DNA from: Thermotoga sp. Ku-13t
GTDB taxonomy: Bacteria > Thermotogota > Thermotogae > Thermotogales > DSM-5069
DNA length: 64,000 nt
NCBI RefSeq assembly: GCF_011057685.1
Contig: NZ_LNFY01000009.1
Location: 243,810 to 307,809 of the forward strand
Direction of reading: 5' to 3'
Shown: positions 1 to 64,000 of the stretch, piece by piece
Position numbering within the stretch: position 1 is the stretch's first letter
Layout of the letters: each line of letters starts with the position of its first letter
Position numbers and translations under genes: made by a program
The notes under the pieces: generated by a model
Told to the model about the DNA's origin: nothing
Database searches by the model: none
Seen by the model: only the letters and a program-made list of their open reading frames with translations

Positions 1-238
1 TCTTTATCGCAACGGCCGCCGGTAAGGACCTTCCATGTAGTCCATTGAACATATGTGCTTTCACGTACTGTGGCATCTTCGCTGCCTGCCCTATTCCAGA
101 GACGATGACGACTTTCTGTGGCGGCAGATTCAGCTGGGCGAGAGCCATCTTCAACGCGCGTATGATGCCGAAATTTCCACAACCGGGGCACCACGCGATG
201 TCTGCATTTGGAATGTCGTAATCTTCTGGTCTGAACAT
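1..238 (-). CDS. korB: 2-oxoacid:ferredoxin oxidoreductase, beta subunit (N-terminal part)
   Basis: Partial gene: it starts at the ATG whose first base is 238 and runs off the left edge, leaving about 79 residues. The beta subunit binds thiamine diphosphate and works with the alpha subunit to oxidise 2-oxoacids such as 2-oxoglutarate or pyruvate to acyl-CoA, passing electrons to ferredoxin. Visible family motifs are [10 protein letters not shown] near residue 18, [12 protein letters not shown] near residue 46, and [12 protein letters not shown]. It lies two bases downstream of korA on the same strand, so the two are almost certainly cotranscribed. The exact 2-oxoacid substrate cannot be read from this fragment. 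Confidence 0.9.
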
Positions 239-240
239 GC

Positions 241-1923
241 TCACACCCCCAGTTTCTCTCGAACGGCTTTCACAATTTGTTCGACGGAGTAGGGAAATCC
301 GTCGTATTTCAGAATCCTCTCCGGTGTGTCGATGCAGAAAGTCTGTTTTATCAAGTTTGCGAGCTGTCCTGTGGCGTTTTGCTCGATAAAGATGATCCTT
401 CTGGCTTTCTCAAAGTACGTTCCTGCCACGGGTGGCACGGGATAGACCTGGGAAAAGTGAAGGTGAGCGATTCGAGGTTCGTTGAGGATCTTCAGAGCCT
501 CCTCAACGACGAGATAGGTCGATCCCCAGCTCACGATGAGAGTTTCGTAGTCATCGGGACCAGAGAATTTTGGCGGAACGGATTCTTCGATTATTTTCTT
601 CATCTTCCTGAGCCTTTTTTCTACCATCGTTCGTCTCACGAGAGCGCTCTCAGTGATGTGGCCGAATTCGTCGTGTTCGTCGCTGTCGACCCTCACCAGC
701 CCTTCGCCGTAACCTGGGATGCCTCTCGGGGAAATACCATCTTCGGTGACTTCATATCTGCGATAGTTTGAATCCGTTTTGATGACGTATCTTTCCATCG
801 GAACGCTTTTCAACTCATCGACCAAATAATAAGAGTCGAGCAGGTACTGATCCGTCAGAACGAACACAGGAATTTGAAATTTGTCCGCGATGTTGAAGGC
901 CCGAGCCGTCAACTCGTAGGCTTCTTCTATGCTACCCGGTGCGTAAACCACGCGGGGAAATTCGCCGTGACCTGCATACAATACCAGATTGAGATCGGCC
1001 TGTTCGGTGCGAGTAGGAAGACCCGTGGCAGGTCCTGGCCTCTGACCCAGGTGAACCACGATAGGCGTTTCAATCATACCTGCCAGACTGATCGCTTCAC
1101 ACATGAGTGCGAAACCCCCACCTGATGTCGTCACCATTCCTCTGGCTCCTGCGTACCACGCGGCGATGGTCATGTTCGCAGCCGCGATCTCATCTTCCGC
1201 CTGTTCTACCAGTATTCCGTGCTCTCTGGCGAGTTTCGCGAGCTCGGTGAAGACAGCCGTGGAGGGCGACATGGGGTATGAGGAGACGAAGTTACAGCCA
1301 CCCGCCACGGCACCAAGTGCCACAGCGAGGGAACCATTCAAAAGTCTCTTGTCCTTGACCTCTTCACACTTTCTCAGTTCGAGCTTCAGTCCGAGTGATC
1401 TTCCGATCTCGTAACCCTTCAGCGCTGATGAAACATTGACATCGATCAGCTGCTTCGATTTTCCGGAGAAGTATTTTTCTATGTTCTTCGAGACGGCTTC
1501 CACATCGAGATTCATGATGCCGGCGAGCACCCCAATTGCGACAGAGTTCGCATAGATTTTGTTTCCAAAGCTTTCAGCGATCTTCGAAAACTCTACGACC
1601 ACATGGTTGGGTTCATCTCTGACGAACTTCTCTTCTCCGAGAACGATCGTTGAAGGGGTCATCCTCCATCTGTGCCTTTCGATGGCGTTCTCGTTCAGCA
1701 CCAGAAGCAGATCGACGCGGTCGATGTTGGCGTACACAGGTTTGCACGAAATCCTGAGTGTTGTGGAATTGTTACCCCCTCGAACGCGCGACATGTACTC
1801 TTTCGTCGCGAACACGTAAAGACCGGAGTCCTTGACGATCGCCGTAAGCACCTGTTCGACCGTCTGAATTCCCTGTCCCGCCGCACCACTTATGAGGACG
1901 CTGACTTCTTCGAGTGGTTGCAT
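241..1923 (-). CDS. korA: 2-oxoacid:ferredoxin oxidoreductase, fused gamma-alpha subunit
   Basis: 560 residues. The N-terminal third (about 1-190) is the gamma-type domain, beginning with [15 protein letters not shown]. The remainder is the alpha pyrimidine-binding domain, with [24 protein letters not shown] and [10 protein letters not shown]. This gamma-alpha fusion is a standard arrangement for two-subunit KorAB enzymes. The start is the ATG at 1923, preceded by a GGGGGTG ribosome binding site. It overlaps nothing and is followed directly by korB. The role is ferredoxin-dependent oxidative decarboxylation of a 2-oxoacid in the cytoplasm; whether the substrate is 2-oxoglutarate or another acid is not settled by sequence reading. 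Confidence 0.9.
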
Positions 1924-1961
1924 TTTTACACCCCCAGTATGTCTTAGGAAGATTCAATTTT

Positions 1962-1989
1962 ATTTTAGCATTTAAGGTGAAATTAAAGT
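1962..1989 (-). promoter_or_regulatory. Possible promoter for korAB
   Basis: On the minus strand an AT-rich stretch holds TAAAAT (1967-1962) about 40 bases upstream of the korA start, with an ACTTTA hexamer 16 bases further upstream as a poor -35. The 97-base gap between korA and the upstream radical SAM gene has no other recognisable element and no clear terminator, so read-through from 2020-3099 is also possible. Confidence 0.3.
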
Positions 1990-2019
1990 TATGCTCTTCG
2001 AATCAAACGTACCGAAAAA

Positions 2020-3099
2020 TCAGCTCAGGAGCCAGACGTTCTCGACGAACACGTTCTTCAAGCCCGACGATCTGGCAGCTTCCAGAACTTTTTTCATCTG
2101 TTCTCTACTCGTTGTGAATAGATCATGCATCAAATGCTGGGGTGCGAAAGCGAGCAGGACGTAAGTTATTTTCTCATCGATCTGGGCGAGAAAACGACAG
2201 ATGTTGAAAACCTCAAACTCGTCTATGTAGTGTGGAACGATCAGCGTGCTCACAACGAGCAGCGGTGGTTCCTTTCTTTCATCCATCCCGGCGATCAGCT
2301 CGACGTTGTGCTTCAACCTTTCGACGGCTCTTTCTCCATCCACGCCCGTGAGCGCTTCGTAGACGGACGGGCTGAACGCCTTCCAATCTATTTTGACGAT
2401 GCCACCCGTTTCGAGGCTGATCGAAGCCATCTGTTTTGCAATCGAATCGTTCATCAAACCGTTCGTTTCCCAGCAGATTCTTTTCCTCATCTTTCTCGAA
2501 GTTTTCAGGGTGAAAATTGACCAGGGCACCGGATCTCCTCCAAAGTAACAAACGCAGCTGACTCTGTTTTGTTCAGCAACACGGACGAGTTCTTCCACAG
2601 ATACCCGTTCGCCGTCTCTCATCGTTCCACCCGCGATCATGTATTTGTGGTCTATGTTCTGGCAGAAGAGACAATCGAGGTTACAACCGGCGAAGAACAC
2701 GGCAAGGTTGAAAAAGCCTCTGTGGTCCTTCTCTGGACAGACAGGCAGCGCAACGCAGTTGGTTGGATGGGGATCGAGATAGTAGCGAAGGTAAGCTTCG
2801 TCGAAATTGTCTGTCAGAAAGATCAATCTACCATCGACGTTCTTGATCACTCTGCAGTAACCTGTACCGTTCTGAGAAATTTCACACTCGTTGACACACA
2901 GAAGACATCTCTTACCACCGCGCGGAGGACTAACTGGAAAGCTGATCGATCGACGCCATCTGGCACGCGTTCTTCGAACGATTTCGAGAGATTCGACTGG
3001 TCTTTCTCTCAAGCACCGCACGCAAACTTTCAACGAGCTGCTGATCGATTCAGATTCGAAACCACACAGAACGCAGCGTTTTCTGAGGGTTTCAAGCAT
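2020..3099 (-). CDS. PflA-like radical SAM protein (COG1180 type)
   Basis: 359 residues. The radical SAM cluster motif C-X3-C-X2-C is clear in FFAGCNLDCLFCQNIDHK (about residues 134-151). Before it are cysteine pairs that look like metal-binding knuckles: CVLCG near residue 9, CVRC near residue 26, and a CLLCVNEC...GTGYC segment near residues 64-82. That last segment is typical of pyruvate-formate-lyase-activating-enzyme-like proteins of unknown substrate. The family makes a 5'-deoxyadenosyl radical from SAM. No glycyl-radical enzyme lies beside it, so a true PFL-activase role is not supported. It starts 3 bases after anmK on the same strand and probably shares its transcript. Confidence 0.75.
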   Translation of the reverse strand: MLETLRKRCVLCGFESESISSSLKVCVRCLRERPVESLEIVRRTRARWRRSISFPVSPPRGGKRCLLCVNECEISQNGTGYCRVIKNVDGRLIFLTDNFDEAYLRYYLDPHPTNCVALPVCPEKDHRGFFNLAVFFAGCNLDCLFCQNIDHKYMIAGGTMRDGERVSVEELVRVAEQNRVSCVCYFGGDPVPWSIFTLKTSRKMRKRICWETNGLMNDSIAKQMASISLETGGIVKIDWKAFSPSVYEALTGVDGERAVERLKHNVELIAGMDERKEPPLLVVSTLIVPHYIDEFEVFNICRFLAQIDEKITYVLLAFAPQHLMHDLFTTSREQMKKVLEAARSSGLKNVFVENVWLLS

Positions 3100-3102
3100 A
3101 AT

Positions 3103-4236
3103 TCACCATGGCAGGGCCAGCTTACCCATCACACAGCTCCTTCGCGCACCGGTCACGTTTTTCGAAGGGGCCAGGCCTTTCACGAACAGTTCACCCAGAA
3201 ACGCGATCGCTATGGCTTCGCGAAAGTCTATCAACTTCTTTTCCGGAATCTTGACATCGAAGCCAAGCTGGCGCAGGTCCTCAACGAGCGTCTGGTTGTA
3301 CGCTCCTCCTCCTGTGACGATGAGACGTTTCACGTGTGGTAAATGGAGGGCGAGGTTTTCTTTGACCATCCTGGCTGTGAACATCACGATTGTTCTCAAC
3401 GTGTCCTTCAGTTGAAACATCTTCGTGGCTCCGACTTCTTTCAAGAACTCCATGTTGTACGCTTCTCTTCCGGTCGTCTTCGGTGGTTTTCTGAGTATGT
3501 AACCTCTCTTGTGTTCTATCATTCTGTTGAGCAGATCTAGATTTATCCTGCCTTCCCTCGAGAGTGAACCACCTTCGTCGAGGTCTCTGTTGAGAAAGTT
3601 TCTAACGACCGTATCTATCAGACAGTTTCCAGGACCAGTATCGAAGGCGATGGGGTTACCTTTTTCATCGATTGCCGTGACGTTCGCGATGCCACCAACG
3701 TTCAGCACGGCTGTGGAAGGATCTGAACCTATCAAGAAGACCAGGTCGAAGTACGCGCTTATGGGAGCCCCTTCACCGGACAGCGCCATGTCTTTGGTTC
3801 TGAAGCTGTGGACCACGGGTTTTTGAAGTTCCACAGCAAGCACGTCCGCTTCTCCCAGCTGGAGCGTCGCATTCTGCTCTGGGGCATGCCACACGGTTTG
3901 ACCGTGGTAGGCGACGAAATCGCATTGAAAGTTGTAAATCTTCACCATCTCGGCGTGTTTTCGAGCGATCTCGTAGTTCAATGTGGTGACATAATTGACG
4001 CTGGAAGAACGTCTGTCGTACGAGCGAACGATCTTTTCTCTGAACGCTGGTTCATAACTCAGCGTGACGGCGCTCAAAAGTTCGAAGTTGAGCTGTCTGT
4101 TCCAGGAGAACTTCACCTGGGCTATGTCCAGACCGTCCGCGGACGTTCCTGACATCAATCCCAGAACGATGTGTTGTTTCTTCTCGAAGAGCTGGAGCAA
4201 TTCCTGCCAGTTCCCGAGCCGGACGAAATGGTTCAC
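3103..4236 (-). CDS. anmK: Anhydro-N-acetylmuramic acid kinase
   Basis: 377 residues, the usual length. AnmK phosphorylates and opens 1,6-anhydro-MurNAc released in cell-wall recycling, giving MurNAc-6-phosphate. Family motifs are GLMSGTSADGLDIAQVKF near residue 26 (phosphate binding), LNVGGIANVT near 180, FDTGPGNCLIDTVVRNFL near 198 and VTGGGAYN near 310. It lies in a close run with a GIY-YIG protein upstream (4 bases) and a radical SAM protein downstream. Other recycling enzymes are not adjacent, but a lytic transglycosylase that could make its substrate lies at 38549. Confidence 0.93.
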   Translation of the reverse strand: MNHFVRLGNWQELLQLFEKKQHIVLGLMSGTSADGLDIAQVKFSWNRQLNFELLSAVTLSYEPAFREKIVRSYDRRSSSVNYVTTLNYEIARKHAEMVKIYNFQCDFVAYHGQTVWHAPEQNATLQLGEADVLAVELQKPVVHSFRTKDMALSGEGAPISAYFDLVFLIGSDPSTAVLNVGGIANVTAIDEKGNPIAFDTGPGNCLIDTVVRNFLNRDLDEGGSLSREGRINLDLLNRMIEHKRGYILRKPPKTTGREAYNMEFLKEVGATKMFQLKDTLRTIVMFTARMVKENLALHLPHVKRLIVTGGGAYNQTLVEDLRQLGFDVKIPEKKLIDFREAIAIAFLGELFVKGLAPSKNVTGARRSCVMGKLALPW

Positions 4237-4240
4237 AGAT

Positions 4241-4624
4241 CTATCCCCCTCTCTGGAGAAAGTCGCTGACGACTTTGAACAGTTCGCCGATCTCGTCCAC
4301 CCTGTAGAGGTTCGTCTTCACTTTCAGATCGCTCGAACCGAAACCCACAGGACCGTCGAACCTTTTGGAAAGAGCCAACGAAAGGCTTTCCTCGAGCCTG
4401 AGTTCAGACGGAATCATGATAACGGAGAGTATCTTTGCGTGTTCCAGCAGATGGTCTATGTGCCAATGTTTTTTCTTCTCCTTTCGAAGATGTCTCGAAA
4501 CCCTCGTGACGAGATCGTTCATGGCAGAGCCAACGTAGACGTACAGTCCAGATTCGAAACACCAGCGATCCTTAATTGAAACATCGTACTCGAGCTTCAA
4601 AACTAGCAGATAAGCACCTTTCAT
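4241..4624 (-). CDS. GIY-YIG-type DUF123 family protein
   Basis: 127 residues. The LYVYVGSAMNDLVTRVSRHL segment (about residues 27-46) and KKKHWHIDHLLEHA (about 50-63) match the DUF123 family, a GIY-YIG-like fold found alone or fused to endonuclease III. The GIY-YIG core appears here as LYVYVGSA, with an arginine further on, so nuclease activity is possible but unproven. It overlaps the end of cysK by 4 bases (ATGA type), so the two are translationally coupled. Nothing in its neighbourhood points to a specific DNA substrate. Confidence 0.75.
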   Translation of the reverse strand: MKGAYLLVLKLEYDVSIKDRWCFESGLYVYVGSAMNDLVTRVSRHLRKEKKKHWHIDHLLEHAKILSVIMIPSELRLEESLSLALSKRFDGPVGFGSSDLKVKTNLYRVDEIGELFKVVSDFLQRGG

Positions 4625-5496
4625 GAGAACACGCTCAGATACTTTTCAAACCCGTCCGGAGCGATCGTGACCACGCGCGCGTCCTCAGGGAGCTGTTGAG
4701 CGATCCTCAAGGCCACCGCCACGTTCGCCCCGCTCGAAATACCGAGGGCCAGAGCTTCTTTTTTCATCAAAAGCTTCACAGTTTCGAACGCTTCATCGTC
4801 TGTGACCGTTTCTATTCTATCAACGACAGACAGGTCCAGAATCTTCGGCACGAATCCTGCACCTATACCCTGGATCCTGTGACTTCCAGCCACGCCTTTC
4901 GAAAGAACCGGAGAACTCGCAGGTTCCACAGCCACGACCATGACCCTTTCTCCGTAGAGTTTTTTTAGAACTTTTCCCACCCCAGTGATGGTTCCACCTG
5001 TGCCTACACCGGCAACGAAGGCGTCGATTCTGTAGTTCATCTGGGTGAGAATTTCGTGCGCCGTAGTGGTCTCGTGAGCAAGCACGTTGTATGGATTTTC
5101 GAACTGGTTGGGCATGTAGGCGTCTAGCTCCCGAACGATTTCCAGCGCTTTCTCGACGGCCCCAGTCATGCCCCTTTCGGCGGGTGTCAGAACGACCTCC
5201 GCACCGTAGCCCTTCAAAATTTTCACTCTCTCCTGGCTCACGCTCTCTGGCATCGTCAGTATCACTCTGAAACCTTTCAGGGCACCTATCGCGGCCAGGG
5301 CAATGCCTGTGTTACCGCTGGTTGGCTCGACGATGACGCCGCTCTTTATGAGTCCTTTCTTTTCGGCTGCTTCGATCATGAAGAGGGCCGGTCTATCTTT
5401 AACACTTCCCCACGGGTTGTTCTTCTCGAGCTTCACGAACACCCTTGGTTCTGTTTTCAATCTCACCATCGGTGTGTTGCCCACCAACTTCAACAT
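4621..5496 (-). CDS. cysK: Cysteine synthase (O-acetylserine sulfhydrylase)
   Basis: 291 residues from the chosen start. A PLP enzyme that replaces the acetyl group of O-acetylserine with sulfide to give cysteine. Motifs are LVGNTPMVRL at residues 4-13, NPWGSVKDRPA holding the PLP lysine (about K33), EPTSGNTGIALA (TSGNTG loop) and GVGTGGTITGVGK (phosphate loop). An ATG lies six bases further upstream at 5502, but the AAGGAGG at about 5504-5510 sits directly against it. The ATG at 5496 has normal spacing and gives the conserved MLKLVGNTP start. The gene begins inside cysE in another frame, overlapping it by 98 bases. Confidence 0.93.
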   Translation of the reverse strand: MLKLVGNTPMVRLKTEPRVFVKLEKNNPWGSVKDRPALFMIEAAEKKGLIKSGVIVEPTSGNTGIALAAIGALKGFRVILTMPESVSQERVKILKGYGAEVVLTPAERGMTGAVEKALEIVRELDAYMPNQFENPYNVLAHETTTAHEILTQMNYRIDAFVAGVGTGGTITGVGKVLKKLYGERVMVVAVEPASSPVLSKGVAGSHRIQGIGAGFVPKILDLSVVDRIETVTDDEAFETVKLLMKKEALALGISSGANVAVALRIAQQLPEDARVVTIAPDGFEKYLSVFS

Positions 5497-6022
5497 TCTC
5501 ATCCCTCCTTACGATCCTTGCGGGAATTCCTACAGCGAGGCAGTTCTCCGGCACGTCGTTCAGAACGACGGCGTTCGCTCCGATGACGGAGTTGTCACCA
5601 ACTTTTATCGGACCGAGTATCTTGGCTCCTGCTCCGATGATCACGTTTCTACCCACATCCGGATGTCTTTTTCCAGAGCAGATGTGTTTCGCGCCCAGCG
5701 TCACGCCGTGGTAGATCACGGTCCCACTTTTCACGGTTGCGGTCGCGCCGATCACCACACCGATGCCGTGGTCTATAACCACACCGGGTTCGATCTCCGC
5801 GGCCGGGTGGATGTCCATTGAAAAGAGCACGCGACACAGATAATGGAAAAGATAGGCCAGAGGATGAAGTTTCCAACGGTAGAAGAGGTGGGAGATTCTG
5901 TAGAGGAGTAAGCCCTGGAAGGAAGCGTTGAAGAAAATCAGCTGCAGCACGTTCGAAGTGGCAGGATCAAGGCGAAGGTACGCCCTCACATCCTCCTTGA
6001 TGGCTTTTACGAACCAGCGCAC
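5399..6022 (-). CDS. cysE: Serine O-acetyltransferase
   Basis: 207 residues, GTG start. It acetylates serine with acetyl-CoA to make O-acetylserine, the substrate of the neighbouring CysK. The N-terminal helical part (1-75) begins MRWFVKAIKEDV, and the left-handed beta-helix follows, with DIHPAAEIEPGVVIDHGIG and KRHPDVGRNVIIGAGAKILG. The hexapeptide domain ends near VGIPARIVRR; the remaining ~33 residues are polar, read across the start of cysK and may matter little. The GTG lies 18 bases from the AAGGAGG at 6047-6041, which instead fits an ATG at 6033 that opens an 8-codon ORF. CysE may therefore be translated by reinitiation. Confidence 0.9.
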   Translation of the reverse strand: MRWFVKAIKEDVRAYLRLDPATSNVLQLIFFNASFQGLLLYRISHLFYRWKLHPLAYLFHYLCRVLFSMDIHPAAEIEPGVVIDHGIGVVIGATATVKSGTVIYHGVTLGAKHICSGKRHPDVGRNVIIGAGAKILGPIKVGDNSVIGANAVVLNDVPENCLAVGIPARIVRRDENVEVGGQHTDGEIENRTKGVREAREEQPVGKC

Positions 6023-6033
6023 CCCACGAGCAT
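6007..6033 (-). promoter_or_regulatory. Possible 8-residue leader peptide overlapping the cysE start
   Basis: On the minus strand the strongest ribosome binding site in the cysE leader (AAGGAGG, 6047-6041) is 7 bases from an ATG at 6033. This ATG opens a 9-codon frame, M-L-V-G-C-A-G-S-stop. It contains one cysteine codon and ends inside cysE codon 5. The cysE GTG at 6022 lies within it in another frame. This could be a cysteine-sensing or coupling leader, or simply the trace of a different cysE start. It is too short to judge by homology. Confidence 0.35.
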
Positions 6034-6151
6034 AGAAACACCTCCTTATGAAGTCTGATTTTATGGTACCAGAACATTACGAACGGTTCTTTAAAAAGCG
6101 GTTATAATCAAAAACAGGTTCACCAACATTCTGCCTGGAGGAGGAACAGTT

Positions 6152-6781
6152 GTGATCAGAAACATCGTCTTCGATCTTGGAAGGGTTCTGCTCAGCTGGG
6201 AACCGTATCGGTACATGTTGAGGACGTTTCCGAAGCACGTGGCGGATGAGATGAACGAAAAGATCTTTGAAAGCAAAGATTTCTGGTTGATGGATAAGGG
6301 GCTCATGAACGAAGAACGGCTGTGGCAGAAGAAGATGGAAGAGCTACCACATCTGAAAGAGTACATACTGCACATGAAAAAGGCGGTGATAGGGCTCCTG
6401 GTTCCCATAGAGAAAAACGTGAGGCTCCTTCCAAAACTCAAAGAAAAAGGCTTCAAACTGTACGTTCTGTCGAACTTCAGCGAAAGGCATTTCGAAATGG
6501 TCTACAAGAAGTACGACTTTTTCAAGTTCTTCGATGGCATGATCATCTCCTCGCACGTCAAGCTCGCGAAACCTGAAAAAGAGATCTTCCTCGAGCTGAT
6601 CCGAAGGTACGGCATCGCGCCTCAGGAGAGCGTTTTCATCGATGATAAGCTTGAGAACGTTAACGTCGCGCGAGAACTTGGTTTCAGAACCATACACGTC
6701 ACAGACCAGACGGACTTGGAAGAGGAGCTGAGAAAAGTTCTGGGAGACTGGGATCGAACCGAAGAAGTTTCGCAGAAGTGA
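6152..6781 (+). CDS. HAD-superfamily hydrolase
   Basis: 209 residues, GTG start after GGAGGAGG. Motif I is VFDLGRVLLSW at residues 6-16 with the nucleophilic aspartate. This FDLGxVL form is typical of the HAD-IA group of YihX and phosphoglycolate-phosphatase-like enzymes, although the second Asp of DxD is absent from motif I as in other FDLGGVL proteins. Motif II is YVLSNFSERHF, motif III includes SSHVKLAKPEKEIF, and motif IV is SVFIDDKLENV. It is probably a cytoplasmic phosphatase of small phosphorylated metabolites. A TATAAT at 6103-6108 is a plausible -10 without a good -35. It diverges from cysE and continues into the gene at 6842. Confidence 0.85.
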   Translation: MIRNIVFDLGRVLLSWEPYRYMLRTFPKHVADEMNEKIFESKDFWLMDKGLMNEERLWQKKMEELPHLKEYILHMKKAVIGLLVPIEKNVRLLPKLKEKGFKLYVLSNFSERHFEMVYKKYDFFKFFDGMIISSHVKLAKPEKEIFLELIRRYGIAPQESVFIDDKLENVNVARELGFRTIHVTDQTDLEEELRKVLGDWDRTEEVSQK

Positions 6782-6841
6782 TTGGGAAAAATGAGGTTGA
6801 ATCGAACCTTTCTGGGGGTATCATTTTCTGGGGGTGACGTG

Positions 6842-7405
6842 ATGAGAAGGTTCGTCCTGTGTCTCATGCTTGTGTTCGTTTCCACACTTTTTGCAGAAGT
6901 ATTTGCGAACTTCGATTCGTTCCTTGGAGCTGGTGTGTCTAATGACCTCGTGGTTGAAGGACAGCGCAAGCAGATCGATGTGCTCACCAATTATGGTCTG
7001 CAGTTCGGCCTCGATTATGGCCTGCACAGGGGCCTGAGGCTCGGAGCGATATTTTCATCTCAGAGTTTCTCGGTGAGGTTCGAAGGAGAAATTCTCAACT
7101 TCGGCTTGTTGTGTGCTGGATTCGAAGGTCTTTTTGCGATGGGTTTCCTGGACATCGTCTTACAGGTATCCGGTGAGGCGCACTGGGTGATCAGCTCATT
7201 TTCCTGCCAGGATGGCCAGCTGTCACGGGCGAGTTACACGGGAAATCTCTTTGCAGGGAAGGCAGTTTTCGAAAAATTTTTGAGTGAGAATCTGTCAGTA
7301 GCCGTCGGCGGAGGTCTCAAGTATTTTTCGGTGAGGGAATTGGATTCCATCGGGCTCAAAGGTTTCGTACCATTCGCATTGCTCAGGATCGGTTATTCGT
7401 TCTAA
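6842..7405 (+). CDS. Small exported protein, probably outer-membrane beta-barrel-like
   Basis: 187 residues from the ATG at 6842, chosen because it follows GGGGGTGACGTG and opens a good signal peptide (MRRFVLCLMLVFVSTLFAE); a longer in-frame start at 6782 would bury that signal. After cleavage the chain is rich in alternating hydrophobic and glycine residues (for example YGLQFGLDYGLHRGLRLGAI), and it ends in an aromatic residue (LLRIGYSF-stop), as outer-membrane barrels do. Thermotogales have an outer sheath, so a location there is reasonable. I do not recognise the family. It starts 60 bases after the HAD gene. Confidence 0.6.
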   Translation: MRRFVLCLMLVFVSTLFAEVFANFDSFLGAGVSNDLVVEGQRKQIDVLTNYGLQFGLDYGLHRGLRLGAIFSSQSFSVRFEGEILNFGLLCAGFEGLFAMGFLDIVLQVSGEAHWVISSFSCQDGQLSRASYTGNLFAGKAVFEKFLSENLSVAVGGGLKYFSVRELDSIGLKGFVPFALLRIGYSF

Positions 7406-7419
7406 TGTTTTTTTAATCT

Positions 7420-7449
7420 CCCCCCGCTACAAAGAGAAATGAAGGGGGG
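7420..7449 (+). promoter_or_regulatory. Inverted repeat covering the ribosome binding site of the 7456 gene
   Basis: CCCCCC at 7420-7425 is complementary to GGGGGG at 7444-7449, which is the ribosome binding site of the ATG at 7456. The 18-base loop is A-rich. In the folded RNA the site would be hidden, so translation may depend on temperature or on a factor. A T-run (about 7408-7414) lies just upstream, after the previous stop codon. A similar arrangement precedes the exported-protein gene at 24289. Confidence 0.4.
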
Positions 7450-7455
7450 ATATCG

Positions 7456-7917
7456 ATGAGGTTCACGGTGCTTCTTCTAGCCTGCTTGGCTACGGTCGTG
7501 CTGACCCAGCAGCTGGTTCCTGTCAAAACGTCAAAACTCGCCGTAGTTCCAGAAACGCTCGTTTTCTTCTCCGGTCTTCCTCAAGACAAAGGAGTTCTTC
7601 TCTACAACTACGGCAACGCACCGGCCAAATGGAGCCTGGGACCGTATTCGGCGTTTTTGAAGATCGACACTTCGGACGTTCCCAACCCTCTGCCACCACT
7701 CTCCGGCGCATACATGAAAGTCAGCGTGGTCTGGGATCTGGTACCGACGAACGCGGGTACGATCGAAAAACCCGGCACTCTGATCGCTTTGCTTGAGAAG
7801 ATCCTCGGGATCGACATACCAGACCGTTACAAACACTTCGGGGTGGGCCTGTTCAGCATCAGAGACGAAACCACACCTGGCTTTCACATCGTCACGGTGT
7901 TCACAGTGATGCACTGA
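7456..7917 (+). CDS. Exported protein of unknown function
   Basis: 153 residues. The N-terminal signal peptide is MRFTVLLLACLATVVLT, followed by QQLVPVKTSKLAVVPETLVFF. The mature part has short strands, proline-rich turns (SDVPNPLPPLSGAYMKVSV) and no cysteines, suggesting a compact beta-sandwich outside the membrane. The phrase LLYNYGNAPAKWSL resembles the transition of MSP/ASPM-like or DUF11-type immunoglobulin folds, but this is only suggestive. The ribosome binding site can be masked by an upstream C-run. Its last 17 bases overlap the convergent PfkB gene. No family recognised. Confidence 0.6.
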   Translation: MRFTVLLLACLATVVLTQQLVPVKTSKLAVVPETLVFFSGLPQDKGVLLYNYGNAPAKWSLGPYSAFLKIDTSDVPNPLPPLSGAYMKVSVVWDLVPTNAGTIEKPGTLIALLEKILGIDIPDRYKHFGVGLFSIRDETTPGFHIVTVFTVMH

Positions 7918-8686
7918 GCAAATCTTTCACAGCTTGAGCCTTTGCGAAGGCGCCTTTGAGGGTTTTTGCAGCTTCTTCTGAGACTTTTACGGCCGTTTCG
8001 AGCGCTGTTTTTCGGTCCTTACCCTGCAGCAGGCAGTGTATGAGCACGGCATCGAACACGTCGCCACAGCCGGTCGTGTAGGGGTGGGCCAGCCCGTCCG
8101 TCGGGACGAACAGCTCGCCCCATCTTGCTCCACTCGAACCCATCTTGACGATATCGCACTGCAGGAGTTCACACTGCGATGCGTTCCCAATTAAGAGGAG
8201 ATCTTCGTGGAGCGATCTCACGTTGGGATCGAGAATCCTCCTGGGGCCAACGTCGAGAAACACCGTGCCCTGGAAGTTTTTCAGGAAACGTTCTATGGTT
8301 TCTCTGGGAATCTCGGTGTTGACGAAAGCGAGCTGACAATCAGAGAGGAGTTCCCAGTCCAGATCCAGATCCAGGTTGTTCACTCCTCTCTCAACAGCCA
8401 CGGTTCTGTCGTTGAGAGAGATGTGTAGACCCGTCGGCCCACGTTTGCGTTTGATGTGCCTCGTGTCGAAGCCGAGCTTCTCTAACCTGTTGAGAAAGAA
8501 ATTCCCCCTGTGATCATCTCCGACGTTCGAGAAGAACACAACTTCAAAGCCGAGTTGTTGAAGGGCGAACGCCACGTTCAGGCCCGAACCACCGCAATCT
8601 TCAATGATTTCACACCTGTGTGGCTCGTCACCGTATATGTATATGTCCACAAAGCTTCCACCGAGCACGGCCAGCTTGGTTTTCAT
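7901..8686 (-). CDS. PfkB-family carbohydrate or nucleoside kinase
   Basis: 261 residues, somewhat short for the family. PfkB signatures are visible: an N-terminal glycine-rich patch (EDCGGSGLNVAFALQQLG, about residues 29-46) and the C-terminal TTGCGDVFDAVL (about 204-215). The usual GAGD is GCGD here, keeping the catalytic aspartate. The substrate is unknown. The ATG at 8686 has no ribosome binding site, and an AT-rich TATATT lies only 3 bases upstream, so the message may be leaderless. It is divergent from the sulfur-carrier gene at 8719. Confidence 0.82.
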   Translation of the reverse strand: MKTKLAVLGGSFVDIYIYGDEPHRCEIIEDCGGSGLNVAFALQQLGFEVVFFSNVGDDHRGNFFLNRLEKLGFDTRHIKRKRGPTGLHISLNDRTVAVERGVNNLDLDLDWELLSDCQLAFVNTEIPRETIERFLKNFQGTVFLDVGPRRILDPNVRSLHEDLLLIGNASQCELLQCDIVKMGSSGARWGELFVPTDGLAHPYTTGCGDVFDAVLIHCLLQGKDRKTALETAVKVSEEAAKTLKGAFAKAQAVKDLLSASL

Positions 8687-8718
8687 CAGAATATATAATA
8701 AATCGGAGGGTGAAAAAA

Positions 8719-9006
8719 GTGCGAGTGAAATTCTCGAATCTGGCCGACACGATGGTGGGGTTGAAGGAAGTCGAAGTGAAACCAGGGAGGAAAGAGGAAG
8801 TGTTGGAACAGATCTCTCAGGTGGCCGGCAAGAAGGTTCGTCTAGACATCAGAGATGACAGTGCGTATCTCATCGTGGAGGAGAACGGAACGACCAGGAA
8901 AAGCTGGGTCATTGCACTGTTGAACGGAATCAATGTGGTCGATCTTTCGCCCTCAAGCGTCTGGGATGGGGAGCTCGTGGTGTTCGTCCCGGTCAGTGGT
9001 GGATGA
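8719..9006 (+). CDS. Ubiquitin-like sulfur-carrier protein (MoaD/ThiS type)
   Basis: 95 residues from the GTG at 8719, chosen because GGAGG (8705-8709) is correctly spaced. A beta-grasp size and pattern: strand-rich start (MRVKFSNLADTMVGLKEVEV), LLNGINVVDL in the second half, and the signature C-terminus WDGELVVFVPVSGG. The protein ends exactly in Gly-Gly, which in MoaD, ThiS and relatives is adenylated and turned into a thiocarboxylate sulfur donor. The next gene encodes an E1-like enzyme and begins at the stop codon, so the two are a functional pair. The pathway served (molybdenum/tungsten cofactor, thiamine, tRNA or other) is not shown; no other gene of these pathways is nearby. Confidence 0.75.
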   Translation: MRVKFSNLADTMVGLKEVEVKPGRKEEVLEQISQVAGKKVRLDIRDDSAYLIVEENGTTRKSWVIALLNGINVVDLSPSSVWDGELVVFVPVSGG

Positions 9007-9007
9007 G

Positions 9008-9676
9008 ATGTTTCAGCGCCACAGCCAGCTGCTCGGAGAATGTCTGGAGAAACTCTTCAAAGCCAGGGTATTGGTCGCTGGTGTGGGAGGACTGGGGTGC
9101 ACGGTTTCATCACTTCTGATCCGCCTCGGAGTCGGGCAGGTCTATCTACTGGATGATGCCGTCGTGGATGAACCCGATCTGAACAGACAGATCCTCTACG
9201 ACAGGTCCGACCTCGGACAGAAGAAAGTGGTGGTTGCTCAGAAAAAACTGTCTCAAATAAACCCCCAGTCCGTGATCGTCCCGCTGGACATCAGACTCGA
9301 TGTCGATTTTTGCCTTCCAGGTGTCGACGTGGTGATCGATTGCCTGGACAACTTCGAATCGAAATTCGCACTGGACATTCTGTGCGAAAAAAAACAGGTT
9401 CCACTGGTGCACGCGGGTGTCGAAAAATTCTATGGACAATTGACCACAATATTACCGGGCTCCTTGAGGTTGAGACAGATCTTCCCCGCACCTCCCAAAG
9501 AAGATAGAGCGAGACAGATCTTCCCACCCCTGGTCGTTCTCGTCGCATCTTTGCAGACGAGTGAAGCGGTGAGGTTACTCTGTGGACAAGAACCTCTGCT
9601 GAACGGTAAGCTGATGCTGGTAGATTTCTTCAGCATGAGGTTTGAAGTTGTACCGTTACGGAGTGGTGCGGCGTGA
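9008..9676 (+). CDS. E1-like adenylyltransferase (ThiF/MoeB/HesA family)
   Basis: 222 residues from the ATG at 9008; a GTG at 8999 overlapping the upstream stop codon is an alternative start. The nucleotide-binding motif VLVAGVGGLGCTVSSLLI (about 21-38), the LNRQILYDRSDLGQKK segment with the conserved arginines, and VDVVIDCLDNFESKF are standard E1 elements. It would adenylate the Gly-Gly tail of the upstream carrier. The two Cys-X2-Cys zinc pairs of MoeB and ThiF are missing: at the first site (normally CxxCLFPEPP-like) the chain reads LRQIFPAPP. An in-frame duplicated RQIFP follows 13 residues later. It overlaps plsC by 4 bases. Confidence 0.8.
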   Translation: MFQRHSQLLGECLEKLFKARVLVAGVGGLGCTVSSLLIRLGVGQVYLLDDAVVDEPDLNRQILYDRSDLGQKKVVVAQKKLSQINPQSVIVPLDIRLDVDFCLPGVDVVIDCLDNFESKFALDILCEKKQVPLVHAGVEKFYGQLTTILPGSLRLRQIFPAPPKEDRARQIFPPLVVLVASLQTSEAVRLLCGQEPLLNGKLMLVDFFSMRFEVVPLRSGAA

Positions 9677-10410
9677 AAAGAATACTCATCACGATTTATT
9701 TCCTCGTCTCGGCTGTCATCTACGTCGTGTTGGTAGGGGCACTGGTGCTGTTTCTGGGATGGGTTCTGAGTTTCTTCGCTGGAAAGCAGAAGGCGAGAAG
9801 GTTCGTTCTCAAACAGGTCAAATTGTTCGGCAAGAACACGTTCAGGTTCATGTTCTGCAGGGTGATCGCACTCGGTCTGGAAAATTACAAACCTGGCACC
9901 AGATACATCGTCACACCGAACCATCAGAGTTTGATGGATATACCTCTTATTTTGGGTTACATCGATCCGATGCCGATGGTGGCGAAGAAGGAACTGGCCT
10001 GGGTGCCTGGAGTGAGCTGGTACATTCGTTACATGAGGGGAATTTTTCTCGACAGGAAAAACCCGTCCGAGGGTGCACGAGTCATAAGAGAGATGATGGA
10101 TCTACTTAGAAAAGGGGAATCTTTCTTGATCTTTCCGGAAGGTACACGGAGCGAAGATGGCTCGGTTCGAGAGTTCAAGACCGCCGCTTTCAAGATCGCC
10201 AAGAAACTCGGAGTGAAGGTGCTCCCAGTTTCGATATGGGGTACAATGTTCTTGGTACCCAAGAAGAGCCTCGTACTTAATCCCGGTACGGTGTTGATGA
10301 AAGTTCATGAGCCAGTCGATCCTGCTCAGTTCAAGGATGAAGTCGAACTGGCGAAGGCGGTCGAGGACACAGTCAGAAAAGGTGTCGAAGAGCTCAAGAG
10401 GCTTCAATAG
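9673..10410 (+). CDS. plsC: 1-acyl-sn-glycerol-3-phosphate acyltransferase
   Basis: 245 residues. It adds the second acyl chain to lysophosphatidic acid at the membrane, giving phosphatidic acid. It has an N-terminal hydrophobic segment (about 5-32). The catalytic H-X4-D is NHQSLMD (H84, D89), and the substrate-binding FPEGTRS is near residue 155; PVSIWGT follows near residue 185. It overlaps the E1-like gene by 4 bases and precedes the nuclease gene by 12. A phospholipid-synthesis gene (pgsA) lies far away at 52550. Confidence 0.93.
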   Translation: MKRILITIYFLVSAVIYVVLVGALVLFLGWVLSFFAGKQKARRFVLKQVKLFGKNTFRFMFCRVIALGLENYKPGTRYIVTPNHQSLMDIPLILGYIDPMPMVAKKELAWVPGVSWYIRYMRGIFLDRKNPSEGARVIREMMDLLRKGESFLIFPEGTRSEDGSVREFKTAAFKIAKKLGVKVLPVSIWGTMFLVPKKSLVLNPGTVLMKVHEPVDPAQFKDEVELAKAVEDTVRKGVEELKRLQ

Positions 10411-10422
10411 GGGGTGGTCCTG

Positions 10423-10977
10423 ATGAGAAAAGCGTGGGTGAAAGCACTCGTTCTGGACAAAATACACAACTCTCCGGTCGTCATCCTGGGCATCGAAGGT
10501 ACGAACAAGGTTCTGCCCATATGGATCGGTGCGTGCGAGGCGAACGCGCTGGCCATGAGCCTTGAAGGTTTCGAATTTCCAAGGCCCCTAACCCACGATC
10601 TGATACTCAACATACTCGATGCGCTCGACGCGAGGCTGGAACGAATAGTCATACACAGTGTGAAGGACAACGTTTATTACGCGACGCTGATGATCAGGGA
10701 CCTCGCAGCGATCGAAGGAGAAGATGAGGAATCGGACGATCACGCGATCATAGAGATGGACGCCAGGCCATCGGATTCGATAGTACTCGCGGTGAAAAAG
10801 GGTGTGCCCATCTACGTGAGCAACGAGATCGTGGATGAGCACGCCATAGATCTTGATATGCCCGAGGAATCAAGCGACGAGGAGTTCAAGAAGTTTGTCG
10901 AAAACCTTGACATCGACGCTTTCAAAAAGATGCTCAGGGATGAACCGAAGGCGGAAGATGAGGAAGACAGAGACTGA
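10423..10977 (+). CDS. Bifunctional nuclease (BFN, DUF151) family protein
   Basis: 184 residues from the ATG at 10423; a GTG at 10414 is less well placed relative to the GGGGGTGG. It matches the DUF151 family of which T. maritima TM0160 is a structural representative: VVILGIEGTNKVLPIWIG (about 21-38), FEFPRPLTHDLILNILDAL and EMDARPSDSIVLAVKKGVPI. Family members have been described as bifunctional nucleases, but the role in bacteria is not firmly established. The last ~45 residues are acidic. The next gene begins inside its 3' end. Confidence 0.85.
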   Translation: MRKAWVKALVLDKIHNSPVVILGIEGTNKVLPIWIGACEANALAMSLEGFEFPRPLTHDLILNILDALDARLERIVIHSVKDNVYYATLMIRDLAAIEGEDEESDDHAIIEMDARPSDSIVLAVKKGVPIYVSNEIVDEHAIDLDMPEESSDEEFKKFVENLDIDAFKKMLRDEPKAEDEEDRD

Positions 10978-11800
10978 ATTTCTGGACAGGTTCGAAGAAC
11001 TTTTGAAAGAGGAAATGAAAGACACTTGCTGCAAAGTAGAGCAAGCGATGGCTTACAGCGCACTGACACCGGGCAAAAGGCTCCGGCCATTGTTGATATG
11101 GTCGATCTGCAGAGACATGAACGTCGATCTGAAGTTTGTGTGGCATCCCGCACTCGCCGTGGAACTCTTTCACACTGCTTCTTTGATCCACGACGATCTG
11201 CCACAGATAGACGATTCCCCCTTGAGGAGGGGCAAGCCTTCGTGCCACGTTGTTTTCGGTAACGACACGGCGATCCTCGCAGGAGACGGTCTCATGCTCA
11301 AAGCGTTCTGCGTTCTGGCTGATTCAGCTGCAGACGCCACCAGGAAAGAACTGCTGTTTCAGTACTTTGCAAGGGCCACCTATCGAGTGCTCGTCGGAGA
11401 AGCGCTGGATGTGGAGTACACCGGTGCCGAGCCGAGCCTCGGAGACGTCTTGAGAATGTACGCTGAAAAGACCGGCGCATTGTTTTCGTTCTGTTTTGCG
11501 TGTGGTCCGATCCTCGCTGGGAAGTTCGATCTTACTGACAGATTCTCGAAACTCGGTGAAGCTTTCGGAATCTGGTTTCAGGTCAGGGACGACATCGAAG
11601 ATGCGAGGGGCGATGAAACCAAACTCGGTAAGCCTACCGGTAGGGATGTTGCCCTCGGTAAGCCCACCGTTGTAAAACTCCTCGGTCTTGAACGGAGCGA
11701 GATTTTTGCCGATAAACTATTCGGGTCTCTCATGCGCAGTTTGGAGAGGAACAGACTGAACTTCACGCGGGAGTTGCTCGAAGATCTGATGAAAAGGTGA
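10958..11800 (+). CDS. Polyprenyl (geranyl/farnesyl-type) diphosphate synthase
   Basis: 280 residues from the ATG at 10958; an ATG at 10940 is an alternative. It condenses isopentenyl diphosphate with allylic diphosphates. The first aspartate-rich motif is DDLPQIDD (D79 onward) with the short-chain-type insertion, followed by RRGKPSCHVVFG. The second is QVRDDIEDARGDETKLGKPTG near residue 205, and the TPGKRLRP motif is near residue 38. The DDx4D spacing is the short-chain (FPP/GGPP) type. It overlaps the nuclease gene by 20 bases. Confidence 0.9.
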   Translation: MRKTETEFLDRFEELLKEEMKDTCCKVEQAMAYSALTPGKRLRPLLIWSICRDMNVDLKFVWHPALAVELFHTASLIHDDLPQIDDSPLRRGKPSCHVVFGNDTAILAGDGLMLKAFCVLADSAADATRKELLFQYFARATYRVLVGEALDVEYTGAEPSLGDVLRMYAEKTGALFSFCFACGPILAGKFDLTDRFSKLGEAFGIWFQVRDDIEDARGDETKLGKPTGRDVALGKPTVVKLLGLERSEIFADKLFGSLMRSLERNRLNFTRELLEDLMKR

Positions 11801-11804
11801 AAGA

Positions 11805-14159
11805 ATGAAGTTTTCCGAGTTTTTCTTAACCATTCTCAGAAGACGATTACTGCTCATAACACTCCTCGCGGCGTTCGTGCTCTTCGTGTCCCTCCTGCTG
11901 TGGCGCTCCTATTCGAACCGGCCAAAGATCGTGAAAGGGAGCGAAGAGACAGCGGTTCCACTCACCGTCGTTGTACCCGACGGATCGTACAGCACCAAAA
12001 AGACGTACGTTGTCAAGCGTGTGTCACGCGATAGCCTGTCTCCCACGATCGCCAACACCTTCGTGGGGGATCTGTACGAGGTTTCGCCTTCCGATGGTGT
12101 GGACGAGTTCGCCATGAAGCCGATCAGGATCATCTACAGGCTCTCGAAGGACCTTTACTTTGGAGGGGACTACGCCAACGTGAAGCTGGCGTACATACCC
12201 GATCCCAAACAACCCATCTACAGGATTTTTGGAGGCGCGAACATGGGTTTCGACGATAAAGGGGCTTACATAGAAGCTCACGCGTTTCATACATCGATCG
12301 TCGGATTGATCGCGGATGTTCCTGAAAAACAAAAACTTGGCCTGCAACTCCTGGTCGAAAGATCGAGAACCATCGAACCTGTTCTTCTGCTGATCCCCGA
12401 CGTAGACAGGGGTTTCCTTGGTTTCGTCAACTCTTCGCAGGCGACGAACTTCTGGATCGAACTCTTTCCGACCAGAACGATCATGTACTACGAGTATCCC
12501 CTTGCAAGTACACGGTCGGTCTCGTACATGAATTCTTTTCGCAGTTTTGCGCAACAAAACGTGCCGAGCTATCTGCTCTTCGAAGCTGAGAAGCTCGCGA
12601 TGGAACTGGTGAGGTTGAAGAACTTCGAGTTCGATATCGTCGCACACGGCGTGGGAGCCATAATCGCGAGGCTCGCTGTGGAGTTGCATCCTGAAGTGAA
12701 GAACGTTCGGAGTTTGATCCTGGTGAGCCCTCCGAACAGAGGGACGAACGTGGTGAATCCACTCTACTACGGTGCGTTGATTTACAGAAAGGATTCACAG
12801 GTTGTGGCGAACAACTTTGGAATCGATCGCTTCGTTGTGGATGCGATGAAGTCACACCTTCTGTACTACCTCGAAGCGCTCGGTCCGATTTACTCTGAGA
12901 TACTCACTGGTTCCGATTTGCTCAAGAAACTTGACAAGACTGTCAGAAAAGATGTGAGGTACCTCGTGGTTGTGGGGAACTCACCTCCAGCATCGATAGA
13001 TGTCACTGGAACACAGCTCGAAATCTTTTACCCAGAACTCGTCAAAGGTAAAGGTGATGGGGTTGTGAGCCACGAGAGTGCAACGATAGAAGGAATCGAG
13101 AAGATCGTTCTGAACGGATCGTTCTTCGATTGCTATCTCGATCCCACCTTCCACGCTAAATTGAAAGATTTTCTTGCCCAGACCCGTGTGGAGATACCAA
13201 GCTACAGAGAGGAGACCTACCCTGAGAGAGTTCCTCAAGCTCAGCAGACAGAAAGGATAGTCAAACCAGCGACTGAAACGAAGAGCTCGACGCAGGTGGA
13301 AACGAAGAGGGAAGAGTCTGTTCAGCTACGTGTCTCGTTGCCGGTCAGGTTCGAACGTTCCCAACTTCTTACGAAGGTCGGGGCGCTGGACCTCAAAGGT
13401 GCGAGGAGTATACACTTCGTCCTGGGAAGACTCTTCTACGTGCTCGAAGACGGTTTGTACAGCGACGGAAAAAGGATACAATCTGGCACGATTCGTTACG
13501 TCCACGTCCTGAACGATAGTATCAGTTTTGTCGCGAACGACAGACTGTACCGTTTCAACGGTAGCAAGGTCACGGACCTTGGGAGGTTGGACCTCGCAGG
13601 TGTGGAAGATGTTCTGGCGACTGATGGTGGCGTATTCGCGTTGTTGAGGAGTAAGGAAAACCTTGTTCTGGCCCGCTGGGAGAATGGATGGAAGCAAGTC
13701 CAGATCCTTTCGGGAGTCTATGGGAAGTTCATCGATGGTCCTTCACTTTTGGTGATGACGAACAGGGAGATCTATGATTTTTCCATTGGAAATCTGAGAA
13801 AGCTCTTAGATTCGTCGAAGATCAGAATCGATGGAAGGTCCGTCGATTTCAAAAGTTGTCTGATGGTTTCTGACCTGTTGTTCGTGGGGCTCAGAAGTTA
13901 CAGCCTGCTCGTGTACGACCTCAGGACCGAGACTTACACATGGGGTGCGGAAGGCTGGATCGATCCGGAAACGTTTTTGCCTTTGAAAAACGCGGTATTG
14001 ATCGCCGGTACATCGACGATCTTCACCTTTGACCTTCAAAGAATGAGTTTGAATCCTTCTTATCAATCCTTTTCGGAGAGAATGAACGCCGTCACCGGCG
14101 ATGGTGAGAAGCTTTACGTTCTGACAGAATCGAGCGTGGAGGTGTATAAATTGAAGTGA
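11805..14159 (+). CDS. Membrane-anchored protein: degenerate lipase-like domain plus predicted beta-propeller
   Basis: 784 residues. A single N-terminal membrane segment (about 14-33) would anchor it with the bulk outside. Residues ~190-465 look like an alpha/beta hydrolase of the lipase/PGAP1 kind: FDIVAHGVGAIIARLAVEL where the nucleophile elbow should be, GKGDGVVSHESATIEGI (acid region) and DPTFHAKLKDF (histidine region). The elbow reads A-H-G-V-G, so the nucleophile serine is a glycine (G282) and esterase activity is unlikely. A polar linker (~470-510) leads to ~270 residues of repeated short strands (LFYVLEDGLYSDGKRI, LLVYDLRTETYTW) consistent with a beta-propeller. Family unknown; the TPR gene follows 10 bases later. 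Confidence 0.6.
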   Translation: MKFSEFFLTILRRRLLLITLLAAFVLFVSLLLWRSYSNRPKIVKGSEETAVPLTVVVPDGSYSTKKTYVVKRVSRDSLSPTIANTFVGDLYEVSPSDGVDEFAMKPIRIIYRLSKDLYFGGDYANVKLAYIPDPKQPIYRIFGGANMGFDDKGAYIEAHAFHTSIVGLIADVPEKQKLGLQLLVERSRTIEPVLLLIPDVDRGFLGFVNSSQATNFWIELFPTRTIMYYEYPLASTRSVSYMNSFRSFAQQNVPSYLLFEAEKLAMELVRLKNFEFDIVAHGVGAIIARLAVELHPEVKNVRSLILVSPPNRGTNVVNPLYYGALIYRKDSQVVANNFGIDRFVVDAMKSHLLYYLEALGPIYSEILTGSDLLKKLDKTVRKDVRYLVVVGNSPPASIDVTGTQLEIFYPELVKGKGDGVVSHESATIEGIEKIVLNGSFFDCYLDPTFHAKLKDFLAQTRVEIPSYREETYPERVPQAQQTERIVKPATETKSSTQVETKREESVQLRVSLPVRFERSQLLTKVGALDLKGARSIHFVLGRLFYVLEDGLYSDGKRIQSGTIRYVHVLNDSISFVANDRLYRFNGSKVTDLGRLDLAGVEDVLATDGGVFALLRSKENLVLARWENGWKQVQILSGVYGKFIDGPSLLVMTNREIYDFSIGNLRKLLDSSKIRIDGRSVDFKSCLMVSDLLFVGLRSYSLLVYDLRTETYTWGAEGWIDPETFLPLKNAVLIAGTSTIFTFDLQRMSLNPSYQSFSERMNAVTGDGEKLYVLTESSVEVYKLK

Positions 14160-14169
14160 GGGATGAAGC

Positions 14170-15000
14170 ATGAGGTACCTCATTTGTGTGTTCGTCCTGC
14201 TCTCGGCGTTGGTGCTCGCGAACGCGCTGGAGTACTACAACTCTGCTTTGAACGCTTACGTGCAGAAAGATTACAAAAACGCCCTGGAGTGGTTTGAAAC
14301 GGCTTTGAGGCTCGATCCGAGCATAGAATCGTACGATCCAATGGTGAAACTCAGGATGGGTCTGTGCGCGTTCGCACTCAAAGATTACGCGAAGGCCAGG
14401 GCTTACCTGGAACCGTACGAATCGAGCAACGTTGTGGCGGCAAGTGTACTCAAGGCGATCCGTGAAGGTACACAGAAAAACGAAGAATGGATGGAATGGT
14501 TGAGATCGAGAATCCCTCCCCCCACTCCTGTACAGGTGCAGGTCACGAAGAAGAAGTCTCCCGTGTTGCTCACCGTGGGTGTGTTTGCCATCAGTTTTGC
14601 TATTTCTTTCTTGCTGTTGAGAATATTGAGGCACAAACGACCCGCTGTGAAGGAGCAGCCCACGGTGGAGGAGAAGCTCGAACGTCAACTCGAAGAGATC
14701 GGCATGGTTTCGAACAGTTTGAAGGAAGGAAAGATGGTCATCGATTTTGAAACTGACGAAGAGTTACAGAAACTCGAGGCGCAGATTGAAAGCATCGTTC
14801 AGCAGATAATCTCCAAAGAAGGACAAAAGGAAGAAGCGGAGGTTTCTATTGGAGAGGATCCTTTCGCCATCCTGAAGAAGATGGAGGAAAAAGACCAGTA
14901 CAGCGAAGAAGACGCGAAGATACTGTCTCAGATCATGCAGCAGCTCGTCAATAACCCGGAAGATAGCACAGACGATTCGGACGAGCGAAATCAGTCTTAA
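14170..15000 (+). CDS. TPR-containing membrane protein
   Basis: 276 residues. Signal peptide or anchor MRYLICVFVLLSALVLANA, then TPR-like helices (YYNSALNAYVQKDYKNALEW and FALKDYAKARAYLEPYE, about 22-85), a second membrane segment at about 138-158 (PVLLTVGVFAISFAISFLLL) and a long acidic C-terminal tail with coiled-coil character (KLEAQIESIVQQIISKEGQ). The topology suggests an extracytoplasmic TPR part and a cytoplasmic tail. It follows the pseudo-lipase gene by 10 bases, and a joint envelope role is plausible. Its 3' end overlaps mreC from the other strand by 53 bases. Confidence 0.6.
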   Translation: MRYLICVFVLLSALVLANALEYYNSALNAYVQKDYKNALEWFETALRLDPSIESYDPMVKLRMGLCAFALKDYAKARAYLEPYESSNVVAASVLKAIREGTQKNEEWMEWLRSRIPPPTPVQVQVTKKKSPVLLTVGVFAISFAISFLLLRILRHKRPAVKEQPTVEEKLERQLEEIGMVSNSLKEGKMVIDFETDEELQKLEAQIESIVQQIISKEGQKEEAEVSIGEDPFAILKKMEEKDQYSEEDAKILSQIMQQLVNNPEDSTDDSDERNQS

Positions 15001-15610
15001 CGAGGAATGAATCACCTTGTCTTCCAACGACCACGCCCAGCACATCGCATCCCATATCCCTGAGAAGCTTACCGTTGGTGAAACTTTCAGAGATTCTCAC
15101 GGTGAAGCCCGTGACATCGATGTCTTCGTAAACGTACAGCTTCGTTCCACCCGTGAGTTCACCTTCCAGGCTCACATGACTCGATTCAACGGTGACCTGC
15201 ATCGAGAATTGTGGAGAATTCCAGGGTTCGATCCAGCACACGTGATCGCTCGTGTGTTTGATGATCCCTACGAACTTTTTGTTCTCTGGATCTATCGCGA
15301 TATCTCCCACCTTGGCCTGCCCGGTCGCTACCAGATAGTTCTGTCTGAAGCTCAGAACAACGTTCGATTGCTCGAAAGTAACATCACCTATCTTGATGGA
15401 ACCTTCACGTTCGACGCCCTGGAACACCAGAACGACGGCTTCGTCCAACCTGTGAAGCGTGTGTCTCAGCACGGCTGTGGGATACACGATGGCGTGAACG
15501 AAACGAAAGAGAAATTTTGCCGGTTTTGAGAGAAACACGGCATTCAGGGCGAAGATGGTCGCAAAAATGAGCAAGTACGCGATGAAGAAATTGATTTGAC
15601 GGGTGCTCAT
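14948..15610 (-). CDS. mreC: Rod shape-determining protein MreC
   Basis: 220 residues. One N-terminal membrane segment (about 8-28) followed by the MreC beta-domain pattern: KIGDVTFEQSNVVLSF, ATGQAKVGDIAI, FVGIIKHTSDHVCWIEPW and DMGCDVLGVVVGRQGDSF. MreC links the MreB filament to the wall-synthesis complex across the membrane. The start ATG overlaps the mreB stop (bases 15610-15612), giving tight coupling. No mreD is seen nearby. The C-terminus overlaps the convergent TPR gene. Confidence 0.85.
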   Translation of the reverse strand: MSTRQINFFIAYLLIFATIFALNAVFLSKPAKFLFRFVHAIVYPTAVLRHTLHRLDEAVVLVFQGVEREGSIKIGDVTFEQSNVVLSFRQNYLVATGQAKVGDIAIDPENKKFVGIIKHTSDHVCWIEPWNSPQFSMQVTVESSHVSLEGELTGGTKLYVYEDIDVTGFTVRISESFTNGKLLRDMGCDVLGVVVGRQGDSFLVKTDFARPNRLCYLPGY

Positions 15611-16629
15611 CAGTCTACCTGCTGGAGTTTCTTCAGAATGTCCACTTTATCGAGCACCTTTCCAGCCCCGATCGCGACACAGCTCATGGGATCTTCCGCT
15701 CTGACAACTTTGATACCGGTTTCTTTTTCTATGAGTTTATCGACACCTCTCGTGAGGGAACCACCACCTGTCGCGACTATACCCCTTTCGACGATGTCCG
15801 TAACCAGTTCTGGTGGGGTCTTCTCAAGTGTGGATTTGATCGCGTCGATGATGGCGCTCACAGGCACCATCAAGGCTTCCCTGACTTCCCCTCCCCTTAT
15901 CGTGATCTTCCTCGGAAGGCCCGTCGAAAGGTCTATTCCAGTCACTGTGGTCTCCAAACTGTCATACTCCGGTGAAGGGAAGACGTTGCCTATCTCTATT
16001 TTGATCCTTTCACCGGTTCTCTCGCCGATCGCCACACGGTAGGTTTCCCGAACGTACTGGACGATCGCTTCGTCCATCTCATCGCCGGCGATCCTTATCG
16101 ATTCCCAAACCACGATGCTGCCCAGCGATATGACAGCAACTTCCGTCGTTCCACCACCGATGTCAACGATCATGTTCCCGTTGGGTTCCTCAACGTCGAG
16201 CCCAAGCCCTATCGCGCTCGCCATGGGTTCTTCTATCAAAAACACCCGGGCAGCACCTGCTTCGAGGCCGGCTTCCAGAATGGCCCTCTTCTCCACATCG
16301 GTGATACCGATGGGAACGCCTATGACAACCCTCGGCTTGAAGAGAGAGAACGAGGTCCTCGTTTTACCTATGAAATATTTGAGCATCGCGAGCGCCACGT
16401 CGTAATCGGCTATGACACCGTCTCTGAGGGGCCTGACGGCGATGATGGAAGCCGGGGTTTTGCCGAGCATCATTTTCGCCTCGAGACCCACTTTGATCAC
16501 TTCTCCAGTGTCGGCATTTATAGCAACAACGGAAGGCTCGTTTATCACGATGCCTTTGCCCTTCACATAGACAAGGGTGTTCGCTGTGCCGAGATCGATT
16601 CCCAGATCCTTCCTCACCACGATGCGCAC
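15610..16629 (-). CDS. mreB: Rod shape-determining protein MreB (actin homologue)
   Basis: 339 residues. It forms membrane-associated filaments that guide wall growth. It has actin-fold nucleotide motifs: phosphate-1 [15 protein letters not shown] (about 8-22), [18 protein letters not shown], phosphate-2 [16 protein letters not shown] (near 153) and the adenosine motif [12 protein letters not shown] (near 285). Full length and close to the T. maritima MreB that was the first bacterial actin structure. A start a few codons downstream (V5 or R6) is possible, since other members begin near LRKDIGIDLG. Confidence 0.97.
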
Positions 16630-16662
16630 CGTCCTTTTTATCGCGCTAAATCGATTTTACCA

Positions 16663-16863
16663 TCAGGCGAAGTAAGCGGTGAAGAAAGACAGACCATACA
16701 GTATGGCTGTGATCAACAAGGCCTTCCAGCCTCTCCTGTTGTGATCCCGCATCTTTTCATTTTCCTGGTTCCTCATAGCTTTCAAGCCGAGTTCAAAGCT
16801 TATGATCGCGAACAGAAGAACGATCGAGCCCGCGTAGAAAAGAATGTTCGAGACGGTCCTCAA
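16663..16863 (-). CDS. Small two-helix membrane protein
   Basis: 66 residues with two hydrophobic segments (about 6-27 and 47-64) separated by a very polar loop (KAMRNQENEKMRDHNRRGWK). The family is not recognised. It lies 14 bases downstream of the YitT-type gene and 33 upstream of mreB on the same strand, so it is likely part of that transcript. Short but with good hydrophobic pattern and correct spacing, hence probably real. Confidence 0.6.
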   Translation of the reverse strand: MRTVSNILFYAGSIVLLFAIISFELGLKAMRNQENEKMRDHNRRGWKALLITAILYGLSFFTAYFA

Positions 16864-16877
16864 GGTTTCAAACCTCC

Positions 16878-17735
16878 TCAGAACACGTTCCCTATGTTCT
16901 GAAAACCTTCACCTATCACGTGGCGAGCCTCACTGATTATTATGAACGCATTTTTGTCGAGTTTTCGGATGAACGATATCAGCTCTCCAAGCTCTCTCCT
17001 TCTGAGGACTATGAGAAGTATTTTTCTGTCCTTTTGAGTGTAAGCACCTTTACCTTCTATGTAAGTCGCACCCCTCTTAAGCTCTTTGAGGACGAAGCTG
17101 GCTATCTCCTCGTGTTTGTCCGAGATCACCATCACCTGTGTTGAGGATTCAATACCTTTCAATACGAAGTCTATCATCATTCCGTTGATCAGTATGGCGA
17201 GCACAGCGTACATTCCAAGTTTCGTTCCCATGACGGTACCGGCAAAGATCGCTATGAGAAGGTCCGTCATCAGGAGCGTGGTACCCATAGGCGCGGCGAA
17301 GAATTTGTTGAAGATGCGTGCGACTATGTCGGTACCACCCGTGGACGCGTTCTGAGTGAAGGTGAGGGCCATACCAACGGCGGTGATGATGTCACCGAAG
17401 AGTACGGCGATGATGAGATCTTCGGTGAACTTCGGGATCGGGACGATCCTGTCGAAAAGGTCTACGAAAAAGTTCAGGAGGAACGTGCAGTATATCGTTT
17501 TCAGGCTGAAATCTTTTCCCACTGTGATGAAGCCAACCAGGAAGAGCAGAGCGTTTATGATGTACATCCACACACCCACAGGAAGGCCCACGAGTCTGTT
17601 CAGAACGATTGCCAGACCGCTCGCGCCTCCAGCAGCAATCGAATTCGGAATGAGGAAAGAGACCACACCGATCGCTGTGATGATCACACCAAGAGTGGCA
17701 AATACATACTCTTTGAAGATGTACTTCCTGCTCAC
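16878..17735 (-). CDS. YitT-family membrane protein (DUF161/DUF2179)
   Basis: 285 residues from the GTG at 17735, which follows GGAGGTGA; the longer frame to 17768 lacks a binding site. About five membrane helices in the first two thirds (VFATLGVIITAIGVVSFLIP; IAAGGASGLAIVLNRLVG; NASTGGTDIVARIFNK) and a cytoplasmic C-terminal DUF2179 domain (STQVMVISDKHEEIASFVL; RGATYIEGKGAYTQKDRKIL). The family is widespread; its substrate or role is unknown. It is divergent from groES across a ~215-base region. Confidence 0.85.
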   Translation of the reverse strand: MSRKYIFKEYVFATLGVIITAIGVVSFLIPNSIAAGGASGLAIVLNRLVGLPVGVWMYIINALLFLVGFITVGKDFSLKTIYCTFLLNFFVDLFDRIVPIPKFTEDLIIAVLFGDIITAVGMALTFTQNASTGGTDIVARIFNKFFAAPMGTTLLMTDLLIAIFAGTVMGTKLGMYAVLAILINGMMIDFVLKGIESSTQVMVISDKHEEIASFVLKELKRGATYIEGKGAYTQKDRKILLIVLRRRELGELISFIRKLDKNAFIIISEARHVIGEGFQNIGNVF

Positions 17736-17875
17736 ATTCTCACCTCCACACAGGGAAGATTTTACCATTAAAACATTAGTTTTCGGGAGAAAAAGCGTTT
17801 ACTTGAGAAATATTTCGGAGTAATCGCCTACAATTGGAATTATTAAGTGATAAACACCAAAAATGGGGACTTGAT

Positions 17876-17904
17876 TTGTCACAGAAAGTGGTGTATTCTA
17901 TAAT
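17876..17904 (+). promoter_or_regulatory. Promoter of groES-groEL
   Basis: TTGTCA (17876-17881), a 17-base spacer and TATAAT (17899-17904): a near-consensus sigma-A-type promoter. The last base of the -10 is the first base of the CIRCE operator, so repressor binding would block open-complex formation or early transcription. Confidence 0.85.
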
Positions 17905-17930
17905 TAGCACTCAAATATATAGAGTGATAA
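17904..17930 (+). promoter_or_regulatory. CIRCE operator (HrcA binding site)
   Basis: TTAGCACTC-N9-GAGTGATAA, one mismatch from the consensus TTAGCACTC-N9-GAGTGCTAA. It overlaps the -10 and start site of groES and should mediate HrcA repression relieved by heat or unfolded protein. HrcA itself is not in the window. Confidence 0.92.
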
Positions 17931-17952
17931 AATTCGAAAGGAGGTCGTGGCT

Positions 17953-18222
17953 ATGAAGGTTGTACCGCTCGGTGAAAGGCTTCTGATCAAACCCATCAAG
18001 GAGGAGAAGAAAACTGAAGGTGGGATTGTGTTGCCCGATTCGGCTAGGGAGAAACCCATGAAGGCAGAAGTGATCGCAGTCGGAGAAAAAGTTGAGAACA
18101 TCGACGTGAAGCCCGGTGACAAAGTTATTTACTCGAAGTACGCCGGTACTGAAATCAAAATCGATGATGTTGAGTACATCATCATTGATGCCAACGATAT
18201 ACTGGCGAAAATCGAAAACTGA
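17953..18222 (+). CDS. groES: Co-chaperonin GroES
   Basis: 89 residues from the ATG at 17953. The AGGAGG (17939-17944) is 8 bases away, whereas the GTG at 17947 would be too close, and relatives start MKV-PLGERLL. The GroES fold is obvious: mobile loop EEKKTEGGIVLPDSAREKP (about 17-35), roof segment and GDKVIYSKYAGTEIKID near the end. It caps the GroEL ring during ATP-driven folding. First gene of the HrcA-controlled operon, 15 bases upstream of groEL. Confidence 0.97.
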   Translation: MKVVPLGERLLIKPIKEEKKTEGGIVLPDSAREKPMKAEVIAVGEKVENIDVKPGDKVIYSKYAGTEIKIDDVEYIIIDANDILAKIEN

Positions 18223-19854
<1,632 letters not shown>

Positions 19855-19874
19855 TTAAGATCGATGGTAATGGA

Positions 19875-19911
19875 GAGGAGGGCTGCCCGCCCTCCTCTTC
19901 TTTTTCTTCTT
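19875..19911 (+). terminator. Intrinsic terminator after groEL
   Basis: GAGGAGGGC (19875-19883) pairs with GCCCTCCTC (19889-19897) around a 5-base loop, followed by TTCTTTTTCTTCTT. A strong rho-independent terminator on the plus strand; its tail reaches the stop codon of the convergent DUF429 gene. Confidence 0.92.
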
Positions 19912-20563
19912 ATGGTTTGAGGACCAGCATGATGCCCATATCCTCGCTGCCGAACTTTAGAAAGGATCTTTCGCTCGCGAGCCCGACCGTGAGCGCGCAG
20001 ACCAGTGAATCGAGGAAGTCTTCGTAACTTTTGACGCTGTCCTGAGGTACATTGAGATCGTCCGGTATCTCGATGAATGTCTCGATCTTCTTTCTCAAGT
20101 ATTCGAGTTTCTCAAGTTTTTCCTCCGATCTCAGCTTTTTGTAGTGAAACACTTTCATGTCGTTGAAAAGCACCAGGATCGTGGCGTGAGGATAGACTTC
20201 GAAGATGTTACCATTTTGAAAGCTGTACCCGATGGTTTTCAAAGCTTCGTAAAGCTTTTCGGGGAAAAAGAAGGGATACCTTCTTTTGTTCACAGGATAA
20301 AGAGAAAGACCGAACTTCGCGAAATGTTTGATGAATTCCTTCTCGTTCGGTCTGTGTCCGGTTTCGTTCCGAATCACCAAGGGTGCGTCCACACCGATGA
20401 CCGTGTTTTCATAATTTCTCAGCAGCTGAACGATCCATTCGATGTCTTCACTGTAGACAAAATCGATCAGGCGAAACCGCCTGTCCAGAACAGAAACGGC
20501 AGTCGGCCTCTTTCCCGTCCAAGAAGGATCGATGCCGCAGAAATGATCGAAATGTTTTTTCAC
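19910..20563 (-). CDS. DUF429 family protein
   Basis: 217 residues. RNase-H-like acidic motifs spread as in the DUF429 family: CGIDPSWTGKRPTAVSV (about 9-25), TVIGVDAPLVI near 55, IFEVYPHATIL near 121 and FLDSLVCALTVGLA near 185. The family is a predicted nuclease of unknown target. Its start overlaps the stop of the upstream cupin gene by 4 bases (ATGA), so the two are translated together. Confidence 0.75.
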   Translation of the reverse strand: MKKHFDHFCGIDPSWTGKRPTAVSVLDRRFRLIDFVYSEDIEWIVQLLRNYENTVIGVDAPLVIRNETGHRPNEKEFIKHFAKFGLSLYPVNKRRYPFFFPEKLYEALKTIGYSFQNGNIFEVYPHATILVLFNDMKVFHYKKLRSEEKLEKLEYLRKKIETFIEIPDDLNVPQDSVKSYEDFLDSLVCALTVGLASERSFLKFGSEDMGIMLVLKP

Positions 20564-20892
20564 ACTTCACCTTCCTTTGGTACGACACAGATGAAGGACG
20601 AAGGTCCATCTGAGACGTTGACGAACTGGTGGAGTTCGCCTGGAGCCACATAGACGAAGAATCCTTCTTCTACAATTTTTTCTCCATCCTGGAAGACCAC
20701 CTTGAGCTTTCCTTTGACGACGAATACTTCGTGCTCCCATGGGTGAGAATGGAACGGCGTGGACGCGTTCGGTTCGAGAGTGAACAGCCTCATGACGAAG
20801 GTTGGCGCTTCGTTTTTGTCGATGAGAACCCTTTTCAAGATTTTACCGTCCATGAGCTTTTGAGGTTGTACCTCGCCCCAGTACTTGATCAG
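20560..20892 (-). CDS. Manganese-type cupin, TM1459-like
   Basis: 110 residues if started at the CTG at 20892. The cupin core has the metal ligands in FHSHPWEHEVFVVKGKLKV plus YVAPGELHQFVN. The first ATG in frame (20853) has no ribosome binding site and would remove residues matching the N-terminus of T. maritima TM1459 (TM1459: MILKR...TPQK; here LIKYWGEVQPQK). A GGGAGGG at 20908-20902 is 6 and 9 bases from two tandem CTG codons; no ATG, GTG or TTG lies between. Substrate unknown. It overlaps the DUF429 gene by 4 bases. Confidence 0.82.
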   Translation of the reverse strand: MIKYWGEVQPQKLMDGKILKRVLIDKNEAPTFVMRLFTLEPNASTPFHSHPWEHEVFVVKGKLKVVFQDGEKIVEEGFFVYVAPGELHQFVNVSDGPSSFICVVPKEGEV

Positions 20893-20960
20893 CAGATTGA
20901 TCCCTCCCAGAGATATTAAAACATTATTTCCTGTACAATATCCATAAAGGAGGTGTTCGG

Positions 20961-21227
20961 ATGAAGGAAGTGAAAGTCTGGAAACCCAGCGGAGAAGAGG
21001 TAAGACAAGCCATGAAGTGGCCCACCTGGTCGAAGGAAGAGAGCGTTTTCGACTGGTACTACGATGAGGATGAACAGTTCTACGTGGTTGAGGGAGAAGT
21101 GGAGGTCACGCTCGAAGATGGTAGAAAGATACAGTTTGGACCGGGTGACATGGTGAAGTTTCCGGCGGGAACGAGGTGCACCTGGCACGTGAAGAAACCC
21201 ATTTTCAAGCACTACAGGATCGGATGA
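20961..21227 (+). CDS. Cupin of the TM1112 (DUF861) type
   Basis: 88 residues after AAAGGAGGTG. A single small cupin domain: SVFDWYYDEDEQFYVVEGEV and FGPGDMVKFPAGTRCTWHV, with the family's FPxGxRCxW signature. Relatives include the T. maritima TM1112 structure and the ureidoglycolate-hydrolase-like DUF861 group; biological role unknown. It is divergent from the TM1459-like cupin across 68 bases that contain TACAAT (about 20933-20938) as a possible -10. Confidence 0.88.
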   Translation: MKEVKVWKPSGEEVRQAMKWPTWSKEESVFDWYYDEDEQFYVVEGEVEVTLEDGRKIQFGPGDMVKFPAGTRCTWHVKKPIFKHYRIG

Positions 21228-21237
21228 TAAAAAATAT

Positions 21238-21257
21238 GGGCGATCTTCCGATCGCCC
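21238..21257. other. Perfect hairpin after the cupin gene
   Basis: GGGCGATC (21238-21245), TTCC loop, GATCGCCC (21250-21257). On the plus strand it is preceded by AAAAAATAT and followed by AAGAAAC, so it lacks the U-run of a plus-strand terminator. On the minus strand the hairpin is followed by ATATTTTTT. It may protect the cupin mRNA end or stop an antisense transcript. Confidence 0.6.
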
Positions 21258-21392
21258 AAGAAACATTCTATCCGCGTGTCTATCTTGTCAAAGGAGGGTG
21301 GGGGGCTCGCCCTGGTTCCACAGTTTAGACGATGTGTTTTTCCGAATGGTTCAGCTGAGGTTTGTAAATTCATTGTAAACTGGGGGATGAAA

Positions 21393-22484
21393 ATGAACCT
21401 GCTTGAGAGTATCCCACGCAAGGATGGTTTCAGGATGCCCGCAGAGTTTGAACCACATTCAAAGTGCTGGATGATCTGGCCAGAAAGACCGGACAACTGG
21501 AGAAACGGTGCAAAACCGGCGCAGGAGGCTTACTCGAAGGTCGCTGAGGCCATCAGTCAGTTCGAGAAAGTCACCGTGTGCGTCTCTCATGAGCAGTACT
21601 ACAACGCGAGAAAGAAACTTCCTCCACGCGTGAGAGTCGTCGAGATGTCGAGCAACGATGCGTGGATGCGCGATGTTGGCCCAACGTTCGTGGTGAACGA
21701 CGAGGGAATCGTACGTGCGGTGCGCTGGAAGTTCAACGCGTGGGGTGGACTGTACTTTCCCTGGGACAAGGACGAACTTGTGGCTTTGAAGGTCGCCGAT
21801 ATGGAAGAAATGGACTGTTACCAGGCCCCCATGGTCCTCGAGGGTGGTTCGATCGATGTCGATGGTGAAGGAACGCTCATAACGACCGAGGAGTGTCTTC
21901 TGAACTCGAACAGAAATCCACAGCTTTCGAAGGAACAGATAGAGCAATTTTTGAAGGACTATCTCGGTGTTGAGAAGATCATCTGGTTGAAGCGTGGTGT
22001 GTACAACGACGAAACGAGTGGACATGTGGACAACCTGTGCAGGTTCGTCAGGCCGGGCGAAGCCGTTCTGACTTGGACTGAGGATAGGAACGATCCGCAG
22101 TATGAAATCAGCAGGGAGAACTACGAAATACTCTCCAAAGAAACCGACGCAAGGAGAAGAAGGCTGAAGATCCATTTGATTCACCAACCATCCCCCATCT
22201 ACGTGACCGAAGAAGAGGACAGCGGTGTTGATTTTTCAGAGAGAACACACAGAAGACCTGCAGGGTACAGGTTGCCTGCGTCGTACGTTAACTTTTACTT
22301 CGCCAGAGGTGCTTTGATCGTTCCCGTCTTCAACGATCCGAAAGACAAAGAAGCGCTAAGAAAGTTCAGAGAGATTCTACCGGACAGAAAGATCGTTCCC
22401 GTCTATGCACGCGAGATCCTGCTCGGGGGAGGAGCGATCCATTGCATAACCTTGCAACAACCTCTGGGGGTGAGAAGATGTTGA
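21393..22484 (+). CDS. aguA: Agmatine deiminase
   Basis: 363 residues from the ATG at 21393, which follows GGGGG with correct spacing; upstream in-frame starts lack this and lengthen a non-conserved leader. It hydrolyses agmatine to N-carbamoylputrescine and ammonia in polyamine synthesis. Motifs are [12 protein letters not shown] near residue 11, [33 protein letters not shown], the histidine segment [13 protein letters not shown] and, at the C-terminus, [13 protein letters not shown] with the catalytic cysteine. About 165 bases precede it with no clear promoter. The next gene starts 7 bases before its stop codon. No N-carbamoylputrescine amidohydrolase is nearby. Confidence 0.93.
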
Positions 22485-23248
22485 AAGATAGGGTGGCGAT
22501 CGTGACTGGTGGTGGACAGGGTATAGGTGCCGCCATCGCCCAGTTGTTCGCACAGAACGGTATGAAAGTGGTGATTGCAGAGATAGACGAAGAAGCCGGG
22601 ATTGAACGCGAAAGCATCCTGAGGTCCGGCGGGTACGATGTGAAGTTCATAAGAACCGATGTGTCTGACGAAGGATCCGTCAAGAGGATGGTCGAACAGA
22701 CTGTGCAGTTTTACGGCGGTGTGGACGTTCTGGTGAACAACGCGGCCATAAGTTCCACGAAGAGTATTTTTGAAAGGACCCTTGAGGAGTGGGAAAGGGT
22801 CATACGTGTGAATCTGACAAGTCCTTACATCTGCGCCCGTTATTGCGCCGAGCAGATGATCAAAAGAGGCGGCGGGGTCATAATAAACATCGCCAGCACG
22901 AGGGCGTTCATGTCCGAACCAGACACCGAGCCCTACTCCGCATCCAAAGGTGGTGTGGTTGCGCTGACTCATTCGCTCGCGATAAGCCTGGCCAAATACA
23001 AAATCAGAGTTGTGTGCATCAGCCCAGGCTGGATAGAGACGTCGAGGTGGAAGAAAAGCTCTCTAAGGAAAGAGCCAGAACTGAGGCCGATCGACCACGA
23101 GCAACATCCGGCAGGTCGCGTCGGAGATCCCATGGACATCGCGAATTTGTGTCTGTTCCTAGCGGACAACGAAAAATCTGGATTCATCACGGGCGTCAAC
23201 TTTACGGTCGATGGGGGTATGACTGTGAAGATGATCTACGCCGAGTGA
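22478..23248 (+). CDS. Short-chain dehydrogenase/reductase
   Basis: 256 residues from the ATG at 22478 (GGGGGTGAGAAG ahead). Classical SDR: nucleotide-binding [10 protein letters not shown] near residue 10, NNAA near 88, catalytic serine in [25 protein letters not shown] with the Tyr-x3-Lys pair, and the carboxyl [12 protein letters not shown]. An acidic residue after the second strand ([11 protein letters not shown]) favours NAD over NADP. The substrate is unknown. It overlaps aguA by 7 bases and is probably cotranscribed with it. Confidence 0.92.
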
Positions 23249-23559
23249 GTATAAGCGAATCGCCAGCTGGCCTCTGAAGCCCAGGATGATTTCGGGCTCG
23301 AATATCCCGTTTTTCTGGGTCCGTTCGGGTGCGATTCGATTGGGGGATCTGCGAGGATTTTTCATGGGTCTGCCACCGAATGAGTAGATGTGTTCTTCTG
23401 TTCGATTGCATCGATGAAGTACAGCCCTCTGGAGGCAAGCAGTATAAGGCTCGATTGCGCATTTGTGAGTTTGATTCGAGGCGGTTTCCTGAGACTTGCG
23501 TGTGTTTTTTTGCCTTTTGGAAAGAGAGTTCCCTCGAATGTTAATTTCTATCACTCCGT
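23249..23559. other. Stretch without a convincing gene
   Basis: Open frames exist on both strands, but none has a ribosome binding site, a recognisable motif or a credible composition. A small inverted repeat (AGCCC...GGGCT, about 23277-23297) and a TCGAT-TGC-ATCGA repeat (about 23403-23415) are present. It may be the 3' untranslated part of the SDR message or decayed sequence. Confidence 0.5.
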
Positions 23560-23569
23560 ATTATATTTG

Positions 23570-23785
23570 TGGAAAGGCGCGCCGGACTGAAAGCTGTCAG
23601 AACCACAGCGTACAGTGGGATAGGTCTACCTGTTCAGGTTTTAGATTGACCGTTTATGATTTTCGGTTCAAACCGAACACCTTTGAAGAATATCTTCAGA
23701 CAGTGAAAGCTGGTAACACATCTTTCGATGGTGAATCAAGTATGGTGAAGAAATTCCAGCGGGCATGGCCCGCCTTTTCTTTTTG
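23570..23785 (+). ncRNA. Candidate structured small RNA
   Basis: About 215 bases between a possible -10 (TATTATATT, near 23559) and a clear intrinsic terminator. Local foldings visible by eye include CTGA-AAGCTG-TCAG near 23586, a nested GGTCTA / CCTG-TT-CAGG / TAGA..GACC element (23623-23651), TTCGGT-TCAA-ACCGAA (23662-23677) and GAAGA-ATA-TCTTC (about 23684-23696). No open frame fits. It lacks the signatures of RNase P, tmRNA and SRP RNA; a 6S-like closing stem is not evident. It could also be a long 3' UTR of the SDR operon. Confidence 0.35.
23759..23785 (+). terminator. Intrinsic terminator
   Basis: GCGGGC (23759-23764), ATG loop, GCCCGC (23768-23773), then CTTTTCTTTTTG. It ends whatever plus-strand transcript crosses 23250-23760. 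Confidence 0.8.
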
Positions 23786-23824
23786 TTTGTGCAAAGATAC
23801 AAATTGGTTTTGGAGACTTGAATC

Positions 23825-24289
23825 TCACGGTGTTTCTCTCACCAAGGCGAGCAGGTTGGCAAGTTCATCTGGAAGTTCGATCGGTGATCCTGGAGGCGTG
23901 TAGATGGTCAGGATGACGAGCCTGTTCTCGAGCAACGCTGTAATCCTGTACACATCACAATTGATCCTGGGCTCACCGAGGACAGTGTTCTGGGGGAGGA
24001 AGCTCAGATAATCCAAAACTTTCATGATGCATTCTCGATCGAGCTCAAGGAAGGACTCTGACAGTGTTGTAATCTTTCTGCACACGAAATGATCACCGAC
24101 CTTTTGTATGTACAACTTCACTCTGTGAGGAACGAATCCACCAGAGACGTACGATAAAACAATGAAAACTTCAGATTCACCGCCTTTCTGAGTGGTGTCG
24201 ATCGAAGGATAACCCAGGCAAAGAAGTTCCTGCGCCAGTAAGCCACAACAAATGAGCACAAGACCGAATGCAAAAACTTTCAGCAGCAT
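23825..24289 (-). CDS. Small exported protein of unknown function
   Basis: 154 residues. Signal peptide MLLKVFAFGLVLICCGLLA, possibly lipoprotein-like because cysteines fall inside the hydrophobic core. The mature part has several charged beta-like stretches (EVFIVLSYVSGGFVPHRVKLYI), two further cysteines near the middle (HFVCRKI, DRECIMK) and PPGSPIELPDELANLLALV at the end. Family not recognised. The GGGGGGTGATG ribosome binding site can pair with an upstream C-run, as at 7420-7449. Confidence 0.55.
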   Translation of the reverse strand: MLLKVFAFGLVLICCGLLAQELLCLGYPSIDTTQKGGESEVFIVLSYVSGGFVPHRVKLYIQKVGDHFVCRKITTLSESFLELDRECIMKVLDYLSFLPQNTVLGEPRINCDVYRITALLENRLVILTIYTPPGSPIELPDELANLLALVRETP

Positions 24290-24297
24290 GAACGCAC

Positions 24298-24327
24298 ATC
24301 ACCCCCCTTCTCGATCGAGCGCCGGGG
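24298..24327 (-). promoter_or_regulatory. Inverted repeat covering a ribosome binding site
   Basis: On the minus strand CCCC (24327-24324) can pair with GGGG inside the GGGGGG run (24307-24302) that forms the ribosome binding site of the 24289 gene. The intervening bases include the palindrome CTCGATCGAG. The same C-run/G-run layout precedes the exported-protein gene at 7456. Confidence 0.3.
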
Positions 24328-24354
24328 TTGGAATGTGAGGGAATGACTGAACCG

Positions 24355-24532
24355 TCAACTTTTTTGAACGTTTGGTCTGTAGTAGCTCAGATAGTAGAAC
24401 AGCGCGGTGAATATGCCAGGGCCAACGATGTTACCCAGAGTCGCTGCGACGATGTTCTTCCAGAATCCAGCCCAGGTGAGCGTTTCCGGCCCAAAACCTG
24501 AAATGGTTCTGGTGATGATCAAATCATGAGCT
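24355..24532 (-). pseudogene. C-terminal remnant of a formate/nitrite (FNT) transporter
   Basis: Reading from inside the 3' end of the threonine aldolase gene, the frame gives LTWAGFWKNIVAATLGNIVG followed by PGIFTALFYYLSYY. This matches the last part of FocA/NirC-type channels (LTWxxFxxNLxPVTLGNIVGG-like, then the final membrane helix). Members are about 260-280 residues; only about 50 are present, with no start codon or ribosome binding site of their own. The rest of the gene is absent, so this is a truncated relic. Confidence 0.65.
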
Positions 24533-25570
24533 TCAACGTCTGAATTCTCTGAAGAGTTCTTCGAACACATTCAGGGCTTTTTCTATTATATCCTTTCTCG
24601 ACACATCGTTGTGTGTGACGAGTCTTATCGAGGTGTCTGAAAATGCAACTGCAAGTACACCTTTTTCGCGCATCGCGCTCAAAAACTGGTGTGCGTTGAC
24701 CTTCAGATTGTCGGTCTTCAATATCACCATGTTCGTTTCCACATCTTCAACGTTCACCGAATAACCTATCTCTCTCAGTTTCGTTGCTAAGAACTTCGCG
24801 TTCTCGTGATCTTCCTTCAATCGATCGACCATCTTGGTCAGAGCGATGATGCCTGCTGCCGCCAGAACGCCCGCCTGTCTCATACCCCCACCGAGGATCT
24901 TCCTCGCCTTTCTCGCCCTCTCGATGAACTGTTTGCTTCCCACGACTATCGAGCCTACCGGGGCGCAGAGACCTTTGGAGAGACAGAACATCAGCGAATC
25001 GGCGTACTTAGCATACTCTTTGACAGAAATACCAGACGCAATCGAGGCGTTGAAGATCCTCGCTCCGTCCACATGAACGTTTATCCCGTGTTCCTTGGCG
25101 ATCTGGTATATTGCCTTGAAGTTTTCCAGCGGAACGACTCTGCCACCCGATCTGTTGTGGGTGTTTTCTATCGTTATCAGCGAGGTCCTTGGAAAGTGTA
25201 TGTCTTTTGGTCTTATCGCCTTCCTGACATCGTCCGGATCCATCGCACCGTTTTTGCCTTTTATCGGGTGCGGCATGACACCCGAAAGGACAGACATGGC
25301 ACCGGCCTCGTACCAGAAGATGTGGCTGTCTGCTTCGAGTATCACCTCATCTCCGCGCTGCGTGTGCACCATGATGCTGACCTGATTTCCCATTGTTCCA
25401 GACGCAACGAAAAGGGCGGCTTCTTTGCCGAACATCTCCGCGGCGAGTTGTTCGAGTCTGTTCACAGTGGGATCTTCACCGTAGACGTCGTCGCCGACTT
25501 CAGCTTCCGCCATCGCTTTTCTCATCTCAGGTGTCGGTTTCGTGACCGTATCCGAACGAAGATCGATCAC
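24533..25570 (-). CDS. ltaE: Low-specificity L-threonine aldolase
   Basis: 345 residues, almost colinear with the T. maritima enzyme (TM1744). PLP enzyme cleaving threonine and allo-threonine to glycine and acetaldehyde. [20 protein letters not shown] at the start, [42 protein letters not shown] and [14 protein letters not shown] with the PLP lysine (about K199). Start ATG at 25570, eleven bases from the end of the D-aminoacylase-like gene upstream, with which it is likely cotranscribed. Its 3' end runs into the FNT remnant. Confidence 0.95.
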
Positions 25571-25581
25571 GCTATCACTCC

Positions 25582-27171
25582 TCAGCGGTTGAACTTTCTC
25601 AGAACCTTACCGGGTCTTTCACCCGTGAGCTGTCCATCGCGTACCACAATCACTCCGTTGACGAGAACGTGCATGATGCCTTCGGGATATCTTTTTGGAT
25701 CTTCAAAGGTTGCAAGCTCTTGGACTTTTTCCAGATCGAACACGACGATGTCCGCAACCATCTTCGGCCTCAAAATGCCTCTGTCGAAAAGGCCGATCTT
25801 CCTTGCGGGAAAGCCTGTCATCTTCCAGATGGCCTCTTCCACACTCAAAAGTTTCTGCTCCCTGACGTAGCGCGACAGCACCCTCGCAAAGGTTCCGAAA
25901 TTCCTCGGATGTGGATGACCATGCGAGAGCGGTCCGGAAACTGAAAGCGCGCTGCCGTCCGAGCCTATCATCGAATAAGGGCTCTTGATAACGAGCCTGA
26001 CATCTTCTTCGTCCATCGCAAACCTTATCATACCGACCCGACCCCGTTCTTCAAGGATGAGATCGAATGCGGTTTCGAGGGGATCTTTGTTGAGAACTTT
26101 TGCGATCTCGGTGAGGCTTTTTCCCTGAAACGGTCTGTTCTTTTCGCTGAACACGTAACTGATGTGTATTTTGTCGTAACCGCCCATGGCTTTCTGCACG
26201 GGATCGATCTGCCGCTTGATCCTTTCTCTGATCTTTGGATCTCTCAGCCTTTCGAGCATCTTTTCGAGCCCGCCTTCGTGGACCCAGTCTGGCAGTATCG
26301 CGTCCAGATCGGTCGACGTTGCCGTGTAAGGGTAAACGTCGCACGTGACATCGTAACCTTCGGCGCGTGCCTGTTCTACCATCTTGAGCGTTTCTTTCAC
26401 CTTACCGAAGTATTTTTCTCCACAAGCTTTGTGGTGGGAGATCTGCACGGAAACTTTGCTCTTTCTTCCGATCTCGATCGTTTCCTGAACGGATTCGATC
26501 AACCTCGCACTCTCGCTGCGCATGTGTGTGGCGTAAAAACCGTTGTATCTGTGCACCACCTTGCACAGTTCAGCTATCTCGTCGGTGTCTGCGAAACTTC
26601 CCGGTGGGTATATCAAACCGGTGCTCATGCCGAACGCACCCTGTCTCATGGATTCCGCCACGAGTTTCTTCATCTTCTTCATTTCTTCGGGTGTGGGCTT
26701 TCTGTTTTCGTATCCCATCACAGATTTTCGAACCGTTCCGTGCCCGACGAGGGTGGCGTAATTTATCGCGGGCTTTGCGCCTTGGAGCGCGTTCAGATAA
26801 TCTTGAACGGTTTGCCAGCCCGCTTCAACACTGTACATCTCTCTGTAATGCTGTTTCGTTTCTTCGAGCGCATCGCTCAGCAGTGGGGCCAGAGAATAAC
26901 CGCAGTTTCCGACGAGCTCGGTGGTGACACCCTGTCTCAGCTTGCTCTCGTAGAAAGGATTCACGAAGGCAGAGAAATCCGAATGGCTGTGTATGTCTAT
27001 GAAACCCGGGCATACGAACATACCCTTCGCGTCAATGGTTGTCTTCGCTTTCCTGCGGTTGAGTTTTCCCATTTCGACTATCTTCCCGTTTTCGATGGCT
27101 ACATCTGCGTAGAACCAGGGACTGCCGGTTCCATCCACCACCATTCCGTTCACTATCAGCACATCGTACAT
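25582..27171 (-). CDS. N-acyl-D-amino-acid deacylase family amidohydrolase
   Basis: 529 residues from the ATG at 27171, which follows GGAGTGA; the longer frame to 27213 reads back through the leuS terminator and is rejected. Amidohydrolase superfamily: [17 protein letters not shown] with the HxH metal site near residue 60, [42 protein letters not shown] and [18 protein letters not shown] (metal aspartate) and [13 protein letters not shown]. This is the D-aminoacylase / dihydroorotase-like pattern. The natural substrate is not determined. It probably forms a transcript with ltaE (11 bases). Confidence 0.88.
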
Positions 27172-27185
27172 GATCGTCACTCCAG

Positions 27186-27211
27186 AAAAAAGAGCGCGCA
27201 ACTGCGCGCTC
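27186..27211 (-). terminator. Intrinsic terminator of leuS
   Basis: On the minus strand GAGCGCGCA (27211-27203), a 2-base gap, TGCGCGCTC (27200-27192), then TTTTTT (27191-27186). Two bases of the leuS stop codon (27212-27210) lie in the stem. The downstream amidohydrolase starts only 15 bases after the U-run, so it needs either read-through or a start site within this element. Confidence 0.88.
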
Positions 27212-29657
27212 ACACGATGATGTTCAGCAACCTTTTTGGAACGTACACGGCATCCTTCGGGCTGTTGTTCACGAATTTCTTCACCTTTTCACTCTCCAAA
27301 GCGATCCTGAGAACTTCTTCTTTCGTTGCGTCGATGGGAATCTTTATTCTGTCTCTCAGTTTACCGTTCACCTGGACTGCGATCTCCACCTCTTCGACTT
27401 TCAAAGCTTCAGGATCGTACTCTGGCCAGGGTTCCTCCATGATCGATGTCGTTTTGCCCATCGCGTGCCAGAGTTCTTCAGCAAAATGCGGTGCGAACGG
27501 AGAGATCATTAAAACGAACTTCTCGGCGAACTCTTTCAACAGTGGCACGTGCCACGAATCTTCCGGAACTTCCTGAAGATAATCCGACACGTCGTTGACG
27601 AGTTCCATCAAGCTACTGATGGCCGTGTTGAATTTGAAACCACCTTCCATGTCCTGAGTGATCTTCAGCAGGGCAGAATGTAACTTCCTTCTGAGTTCTT
27701 TTTCTCGAGGGCCGAAGCTCGACGAACTCTTAGGTTCGAGCGAAATGATCTTGTCTATGAGGTTCCAGGCCCTCCTGATGAACCTGTGTACACCCTCGAT
27801 ACCCGCATCGCTCCACTCGGCATCCTTCTCGGGAGGTCCCATGAACAGTATGTAGAGTCTCAGCGTGTCGGCGCCGTACTTTTCGATCATGTCGTCGGGA
27901 GAAACGACGTTGCCCTTACTCTTGCTCATCTTTGCACCGTCTTTGTATATCATGCCCTGCGTGAACAGGTTGGTGAAGGGTTCGTCAAAGTCGAGATAAC
28001 CAAGGTCGTGCAGGACCTTTGTTATGAACCTCGAGTAGAGCAAATGGAGTATGGCGTGTTCCACTCCGCCAACGTACTGATCGACCGGCAACCAGTAGTT
28101 CACATCTTCTTTTTTGAACGGGGCGTCTTCCAAATCGGGATTGATGTACCTCAAGAAGTACCACGAAGAATCGACGAAGGTGTCCATCGTGTCCACTTCG
28201 CGCGTGGCCGGACCACTACATTTCGGACAGGTCGTTCTCTTGAATTCTTCTTTCAGCGCCAGTGGGGATTGTCCCGTCGGCAGGAATTCGACATCGTACG
28301 GGAGCGTCACGGGTAGATCCTTCTCGGGTACAGGAACAACACCGCATTTTTCACAGTAGATGATGGGTATTGGAGCACCCCAGTATCTCTGGCGGGATAT
28401 GAGCCAGTCCCTCAGTTTGTACTGTACCGAGCGTGTTCCGATGCCATGTTCCTCGAGCCATTCTATGACCTTCTCCATCTCTTCCGGAACCTTCGTTCCA
28501 CTCAAAGGGCCACTGTTCACCATGATGCCCGGCCCATCGTAGGCTCTACCTTCGTTGAACGGTTCGGAAGGCTGTATGACTTGCTTTATCGATATGTTGT
28601 ACTTCTTCGCGAATTCATAATCTCTCTGATCGTGTGCCGGCACTCCCATGATCGCGCCGGTACCGTATTCCATGAGAATGTAGTTCGCCACGTAGATGGG
28701 CACCCTCTCACCGTTCACGGGGTTTATCGCGTATCTACCGGTGAAGAAGCCTTCCTTTTCTGTTTCGAGCGCACCCCTTCTGTGTCTGTCCTGCATGCTG
28801 ACGCGCACAAGGAATTGTTCAAGATCGTGTTTGAGTTCGGGCAGGACAATCTGTTCCACCAGCGGTGATTCCGGTGCGAGGGCCATGAAAGTGACGCCCC
28901 AGAGCGTGTCTGGCCTGGTCGTGAATATCTCAATATCGACATCGAGTCCCTCGACTTTGAACTTCACCTTCGCACCTTTGCTCTCACCGATCCAGTTTCG
29001 CTGCATCGTTTTGACGTGCTCTGGCCAGCCCGTAAGCTTGTCAAGATCTTTCAGGAGTCTTTCTGCGTAGTTGGTTATCTTGAAGAACCACTGCTCAAGG
29101 TGCCTTATCGTTATGGGAGTTCCGCAGCGCTCGCATCTCCCGTCCTTCACCTGCTCGTTCGCGAGCGAGGTCATACACTTTGGACACCAGTTCACGGCGG
29201 CCTTCTTCTTGTACGCAAGGTCTGCTTCGTAGAGTTTCAGAAAGATCCACTCGGTCCACTTGTAGTAAGGTTCAAGACACGTGATTATTTCTCTATCCCA
29301 GTCGTAGCTGATCCCGAGACGTTTTATCTGTTTTCTTATCGTGTTGATGTTGTTCAGAGTCCAGTCCTTTGGATGGATCTTCCTTTCGATCGCGGCGTTC
29401 TCCGCGGGCAATCCGAAGGCGTCGTAACCGAACGGATGCAGCACGTTGTAGCCGCGCATGCGTTTGTAACGCGCAACCGCGTCGCCTATCACGTAGTTCT
29501 TAACGTGTCCGACGTGAAGCGTTCCAGAAGGGTAGGGAAACATAACAAGCATGTAGTATTTGGGTTTTTCACTCCTCTGAGGTGTTCTGAAAAGGCCTCT
29601 TTCCTCCCAGTACCTCTGCCATTTCGGTTCTATTTCACTCGGTTCGTACTTCGGCAC
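27210..29657 (-). CDS. leuS: Leucyl-tRNA synthetase
   Basis: 815 residues, class I bacterial LeuRS. The HIGH motif is HVGH within PSGTLHVGHVKNYVIGD (about 43-59). Zinc knuckle CPKCMTSLANEQV...CERCG near 160. Editing domain with TTRPDTLWGVTFMALAPE near 225 and YGTGAIMGVPAHDQRDYEF near 310. The KMSKS loop is KMSKSKGNVVSPDDM near 580. The C-terminal anticodon-binding and PCNA-like parts are complete. Last gene of the rlmN-to-leuS run, 14 bases after rdgB, and closed by its own terminator. Confidence 0.98.
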   Translation of the reverse strand: MPKYEPSEIEPKWQRYWEERGLFRTPQRSEKPKYYMLVMFPYPSGTLHVGHVKNYVIGDAVARYKRMRGYNVLHPFGYDAFGLPAENAAIERKIHPKDWTLNNINTIRKQIKRLGISYDWDREIITCLEPYYKWTEWIFLKLYEADLAYKKKAAVNWCPKCMTSLANEQVKDGRCERCGTPITIRHLEQWFFKITNYAERLLKDLDKLTGWPEHVKTMQRNWIGESKGAKVKFKVEGLDVDIEIFTTRPDTLWGVTFMALAPESPLVEQIVLPELKHDLEQFLVRVSMQDRHRRGALETEKEGFFTGRYAINPVNGERVPIYVANYILMEYGTGAIMGVPAHDQRDYEFAKKYNISIKQVIQPSEPFNEGRAYDGPGIMVNSGPLSGTKVPEEMEKVIEWLEEHGIGTRSVQYKLRDWLISRQRYWGAPIPIIYCEKCGVVPVPEKDLPVTLPYDVEFLPTGQSPLALKEEFKRTTCPKCSGPATREVDTMDTFVDSSWYFLRYINPDLEDAPFKKEDVNYWLPVDQYVGGVEHAILHLLYSRFITKVLHDLGYLDFDEPFTNLFTQGMIYKDGAKMSKSKGNVVSPDDMIEKYGADTLRLYILFMGPPEKDAEWSDAGIEGVHRFIRRAWNLIDKIISLEPKSSSSFGPREKELRRKLHSALLKITQDMEGGFKFNTAISSLMELVNDVSDYLQEVPEDSWHVPLLKEFAEKFVLMISPFAPHFAEELWHAMGKTTSIMEEPWPEYDPEALKVEEVEIAVQVNGKLRDRIKIPIDATKEEVLRIALESEKVKKFVNNSPKDAVYVPKRLLNIIV

Positions 29658-29671
29658 AGCACCACCTCCAG

Positions 29672-30256
29672 CTACTTAGCTAAGATTATACCATTCAGTA
29701 ACGAAAAGAGCTTCGAAAACGCCCTGTATCTGTGGCTCACACTATGTTTCTCCTGGCCGAGTTCTCCGAACGTTTGAGCAAAGCCTTCCGGGATGAAGAT
29801 CGGATCGTAACCGAAACCATATTTTCCACGTATCTCCTCACTTATGTGCCCTTCGACGATCCCTTCTGTGCAGATGAGCAGCTTTCCAACAGGATCGTAG
29901 TAAGCAGCGGCACAGACGAATCGTGCGGTTCTATCGGTCTTACCTTCGAGCATCTTCAGGATGAATTTCATCTTTTCTTCGTAACTGGTGTTCGGCATGA
30001 ACCTCGCGGAATGAACGCCTGGAAATCCGTTGAGCGCATCTATCATCAGGCCGGAATCGTCAGCGATCGTAGGAAGACTTGATTTTCCCGCATAAAACAT
30101 CGCTTTCTTTATGGCGTTCTCTGTGAAAGTTTCTCCATCTTCTTCGGCTTCACCTTCGATCCGGAGATCCTTCAGCGTGACGATCTTTACACCCTCAGGG
30201 ACGAACCTCCTGATCTCTTCAACTTTGTGCTCGTTCCTGGTTGCTAGCAGGAGCAT
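29672..30256 (-). CDS. rdgB: Non-canonical purine NTP pyrophosphatase (XTP/dITPase)
   Basis: 194 residues. Removes ITP, dITP and XTP from the nucleotide pool. MLLLATRNEHKVEEIRRFV at the start, ETFTENAIKKAMFYA near 42, the LPTIADDSGLMIDALNGFPG segment near 62, YGFGYDPIFIPEGFAQTFGE near 145 and HSVSHRYRAFSKL at the end. It overlaps the end of rpe by 13 bases. Confidence 0.96.
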   Translation of the reverse strand: MLLLATRNEHKVEEIRRFVPEGVKIVTLKDLRIEGEAEEDGETFTENAIKKAMFYAGKSSLPTIADDSGLMIDALNGFPGVHSARFMPNTSYEEKMKFILKMLEGKTDRTARFVCAAAYYDPVGKLLICTEGIVEGHISEEIRGKYGFGYDPIFIPEGFAQTFGELGQEKHSVSHRYRAFSKLFSLLNGIILAK

Positions 30257-30900
30257 TCAACCCCCTCCATCATCTTTCGCACCGAGGCTGGATCTGGATT
30301 TCTGAATATGCCGTATCCCATGACGAGTATTTCGGCGCCGGCACAGACAACTTTTTCCATCGTTTCTTCGTTCACGCCGCCGTCGACCATGATCTTCACA
30401 TCCAGCGATCTTTCATCTATCATGCGTCTGAGCCGTTTGATCTTCTCAACTGTCCACTCTATGAACTTCTGACCTGAAAAGCCAGGATTGACAGTCATCA
30501 CGAGCACACCGTCGAGTTCCACAAGGATGTCCGTGAGTACCTCCACGGGCGTGTGGGGGTTCAGAACCGCGTACGCTTTGGCGCCATTTTCCTTTATTTT
30601 CTGGACTGTGCGATGGAGGTGCGCACACGCTTCGTAGTGAACTCCAATCCACGATGCTCCGGATCTGGCGAAGCTTTCTACGTATTTGTCTGCATCGATG
30701 ATCATCAGATGAACGTCTATCGGCAAGTTCGTGCAGGATTTGACCGCTTCCAGCAGTGGAAAACCGAAAGTGATGTTCGGCACGAACACGCCATCCATCA
30801 CGTCGAGATGGATCATGTCCACGTAGGGTTGGACCCTCCTGATCTCCTCAGCGAGCCTTGAAAGATCGCAGGCGAGAATGGAAGCAGAAATCATCCTCAT
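30244..30900 (-). CDS. rpe: Ribulose-phosphate 3-epimerase
   Basis: 218 residues. Interconverts ribulose-5-phosphate and xylulose-5-phosphate in the pentose phosphate pathway. TIM-barrel motifs: SASILACDLSRLAEEI (about 4-19), MIHLDVMDGVFVPNITFG near 35 with metal aspartate, DVHLMI near 63, TVNPGFSGQKFIEWTVEKI near 135, and MVDGGVNEETM near 170. Its start overlaps the rsgA stop by 4 bases (ATGA). Confidence 0.96.
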   Translation of the reverse strand: MRMISASILACDLSRLAEEIRRVQPYVDMIHLDVMDGVFVPNITFGFPLLEAVKSCTNLPIDVHLMIIDADKYVESFARSGASWIGVHYEACAHLHRTVQKIKENGAKAYAVLNPHTPVEVLTDILVELDGVLVMTVNPGFSGQKFIEWTVEKIKRLRRMIDERSLDVKIMVDGGVNEETMEKVVCAGAEILVMGYGIFRNPDPASVRKMMEGVECSC

Positions 30901-31796
30901 TTTCCGCTCACTTCCCTGAACATCTCAAGGTAGTTTTCGTAGCGGGTTCTGGCTATCACACCTTCTTCGACAAGTTCCTTTATCCTGCATCCCGGTTCAT
31001 CCACGTGATTGCAGTCCTTGAAGAGGCAGTTTCTGTGTTCTCTGATTTCTTTGAAGTAATACTTCAATCTGTCCGGTCTTATGTGATCGATCTCTATCAG
31101 TGAAAAACCCGGTGTGTCGGCGACCAGACCCCCGAAGGGAAGGTGTAGCAGTTCGGCGGCTGTGGTGGTGTGTCGACCACGCTCAAGCTTTTCTGAAACT
31201 TCCTGCGTCCTTAAATTGGCACCCGGACAGATCACGTTGAGCAGGCTGCTTTTGCCGACACCGGAAAGCCCGGCGAAGACGGAAACCTTATCCTTGAAAT
31301 GCGCTATAAGTTCGTCTATGCCTTCCTTGGTCTTGGCACTCGTCATCACCACGGGGTACAGTTTTGAATACGTCTCTAGAAAATATCTTTTCCTCTCTTC
31401 ATCTTCTTCGTTTAGCAAGTCTATCTTGTTAAGAACAATGAGCGCGTTCAGGTTCGCTTCTTCGACGAGCACAAGGAGTTTGTCGAGTACGAGCAGAGGA
31501 ACTTCGGGTCTCTTCAACGTGTAGACGCAGACCACCTGGTCGACGTTCGCGATCTTAGGTTTTGGAAGTTCGTTCTTCCTTTTCAGTATGGATTCGACCA
31601 CGCCCGTGTCGTGTACGCGAACGTATTCGACGATGTCTCCGACAACTGGTTTGAGGTTCGACAATCTGAATCTTCCTCTCAGCACACACCTTATCCTTTC
31701 TTTGGTGTTGATGTCTTCCACGAGCAGAGCGTTCGACATAAATTTGACCACTATGCCTCTGTTCCTGATGTCAATCCCTCCCAGGTTCACCCACAT
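30897..31796 (-). CDS. rsgA: Small-subunit ribosome biogenesis GTPase
   Basis: 299 residues if started at the ATG at 31796. Circularly permuted GTPase: NKIDLLNEEDEE (G4) precedes GLSGVGKSSLLNVICPG (G1) and VADTPGFSLIEID (G3). The N-terminal OB domain (RNRGIVVKF...) and C-terminal zinc segment (HRNCLFKDCNHVDEPGCRIKE, a Cys-Cys-His-Cys set) are present. The ATG overlaps the upstream PASTA gene by 26 bases and has no ribosome binding site. A GGGAGGG at 31782-31776 sits 6 bases before an ATC codon (31769), so the true start may be non-standard and ~7-9 residues later. Confidence 0.93.
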   Translation of the reverse strand: MWVNLGGIDIRNRGIVVKFMSNALLVEDINTKERIRCVLRGRFRLSNLKPVVGDIVEYVRVHDTGVVESILKRKNELPKPKIANVDQVVCVYTLKRPEVPLLVLDKLLVLVEEANLNALIVLNKIDLLNEEDEERKRYFLETYSKLYPVVMTSAKTKEGIDELIAHFKDKVSVFAGLSGVGKSSLLNVICPGANLRTQEVSEKLERGRHTTTAAELLHLPFGGLVADTPGFSLIEIDHIRPDRLKYYFKEIREHRNCLFKDCNHVDEPGCRIKELVEEGVIARTRYENYLEMFREVSGK

Positions 31797-32292
31797 CTAT
31801 GAGAATGGAGACTTCCTCGCCTTTTTTCAACTCACTGCCTGGTGGTGGGTATATGCCCATCACCCTGCCATCCACGCCTTTGAAAGGCATTTGAACCATT
31901 CTAACTTTAAAACCTACACCTCGCAATATGGCCTCGGCCGTTTCTCTCGGTACCCCGACCAGATTCGGTACAATAAATTTGCGCGGCTCTTCACAGAACA
32001 GATTCACCGCTCTGCCTTTTCGCACTTTACTCTCCGCCTGTGGAACGGTGAACTGGACGGTCCCTTCCCCATGGATCTGCCCGACCTTCAAGCCAGCGTT
32101 TTCAAGCATCTTTCTCGCCTGTTCAACACTCGTGCCAGCCACGTTGGGAACGACTGTCTGGGCCGGTCTGATCCAGAAAAAGATCAAAAAAGTCAGCGCG
32201 CCGAGGAAGGAACCGATGAGCAAAAAAACGATGAAATTGAGGACGTTTCTCAGGGCTTTGTTTGAAGCTTTCTGAGCCTGAGCTGACCGCAT
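31771..32292 (-). CDS. Membrane-anchored PASTA-domain protein
   Basis: 173 residues. A short cytoplasmic N-terminus (MRSAQAQKASNKALRN), one membrane segment (about 17-42) and two extracytoplasmic PASTA repeats (TVVPNVAGTSVEQARKML; KFIVPNLVGVPRETAEAIL) with the closing GIYPPPGSELKKGEEVSILI. PASTA domains bind muropeptides or beta-lactams in PrkC-type kinases and penicillin-binding proteins, but here no kinase or transpeptidase domain is attached. It starts inside the 3' end of rlmN (43-base overlap). Confidence 0.82.
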   Translation of the reverse strand: MRSAQAQKASNKALRNVLNFIVFLLIGSFLGALTFLIFFWIRPAQTVVPNVAGTSVEQARKMLENAGLKVGQIHGEGTVQFTVPQAESKVRKGRAVNLFCEEPRKFIVPNLVGVPRETAEAILRGVGFKVRMVQMPFKGVDGRVMGIYPPPGSELKKGEEVSILIDVGEPGRD

Positions 32293-33278
32293 GCCGCTTC
32301 GATGTCCGCTCCTTTCTCCTGCCTGAGTTCTGCTTCGATTCCGTTTTCAAGGAGAATCTCTTTGAACCTCGTCATCTTCCATCGGGATGGTTTTTCGAAA
32401 CCGGCCGTGGTCGGATTGACTGGGATCAAATTGACGTACACTTTCAGATCTTTCAGGAGCTTCGCGAGCCTTCGCGCGTCCTCATCGAAGTCGTTGAACT
32501 CTTTTATGAGTATGTACTCGATCGTGACGCGCCTGTTAGTTTTCTCCTGGTATATCTTGACCGCGTGCAGTATTTCTTCGATGGAATACTTTCTGTTGAT
32601 GGGGACGATTGCGTCCCGTTTTTCGTTGCTCGCCGCGTGGAGCGATATGGCGAGTCGAACGTCGAGCCCCTCTTCGGCGAACTTCACTATCTTGTCCGGG
32701 ATACCCACCGTGCTGACCGTGATCCTGCGAACTCCCACGTCCTTCATCTTCGGATGTATCAGCATCCTGATGCTCTTCACCACGTTATCGTAGTTCAGGA
32801 ACGGTTCTCCCATACCCATGTAAACGATGTTTCTGACGTTTCTTCCAGAATCGTTCTCTACCGCGAGGACCTGTCCCACGATCTCATCCGCGGTCAGATT
32901 CCTCACGAAACCGCTCTGACCCGTGGCGCAGAAGGTGCATTTTATGGGACAACCCACCTGCGTGGAGATGCACGCGGTGGCGTATCCTTCGTGGAACAGA
33001 AGGACCGATTCGATCGTGTTGCCATCTTCGAGCTCGTACAGAAACTTTGTCGTTTTGTCTATTTTCGACACTCTCTTTTCGAGCAGTCTGGGCAACCTTA
33101 TGGTGAACTTCTCTCTGAACAGGGCCCTGTGTTCTTTGGAAAGGTTCGTCATGGCTTCGAAGGTGAAGACGCGTTTTTTGTAGACCCAGTCGAGCAGTTG
33201 ATCGGCACGATACCTTTCAAGGCCCATCTGGGTTACGGCACTGACCACTTCTTCGTAACTCATCTCGAGCAGGTTCAA
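32250..33278 (-). CDS. rlmN: 23S rRNA (adenine2503-C2)-methyltransferase
   Basis: 342 residues. Radical SAM dual-specificity RNA methylase (also methylates some tRNAs). The cluster motif is QVGCPIKCTFCATGQSGFV near residue 105, followed by VYMGMGEPFLNYDNVVKSI, RRITVSTVGIPDKI, LAISLHAASNEKRDAIVPIN, LIPVNPT and the methyl-carrying C-terminal cysteine in IEAACGQL. First gene of the rlmN-PASTA-rsgA-rpe-rdgB-leuS run. It diverges from the MoxR gene across 120 bases. Confidence 0.97.
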   Translation of the reverse strand: MNLLEMSYEEVVSAVTQMGLERYRADQLLDWVYKKRVFTFEAMTNLSKEHRALFREKFTIRLPRLLEKRVSKIDKTTKFLYELEDGNTIESVLLFHEGYATACISTQVGCPIKCTFCATGQSGFVRNLTADEIVGQVLAVENDSGRNVRNIVYMGMGEPFLNYDNVVKSIRMLIHPKMKDVGVRRITVSTVGIPDKIVKFAEEGLDVRLAISLHAASNEKRDAIVPINRKYSIEEILHAVKIYQEKTNRRVTIEYILIKEFNDFDEDARRLAKLLKDLKVYVNLIPVNPTTAGFEKPSRWKMTRFKEILLENGIEAELRQEKGADIEAACGQLRLRKLQTKP

Positions 33279-33398
33279 AATCTCACCTCAGCAATGATTA
33301 TAGACTGTGTGGAAGAACTCTGGATGAATTTTATTCGATGGTGTTTTGAACACGGAATGGCCCCTCAGAGTTGTTCTATAATCTTGTGATCGGGAGTG

Positions 33399-34469
33399 AT
33401 GGATTTGACGGTGAACGAAGCGAAATTTTTGTGCAGGAAGATCATGCAGGCAGGAGAAGTTCCCCTGCTTGTAGGGCATTTCGGCGTTGGTAAAACTGAT
33501 GTGGCCAGACAGATCGCCGCCGAGACGAACAGGAAGATCGTCGTATTGGTTCTCTCACAGATGGAGCCTGGAGACCTCATAGGACTTCCTTCGAGACAGG
33601 AAGAGAAAACGAGTTTCCTGAAACCAGACTGGTGGCCAGAGAGCGGGGATTATCTGATAGTTCTGGATGAGATAAACCGCGCTCACAGATCGATAAGGAA
33701 CGCGATCATGCAGCTTTTGATAGACAGGCGCATTCACAACCACGTTCTACCGGACGGAGTCTGGATCATGGCCACGATGAATCCACCAGACGAAGAGTAC
33801 GACCAGGCCGACCTCATAACGGATCCAGCCTTTCTGTCGCGTTTCTTCGTTCTTTACGTGAATCCCACGGTGGAGGAATGGAGAGAGTGGGCGCAACTCA
33901 ACGGCGTCGATTCGAAGGTGCTGGAGTTCATCACGAACTATCCAGAGTTCCTTTATGCGAGCAACCCGTTGTCCCTTCGAGCGGAGTTGAGGCCGAGTCC
34001 GAGGAGCTGGTACAAACTCAGCAAGGTTTTGAAATACATGTCCGAAGAGGAGATTGAAAAGTACGGTTACACCCTCGCATCCGCGATAGTGGGTGCCGAG
34101 GCGGCGAAGGCCTTCATCGAGTTCAAAAGGTCTGAATCAGTACCCATGCCGCGCAAGGTCTTGCTCGAAGGTGTCGAAGAAGTTTACAAGAACGATCTCG
34201 ACAGATCCAACTCATTGGTCGTCAGACTGATAGACTACTTCTCCAAATTGAGTGGCGAGGAAGCAGAACTGTTGTCCGCACACGTTTCGAGGGTGGCTAA
34301 GAACATAGATAAACTCGCTTCGATACTGCCGAAAGACTCTTTCTATGCATTGGTGAGGTTCATCGTGGACAGAGCGAACAGGGACGAGCACAACTCCGAA
34401 TTCTTCGAAAAACTGCTCGAAAAACTCTCGAATCTCGACAACACAAAGGCGGCGCTGAAGGATCTATGA
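33399..34469 (+). CDS. MoxR-type AAA+ ATPase
   Basis: 356 residues from the ATG at 33399; GTG at 33396 and TTG at 33405 are alternatives near the CGGGAG. Walker A VGHFGVGKTDVARQIA near residue 26, Walker B YLIVLDEINRAHRSIRN near 84, sensor 1 MATMNPPDEEYDQADLI near 122. MoxR proteins act as chaperones that mature a partner carrying a von Willebrand A domain, and the next gene is such a partner, overlapping by 4 bases. TATAAT at 33377-33382 is a possible -10 without a good -35. Confidence 0.9.
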   Translation: MDLTVNEAKFLCRKIMQAGEVPLLVGHFGVGKTDVARQIAAETNRKIVVLVLSQMEPGDLIGLPSRQEEKTSFLKPDWWPESGDYLIVLDEINRAHRSIRNAIMQLLIDRRIHNHVLPDGVWIMATMNPPDEEYDQADLITDPAFLSRFFVLYVNPTVEEWREWAQLNGVDSKVLEFITNYPEFLYASNPLSLRAELRPSPRSWYKLSKVLKYMSEEEIEKYGYTLASAIVGAEAAKAFIEFKRSESVPMPRKVLLEGVEEVYKNDLDRSNSLVVRLIDYFSKLSGEEAELLSAHVSRVAKNIDKLASILPKDSFYALVRFIVDRANRDEHNSEFFEKLLEKLSNLDNTKAALKDL

Positions 34470-35644
34470 TCGAAAAGATTTTCATCAACTTTGCCAGGCG
34501 TTCCCCTTTCTACATGTATCTGCTTCTGAACATGTCGGTTCAGCCCTCACTCGAAGCGGAGAAACTTTATCTGTCTTTTAAAAATGGCAGATTCACCATC
34601 GTTTACAACCCGCGCTGGGTCGAGCGAAAGTCTGAGCAGTTCGTTGAGGCTTTCCTGCTGCACCAACTCATGCATTTGATAAATTTACATTTTCTCATCA
34701 AACCGAAGGACGATCGAGACAAGGCCATATGGGACTTGGCGATGGATGCCGCCATAAATCAGCACATTCCAGAACTGGCCGCGTTCGGTGTTCCTCTGAA
34801 CCTGCTCGTCGAAGAAGGTCACGGTGTGGACAACGAAAATCTCTTCGTTCTGCCTCCCGACTGGATGCCGGACAGGTCCGCAGAAGAATACCACACCTGG
34901 ATCCTGCAGGAGATGGAAAGACTCGGCAGATTCGATGTTCTTGTCGTTGCGGAACTGCGAGAAAACAGCCTGGATTCTCACCAGCAGATGCGTGCGTGTG
35001 ACAACGTGGACATGATGCTCGAGTTGAGTCAAAGTATGCTCTCCAAGGCTTTCAACCTGTACGGCAGAGAATTGCCCTCAGGTGTGAGAAGGATGGTGGA
35101 ACTTTCCATCCTCAAACCTGTTTTGAACTGGCGAGACACTCTCAGACGCTTTGCCGGCGTTTCCGAATACGGTGAGAGGTACATGACCCCTCTGAAACCG
35201 AACAGGCGTTACGAAGATCAGCCGGGCTGGAAAATGGAACGTGCGGCCAGGCTCGGGCTCATCGTCGACACGAGTGGTAGCATAGTTCAAGAGGAGTTGG
35301 ATGCCTTCTTCACCGAGATAGAGGCGCTGTCACGCTATGTGGACACGAGCCTGGTGCTCGTGCAGGTCGATAGAGCGGTGAATTTGAAAGTGAACTACAC
35401 CAGGGGCATGTGGAGGAACATGCAGATCGTTGGCGGAGGAGAAACGGACCTTCAACCTGCGGTGGATTACCTCGAGCACAATTACAGACCTGAAGGACTG
35501 GTGATCTTCACCGATGGATATGCGGACCTTCCAAAGGTGAGGAGGAGAGTTCTCTTCGTTCTGTCCAAGTATCACAGCGACGAGTTCTTGATGCAGGCAC
35601 GTGAGACGTACGGGCGTTCGAGTGTGGTGGTTCTGGATTGGTGA
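34466..35644 (+). CDS. VWA-like protein with degenerate metallopeptidase motif (DUF2201-like)
   Basis: 392 residues. The N-terminal part resembles DUF2201 predicted metallopeptidases: AFLLHQLMHLINLHFLI near residues 62-78, where the HExxH glutamate is a glutamine (H66-Q67-L-M-H70), then KAIWDLAMDAAINQHIPEL. The C-terminal VWA-like domain has the metal site DTSGS (about D268), GGGETDLQPAVDYL and LVIFTDGYADLP. The zinc histidines remain but hydrolysis would be impaired. Paired with the MoxR ATPase upstream (overlap 4) and a third gene downstream (overlap 7). Confidence 0.8.
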   Translation: MIEKIFINFARRSPFYMYLLLNMSVQPSLEAEKLYLSFKNGRFTIVYNPRWVERKSEQFVEAFLLHQLMHLINLHFLIKPKDDRDKAIWDLAMDAAINQHIPELAAFGVPLNLLVEEGHGVDNENLFVLPPDWMPDRSAEEYHTWILQEMERLGRFDVLVVAELRENSLDSHQQMRACDNVDMMLELSQSMLSKAFNLYGRELPSGVRRMVELSILKPVLNWRDTLRRFAGVSEYGERYMTPLKPNRRYEDQPGWKMERAARLGLIVDTSGSIVQEELDAFFTEIEALSRYVDTSLVLVQVDRAVNLKVNYTRGMWRNMQIVGGGETDLQPAVDYLEHNYRPEGLVIFTDGYADLPKVRRRVLFVLSKYHSDEFLMQARETYGRSSVVVLDW

Positions 35645-36429
35645 GCGTGGGACCAGCCAGCGTTGCGAATGAACTGAAAAGGGTGCTCGAAAGGTTCGAG
35701 GTCAGCGATTTTCTGGTTCAGATGGAGGCCTTCAGGGAGAAATTGGACCAGTACCACAGGCACGTGGTGCTCTTCTCTGCCGGAAGATCAGAGAATTTTC
35801 ACCTCTTCGTGGCAGTGGATCATCTTGGAAGAAGAGCGGTCGGTTTGTCGATCGTGAATCCTTTCGAGAAGAACTTGCCGATATACTCACTGAAGTCGCG
35901 AGTGGAAGTTGAAGACGTTTACGAACGACTGTTCTCGGTCGGTCCTACTTTTCACAGGTGTGGCATCGTGAGACTCCCGTTCGGCTTCAAGATGATCTGC
36001 GGCGTGGGCGATGAAGATTTTCTCGGCAAGGAGATCTTCAAGGAGAAGATTTATGGAGAGAGAAAACTGTCTTTCGCAGAGCTCGTTGACGAATCTATCT
36101 ACGGGCAGCTGTTGTCTTTGAACAATTCTTCAATAGACCTGATGACGGTTCGCCTGTTGGATGAAGGGATCTTATGTTTGTTGAGAGCCCCAGAGGATGT
36201 GGATAGATCGCATGTTCCCTTGCTCGCAGAGATCGCGCAGCTCCTCAAATCCAAATACAGATTCGCGTGCAAGGCAAAGTATCAGAGTATCAATTTCACT
36301 TCACCCGTTCTGGCAAGCGTTTGCATCGAGTACGAAAGGCTGTTCTCTGGTTTCGATGTGAAAAGCTTTTGCCATGAGTTGTCAAAGAAATTGATGGAAG
36401 CTTATTGGTGTGTGATAAAAACTATTTAA
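35638..36429 (+). CDS. Unknown protein, third member of the MoxR/VWA cassette
   Basis: 263 residues from TTG at 35638; GTG at 35641 or 35647 are alternatives. No known domain recognised and no membrane segment. Visible features are a charged N-terminal helix (VANELKRVLERFEVSDFLVQ), HVVLFSAGRSENFHLFVAVD, GIVRLPFGFKMICGVGDEDF and a C-terminal helix. It is probably a cytoplasmic partner or substrate adaptor of the cassette, judged only by its overlap with the VWA gene. An A-tract and hairpin follow its stop codon. Confidence 0.6.
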   Translation: MVSVGPASVANELKRVLERFEVSDFLVQMEAFREKLDQYHRHVVLFSAGRSENFHLFVAVDHLGRRAVGLSIVNPFEKNLPIYSLKSRVEVEDVYERLFSVGPTFHRCGIVRLPFGFKMICGVGDEDFLGKEIFKEKIYGERKLSFAELVDESIYGQLLSLNNSSIDLMTVRLLDEGILCLLRAPEDVDRSHVPLLAEIAQLLKSKYRFACKAKYQSINFTSPVLASVCIEYERLFSGFDVKSFCHELSKKLMEAYWCVIKTI

Positions 36430-36436
36430 AAAAAAC

Positions 36437-36625
36437 GGGGGCAGTGCCCCCAAACGTGTGAGAAGGTGCTTGTATGGGTAGAGGTTGCTGGTGGCCGTCC
36501 GCGTATTCACTTCCATGATAACATCTTCCTGAGATGTTTTTCAGTTCCTTAATCCTCGCTTCTCTACTGCGTTGCGTGGTGTAACATGTATTTCTTCTGC
36601 GTCCCGGTTTGCTCATAAGATACGT
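36437..36625 (-). ncRNA. Candidate minus-strand small RNA with terminator
   Basis: The GGGGGCAGTGCCCCC hairpin (36437-36452) is followed, on the minus strand only, by GTTTTTTTT, a good intrinsic terminator. There is no minus-strand gene upstream to use it (36754 onward is plus). Reading the minus strand from about 36625, foldings include AACATCT-CAGGA-AGATGTT (36538-36520) and GTAGAG/CTCTAC pairing. A 64-codon frame (36616-36422) exists but runs through the terminator and lacks a binding site. Promoter uncertain (TATCTT near 36622). Confidence 0.35.
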
Positions 36626-36683
36626 AGTTCGATCAGAATTGAACGATGGATGCAGATGAAAAGCGTATTCATATTTCTTGAGG

Positions 36684-36712
36684 TGTGAAACCTTGAAAAC
36701 ATGGGTTATAAT
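36684..36712 (+). promoter_or_regulatory. Possible promoter for the 36754 gene
   Basis: TATAAT at 36707-36712 (in GGGTTATAATG) with TGTGAA (36684-36689) 17 bases upstream as a weak -35. It lies about 40 bases before the GTG start. Confidence 0.45.
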
Positions 36713-36753
36713 GTGAAGTAGAGGTAAAGCAAAGATTTCAAGGGAGTGGTTCG

Positions 36754-37827
36754 GTGGAACGAGTCATCGATCTCATCATTCGTGACAGAAGCATCGAAAT
36801 CACCACTGATACACCCCTGGTGGTGATGGTGAGGGATCTGTTCTACGATGGGGACTGGCACACGATGAAGCAAGATTTGAAGGAGAAAAAGGACGTGGTC
36901 GAAGAGATCGAGAAGTGCGTTTTCATCGAGGAGAACGTGGTATTGCTGAACGAGATCATCTACGAACCTGTGTGCTTCGATGAGCTGAAACATTGGCTCG
37001 AGGAAAAGAACGTATCCCCAAAGGATTTCGTTCACGCCTCGCTGGCAGGACTTTACGATCTGGCACTAGACTACGCTGACAAAGATCTGCTCGAGGAAGC
37101 TTTCAAAGTGGTCAAGTACATGCTGGAGGTAGACAAGAATTATGCTCCCGCCTACGAACTTTATGGTTCTCTCCTCATCGAGAAGGGAGAAATAGAGCAA
37201 GGTATCAAGTATTTGGACAAAGCGATCGAGATCGATCCGTGGCTGGTGCCAGCTTACTCTTCTCTGGGAGAGGCGTATTACAACAGCGGTGATTACCTGA
37301 GGGCGGCTTCCTATTGGGAAAGGGAGATCGAGTACGCGCCGGACAACAAGCTCACCTACTTCATGCTCGCGGATGCATACAGGAAGATCAAAGCTTACGA
37401 CAAAGTCTGCGACGTCTTAGAAAGACTGTTGAAGAGAGATCCTGAAAGTATCGTGGCGATGTTCCAGCTCGTCCAAGCTTACAGGGATGCCGGAAGACTT
37501 GAAGATGCACAGCGCATCGAACAGAGGATCCTCGAAACGAGACCGACCCGTGCGGAGGATGTTGAACCCTGGGCCAGGGTTCAGCTGAAACATGGTAACT
37601 ACCAGCGTGTCCAGGAGTTTGTGAACCTGCTACCGGACACAGAAAGAATGAAACCTCACGTGAAACTGTTGTCTGCGCTTTGTGATTTAAAACAGGGAAA
37701 ACTGGAGAAGGCCAGGCAAGTGTTCCTCGAGGTCAAAGATCACAGTCCCTGGTTCCTGTACGGTAACAGGGACTTCCTGTCAGAGTTCATGAACGAGGAG
37801 GAGATGCGCGCTTGTGGCATATTTTGA
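36754..37827 (+). CDS. Tetratricopeptide-repeat protein
   Basis: 357 residues, GTG start after GGGAGTGG. No signal peptide. The first ~85 residues are unlike known domains (WHTMKQDLKEKKDVVEEIEK). TPR units follow from about 95: LYDLALDYADKDLLEEAFKV, YAPAYELYGSLLIEKGEIEQ, LVPAYSSLGEAYYNSGDYLR, KLTYFMLADAYRKIKAYDKV, SIVAMFQLVQAYRDAGRLED. A cytoplasmic scaffold is likely. Its 3' end overlaps the prepilin peptidase gene by 16 bases. Confidence 0.8.
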   Translation: MERVIDLIIRDRSIEITTDTPLVVMVRDLFYDGDWHTMKQDLKEKKDVVEEIEKCVFIEENVVLLNEIIYEPVCFDELKHWLEEKNVSPKDFVHASLAGLYDLALDYADKDLLEEAFKVVKYMLEVDKNYAPAYELYGSLLIEKGEIEQGIKYLDKAIEIDPWLVPAYSSLGEAYYNSGDYLRAASYWEREIEYAPDNKLTYFMLADAYRKIKAYDKVCDVLERLLKRDPESIVAMFQLVQAYRDAGRLEDAQRIEQRILETRPTRAEDVEPWARVQLKHGNYQRVQEFVNLLPDTERMKPHVKLLSALCDLKQGKLEKARQVFLEVKDHSPWFLYGNRDFLSEFMNEEEMRACGIF

Positions 37828-38525
37828 ACTTCGTCCTGGGAGCAATCGTAGGAAGTTTCCTGAACGTGGTGATATACAGGCTACCGAGGGGTCATTTGAG
37901 CATTCTTAGACCCGCAAGGTCGATCTGTCCGAAGTGTGGCGCACAGATCGCGTGGTACGACAACATACCCATCCTCAGTTATTTCATCTTGAGAGGAAGG
38001 TGCAGAAACTGCGGTTCTCCGATAAGTGTCAGGTACCCTCTGGTTGAAACGGTGAGTGCCCTGGCTTATCTGGCCAACTCTTTCGTACCGAACCTGGTCC
38101 TCTATTTCTCTCTGTGTTTGCTCGCCTCCTGTGCCATAGTCATGAGTTGCATCGATTTCGAATTTCTGGCCATACCCGACGTGACACTGGTTCTCAGCTG
38201 GGTTGCGGGTTTTCTGGTATGGTGGATGAAAGGCTTCCCGATCTGGAACGCTGTTGGAGCTGCTGTTGCGATGTTTCTTCTGTGGTTGCTTGGGGTTGTT
38301 TACAAAGGAGGAATGGGGGAAGGAGACATAGTCCTGATAGGGGCAATAGGGATAGGAGTGGGGTTCATTGAATCTTTCTACGTGCTCTTGGCGTCGTCTG
38401 CGTCTGCCATAATCTACGCGTTCGTGAAGGGAAAAGGAAGGCTCGATCCGAAACAAAAGATTCCCTTCGGAACCTTTCTGGCACCGACTGGGTACGCGAT
38501 CTTGCTGGTGAACTTACTTGTGTGA
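37812..38525 (+). CDS. pilD: Prepilin peptidase (type IV pilin leader peptidase)
   Basis: 237 residues, TTG start. A membrane aspartyl protease that cleaves and N-methylates prepilins. The N-terminal GSFLNVVIYRLPRG motif, zinc-type cysteine pairs CPKC (C39, C42) and CRNC (C64, C67), the CIDFEFLAIPD region (D115, D123) and GMGEGDI (D172) are all present, with about seven membrane helices. No pilin gene is in the window. Confidence 0.93.
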   Translation: MWHILNFVLGAIVGSFLNVVIYRLPRGHLSILRPARSICPKCGAQIAWYDNIPILSYFILRGRCRNCGSPISVRYPLVETVSALAYLANSFVPNLVLYFSLCLLASCAIVMSCIDFEFLAIPDVTLVLSWVAGFLVWWMKGFPIWNAVGAAVAMFLLWLLGVVYKGGMGEGDIVLIGAIGIGVGFIESFYVLLASSASAIIYAFVKGKGRLDPKQKIPFGTFLAPTGYAILLVNLLV

Positions 38526-38548
38526 GAGTGTTCTGAAGGGGGTCAGGG

Positions 38549-39040
38549 ATGGAGAAATTGAGCCTCAAATATTTTCTTGCTTTCTTTCTCTTTTCAGTGT
38601 TCGTTTCGATTCTTGTGCTTTACAAACTTTTTCCCATAAGGTATTACGATATCGTGGTCAGGAAAACTCAGGGGATCGATCCTTTACTCGTCATGGCGTT
38701 GATGAAGGTTGAGAGCGGTTTTTGTGAAGACGCAGTTTCTCCGGCTGGCGCTGTGGGATTGATGCAGCTGATGCCTTCGACGTTTTCCTGGCTGAAAGAG
38801 AGGTTCAAACTGGAAGGAGACATTCACCGAGTCGAAGACAACATCACTTTTGGTTTGCTATATTTGAGTTATCTTTTGAACCTGTACAATGGTGATCTTG
38901 AAAAGGCGCTGGCGGCCTATTACGTTGGCCCATCGAGGGTGGGAGAGCTTGAACGGGAGGCCGCCGCTTACGTTAAGAAGGTCATGAATTACTACAGAGT
39001 GTACAAGATCCTGTATTTCTGGTTGAGGTGGGGCGGTTGA
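38549..39040 (+). CDS. Lytic transglycosylase (SLT domain), membrane-anchored
   Basis: 163 residues. One N-terminal membrane segment (about 9-28), then a compact SLT domain: VMALMKVESGFCEDAVSPAG with the catalytic glutamate (E55), AVGLMQLMPSTFSWL, and a closing ALAAYYVGPSRV. Cleaves peptidoglycan glycan strands to 1,6-anhydro-MurNAc products, which AnmK (3103) could recycle. It overlaps the next gene by 4 bases. Confidence 0.92.
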   Translation: MEKLSLKYFLAFFLFSVFVSILVLYKLFPIRYYDIVVRKTQGIDPLLVMALMKVESGFCEDAVSPAGAVGLMQLMPSTFSWLKERFKLEGDIHRVEDNITFGLLYLSYLLNLYNGDLEKALAAYYVGPSRVGELEREAAAYVKKVMNYYRVYKILYFWLRWGG

Positions 39041-40566
39041 AGGTCATCAGCTTCGAAGAAATGAAGACACTTGAACGTCTGACGGAAGAATCGTTCAAGA
39101 TTCCAGCATCTTTTCTCATGGAACGTGCGGGTCTCGCGGTGGTCCTGGCGCTCGAGCAGGAGTTTGGCACGCTTTCCAACAAGTCTTTCGTGGTGCTCTG
39201 TGGCACTGGCAACAACGGTGGTGATGGCCTGGTCGCGGCGAGGAATTTGCTGGACCACACCGACATGGTCAGCTGTGTGGTTGTGGGTGAAGAGGAAAAG
39301 ATGACCAGCTTGACCCGCGAAAATTTTGAGAGGCTGAAGTCGCTCGGCGCCGATATCAAAAAGTTTGGGGTGGATATCGATCTGGACGGTCTAGCTGAGT
39401 TGATCAAGAAGAGCGATGTAGTGATAGATGCCCTGCTCGGTACCGGCACGCGCGGTGAAGTGAGAAATCCTATTCTGGACGTCATAAAGCTCGTGAACCT
39501 GTACGCGAGTTACGTTGTCTCTGTAGATCTCCCCTCCGGCGTGGAGTGTGATACGGGAAAGGCGCTCGGTATGGCCGTAAGGGCGAATCTGACCGTTACG
39601 TTCGCGTTTCCAAAGCCTTGCCACGTGCTATTTCCCGGAAGGGAACTCACCGGTAAGCTGAAGGTCGCGAGCATAGGGATACCCAGAGTCCTCTGTGAGT
39701 CCATGAATTTGAGGAGGAACATCGTCACCAGGGCAATGGTGAAGAAGATCCTGCCGGAGAGAAAGAAAGATTCTCACAAAAAAACCTTTGGCAGTCTGCT
39801 CGTGGTAGCAGGTTCTCGTCGGTATCTCGGCGCTCCTGTTCTCGCATGTTTAGGGGCACTGAGGGCTGGGTGTGGTTACGTGAGGCTGCTCAGCTGCGAA
39901 GAAGTCGGGAAACTCGCGGTTGGTCGAGAACCAGGATTGGTGTTCACGGCTATCGAGGCTGACAGCTTCTCACCGAAGGACGTCGACGTGGCGTTGAAAC
40001 TCGCGCAGGAATCGGATGCGATCGTACTGGGGCCGGGTTTGACCGATGAGCCGGGCGTGTGCGAATTCGTTGTGAACTTCTTGGAGCAGGTTGAAAAGCC
40101 TATCTTGATCGATGCGGACGGTTTGAACTGCCTTTCGCGCGATCTGAGTGTTCTTGATGCAATGAGTGCACCCATCATCATGACACCGCATCCTGGGGAG
40201 TTCGCTCGTCTGGTGAAACAACCTGTTGAGCAGGTTAGATACAACTACGTGCTTGCCGAGCAATTTGCGCATCGTTATGGTGTCACTCTGGTGCTCAAGG
40301 GAGCAACGACGATCGTCACGGATGGGAAGAACACGTATTACAATCTTACAGGAAACACTTCGCTCGCCAAGGCGGGCAGTGGTGATGTCCTTGCAGGCGT
40401 GATAGGTGGCTTTCTCGCTCAAGGTGTAACACCGCTGGAGGCCAGCATCCTTGGTGTTTACATTCACGGCCTTGCGGGTGAAAAGTACATTTCGAGTGAA
40501 GGTACGATGCTCGTCAGCGAGTTGCCGGATCTCATACCACACGCCATTGAGGAGGTGGCCAGATGA
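39037..40566 (+). CDS. nnr: Bifunctional NAD(P)H-hydrate repair enzyme (epimerase + dehydratase)
   Basis: 509 residues from TTG at 39037. Repairs NAD(P)HX formed at high temperature. The N-terminal epimerase domain (1-215) has SFLMERAGLAVVLALEQEFG and VLCGTGNNGGDGLVAARNLL. The C-terminal ADP- or ATP-dependent dehydratase domain has KKTFGSLLVVAGSRRYLGAP, IVLGPGLTDEPGV, IMTPHPGEFARLV, VLKGATTIVTDG and NTSLAKAGSGDVLAGVIGGF. The same fusion occurs in T. maritima TM0922. Confidence 0.95.
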   Translation: MKVISFEEMKTLERLTEESFKIPASFLMERAGLAVVLALEQEFGTLSNKSFVVLCGTGNNGGDGLVAARNLLDHTDMVSCVVVGEEEKMTSLTRENFERLKSLGADIKKFGVDIDLDGLAELIKKSDVVIDALLGTGTRGEVRNPILDVIKLVNLYASYVVSVDLPSGVECDTGKALGMAVRANLTVTFAFPKPCHVLFPGRELTGKLKVASIGIPRVLCESMNLRRNIVTRAMVKKILPERKKDSHKKTFGSLLVVAGSRRYLGAPVLACLGALRAGCGYVRLLSCEEVGKLAVGREPGLVFTAIEADSFSPKDVDVALKLAQESDAIVLGPGLTDEPGVCEFVVNFLEQVEKPILIDADGLNCLSRDLSVLDAMSAPIIMTPHPGEFARLVKQPVEQVRYNYVLAEQFAHRYGVTLVLKGATTIVTDGKNTYYNLTGNTSLAKAGSGDVLAGVIGGFLAQGVTPLEASILGVYIHGLAGEKYISSEGTMLVSELPDLIPHAIEEVAR

Positions 40567-41723
40567 GCGACGCCGTTGAAAGATTGGTGAGGGATTTGAT
40601 CAGGGAAAATCAACTTTCACGCGCCAGGGGAGTTCTGAGTATCTTTCACGACGATTATCCCCACCTTCTGCTCGAACTCGAGGCTGCGTCCGGGAACTGG
40701 ATGGCTGTTTTGAAAATTTACGAGCGTTTGAGCGAGGAAAAGAAGGAAGAATACAAGACACTCTACAAAACCGCCCAGGAGAGGGTAAAGGAAAACTACA
40801 AAGAGGACGTCAAAGACTCTTTCGAAGAGATGGACAGGGCGAACCTTGAAGGTGCGATGGCGATCCTGGAGGCCGTTTCCAAGTCTTATCCGGAGCTGGT
40901 AGAGGTCGTTGCCCTGAAACTGGAGCTTGCCCGCAGGAAGGGGGATAAGGCGCGCGAGAAGATCTTCGAAGAACTCCTGAGGAAGCTCGATTCTTCGCAT
41001 CCGTCCCTCTCAGGAAAAGTGGAGAGGACACAGAAAAGATCTTTCGATCTGGTGATCTTGGTCCTCATCTGCGCTACGTTGGTTTTCAGCGTCGTTGGGC
41101 TGTTACGTTCAGGACCCAGCAGAGCTGTGATCGAGACAGTCGTGAAGGAACAGATAGCACCCGTTTCTGAGAAGGTTGAAGGATTGAAAGAAACATCGAA
41201 TCAGCTGGTCCAGGGCGTGACGGACTTGGAATCGAAATTTGAAGGGATATCAAAAGCGCAGCTCGAGCTGTCACAGAGTCTTGCGGAACTGAAGCTCAGC
41301 GTGAATGACATCGTTGCGAGGATTCAGTCTGGCGAACAGAAGAGCGATGAAATCATGAACGAAATCAAGCAATTATTGGCACGAATCGATCGACTGGCTG
41401 GCACAGGTGCGACCGGCGAAAAGATCCAGTACAGCATTCATTCGAGATTCGATGTCAACACAGCGCGTTCGATCTGGTTGTTTGGATACGATCTTTACAG
41501 GAAAGGCTATTATCTAGATGCAGCAGAGATTCTCAAAAACCTGTTTGAACAGTTGAGTGAGGAAGTTTATTTCAAGGACGATGTGTATTACTATATGGGG
41601 TTGAGCTATTACTCTGAAGGTAAAAAGGATGAGGCGAAGAAAACGTTTGAAGACTTTTTGCGAAGATATCCAGAAAGTCTCTACGCACCGCACGCTAGAT
41701 ATTTTCTGAGTAAGATTGAGTGA
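40563..41723 (+). CDS. Membrane protein with TPR and coiled-coil segments
   Basis: 386 residues. The cytoplasmic N-terminal helical region (1-155) includes LLELEAASGNWMAVLKIYER and AMAILEAVSKSYPELVEVVA, TPR-like. One membrane segment at about 160-179 (DLVILVLICATLVFSVVGLL), then a coiled coil (about 195-275) and a C-terminal pair of TPRs (WLFGYDLYRKGYYLDAAEIL; YYYMGLSYYSEGKKDEAKKT) like those of CpoB/YbgF. It may act in the envelope; role unknown. Overlaps nnr and trmB by 3-4 bases. Confidence 0.7.
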   Translation: MSDAVERLVRDLIRENQLSRARGVLSIFHDDYPHLLLELEAASGNWMAVLKIYERLSEEKKEEYKTLYKTAQERVKENYKEDVKDSFEEMDRANLEGAMAILEAVSKSYPELVEVVALKLELARRKGDKAREKIFEELLRKLDSSHPSLSGKVERTQKRSFDLVILVLICATLVFSVVGLLRSGPSRAVIETVVKEQIAPVSEKVEGLKETSNQLVQGVTDLESKFEGISKAQLELSQSLAELKLSVNDIVARIQSGEQKSDEIMNEIKQLLARIDRLAGTGATGEKIQYSIHSRFDVNTARSIWLFGYDLYRKGYYLDAAEILKNLFEQLSEEVYFKDDVYYYMGLSYYSEGKKDEAKKTFEDFLRRYPESLYAPHARYFLSKIE

Positions 41724-42652
41724 TGAATCTTGGGGTCTTTTCCTACTGTATCGACGCGAGGAAACTGCCACTTCCAATAGATTGGAAAGGTTTGTTCAAC
41801 AGAGAAGCCGAGCTCGTAGTTGAGCTTGGCTTTGGTAATGGAGAATTTCTGATCGAGCTCGCCAAACGAGATCCTTCGAGGAACTACATCGGTTTTGAAA
41901 CGTCCCTCACGAGCATCGTCAAGATCCAGAAAAAGATTCACTATGGAGGTTTGAACAACGTTCTCGTTTTCATGGTTGATGGACATTTCGGTTTGAGGGA
42001 GTTCTTTGAGGACAATTCTGTGCAGGAAATCTACATAAACTTTCCCTGTCCCTGGCCCAAGAAGGCGCACGCGGAGAGAAGGTTTACAAACCAGGCTTTC
42101 GTCACGACCGTGGCCGCGGTTCTGAAAAAGGGTGGAGTGTTCCATTTGACGAGCGATGTTGAATGGTACGTTCACGATATGGCCTCGCTCATGGAGGAGA
42201 GTGGATGTTTCGGGGAAACCTCCATTCTCACGAACGATCGCATCGTGCTGGGAACACGTTACGAGAGAAAATGGTTGTCTCAGGGGAAAGTGAGTTACAC
42301 GTTGAACGCTGTCAAAACCGATCACAGAACGGTTGAGAGGTGGACCTGGGGGGAGACAACCGTGCCACACGTGCACGTCAAAGATGTGGACAGACAAAAA
42401 TTGCTCGGACTGAAGGAGCAGGTGTTCAAGCACGAACGGGGTGTGTTCGTCGTCAAGGATGTCTACACCTCGGAAAATGAATACCTGCTGAGGATCGTTT
42501 CCAACGAATCGAACTTCCAGCAGAGGTACTTCATCAGTGTCGAGAAGAAACCTGGTGGATGGCTCGTCAAGCTCGATCCAGATGCGTTCGCGTACAGAAC
42601 CTTCATCGTGAAGTTCTCTGTCAAGAAGGTCGCAGAGGTGATAAGCACTTGA
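41723..42652 (+). CDS. trmB: tRNA (guanine-N7-)-methyltransferase
   Basis: 309 residues from the ATG at 41723, clearly longer than the usual ~210-240. The SAM-binding motif VVELGFGNGEFLIELAKRDP lies near residue 32, YIGFETSLTSIVK near 55, and the tRNA motif INFPCPWPKKAHAERRF near 110, where the usual NFPDPWPK aspartate is a cysteine. The last ~95 residues (from about TVPHVHVKDVDRQKL) form an extra beta-rich domain. It makes m7G46. Overlaps gpsA by 4 bases. Confidence 0.9.
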   Translation: MNLGVFSYCIDARKLPLPIDWKGLFNREAELVVELGFGNGEFLIELAKRDPSRNYIGFETSLTSIVKIQKKIHYGGLNNVLVFMVDGHFGLREFFEDNSVQEIYINFPCPWPKKAHAERRFTNQAFVTTVAAVLKKGGVFHLTSDVEWYVHDMASLMEESGCFGETSILTNDRIVLGTRYERKWLSQGKVSYTLNAVKTDHRTVERWTWGETTVPHVHVKDVDRQKLLGLKEQVFKHERGVFVVKDVYTSENEYLLRIVSNESNFQQRYFISVEKKPGGWLVKLDPDAFAYRTFIVKFSVKKVAEVIST

Positions 42653-43659
42653 GATTTTCAGTTCTTGGTGCTGGCAGCTGGGGAACCGCGTTCGCGAAAT
42701 TGCTCGTTGAAAACGGTCACGAGGTTCTTTTGTGGGCGAGAAGAACTGAAACTGCAGATTTGATCAACGAGCAGCACAGAAGTGAATACCTCGAAGGGGT
42801 GGAGCTTCCCCATCAGCTGAGGGCGACGAACGATCTCGAGGAAATACGAAATTTCTCCGACCTCCTGGTCGTAGCCGTGCCTGTGAAACACGTAGAAGAG
42901 ATCTTGCGAAGAATACACCCCGCACCGAAAGTGGTCCTGAATCTGTCGAAAGGGATCAACGAGGATTTGAAAACGGTCAGTCAAATCGTTCACAAAATCT
43001 GGCCTGAAACGATCTACGCGGTGCTTTCAGGACCCTGCCATGCGGTGGAAGTAGCCAGCAGGCGCCCAACGGCCGTGGTCATCGCATCGAAAGATTTGAA
43101 GCAGGCGGAAGTCTTGCAGAAAGCTGTCAGCAATTCCTATTTCAGGTCTTACATCAGTCACGATGTGATCGGTGTGGAGGTCTGTGGAGCGATCAAAAAC
43201 GTTATCGCGGTAGCCGCGGGTGTCGTGGATGGATTGGGAGGATGGTACAACGCCAAGGCCGCGCTGATTACCCGGGGTTTGCACGAGATGGCCCGCTTCG
43301 GGTTGGCGTTCGGCGCGGAGAGTCCTCTCACGTTCATGGGGCTCGCCGGTGTTGGGGATCTCGTGGTGACGTGCAACAGCCCATACAGCAGAAACCGGCA
43401 TGTCGGTGAGATGGTCGCGAAAGGGTTCGAACTGTCCGCGGTGCTCTCACAAATGAAGATGGTTGCGGAAGGCGTTCACACTGTAGGACCACTGTTGAAA
43501 CTGGCGAAGAGTTTGAACGTCGAGATGCCAATATGTGAGCAGGTTTACGAGATACTGTTCGAAAGGAAGAATCCGGAATTGAGCATTCAGCAGTTGATGA
43601 AAAGACCCTTGAAGGTGGAGAGCAGTCTCACATCAATTGGTTCGCTGTTTTGCCTCTGA
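42649..43659 (+). CDS. gpsA: Glycerol-3-phosphate dehydrogenase [NAD(P)+]
   Basis: 336 residues from TTG at 42649, chosen because GAGGTGAT precedes it and it gives the conserved start RFSVLGAGSWGTAFAKLL. NAD-binding GAGSWG near residue 7, VVLNLSKGINEDLKTV near 102, LSGPCHAVEVA near 130, the catalytic-lysine helix CGAIKNVIAVAAGVVDGLG near 180, and MGLAGVGDLVVTCNSPYSRN near 230. It makes sn-glycerol-3-phosphate for phospholipids. Its end overlaps dnaA on the other strand by 32 bases. Confidence 0.96.
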   Translation: MRFSVLGAGSWGTAFAKLLVENGHEVLLWARRTETADLINEQHRSEYLEGVELPHQLRATNDLEEIRNFSDLLVVAVPVKHVEEILRRIHPAPKVVLNLSKGINEDLKTVSQIVHKIWPETIYAVLSGPCHAVEVASRRPTAVVIASKDLKQAEVLQKAVSNSYFRSYISHDVIGVEVCGAIKNVIAVAAGVVDGLGGWYNAKAALITRGLHEMARFGLAFGAESPLTFMGLAGVGDLVVTCNSPYSRNRHVGEMVAKGFELSAVLSQMKMVAEGVHTVGPLLKLAKSLNVEMPICEQVYEILFERKNPELSIQQLMKRPLKVESSLTSIGSLFCL

Positions 43660-44950
43660 AATGTTCTAGAACCTTGTGCAGGGCCGATTCAAGTGATTTG
43701 TTGTTCTTCAGATTCAGCGCGAACCTTTCAATGGCGTTGGACACCGTGGGATGAGATTTGTTGAAGGTCTCCGCTATCTTTCTCAGGGATAGTCCGAGAT
43801 AATTCTTCGCCACGTACATACCGAGCTGGCGGGCGACGAGAACGTTACTCTTTCTGCTGTTCCCTTTGAGTTCTTCGTGTGTAACGTTGAAGATCTCACT
43901 CAAAACTTCGAAGAGTTCTTCTTCTATTGGTTTTTTCACCGTTTCTGGCTCTATGGAGAGTATCTGTCTCGCCTTTGAAACATCGATATCCTCGTTGTAA
44001 ATCTGCTTATGCATCAGGAGCTTCGCGATGGCGCCTTTCAGTCTTCTCATGTTGTCGTTGAACTTCTCCGCGATGAGCATCAAAACGTCGTCTGATAGGT
44101 CCCCTCCTTCGAGTTTGACCATCTTCTGGGCTATCTTGAAACAGGTCTCAACGTCCGGTTTTTCTATCTTCACAACCACACCCATCTGGAAGCGGCTTAT
44201 CAGTCTATCCTGAAATCCATCGAGCATTTGCGGGTCTCTGTCGGAACATATCACGATCTGTTTACCGGCGTTGTGGAGTTCGTTGAAGGTGTGGAACAAC
44301 TCAGTCTGAATACCGTTCTTGCCGATGAGGAACTGTACATCGTCCAGCAACAGCACGTCTATCTTCGTTCTGTAACGCTCCCTGAATTCCTGAGCGGTAC
44401 CCCTCTGAATGGCCTCTATCAGCTCGTTCAGGAACCGCTCGCTGGTCAAGTAGACAACTCTCATCTCCGGCTGGTGCTTGAAAAGATAATGGCCTATGGC
44501 CTGCAGAAGGTGCGTTTTTCCCAGCCCTACACCACCGTACACGAACAGTGGGTTGTACTTGCCCGGATGCTTCGCGACTTCCAAACAGGCACTGTAAGCG
44601 AACATGTTGCCGGGGCCCACCACGAAGTTCTCGAAAGTAAAGATCGGATTCAGTGGGGTGAGAACGAGCGGCCTTTTTCTGACCAAAGGCTCACGTTCGT
44701 CTTCTTCGGGCTGGTTATGCAGCGGTGCGTGCTCTATCCTGAACTCCACGGGGCGATTGAAGACCTCTTTCAGCGTACGGGCTATGAGACTACCGTACTT
44801 CATCTCAAGCCAATCCTTTATGAAGAGGTTGCCAACCTCGAAGACGACGAGATTTTCCCCTATTTCTTTAACATCGAACGTGCTGAACCAGCTATCCCAG
44901 GTTCGACGGTTCAGCTTTGCTTTCAGCGCCTCTATGATCTTTTCTTTCAT
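43628..44950 (-). CDS. dnaA: Chromosomal replication initiator DnaA
   Basis: 440 residues from the ATG at 44950 (MKEKIIEALKAKL...), matching relatives; the frame continues further upstream without a binding site. Domain I LNRRTWDSWFSTF, domain III AAA+ with Walker A GGVGLGKTHLLQAIGH near residue 135, Walker B KIDVLLLDDVQFLIGKNG near 193, SRFQMGVVVKIE and RRLKGAIAKLL. Domain IV has the DNA-binding helix KIAETFNKSHPTVSNAIERF. No dnaN neighbour. I found no 12-mer Thermotoga-type DnaA boxes in the 150 bases upstream. Confidence 0.97.
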   Translation of the reverse strand: MKEKIIEALKAKLNRRTWDSWFSTFDVKEIGENLVVFEVGNLFIKDWLEMKYGSLIARTLKEVFNRPVEFRIEHAPLHNQPEEDEREPLVRKRPLVLTPLNPIFTFENFVVGPGNMFAYSACLEVAKHPGKYNPLFVYGGVGLGKTHLLQAIGHYLFKHQPEMRVVYLTSERFLNELIEAIQRGTAQEFRERYRTKIDVLLLDDVQFLIGKNGIQTELFHTFNELHNAGKQIVICSDRDPQMLDGFQDRLISRFQMGVVVKIEKPDVETCFKIAQKMVKLEGGDLSDDVLMLIAEKFNDNMRRLKGAIAKLLMHKQIYNEDIDVSKARQILSIEPETVKKPIEEELFEVLSEIFNVTHEELKGNSRKSNVLVARQLGMYVAKNYLGLSLRKIAETFNKSHPTVSNAIERFALNLKNNKSLESALHKVLEHFRGKTANQLM

Positions 44951-45076
44951 GAGTGAGACCCCAATCTGTCTGAGAGAGTGAACGAGCACTATTATTATCT
45001 ATCCAGCAGGTGGAGTGGATCAAGGAACAGAATTGTTTATGTTCTAAAAAACTTCCACTGGGGTGAGAGGGAAAAG

Positions 45077-45101
45077 AAAAGAGGCGGACCTCCGCCTCTT
45101 T

Positions 45102-45102
<1 letters not shown>
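45077..45102 (-). terminator. Intrinsic terminator after the ferredoxin gene
   Basis: AAAAGAGGCGG (45102-45092 on the minus strand) pairs with CCGCCTCTTTT (45087-45077) around a 4-base loop, and the minus-strand sequence continues CTTTTCCC. It starts at the ferredoxin stop codon and separates that gene from dnaA, so dnaA needs its own promoter between 44951 and 45076, where none is obvious. Confidence 0.85.
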
Positions 45103-45311
<209 letters not shown>

Positions 45312-45373
45312 CTAAGTCTTATTATAGTAGAAACACCACGAAGCGTAGTAAACTTCTTTGGGGAGGTGTCACC

Positions 45374-46045
45374 ATGAAGAAGGTGGTGGTTTTGTTGATC
45401 TGTGTTCCTCTGTTCATCTTCGCCGTTTCCGCGAACGAGCGTTTGAGCTCAGCTTTAACCATTCTGAAGGAGCTGTCGAACATTCCAGACAGCGGGGCAT
45501 TCGTTGAACTGCTGAGGCAGGCGGAAGGCATCGCGATCTTTCCAAGCTTGATCAAAGTGGGTTTCGTCATCGGTGGTCAGTACGGTGAAGGTTTCATGCT
45601 CAAGCGCAACGTTGATACTGGTAAATGGTACGGACCGGTATTTCTGAAACTCACAGGGCTGAGCCTTGGTGCACAGGTGGGGATTCAGAACGTTGGATTA
45701 GTTCTCGTGCTGATGAACGAACAAGCTGTGAAAAATCTGGTCTCAGGCAACATAACTCTCGGTGGCAGTGTGAGCATCGCAGCAGGTCCTATGGGTAGGT
45801 CTCTCTCTGCGGAAACGGATTACAAGCTCCAGGCGTCGATGTATTCGTATTCTGTGAGCAAAGGATTCTTTGCAGGTCTCTCTCTGCAAGGATCGGTCGT
45901 TCAGGTAGACAACGATGCCAACAAAGAATACTACGGTTCACTGTTGACCAGTGAAGAGATGCTGAAACGCGAACCTGCGACTAAAGAAGCGGTAGAACTG
46001 GTCAAGTTTCTCAACAGCTTGATTTACCTGCAACCTGGTGAATAA
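45374..46045 (+). CDS. SYLF (Ysc84/DUF500) domain exported protein
   Basis: 223 residues from the ATG at 45374 after GGGGAGGTG. Signal peptide [20 protein letters not shown]. The mature protein fits the SYLF lipid-binding domain: [77 protein letters not shown] and [21 protein letters not shown] proteins bind phosphoinositides in eukaryotes; the bacterial role is unknown. It lies 29 bases before uvrB and may be the first gene of that transcript. Confidence 0.9.
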
Positions 46046-46074
46046 CAGGATCTCGATCGGGAGGAATTGAGAGT

Positions 46075-48051
46075 TTGTTCCAGTTGGTGAGCGATTTTGA
46101 ACCTACCGGTGATCAGCCGCAGGCCATAGAAAAACTCGTGGAAGGTGTACTCAAAGGTTACAGGTTCCAGACGCTCATAGGTGTCACTGGCAGTGGCAAG
46201 ACGTTCACGATGGCCAACGTGATCGCGCGCTTGAACAGGCCGGCGCTGGTCATCTCGCCGAACAAGACTCTTGCCGCACAGCTTTACGGTGAGTTCAAGT
46301 CGTTCTTCCCAAACAACAAGGTCGAGTATTTCATCAGTTACTACGATTATTACCAGCCGGAGGCGTACGTGCCCTCGAAGGACCTCTACATAGAAAAGAA
46401 TGCAGATATCAACGACGTTCTCGTGCGCATGAGGATGTCCACGTTCAAATCCGTGAGAACGCGCAGGGACGTCATCGTGGTGGCCAGCGTTTCCTGCATC
46501 TACGCTTCGGGTGATCCTACGGATTTTGACACGATGAACATCCAGCTGCACGTTGGTCAAAAAATCGAACCGTACGAAGTAGCACAGAAACTCGCAAGGA
46601 TAGGTTACTCAAGGAGCAACGAGATCACTCTCAAGGGTTGTTTCAGGCTCACGGGAGACGTGCTGGAGATATATCCAACTTATCAGGACGAAGCGATCCG
46701 CGTTGAGTTCTTCGGCTCCGTGGTGGAAAGGATAGAATCCTTCGACAAGCTGAACAGGACGATCATAGAAGATTATCAAAAGATCACGATCTACCCTGCT
46801 GTAGAGTTCATAACCACCGAAGAGAAACTCAGGCGCGCCATCGAATCAATCAAGGAAGAACTTCAGCAGAGGCTCAAAGAGCTGAAAAAGCAGGGAAAGC
46901 TTCTGGAAATGCAAAGACTCCAGCAGAGAACGATGCACGATTTAGAACTGTTGATGTCCGTAGGACACTGTCCAGGCATAGAGAACTATTCGCGACACTT
47001 CGATGGACGTAAGCCGGGTGAGCCACCCTACACGCTCCTGGACTATTTCGACAAAGATTTCATCGTTTTCATAGACGAATCACACATCGCCGTGCCGCAG
47101 CTGAGGGCCATGTGGCGCGGGGAATTCTCTCGAAAGAAGAACCTCGTGGACTACGGCTTCAGGCTCCCTTCTGCTTACGACAACAGGCCTCTCACCTTCG
47201 AGGAGTTTCTGAAAAAAGTACCGCAGATTATCTTCGTCTCGGCGACGCCAGGACCTTTCGAGCTGCAGGTGAGCGAGCAGGTCGTCGAGCAGCTGATCAG
47301 GCCAACGGGTCTCGTTGATCCGGAGGTTGAGGTGAGGCCCACCAGGGGACAGATAGACGATCTCGTCTTCGAGATCAAAAAGGTCGTCGAGAGGGGCGAG
47401 AGGGCACTCGTGACCGTGCTCACGAAGAAAACGGCCGAAAGGCTCAGCGAGTATCTGACCGAACTGGGTATCAGATCGCTCTACATACATTCAGAACTGG
47501 ACGCGATCGAGAGGATCGAGGTTCTCAAGAAATTGAGGCGGGGAGATGTGGACGTCGTCGTTGGAATCAACCTTCTCAGAGAAGGATTGGACCTTCCTGA
47601 GGTGTCTCTTGTGGCTATCCTGGATTCGGATAAGGAAGGTTTTCTGAGATCGGAAACCACGCTCATACAGATCATGGGCAGGGTGGCGAGGAACCTCAAC
47701 GGTAAGGTGCTCATGTATGCAGATCGTGTCACTCCGGCGATGCAGAGAGCGATAGAAGAAACTAACAGAAGGAGACAGATTCAGATCGAGTACAACAAAA
47801 AGCACAACATAACTCCAAAACCGATCATAAAGCCGCTGCAGATAGAAATATTCGAAAAATTCATGGACGAGAAACCCAAACTGGGGTATCTCGATCTTGT
47901 GAAGGATCTGAGCTTGGAAGAGCGCATAGCAATTCTGGAAGAAGAAATGTACAGGGCCGCAAGCGAGCTGAGATACGAGGATGCTGCCGTTTTGAGAGAC
48001 GAAATTTTCAGACTGCGGGAGGAGTTGAGGAAGAATGAAACTCATCTGTGA
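46075..48051 (+). CDS. uvrB: Excinuclease ABC subunit B
   Basis: 658 residues, TTG start after GGGAGG. Damage-verification helicase of nucleotide excision repair. Walker [19 protein letters not shown] (about 32-49), the beta-hairpin [20 protein letters not shown] near 85, DESH box [17 protein letters not shown], motif [13 protein letters not shown], motifs [22 protein letters not shown] and [11 protein letters not shown], and a C-terminal UVR coiled region ([20 protein letters not shown]). Complete. Overlaps suhB by 17 bases. Confidence 0.98.
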
Positions 48052-48799
48052 AGCTGCCAGAAAGGCCGGAGAAATCGCTATGGAATTTTTCGAGAAAGAG
48101 CTCTCGATAAAAACAAAAAGCATGAGGGCAGACGTTGTGACCCAGGCGGATGTGGAGTGTCAGAGGGTCATAGTCGAGGTACTGAAAGCTCATTATCCCG
48201 ATGCAATCTTCGTTCTGGAAGAAGGTTTTGAAGGAGGAAAGATACCTCACGGTGAGACCGTTTTCGTTGTGGATCCCATAGATGGGACGTTGAACTATTC
48301 GCATTCTTTACCATACTTTGCGGTGAGTATAGCCAGGATGAGCCAGGGAAGGATCATCGAAGGAGCGGTCTACTTACCTTTCAGTGACGAAATGTTCTAC
48401 GCGGAGGAAGGAAAGGGCGCGTACCTGAACGGAAGACGCATCGTGAACGACAAGAAACCGAACATGGACGGAGCCCTCCTGGTGACTGGTTGGCCGTACG
48501 ATGAAAACAAGATGGACTGGGCGTTGAGAAGTGTGGAGAAACTCAGCAAGTTGTGTCAGGAGGTCAGAATCATAGGTTCGTCCGCCCTAGAGCTGTGTTA
48601 CCTTGCGTGTGGCAGGTTCGATGGTTACTGGGAGATCGCCCTGAAACCGTGGGATGTTGCCGCTGGAGTTTTGATCGCACGTGAAGCTGGGGTTGTCGTG
48701 GGAGGATTGAACGGAGAATTCGATCTGGAGAGTGGAGAAATAGTTGCAGCGACGTCCACGTTGTTCGAGCAGTTGAGATCTGCTCTGATCGAGCTGTGA
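48035..48799 (+). CDS. suhB: Inositol-1-monophosphatase family protein
   Basis: 254 residues. Mg-dependent phosphatase of inositol-1-phosphate or related sugar phosphates. Metal motifs: [20 protein letters not shown] near residue 68, [20 protein letters not shown] near 86 and [20 protein letters not shown] near 205. Thermotogales use inositol in the compatible solute di-myo-inositol phosphate, so a role there is possible, but it could also be an FBPase-type enzyme. Starts inside the end of uvrB. Confidence 0.9.
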
Positions 48800-49455
48800 G
48801 ACCGAAGATCGTTGTTGAAGGAACCGTCGGAGCTGGCAAGACCACCTTCATAGGGGTCATTTCGAAAAGACTCGGTCTGAAACCTCTCTTCGAGCTTACA
48901 GATGAGAAGCTGGTCGATCTTCTCGCCTGCTTCTACGCGGATCCTGCGAAGTGGGGCTTTCACCTGCAGATCTATTTCCTCACGAAAAGATTCCAGCAGA
49001 TGGAGCTGGCGAAGCAGATCGGAGATGTCGTCATGGACAGAAGCATATTCTGCGATCATATTTTCCCCACGGTGCTCTTGAAGAGGAAGCAGATGAACCA
49101 GCTCGAGTACGAGATATACAGAGAAGTTCACCGGGAGTTTCTGAAGTACTCTGTTCCACCTTCCCTGATGGTTTACCTGCGTTGCTCGACTCGGACGGCG
49201 ATAGAAAGGATCAAGAAGAGAGGGCGCGGGTGGGAACTCGTGATCGACGAAGATTACTGGTATACCCTGAACGAGGAGTACGAAAGGTACTTTTCAGATT
49301 ACGATCTGTCGAGTCTGCTCATCATCGATTCAGATTCCATGGGCGAAGACTTCTTGGGTGCAGAAGAGGCTGTAATCTTTGTCTTGGGAGCAAAAGAAAA
49401 AGGAGTCTGGCTGTACGATGGAAACGAGATCAAAAGGAGGAATCGATGTGCTTGA
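48796..49455 (+). CDS. Deoxynucleoside kinase-family protein (first of a tandem pair)
   Basis: 219 residues, GTG start overlapping the suhB stop. P-loop IVVEGTVGAGKTTFIGVI (residues 5-22), the DRS substrate motif VVMDRSIFCDHIF near 80, and the arginine-rich lid RTAIERIKKRGRGWEL near 137. It phosphorylates deoxynucleosides in salvage; the specificity (dA, dG, dC, dT) cannot be read. The next gene is a paralogue of the same layout, overlapping by 8 bases. Confidence 0.88.
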   Translation: MRPKIVVEGTVGAGKTTFIGVISKRLGLKPLFELTDEKLVDLLACFYADPAKWGFHLQIYFLTKRFQQMELAKQIGDVVMDRSIFCDHIFPTVLLKRKQMNQLEYEIYREVHREFLKYSVPPSLMVYLRCSTRTAIERIKKRGRGWELVIDEDYWYTLNEEYERYFSDYDLSSLLIIDSDSMGEDFLGAEEAVIFVLGAKEKGVWLYDGNEIKRRNRCA

Positions 49456-50122
49456 AATCGTAGTCGAAGGAACGGTGGGGGCTGGTAAGACTGCGCTCGT
49501 TGAAATATTCGAAAAGGAGTGGGGCATGAAGGGGTTCTACGAGATGAACGATGAGCTGGCCGATCAACTGCTGGAGAGATATTATTCTGATCGACACAGA
49601 TGGTGTCTCACCATGGAACTTTACTTTTTGCACAAAAGGTTCCTTCAGCTCCAGCAGGCGAACCGGACCGAGCGTGCGGTCATGGATCGATCGATGATAG
49701 GAGACTTCGTCTTCGTGAGGATGCAGAAACACATGGGTTTCCTCCAGCCACTGGAATACACCATCTACGAGCAGTTCTACCGGACCATGTCCACGATTTC
49801 GCCGCGACCGAAGTTGCTCGTGTACATCAAATGCAGCGTTGAAACGGCTGTGAAACGCATCAGAAAGAGGGGTAGACCGTACGAACTGAACGTTGAGGAA
49901 CAGTATTGGAAACAGCTGGTGAAGTTTTACGATGAAACTTTCTTCGGTAGTCTGACAGGAAATGTGCTCATCATAAACGGTGACGAACTGGATTTCATTG
50001 AAAATGGTCATCACAGACTGCTCGTGCTCGAAGCCGTTCGGGAAAGTCTGAAGAACGAAGGTGTCCATTGGCTGGACAGCGGGGGACTCAGGGTTCTGGA
50101 GAACTGGTATAATAAAGTTTAG
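49448..50122 (+). CDS. Deoxynucleoside kinase-family protein (second of a tandem pair)
   Basis: 224 residues from GTG at 49448, preceded by AAAAGGAGG; longer upstream starts lie inside the previous gene. P-loop IVVEGTVGAGKTALVEIF at the start, AVMDRSMIGDFVFVRMQKHM near 75 and ETAVKRIRKRGRPYELN near 133. Residue patterns differ from the first kinase around the substrate pocket (CLTMELYFLHKRF versus HLQIYFLTKRF), which would fit two specificities, as in the dak/dgk tandem pairs of lactobacilli. Confidence 0.87.
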   Translation: MLEIVVEGTVGAGKTALVEIFEKEWGMKGFYEMNDELADQLLERYYSDRHRWCLTMELYFLHKRFLQLQQANRTERAVMDRSMIGDFVFVRMQKHMGFLQPLEYTIYEQFYRTMSTISPRPKLLVYIKCSVETAVKRIRKRGRPYELNVEEQYWKQLVKFYDETFFGSLTGNVLIINGDELDFIENGHHRLLVLEAVRESLKNEGVHWLDSGGLRVLENWYNKV

Positions 50123-50135
50123 CTGGGTTTGAGGT

Positions 50136-50726
50136 GTGATTGGTTTGGAAAGGGAAAAGTGGGTCATCGTTGGTGAAACGCTGAGGAAAGCGCGTGAAGC
50201 GCTTGGTTTAACACTTGAACAGCTGTCACAGAAGACAGACATTCCCGCGTGGAAACTCAGATTGATAGAAGAAGGGCAGTTCGACAGAGTGGACGCACCT
50301 TTTTACGTCAGGCATTACATAAGGTTGTGTGCCCAGCAACTTGGTTTGGATGCGGATCAACTCATAGGTGCGGAAGATCTGTTGAAGGAACACGTTGAAT
50401 CAGAATCCAGACGGAGGGAACGCTCCACGTCTGGGTTGTTCAACACATTGATGCTCGTTGTTTGTCTCATCGCTTTGGTGATGTTCATCTATTCTGCTGT
50501 TAGGTTTTTCGGTGTGCTGAACCAGTCGAGTGCAAAGCTTGTGAACACTGGAGATCAGGCGATTTTGCTGGACGGAAAACCCGTTGTACCCGGTGAATCA
50601 ATCCTGCTGAAAATTGGCAGTAGATACAAAGTGGAGAACAACAAAGGTGGTTGCACGATAGTTACGATGAACAGACGGTGGGTGATAAAGGTCGAAAACT
50701 TCGAGGTGGTCCTGTGGGAGAGGTGA
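50136..50726 (+). CDS. RodZ-like helix-turn-helix membrane protein
   Basis: 196 residues, GTG start (a TTG three codons later is an alternative). Cytoplasmic N-terminal HTH of the RodZ type: GETLRKAREALGLTLEQLSQ, then DIPAWKLRLIEEGQFDRVDA and PFYVRHYIRLCAQQLGLD. Charged linker, one membrane segment at about 104-127 (LFNTLMLVVCLIALVMFIYS), then a small extracytoplasmic beta domain. RodZ couples MreB filaments to the membrane; MreB and MreC are at 15610 and 14948. Start of DUF4416 overlaps its end by 13 bases. Confidence 0.82.
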   Translation: MIGLEREKWVIVGETLRKAREALGLTLEQLSQKTDIPAWKLRLIEEGQFDRVDAPFYVRHYIRLCAQQLGLDADQLIGAEDLLKEHVESESRRRERSTSGLFNTLMLVVCLIALVMFIYSAVRFFGVLNQSSAKLVNTGDQAILLDGKPVVPGESILLKIGSRYKVENNKGGCTIVTMNRRWVIKVENFEVVLWER

Positions 50727-51349
50727 AGCAGCCTGAACTGGTGAACCTCGTTATATTCATGTTTTCACAGTATGTGGACTACTGGGTGGATGCTTTGAGG
50801 CCCGAGCTTGAGCAAGCGTTTGGAAAAATAGATTACATTTCGAAGAAACTGCCGTTCAGCATCTACACGAGCTATTACGACACGGAACTGGGTTCAGATC
50901 TCTGGGGTGTGCTGATGAGCTTTGAAGATCTGATCCATCCATCGTTGCTCGCGGATGTCAAGATGTATACGAACGAGCTGGAGAAAAAGTACAGCGTTGA
51001 AGGAAAACGGAAATTCAATCTTGACCCAGGATACGTGCACCATTCGAACTTCGTTCTCGCTTCAACGAAATCCTGGGGAAACAGGGTGTATTTGAAAAAT
51101 GGTATCTACGCTGAGGTGACCTTGCTGTATCTGTCTGGTGAGTTCAAGCACTGGGAATTCACTTATCAGAACTACAGGGATGAGGAGTACAAACAGGAAC
51201 TGAAGAGGATCAGAGAACTTTACATGAAGAAGAGGAAGCGTTTCTTGAAGGGTGAGATCGATGAGAATAGGAATAAAGGTTTTGGGTTGTCCGAAGAACG
51301 AGGCAGATTGCGATGTCCTGGAGGCGATCCTTCGGAGCAAGGGCCATGA
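50714..51349 (+). CDS. DUF4416 family protein
   Basis: 211 residues from GTG at 50714 (GAGGTGG upstream). The body matches DUF4416: PFSIYTSYYDTELGSDLWGV, MSFEDLIHPSLLADVKMYTN, KFNLDPGYVHHSNFVLASTK and LKNGIYAEVTLLYLSGEFKH. The function is unknown; the family recurs in thermophiles. The final ~30 residues read in another frame across the beginning of rimO (89-base overlap) and are unlike the family, suggesting loss of an earlier stop codon. Confidence 0.8.
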   Translation: MGEVKQPELVNLVIFMFSQYVDYWVDALRPELEQAFGKIDYISKKLPFSIYTSYYDTELGSDLWGVLMSFEDLIHPSLLADVKMYTNELEKKYSVEGKRKFNLDPGYVHHSNFVLASTKSWGNRVYLKNGIYAEVTLLYLSGEFKHWEFTYQNYRDEEYKQELKRIRELYMKKRKRFLKGEIDENRNKGFGLSEERGRLRCPGGDPSEQGP

Positions 51350-52553
51350 AATAGTCGGCACCGTTGACGAAGCAGACGTCGTGATCGTAGATACATGTTG
51401 TTTCATAGAAGATGCGAAGAAGGAATCGATAGATGAGATCCTTGATTTCATAGAGTACAAAAAAAGAAAACCTTTCTTCCTCTGCGTAAAAGGTTGCCTC
51501 GTGCAGCGGTACGCACATCAACTCGTTGAAGAACTCCCTGAAGTAGACGCTTGGTACGGTGTAATTTCACCCCAGCGCATCGCCGAAGCCCTCGAACAGA
51601 GAGTCACCTACCTGGTGGGAGAGCCTGAGGCGGTCTACGATTGTGCTCCACGCTCGAAGTTCGGCAGCTACGTCTATGTCAAGATCGCCGATGGTTGTGA
51701 CAGGAGCTGCACCTTCTGTGCTATTCCTTCCTTCAAGGGTGGGTTCAGAAGTCGCAGTGTCGAAAGTATAGAAGCGGAAGTACGTGAACTGGTGAGAGGA
51801 AACGTCAAGGAAATCATTCTCGTCGCTCAGGATACAACCGCTTATGGTATCGATCTGTACGGCAAGCCTTCCCTGCCTCGCCTTCTGAAAATTCTCGACA
51901 ACATCGAAGGTGATTTTCGCATAAGGGTCATGTACATGCACCCAGACCATTTCGATGAGGAGATACTCGACACTTTCTGCAATGCACAGAAGCTTCTGCA
52001 TTATTTCGATCTACCCGTTCAGCACGGAAGCGACGAGATACTCGCAAAGATGGGAAGGATCAGAAAGAGTGACCAGCTTCTGGATCTGATTTCTTCGATA
52101 CGCAGAGTTCTACCAGATGCCGCAATAAGATCGAGCGTCATCGTCGGATTCCCGGGGGAGAAAGAGAAAAACTTCGAAGAACTTCTGGATTTCCTGAAAG
52201 CGGCGAAATTCGAAAGGCTCGGATGCTTCACCTACTCAGATGAAGAGGGAACCTTAGCGAGCAGAATGAATGAGAAGGTCGATGAAGAGATCGCGAAAGA
52301 AAGGCTGGAAGAAGTTCTTTCGCTTCAAGCAGAACTGGCGAAAGAGAGCTTGTCCAGGTTCGTCAACAAAGAGCTCGAGGTTCTCGTGGAGAAAGCTGCC
52401 AGGAACCATTACATAGCCAGATCTCACCTCGATGCACCAGAGGTGGATGGGATAGTCAAAGTTCGCAAAAGCAAGAGATTGAGCCTGCGATCTTACCATC
52501 GCGTCAGAGTGATCAACACCGATGGTTTCGATTTCGAGGGGGTAGCGCTATGA
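51261..52553 (+). CDS. rimO: Ribosomal protein uS12 methylthiotransferase
   Basis: 430 residues from ATG at 51261 (AGGGTGA upstream). Adds a methylthio group to an aspartate of ribosomal protein S12. N-terminal UPF0004 domain with cysteines in VLGCPKNEADCDVLEAIL, VDTCCFIEDAKKESIDEI and VKGCLVQRYA. Radical SAM cluster in KIADGCDRSCTFCAIPSFKG near residue 138, and C-terminal TRAM domain. RimO rather than MiaB is favoured by close agreement with the characterised T. maritima RimO. Confidence 0.95.
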   Translation: MRIGIKVLGCPKNEADCDVLEAILRSKGHEIVGTVDEADVVIVDTCCFIEDAKKESIDEILDFIEYKKRKPFFLCVKGCLVQRYAHQLVEELPEVDAWYGVISPQRIAEALEQRVTYLVGEPEAVYDCAPRSKFGSYVYVKIADGCDRSCTFCAIPSFKGGFRSRSVESIEAEVRELVRGNVKEIILVAQDTTAYGIDLYGKPSLPRLLKILDNIEGDFRIRVMYMHPDHFDEEILDTFCNAQKLLHYFDLPVQHGSDEILAKMGRIRKSDQLLDLISSIRRVLPDAAIRSSVIVGFPGEKEKNFEELLDFLKAAKFERLGCFTYSDEEGTLASRMNEKVDEEIAKERLEEVLSLQAELAKESLSRFVNKELEVLVEKAARNHYIARSHLDAPEVDGIVKVRKSKRLSLRSYHRVRVINTDGFDFEGVAL

Positions 52554-53068
52554 ACGTACCGAACGTCGTCACACTCTCGAGGCTCGTACTGACTGTACCC
52601 GTTTTTCTTGCGATCCAGGCGGGTGCATGGAAGCTGGCGTTGTTGTTCTTCGCACTGGGTGCCCTGACTGATTATCTCGACGGATTGCTTGCGAGGAAGT
52701 TGAGCCAGGTGACCAACCTCGGCAAGGTGATCGATCAGATCGTGGACAAGGTTTTCGTCAATTCCACGCTGATAGCATTGATACCCTTCGTTCCTGCCTG
52801 GCTGGTGGCGTTCATCGTGGCGAGGGACACGCTCGTGAGTGCGGTCAGAATCCTGGCGGCCGGTAAAGGAACGATCGTTCAGGCAAACGTGTACGGGAAA
52901 GTGAAAACCGTTGTTCAGATGGCACTCATAGTCGCGGTTCTTCTGTTCAGAAGCCTTGCTGTTTCTGCGATCGTGGTGGAAGCGATCCTGATCTATCTGT
53001 GTGCGTTCTTCACGATGTTATCGGCCATCGTTTATCTTTACCAGAACAGGAAAATGCTGGGGGGATGA
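52550..53068 (+). CDS. pgsA: CDP-diacylglycerol-glycerol-3-phosphate 3-phosphatidyltransferase
   Basis: 172 residues. Integral membrane enzyme making phosphatidylglycerol phosphate. The CDP-alcohol transferase signature D-x2-D-G-x2-A-R-x8-G-x3-D-x3-D is complete in ALTDYLDGLLARKLSQ and TNLGKVIDQIVDK (about 42-70). Starts MNVPNVVTLSRLVLTVPVFL as usual. Overlaps rimO by 4 bases (ATGA). Confidence 0.94.
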   Translation: MNVPNVVTLSRLVLTVPVFLAIQAGAWKLALLFFALGALTDYLDGLLARKLSQVTNLGKVIDQIVDKVFVNSTLIALIPFVPAWLVAFIVARDTLVSAVRILAAGKGTIVQANVYGKVKTVVQMALIVAVLLFRSLAVSAIVVEAILIYLCAFFTMLSAIVYLYQNRKMLGG

Positions 53069-53071
53069 AAC

Positions 53072-53635
53072 GTGCGAACATTCATCGCGATCGATGTGAA
53101 CGACGCTGTGAGGGATGTGTCTCAACAGGTCATCGAGAAGCTCATGAGGAGAGGATTCAAAGCAAGCTGGGTCAGCAGGGAGAACGTCCATCTGACTCTG
53201 TTCTTCCTCGGGGAAGTGGATCCGAAGAGGATCGATCAGGTCGCTGAACACATCTCCCACAGAATTCGAGGTTTTCCTTCTTTTTCTTTCGTTGTCGAGA
53301 AGGTTGGATACTTCGCTCGGAACAATCAGCCCAGGGTGATCTGGCTCGGTGTGAGGGCGAATCAGTTTTTGTACAAACTCTACGAGGAAACGAAGGCTGA
53401 ACTCGTAAAGCACAACTTCAGTTTTGAGGAGAAGTTCTCACCCCACATAACCATCGGCAGAGTAAAGGATTTTCCACCGGCCTGGCAGCCGCTCGTGGAG
53501 GACATAACCTACGATCCGATAGTCGTCGCTGTGGATCGGATCGTTGTGTACTCATCGACGTTGACACCCTCAGGCTCGATCTACCGAAAGGTTTACGAAT
53601 GCCTTTTCGAAGGAGGTCTGATCAAACATGGCTGA
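53072..53635 (+). CDS. thpR: RNA 2',3'-cyclic phosphodiesterase (2H family, 2'-5' RNA ligase-like)
   Basis: 187 residues, GTG start. Two H-x-T-x motifs define the active site: HLTL (H40) and HITI (H125), with RTFIAIDVN at the start. It hydrolyses 2',3'-cyclic phosphates on RNA ends. It precedes recA and overlaps it by 8 bases, a recurring context in bacteria (cinA/thpR/recA-type clusters). Confidence 0.92.
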
Positions 53636-54671
53636 GAAGGAACAGAAAGAAAAGTTCGAAGTTCTTGAGAAGGCTATCAAGAAAATCGAAAGCAACTACG
53701 GCAAAGGTTCGATCATGATACTGGGAGAAGAGGCCCAGGTTGCTCCTGTGGAGGTCATATCGACTGGCTCACTCGCGCTGGACATAGCTACCGGTGTGGG
53801 AGGCTATCCTAGAGGAAGAATCATAGAGATCTTCGGACCGGAAGCCAGTGGTAAGACCACTCTCGCGCTTCACGCCATAGCCGAGGCACAGAAAGCCGGA
53901 GGCGTCGCCGCGATAGTAGACGCAGAACACGCTCTCGATCCGCTCTACGCCAAAGCGCTCGGGGTGGACCTGAAACGCCTGCTCATCTCCCAGCCGGATT
54001 ACGGTGAACAGGCTCTCGAGATCGTCGACGAACTTGTGAGAAGCAACGCGGTCGATTTGATCGTCGTCGACTCTGTGGCGGCTCTGGTTCCTCGCTCCGA
54101 AATCGAAGGCAGCATGGGTGATATGCAGGTTGGTCTCCAGGCACGTTTGATGTCTCAGGCTTTGAGGAAAATCGCTGGCAGCGTGAGCAAGTCCAAGGCT
54201 GTTGTGATCTTCACAAACCAGATAAGGATGAGGATCGGGGTGATGTTCGCCAACCCCGAAACCACTACAGGAGGTCTCGCGCTGAAATTCTACGCGACCA
54301 TGAGGATCGAAGTCAGAAAGACTGACACGATCAAGGACGCGACGGAATCGATCGGTATCACAGTTACGGCGAAGGTGGTCAAGAACAAGGTGGCCCCACC
54401 TTTCAAAAAGGCCGATCTGGACATCATATTCGGCAAAGGGATCGTAAGGGAGAACGAGCTGTTCAATTTGGGTGTGTCCGAGGAAATCATACAAAAGAAA
54501 GGAAGCTGGTTCTTTTACGTCGCGGATGATGGGAAAGAGTACACACTCGGACAGGGCAAGAACAACGTTGTGCTTTTCCTCGCGCAGAATACGAACATCG
54601 CCATGGAAATAGAGAGGAAGATAAGGCAGAAGTACAATTTGCCGATGGGTGAAAGAAATGCAGCTGGATGA
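53628..54671 (+). CDS. recA: Recombinase RecA
   Basis: 347 residues. Strand-exchange ATPase. Walker [20 protein letters not shown] near residue 66, [19 protein letters not shown], Walker [21 protein letters not shown] near 143 and loop regions including [20 protein letters not shown] and [20 protein letters not shown]. No SOS (LexA) box is seen upstream; the gene sits inside the long operon. Confidence 0.99.
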
Positions 54672-55092
54672 TGCGTTGAAATATGCGAAAAGGTTGCTGA
54701 AGTTCAGAGTGCGATCCCGGGCTGAGATCAGAAACAGGCTTGCGATGAAGGGCTTCGACCCAGAGACGATCGAAGCCGTGATAGATCGTCTCGAAAAATC
54801 GGGTTTTCTCGACGATGAGAAGTTCGCTTATCTCTACGCCAGCGATATGCTGGTTGTTCATGGTTATGGACCTGTCAGGATAAAGATGAAGTTAAAACAG
54901 CTCAAAGTCGATGATGAAATCATCGATAGGGCGCTGGAAAGGGTCATGCAGGAAACAGATGTAAGGCAAGTGATGAAGAAACTTCTGGAAAGCCGGAAAC
55001 TCTCCGATCATGAAGCGAGAGAATTTCTCTTTCGCCGGGGTTTCACAACGAAAGAAATAGATTTGCTCGAAGAAGGAGGTGTTGAGACATGA
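54658..55092 (+). CDS. recX: Regulatory protein RecX
   Basis: 144 residues from the ATG at 54658; a GTG three codons earlier is possible. Three-helix repeats: [40 protein letters not shown]-like (about 40-58) and [20 protein letters not shown]. RecX modulates RecA filaments. Overlaps recA by 14 bases and rny by 4. Confidence 0.93.
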
Positions 55093-56618
55093 CGCTGGTT
55101 GTCGCTCTGATCTGTGCGCTTGCAGGTCTGTTCTTCGGATATTTGATAGCGAAATCGAACATAGAAAAAGCCTACAGGCGTGCGCAGAAGGATGCCGAGA
55201 GCATCATCAAGAAAGCGGAACAGGAGATAGCTGAGATGAAGAGAAAGGCGATAGTCGAGGCGAGGGAAGAGGCGCACAGACTGAAAGAAGAGATTGAATC
55301 AGACCTGCGGAGAAAGGAACAGGAAATAAGAGCGATAGAAGAAAGACTTTTGAAAAGGGAAGAAATGCTTTCTCGAAGGGAGGAAGCCGTTGAGAAGAAG
55401 GAAGCGTCCCTGGAGTCTTTGAGAGTACAGCTTGAAGCGGCGAAAAAGAAAATTGAGCAGAGGGAGAAGGAACTCGACGAGAAGTTCACACAACTGGCCG
55501 GCATGACCGTGGAAGATGCGCGGAAGATCGTGCTCGAAGAGGCTCGAAACAGATACGAACACGATCTCGCGCTCATGTTCAAGCAGGTCAAAGAGCGATA
55601 CGAAGAGGAAGCCGAAAGGGAGGCGAAGAGGATAATCGTAACCGCTGTGCAGCGTTACGCGCCCGAGTACATAGGTGAGATAACGGTTTCCACCGTCAGC
55701 CTTCCGAACGACGAGATGAAGGGAAGGATCATAGGCCGAGAGGGGAGAAACATCAGAGCTTTTGAAAAGATCACGGGTGTTGATCTGGTGATCGATGATA
55801 CTCCCGAAGTCGTCGTACTTTCAAGTTTCAATCCCATCAGAAGAGAGATCGCACGCATCACGCTCGAAAAACTCGTCGCCGACGGAAGGATACATCCTGC
55901 GAGGATCGAAGAAATGTACGAGAAGGCCAAACAGGAAGTGGAAAAAGCGATCAGAGAAGCCGGCCAGGAAGCCGCTTTGAAGGTTGGTGTGACCGGGATA
56001 CATCCAGAGCTCATCAAGCTCCTGGGTAAACTCAAATACAGAACCAGCTACGGTCAGAACGTGCTTGCGCACTCCGTAGAAGTTGCCCAGCTCGCAGCGC
56101 TCATGGCCGAAGAGCTTGGACTCGATCCAGAGAAAGCCAAACGTGGAGGTTTGCTGCACGACATAGGCAAAGCGCTCGATCACGAAGTTGAAGGTTCGCA
56201 CACTGAGATAGGTGCCGAAATAGTGAAACGCTATGGTGAACCTGAATACGTTGTGAACGCGATCATGAGTCATCACGGAGAAGTTGAACCTTCCTGTCCC
56301 GAGTCGGTCTTAGTGGCTGCAGCGGATGCACTTTCGGCAGCGAGACCAGGCGCCAGACGTGAGGACCTTGAAAACTACATCAGACGCCTGGTGAAGATGG
56401 AAAAGATCGCGATGAGCTTCAAGAACGTTGAGAAAGCTTACGCGATACAGGCAGGTAGGGAAGTGAGAGTCATCGTCGAGCCCGACAAAGTGGACGATGC
56501 CGAGGCTGAAAAGATGGCCTACGAAATTGCGAAGAGGATAGAAGAAGAGGTGGAATATCCAGGAGTCCTCAAGGTGGTCGTCATAAGGGAGAAAAGGTCC
56601 GTGGCCTACGCGAAATGA
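55089..56618 (+). CDS. rny: Ribonuclease Y
   Basis: 509 residues. Endoribonuclease starting mRNA decay, membrane-tethered by the N-terminal helix ([19 protein letters not shown]). A long coiled coil (about 20-190), KH domain with [20 protein letters not shown] near 212, and an HD domain with [39 protein letters not shown] and [11 protein letters not shown]. Last gene of the uvrB run; a terminator follows the stop codon at once. Confidence 0.97.
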
Positions 56619-56642
56619 GGGGACGTTCGTCCCCTCTTTTTT
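56617..56642 (+). terminator. Intrinsic terminator after rny
   Basis: GAGGGGAC (56617-56624), GTTC loop, GTCCCCTC (56629-56636), then TTTTTT. The stem begins at the last bases of the rny stop codon. It closes the uvrB-rny operon 17 bases before the next gene. Confidence 0.9.
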
Positions 56643-56658
56643 CAATAGGGGTGGTGCT

Positions 56659-57249
56659 GTGTATTTTGAAAAAGAAAAGTCCAAGCATCGGCTCTTGCTC
56701 AGAAGACCCGCTCTGCTACTGATAGACTTTCAGAACTATTTTTGCCGGAAGGACGGAAAAGCCTACCTCGCTGGTGTTGAAAGAATGCTTCCGGTCGCGC
56801 AAAGGTTGTTGAAAATCTTTGTAAATAAAGAACTACCCGTGGTCGTGACGATCCACAGAAGAAACAGCCGGTCCATGATGAGATGGTGGAACAACTCTAT
56901 TGAAGATGATCAAGCAGAGCCGTGTTTAGATTGTACGGGTGCTATCCTCCTTTACAAGGACTCTTACGATGCGTTCTACATGACGAATCTGGAAGAGATA
57001 CTCAGAGAGAAGAAAGTGGAACAGATAGTTTTGGGAGGAGTCATGACACATCTGTGTGTTGAAACAACAGCGAGGAGTGCTTTCGTCAGAGGATTCGATG
57101 TGGTTGTCGTTGAAGACGTATGCTGGGACAAGGAAGATTGGTACCACTTTGCCTCTTTGAAAAATCTGGCACACGGTTTTGCTGTTATCACGAATTCGGA
57201 TGAATTGATATGCGCGTTGGAGTCGTTGGAGCCGGTCCGGCAGGTGTAA
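56659..57249 (+). CDS. Isochorismatase-like cysteine hydrolase
   Basis: 196 residues, GTG start. The catalytic triad of the family is in place: D23 in LLLIDFQNYF, K100 in LLYKDSYDAFYMTNLEEIL and C133 in VLGGVMTHLCVETTARSAF (with the usual cis-peptide VMTH). Such enzymes hydrolyse nicotinamide, ureidoacrylate, isochorismate or similar substrates; the residues seen do not decide. It overlaps the next gene by 40 bases, and the three genes to 58954 form one unit. Confidence 0.85.
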   Translation: MYFEKEKSKHRLLLRRPALLLIDFQNYFCRKDGKAYLAGVERMLPVAQRLLKIFVNKELPVVVTIHRRNSRSMMRWWNNSIEDDQAEPCLDCTGAILLYKDSYDAFYMTNLEEILREKKVEQIVLGGVMTHLCVETTARSAFVRGFDVVVVEDVCWDKEDWYHFASLKNLAHGFAVITNSDELICALESLEPVRQV

Positions 57250-58010
57250 CGGCAGCGGTATTTCTGAGTAGATACGGTGTCGAAGTGACAATCTTCGAGA
57301 AAGAAGAAGTGGGAGGACTCATAGTGAACGCGTGGCGGATCGAGAATCTGCCCGTGTTTTCGCCGTGCAGTGGAGAAGACCTCGCGAAGGTGCTGAAAGA
57401 AAGGCTTGAAGAAAGCAGATCCAAGTTGATCTGCGAGGAGGTACTGAGCATACAGGGAAGGTCCGTAAAAACTGTTTCAGCCACCTACGACTTCGATAGC
57501 GTGATCATTGCAACGGGAACGAAACCTAAGAGGATTGAAGAGTTCGAGGTGAATCAAAACGTTGTCTACGAATTCAAAAGGTTGCCGCGCAGGATCAAAT
57601 CGCTTGCCATTTACGGAGCAGGGGATGTCGCCTTCGATGGAGCTTTGAAAGCGAAACACACAGGTGTCAGTGAGGTTCACATCTTCAGCAGATCCGATCG
57701 AATAAAGGCAGTACCAAGGTTGGTCCGGCTGGCATCTCATCTGGGTGTTCGTTATCATCGGGCCGAACCGATACAGGCCGTTGAAGACCTTGGGGGAAGG
57801 GTGAGATTGTTCACGAAGGCTGGAAGTTACGATTTTGATGCCCTGCTCATCTGTATAGGAAGGGTTCCAAACGTTCCTGCCATTGTGAAACCCTCGCGGG
57901 AAGTCCACGTGGTGGGTGATGCAAGTGGAAGCTTCAGGCAGCTTGCGATCGCCATGGGACAGGCGGTTGATGCCTGTATGAAGATCCTTCAAGGAGGGTG
58001 GTGCTCTTGA
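57210..58010 (+). CDS. Thioredoxin-reductase-like FAD/NAD(P)-binding oxidoreductase
   Basis: 266 residues, shorter than TrxR (~310). FAD motif VGVVGAGPAGVTAAVFL (residues 3-19), FEKEEVGGLIVNAWRIENLP (about 30-49, as in TrxR), second dinucleotide site AIYGAGDVAFDGALKAK near 131 and terminal VHVVGDASGSFRQLAIAMGQ. No redox-active C-x2-C is present between the two nucleotide sites, so it is not a classical thioredoxin reductase; it may hand electrons to the neighbouring radical SAM enzyme or reduce a small substrate. Confidence 0.82.
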   Translation: MRVGVVGAGPAGVTAAVFLSRYGVEVTIFEKEEVGGLIVNAWRIENLPVFSPCSGEDLAKVLKERLEESRSKLICEEVLSIQGRSVKTVSATYDFDSVIIATGTKPKRIEEFEVNQNVVYEFKRLPRRIKSLAIYGAGDVAFDGALKAKHTGVSEVHIFSRSDRIKAVPRLVRLASHLGVRYHRAEPIQAVEDLGGRVRLFTKAGSYDFDALLICIGRVPNVPAIVKPSREVHVVGDASGSFRQLAIAMGQAVDACMKILQGGWCS

Positions 58011-58954
58011 GAGTGCTGGCCGAGTACGGTAGAGAAGACATCGCGATCGTTTATCTGGGCGAGACCTCGAAGGGAAGTTTCGTCGAGTTCGTCGAGGCGT
58101 TGCAACCACCGTTCCCCATCAGTGAAAAGTGGGTGTTGATCGTTTCCACATTGAAAGGTTGTCCTGTCAGGTGCAAGATGTGCGATGCGGGTGGATATTA
58201 CGAAGGAGTGCTGGACGAGGACGAAATCATGGAGCAGATACAATACATGGTCGAGCGGAGGTTTCCCGATGGGAAGGTCAGCAGCAAGAAGTTCAAAATA
58301 CAGTTTGCACGCGTCGGGGAACCTGCTCTCAACGAAAACGTGCTCACCGTTCTGGAGAAATTGAGTGACTATCGTAATTTGATACCGTGCATTTCAACAG
58401 TTGCTCCCGCTAGTTGTGAGAACTTTTTCGAACGTTTGCGGCTCATAAAAGATGAACACTACAGAGGACGTTTTCAATTGCAGTTCTCCGTGCATTCGAC
58501 AGACGAAGAGCAGCGAAACCAGCTCATGCCGGTCAGAAAGTGGTCACTGGAACAGATTGCCGAGTACGGTGAGAAGTTTGTGAAGGAGAACGATCGAAAG
58601 ATCACTTTGAACTTCGCCGTGTCGGAAGAGTCCATTCTGGACGCCGGAAAAATTCTGAAGATTTTCTCCAAGGAGAAGTTTCTTGTGAAGGTAACGCCTG
58701 TTAATCCAACGTACAGCGCTCAGCGAAGCGGATTGAAGTCCGATGTTGATGTGACCACCGGTATGCCCATCAAACATCGAAAATTCGTCGAAGAACTTAA
58801 AGACAACGGTTTTGAAGTGATTCTGAGCGTTGGACACCTCGAAGAAAACAAAATCGGTAGCAATTGCGGTATGTACATTCGAAGATACCTGTCGGAACGT
58901 CTCGAAAATCCCTGCGCGTACACCTACTTGAATGCGAAAGTACGGTCTTCTTAA
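58007..58954 (+). CDS. RlmN/Cfr-like radical SAM enzyme of unknown substrate
   Basis: 315 residues from TTG at 58007 (GGAGGG with 7-9 base spacing), overlapping the previous stop. Cluster motif LKGCPVRCKMCDAGG (C52, C56, C59). The order of RlmN motifs is retained: VGEPALNENVLTVLEKL, ISTVAPASCENFFERL, FSVHSTDEEQRNQLMPV, VTPVNPT and, near the end, IGSNCGMYIRR, where C287 aligns with the methyl-carrying cysteine of RlmN. The RlmN of this organism is at 32250, so this is a divergent paralogue. The N-terminal RNA-binding HhH domain of RlmN is absent. The substrate may be RNA or a small molecule. Confidence 0.78.
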   Translation: MRVLAEYGREDIAIVYLGETSKGSFVEFVEALQPPFPISEKWVLIVSTLKGCPVRCKMCDAGGYYEGVLDEDEIMEQIQYMVERRFPDGKVSSKKFKIQFARVGEPALNENVLTVLEKLSDYRNLIPCISTVAPASCENFFERLRLIKDEHYRGRFQLQFSVHSTDEEQRNQLMPVRKWSLEQIAEYGEKFVKENDRKITLNFAVSEESILDAGKILKIFSKEKFLVKVTPVNPTYSAQRSGLKSDVDVTTGMPIKHRKFVEELKDNGFEVILSVGHLEENKIGSNCGMYIRRYLSERLENPCAYTYLNAKVRSS

Positions 58955-59029
58955 GGTGCTGAGAGAAAAACTATCTCTGCCGAACGGTGAGGGGAGAGCA
59001 CCCCTCTATCAAAAAACACTGAACGCCGA

Positions 59030-59043
59030 CCTCATGCATGAGG
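59030..59043. repeat. 14-base perfect palindrome in the 58955-59174 gap
   Basis: CCTCATGCATGAGG in the 220-base gap between two convergent genes. The gap also holds GGTGCT...AGCACC complementarity (58954-59012) but no reading frame or U-run terminator. It could be a protein-binding site or part of an RNA; nothing else is recognised here. Confidence 0.4.
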
Positions 59044-59174
59044 CACTATCGTGTTCTGAAGACTGCAAATGGATCTTCGTGCAGTAGAGCACAGCATCAT
59101 GGACTCGTCGAGGAGCACGAAATGGGTTTGAAAGTGAAGCTGTGATCCGGCCCAACCTACGGGAACGGTCCGTA

Positions 59175-61678
<2,504 letters not shown>

Positions 61679-61701
61679 GGACTCATCTCCTTTTTTTATT
61701 T

Positions 61702-62430
61702 TCAGAGAAGTTGCATCAGCGCCTCAGCGAAAAAGCTGAGGTTCACATCGAATTTGGCGTTTGTGAGCTCGTCCAGCCCGGTCCTGCCCTTGTTGACGAT
61801 GATGAGCCCTGCACCGTGCTTCTTTGCGATGACAGGCAACTGTGCCGCAGGATACACTGATAGAGAACTCCCTATCACGATCATCAGATCACAGTGCTGT
61901 GCATAGCGTGTGGCTTCGTCCAGGGCATGTACGGGTAAGTTCTCGCCAAAGAAAACTATGTTCGGTCTGATCAATCCGTCACAAACACAACGTGGTAATG
62001 TATCGGACTCCAGGATCTGTTTCACCTGTTCAAGTGTGTAGGGTTTTCCACATTCCATGCAGTAATACTCGAAGATGCTTCCATGGAGCTCTATCACCTT
62101 TTTGTTGCCTGCCTTCTGGTGCAATCCATCTATGTTCTGTGTGATGACAGCTTCTATCAGATTTCTGCGCTCAAGCTCGGCCAGCAGAAGGTGCGCCCTG
62201 TTTGGCTGTGCTTCGCTCATGGGAAGGAGTGCTTCCTTCCAGAATCGGTAGAAACCCTCCGGATCGTTCAAGAAGTAATCGATATCGAAAACGTACTCAG
62301 GATATTTCGAGTACAACCCGCTTGGACTCCTGAAGTCGGGGATACCGCTGTCGGTACTCACGCCTGCTCCGGTGAGCACAACCACTCTACGAGAAGTTTT
62401 TATTTTTTCGACCAGTTCTCTCTCCGTCAC
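61702..62430 (-). CDS. cobB: Sir2-family NAD-dependent protein deacylase
   Basis: 242 residues. Removes acyl groups from lysines using NAD. VVLTGAGVSTDSGIPDFRSP near residue 17, catalytic histidine region VITQNIDGLHQKAGNKKVIE and LHGS near 113, and NIVFFGENLP and MIVIGSSLSVYPAAQLP. Zinc cysteines are in YYCMECG and PRCVCDG; the second pair is C-x-C rather than the usual C-x2-C. Resembles the T. maritima Sir2. Overlaps the upstream gene by 4 bases. Confidence 0.94.
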   Translation of the reverse strand: MTERELVEKIKTSRRVVVLTGAGVSTDSGIPDFRSPSGLYSKYPEYVFDIDYFLNDPEGFYRFWKEALLPMSEAQPNRAHLLLAELERRNLIEAVITQNIDGLHQKAGNKKVIELHGSIFEYYCMECGKPYTLEQVKQILESDTLPRCVCDGLIRPNIVFFGENLPVHALDEATRYAQHCDLMIVIGSSLSVYPAAQLPVIAKKHGAGLIIVNKGRTGLDELTNAKFDVNLSFFAEALMQLL

Positions 62431-63008
62431 GGCCCTTCACCTTTTCTGAACACGATTCGAGGGAAACTCATCGAACCGGTGGGTTTCCAGTAGATCTGGT
62501 TGTTCAGAACTTTCGTTGGTGTCGGTTCCACGGACAGCACGATCGCATCTTCTGGAAGAACCACGACGATCTCTGAATCAGCAACGGCGTTGATCGACAG
62601 TTCTTTTAAGCCGGTATCAATCACGTTGTTCTCAACGAGTGCCACGTTTGAAAGGGTCGCTTTTTCAACTACTTCGAGTATTCCGGATCGTTCAGTCACG
62701 GTTGATTCCATCGAGATGACTTCGATCTGCCTTCCAACCCTTTTGCTGACCTCGGCGAAGTATTGCTTGAACTGTTCGATTGAACCCTGCCTGTAATTCT
62801 GCAGGTACTGATTTTGTTTTGCCGAATCTTTAAAGAAAAGGCCGGCCGTAGTCGTAAAGGTAGCATTGCCGGCGTAATCGTACTCCATTCTGCTCCTGTA
62901 ATAGACGATCTCAAAGGCCGGCCGCTGCAGGAACACGCCGATCAGCTGCATAACCGTGAAAAACAGTATAAAACCGATCAAAAGGTAAAGCAAAGTTCGT
63001 TGATTCAA
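62427..63008 (-). CDS. Single-pass membrane protein of unknown family
   Basis: 193 residues from TTG at 63008, which has GGGAGG 8 bases upstream; the longer frame to 63080 reads antisense to nothing known and overlaps the 63040 gene. One membrane segment (about 7-27, LLYLLIGFILFFTVMQLIGV). The extracytoplasmic part has alternating strands (AFEIVYYRSRMEYDYAGNAT; VVVLPEDAIVLSVEPTPTKV). The function is not recognised; it may be Thermotogales-specific. Confidence 0.65.
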   Translation of the reverse strand: MNQRTLLYLLIGFILFFTVMQLIGVFLQRPAFEIVYYRSRMEYDYAGNATFTTTAGLFFKDSAKQNQYLQNYRQGSIEQFKQYFAEVSKRVGRQIEVISMESTVTERSGILEVVEKATLSNVALVENNVIDTGLKELSINAVADSEIVVVLPEDAIVLSVEPTPTKVLNNQIYWKPTGSMSFPRIVFRKGEGP

Positions 63009-63039
63009 TCGTTTGGCCTCCCAAGATATGTTAACACAA

Positions 63040-63414
63040 TCACTCCGCCTGCACGATGACCTTCGTGCCAGTCCTGACATTTTTCAGCAGATTCAAGCCT
63101 TCCTTGACTTTCCCGATGACGTTCACCGCACTCGCGGGCCTGATCTTGTCATCGCTTATTGGAGTCTTACCGAAGAAGATGCATATGGCCCTTCCCGGGA
63201 TCCAGAAAGCAACGTCGCCCTCTTCAACCACGTCTTTGCTGTTCTCCTCGATGGAGAGGCGTACGGGTGTTTCGAAGTATATCTCGTCACCCCAGCGATT
63301 CGCAACAGATTTGATCGGGAGTTCTTTTGTAATGGCCTCGATCGTCAGAGGCGCTTTCTTCTCATCGAGTTCGGCCACGCACTCGACCTGTCCGAAAATG
63401 AATCTCAGTTTCAT
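63040..63414 (-). CDS. Cyclophilin-like domain protein (TM1367 type)
   Basis: 124 residues. Matches the T. maritima TM1367 fold: VANRWGDEIYFETPVRLSIE near residue 37, VVEEGDVAFWIPGRAICIFF, FGKTPISDDKIRPASAVNVI and a closing NVRTGTKVIV. Related to cyclophilins but prolyl isomerase activity is not shown. It has its own promoter (63466-63438) and precedes the membrane-protein gene by about 30 bases. Confidence 0.9.
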   Translation of the reverse strand: MKLRFIFGQVECVAELDEKKAPLTIEAITKELPIKSVANRWGDEIYFETPVRLSIEENSKDVVEEGDVAFWIPGRAICIFFGKTPISDDKIRPASAVNVIGKVKEGLNLLKNVRTGTKVIVQAE

Positions 63415-63437
63415 AGCATCTCACCTCCCGTCCAAGA

Positions 63438-63466
63438 ATTTTAGAGCAAACATCTGGAAAGTTCAA
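63438..63466 (-). promoter_or_regulatory. Promoter of the TM1367-like gene
   Basis: On the minus strand TTGAAC (63466-63461), a 17-base spacer and TAAAAT (63443-63438), followed by CGGGAGGTGAG and the ATG at 63414. A good sigma-A-type match. The stretch 63467-63715 upstream has no gene that I can support. Confidence 0.8.
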
Positions 63467-63715
63467 CGGTTCTGCGGTTTGACCTCCACCCAATCCTTTG
63501 AAGAGGATGGGATCTTTCGCGCGGTGCGACCAGCTCAGCACCTTAACCGCACCGGTCTTGCCAGGACCTTTACTCTTATTCTTTTCGGACTCGGAGATAC
63601 CTTCCTCAAGATTTTTACCACGTGAATGGAGATAACCTTCCTCCACGATTCCATGAATGGTGTGCGCTTTCTGGCTTGCATTATGTAAAATGGTTTTAAG
63701 GAGGGAAACACTGGA

Positions 63716-64000
63716 ATGAGGGTGCCCCTTTTCGATATGACCAGGCAGTACGAAACACTCAGAAAAGAGTTGCTCAACGCGGTTGATTCTGTCTTCAGCT
63801 CAGGCAGGCTGATCATGGGAGAAAACGTCAAATCGTTCGAGCGGGAGATGGCCGACTATCTGGGCGTGAAGCATGCGATAGGAGTGGCCAACGGTTCGGA
63901 TGCACTGTACATAGCAGTGAAGTCTCTGGGTATCAAAAGCGGCGATTTCGTCATCACGACTGCTTTCACGTTCTTCGCCACGGCGAGCTGCATAACCAGA
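63716..64000 (+). CDS. DegT/DnrJ/EryC1/StrS-family aminotransferase (N-terminal part)
   Basis: Partial: 95 residues before the window ends. ATG after AAGGAGGG. MRVPLFDMTRQYETLRKELL, SGRLIMGENVKSFEREMADY, and the sugar-aminotransferase hallmark GVKHAIGVANGSDALYIAVK then ITTAFTFFATASCI. PLP enzyme of nucleotide-sugar amination, as in surface polysaccharide or antibiotic-sugar synthesis; the PLP lysine lies beyond the edge. Confidence 0.9.
   Translation, partial: MRVPLFDMTRQYETLRKELLNAVDSVFSSGRLIMGENVKSFEREMADYLGVKHAIGVANGSDALYIAVKSLGIKSGDFVITTAFTFFATASCITR

Follow-up and report, generated by a model that had tools for sequence, protein, structure and literature searches.

Three overlapping genes, encoding an isochorismatase-fold cysteine hydrolase (ISO), a TrxR-fold FAD/NAD(P)H flavoprotein (FLAV) and an RlmN-like radical SAM protein (RSAM), form an association that our analyses firmly show. 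Because inheritance, loss and decay of the three genes go hand in hand in many phyla of bacteria and archaea, they very probably constitute one undescribed pathway. Judged from its sequence, the radical SAM protein of this module is neither RlmN, nor Cfr, nor a class A radical SAM methylase of the textbook kind.

The genes are located on the plus strand at 56659-58954 of the window, the whole 64,000-nucleotide stretch analysed here, in the order ISO (56659..57249, 196 aa), FLAV (57210..58010, 266 aa) and RSAM (58007..58954, 315 aa). The coordinates confirm the arrangement described in the initial annotation, in which the radical SAM gene was joined to an isochorismatase-type hydrolase and a CxxC-less flavoprotein, with overlaps of 40 bases between ISO and FLAV and of 4 bases between FLAV and RSAM. 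The longest RSAM open reading frame has 318 aa and begins at 57998; orthologues begin at the same residue as the TTG at 58007, so the 315-aa frame is the better start, and C287 in this frame corresponds to C290 in the 318-aa frame. Upstream of the module is rny, and between the two lies a terminator-like hairpin (56617..56636, plus strand; GAGGGGACGTTCGTCCCCTC then TTTTTT), a kind of site expected about three times by chance in the scanned region. Downstream, pyrG is located on the opposite strand. The closest named relative was from Pseudothermotoga (74% identity).

Comparative analyses of Thermotogota genomes showed that the three genes co-occur almost perfectly. Among 61 genomes, all three genes were present in 32 and none in 27 (Fisher p ~1e-16 for co-occurrence, in genomes that are not independent). 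ISO and FLAV occurred in an identical set of 33 genomes, 32 of which carried an intact RSAM. The scores in the 61 genomes split cleanly, both for FLAV (at least 313 bits, versus at most 180 for TrxR) and for ISO (at least 238, versus at most 187). Presence and absence of the module alternate inside the genera g4, g6 and g11, which implies that the whole set was lost or gained independently several times. In the 33rd, genome G004, the RSAM gene is in two pieces and ISO and FLAV are intact (L049:4906-7035, L050:7553-9488); since a 1.5 kb repeat, 99% identical between copies and encoding a transposase-like ORF of 440 residues, adjoins each RSAM half, the gene was probably broken by insertion and by recombination between the repeat copies. 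At the syntenic place in G011, the last of the 61 genomes (L212:3819-5406), a frameshifted remnant of RSAM and a C-terminal remnant of FLAV were found and ISO was gone; here the module decays together. In a further genome, a TnpB/OrfB-like gene lies between FLAV and RSAM and has left both undestroyed (G017, L038:8827-10071). ISO was unlinked yet present in seven Thermotogota genomes. In one clade (L203-L210), the unlinked ISO has as neighbours a membrane protein of the DUF1576 family and an unnamed protein of 110 residues. The DUF1576 protein was considered as a fourth component and rejected, as its presence across genomes does not track the module, and it served as the negative control for the profile-based presence/absence test.

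The dedicated three-gene operon proposed in the initial annotation is strongly supported, and the linkage reaches far outside Thermotogota. In GTDB genomes, 477 relatives were matched. Among the best 80 of their loci, the gene that immediately precedes RSAM in the same orientation is FLAV in 72, and both ISO and FLAV are upstream in 63; five of the eight loci without an adjoining upstream FLAV begin less than 600 bases from a contig end. About 16 named phyla are represented in the best 80 loci, with Thermoplasmatota, Heimdallarchaeota and a Thermococcus-labelled MAG among them; the members outside Thermotogota are nearly all MAGs. Two genomes in which RSAM stands alone retain an ISO-FLAV pair at another place, and FLAV was not found in some genomes, such as G070, all of which are MAGs. 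In a Thermoplasmatota MAG, FLAV and RSAM are naturally fused in one 622-residue frame with a linker (L142:390-2258, minus strand), the only fusion seen. The pairwise divergences of ISO, FLAV and RSAM are correlated (r 0.67-0.82). Beyond the three genes, no conserved neighbours were found among the loci surveyed, and no paper on this gene combination or on a C118-less class A enzyme was found in a literature search that covered a minority of subscription papers.

Model and fold comparisons place RSAM close to RlmN and outside its family. RSAM scored 51 bits against the RlmN model TIGR00048 (cut-off 290), versus 392 bits for the true RlmN of the genome, which carries the RlmN_N domain and is encoded in the same window at 32250-33278 on the minus strand. 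It scored 47 bits against the curated full-length Cfr model (cut-off 530) and 29.2 bits against the Pfam radical SAM model PF04055, marginally below the cut-off of 29.5. The invariant CX3CX2C motif and an AlphaFold model (pLDDT 86) that matches radical SAM barrels assign RSAM to the radical SAM superfamily, and no characterised non-RlmN family claims it. The closest fold was RlmN 5hr6 (Z 25.1, 3.0 A, 269 residues aligned), followed by Cfr (Z 19.2); other radical SAM enzymes trailed well behind, with Z values of up to about 15. As the initial annotation had recognised, RSAM has no N-terminal HhH RNA-binding domain: RlmN_N (PF21016) gave no match, and the protein begins at the beta extension. 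In the tree, a very long branch divides the RSAM clade from RlmN, and archaeal members are interleaved in the clade, with seven changes, at least three of them forced, which points to horizontal transfer. No relative was found among viral contigs, and plasmids gave RlmN/Cfr-level matches only.

All of the ordered RlmN motifs listed in the initial annotation were found in RSAM (CX3CX2C, GEPALNENV, ISTV, SVHSTDEEQR and PVNPT), together with the C-terminal C287. The CX3CX2C [4Fe-4S]/SAM motif (58160..58183, plus strand; C55, C59 and C62 in the 318-aa frame) is conserved without exception in the 105 orthologues. So is C287 (codon 58865..58867, plus strand), which in the profile alignment falls on the methyl-carrier cysteine of the RlmN AACGQ loop (C355; C338 in Cfr), and no cysteines other than these four are invariant. 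The place of the resolving or base cysteine, C118 in RlmN and C105 in Cfr, is taken by Ile48 (318-aa frame; codon 58139..58141, plus strand). None of the 105 orthologues has a cysteine at this position, where I, M, L, V or T is found instead. The initial annotation had overlooked this residue. C131 was considered as a substitute and rejected, being present in only 16 of the 105 orthologues and mostly replaced by Ser in the others; a second resolving cysteine does not exist in RSAM. In the known enzymes, C118 or C105 deprotonates the substrate and releases the protein-RNA crosslink, and the RlmN-like cycle stalls in C118A/C105A mutants (PMC9692996; PMC13001441). Class A radical SAM methylases are defined by the two cysteines (PMC9692996), so that RSAM, as far as its sequence tells, is outside this class because the C118 equivalent is absent, although its fold and carrier loop are RlmN-like. 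RSAM and RlmN are alike in the radical SAM barrel with its beta extension, the motif order and the carrier cysteine in a C-terminal CGQ loop, whereas RSAM differs in having no HhH domain, no C118 equivalent, a near-neutral charge, obligate partners and a separate clade. With Cfr it shares the fold and the type of carrier cysteine, but the C105 equivalent is missing. RlmN is a dual-specificity RNA adenine-C2 methyltransferase and Cfr a 23S rRNA A2503-C8 methyltransferase; methylation of A2503 or tRNA A37 is the reaction expected of these two enzymes. Of the outcomes that the initial annotation had named as refuting it, namely placement in a characterised non-RlmN family, loss of C287 in orthologues and unconserved linkage, none was seen.

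FLAV (PF07992) was modelled by AlphaFold with a pLDDT of 94, and its best match was TrxR 5mh4 (Z 30.3), with a lower score for the TrxR-type ferredoxin-NADP reductase FNR2 8c16 (Z 24.4). It resembles both kinds of enzyme in its FAD- and NAD(P)H-binding folds but differs from them in having no CxxC, in its length of about 266 aa and in being tied to RSAM. Neither the redox CxxC of TrxR nor any conserved cysteine was found in 99 FLAV members. By sequence, FLAV is matched by the CxxC-less TrxR-like FAD domains of NfnL and dihydropyrimidine dehydrogenase (DPD), which deliver electrons to [4Fe-4S] clusters. Because these domains feed such clusters, it is a reasonable inference that FLAV may reduce the cluster or a thiyl radical of RSAM. 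The initial annotation had suggested the flavoprotein as an electron partner; the partnership, with its putative electron path, gains support from the obligate co-occurrence, the FLAV-RSAM fusion and the CxxC-less FAD domains. We regard FLAV as the redox partner of RSAM with somewhat better than even confidence.

ISO belongs to PF00857 (E 1.4e-37), and D23, K100 and C133, an isochorismatase-like Asp-Lys-Cys triad, are invariant in 26 aligned members. The nearest solved chains are 6azo and 3eef, and the nearest solved relatives are amidases. ISO shares PF00857 and the triad with N-carbamoylsarcosine amidase, biuret hydrolase and RutB, but differs from isochorismatase-fold amidases in its low scores against characterised models (about 47-62 bits, far below their cut-offs) and in a GVMTHLCCETTARSAF motif of its own.

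The reading that we favour, with a confidence a little short of even for the whole, is that of an autonomous, horizontally spread small-metabolite pathway in which RSAM would perform chemistry at C287, FLAV would act as redox partner and ISO would carry out a hydrolysis. A small molecule is the likely substrate of RSAM. The enzyme would reduce SAM at the [4Fe-4S] cluster within its RlmN-type barrel, and C287 would serve as its chemical handle. Most likely, C287 would receive a methyl group from a first SAM; a second SAM would turn the methylated C287 into a CH2 radical in the manner of RlmN, and the radical would add to the substrate. Chances are about equal that C287 is used as a methyl carrier in this way, and a role as hydrogen donor is conceivable within the same reading. 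Since the C118/C105 base is missing, the adduct would have to be resolved by other means, whether through reduction, with the help of a different residue or by the substrate on its own. FLAV, as the obligate partner, would take electrons from NAD(P)H and hand them to RSAM or to a thiyl or adduct intermediate of this enzyme, and ISO would hydrolyse an amide, ureide or similar bond in the substrate or product. The reading is supported by the co-occurrence, conserved order, joint decay, FLAV-RSAM fusion and correlated divergence of the genes, by the ISO-FLAV pairs kept where RSAM is unlinked, by the match of FLAV to CxxC-less FAD domains that neighbour [4Fe-4S] clusters, and by the C287/C118 pattern, RlmN-like fold, missing HhH domain and charge of RSAM. 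It is weakened by the FLAV-less MAGs, by a sampling that is mostly of MAGs outside Thermotogota, and by the NAD(P)H electrons, which are weak for SAM cleavage unless ferredoxin or bifurcation is involved; in addition, an RlmN-like cycle would stall because RSAM has no second resolving cysteine. The dedicated C-methylation proposed in the initial annotation is weakened, as the carrier cysteine is present but the second class A cysteine is absent.

The same cysteine pattern bears on a different chemistry, in which C287 would never be methylated and RSAM would be a non-methylating lyase, reductase or epimerase-like enzyme with a small-molecule substrate; C287 would act as a hydrogen-atom or thiyl donor and be re-reduced by FLAV. 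Cysteines act as such donors in spore photoproduct lyase, an enzyme that was among the next Foldseek matches to RSAM; none of the 105 orthologues has the base that methylation by this route needs, and a redox-active cysteine fits a dedicated reductase partner. However, the IGSNCGQY context of C287 matches the methyl-carrier loop AACGQ of RlmN, and the fold is much nearer to RlmN (Z 25) than to spore photoproduct lyase (Z 12), so we rate this chemistry as rather unlikely, though worth weighing. If RSAM instead methylated RNA at a new site, with an unknown factor as its guide, this would agree with the invariant carrier cysteine and with an RlmN-type barrel that keeps the beta extension. The near-neutral mean net charge of RSAM (-0.6, versus +6.9 for the RlmN core of related genomes) argues against RNA as the substrate, as do the missing HhH domain, obligate partners that are metabolic-type enzymes and the patchy occurrence within phyla; we consider an RNA substrate of this kind very improbable.

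Gene-context analysis brings in a further possibility, that the module belongs to one-carbon/corrinoid metabolism as one of its branches, making or processing a compound methylated at N or C whose methyl group would pass to a corrinoid protein and folate. An MttB-family methyltransferase was found directly upstream of ISO-FLAV-RSAM in about 11 loci of one bacterial phylum, in at least two RSAM lineages, and these loci often add an MtgC-like corrinoid protein, a homocysteine methyltransferase and what we take to be a MetH-activation-like protein. The module of a Chloroflexi genome lies among AcsV, AcsE-like, MTHFR and presumably CooC-type genes, and in a Syntrophaceae MAG the gene after RSAM is putatively of CooC type; the MetH-activation-like and CooC-type labels come from sequences read by eye, and family searches for the latter gave broad ATPase models only. 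Such neighbours, or indeed any conserved neighbour, are missing from nearly all other loci, and the Thermotogota modules share no C1 neighbour. The context is suggestive of a tie to methyl/corrinoid metabolism, though not proof of one, and we hold a pathway branch of this type to be unlikely. MttB, corrinoid and methionine-synthase-like genes directly upstream of the module can be seen at L100:2701-6420, L126 and L168-L175, all in one phylum. Single loci carry ORFs that, read by eye, we take to be adenosine-deaminase-like (upstream of the module, L124:5312-6334), adenine-deaminase-like (after FLAV, L201:8866-10566) and XdhC-like (after RSAM, L108:8599-9648); a purine-catabolism theme was set aside on these three single-locus ORFs and is kept as a lead to a possible purine link.

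The near-perfect co-inheritance of the module across bacteria and archaea, around a central enzyme without a named family, points to a widespread anaerobic reaction that is as yet undescribed. It is doubtful, though conceivable, that this reaction extends methyl-cysteine radical chemistry further, with a CH2-S-Cys radical adding to a small molecule, release without the class A base cysteine, an electron from a dedicated flavoprotein and a pathway that crosses domains. As a C118-less version that retains the carrier cysteine, RSAM offers a natural test of the RlmN/Cfr mechanism, and it is a caution that RlmN/Cfr-like annotation based on similarity can mask a different function.
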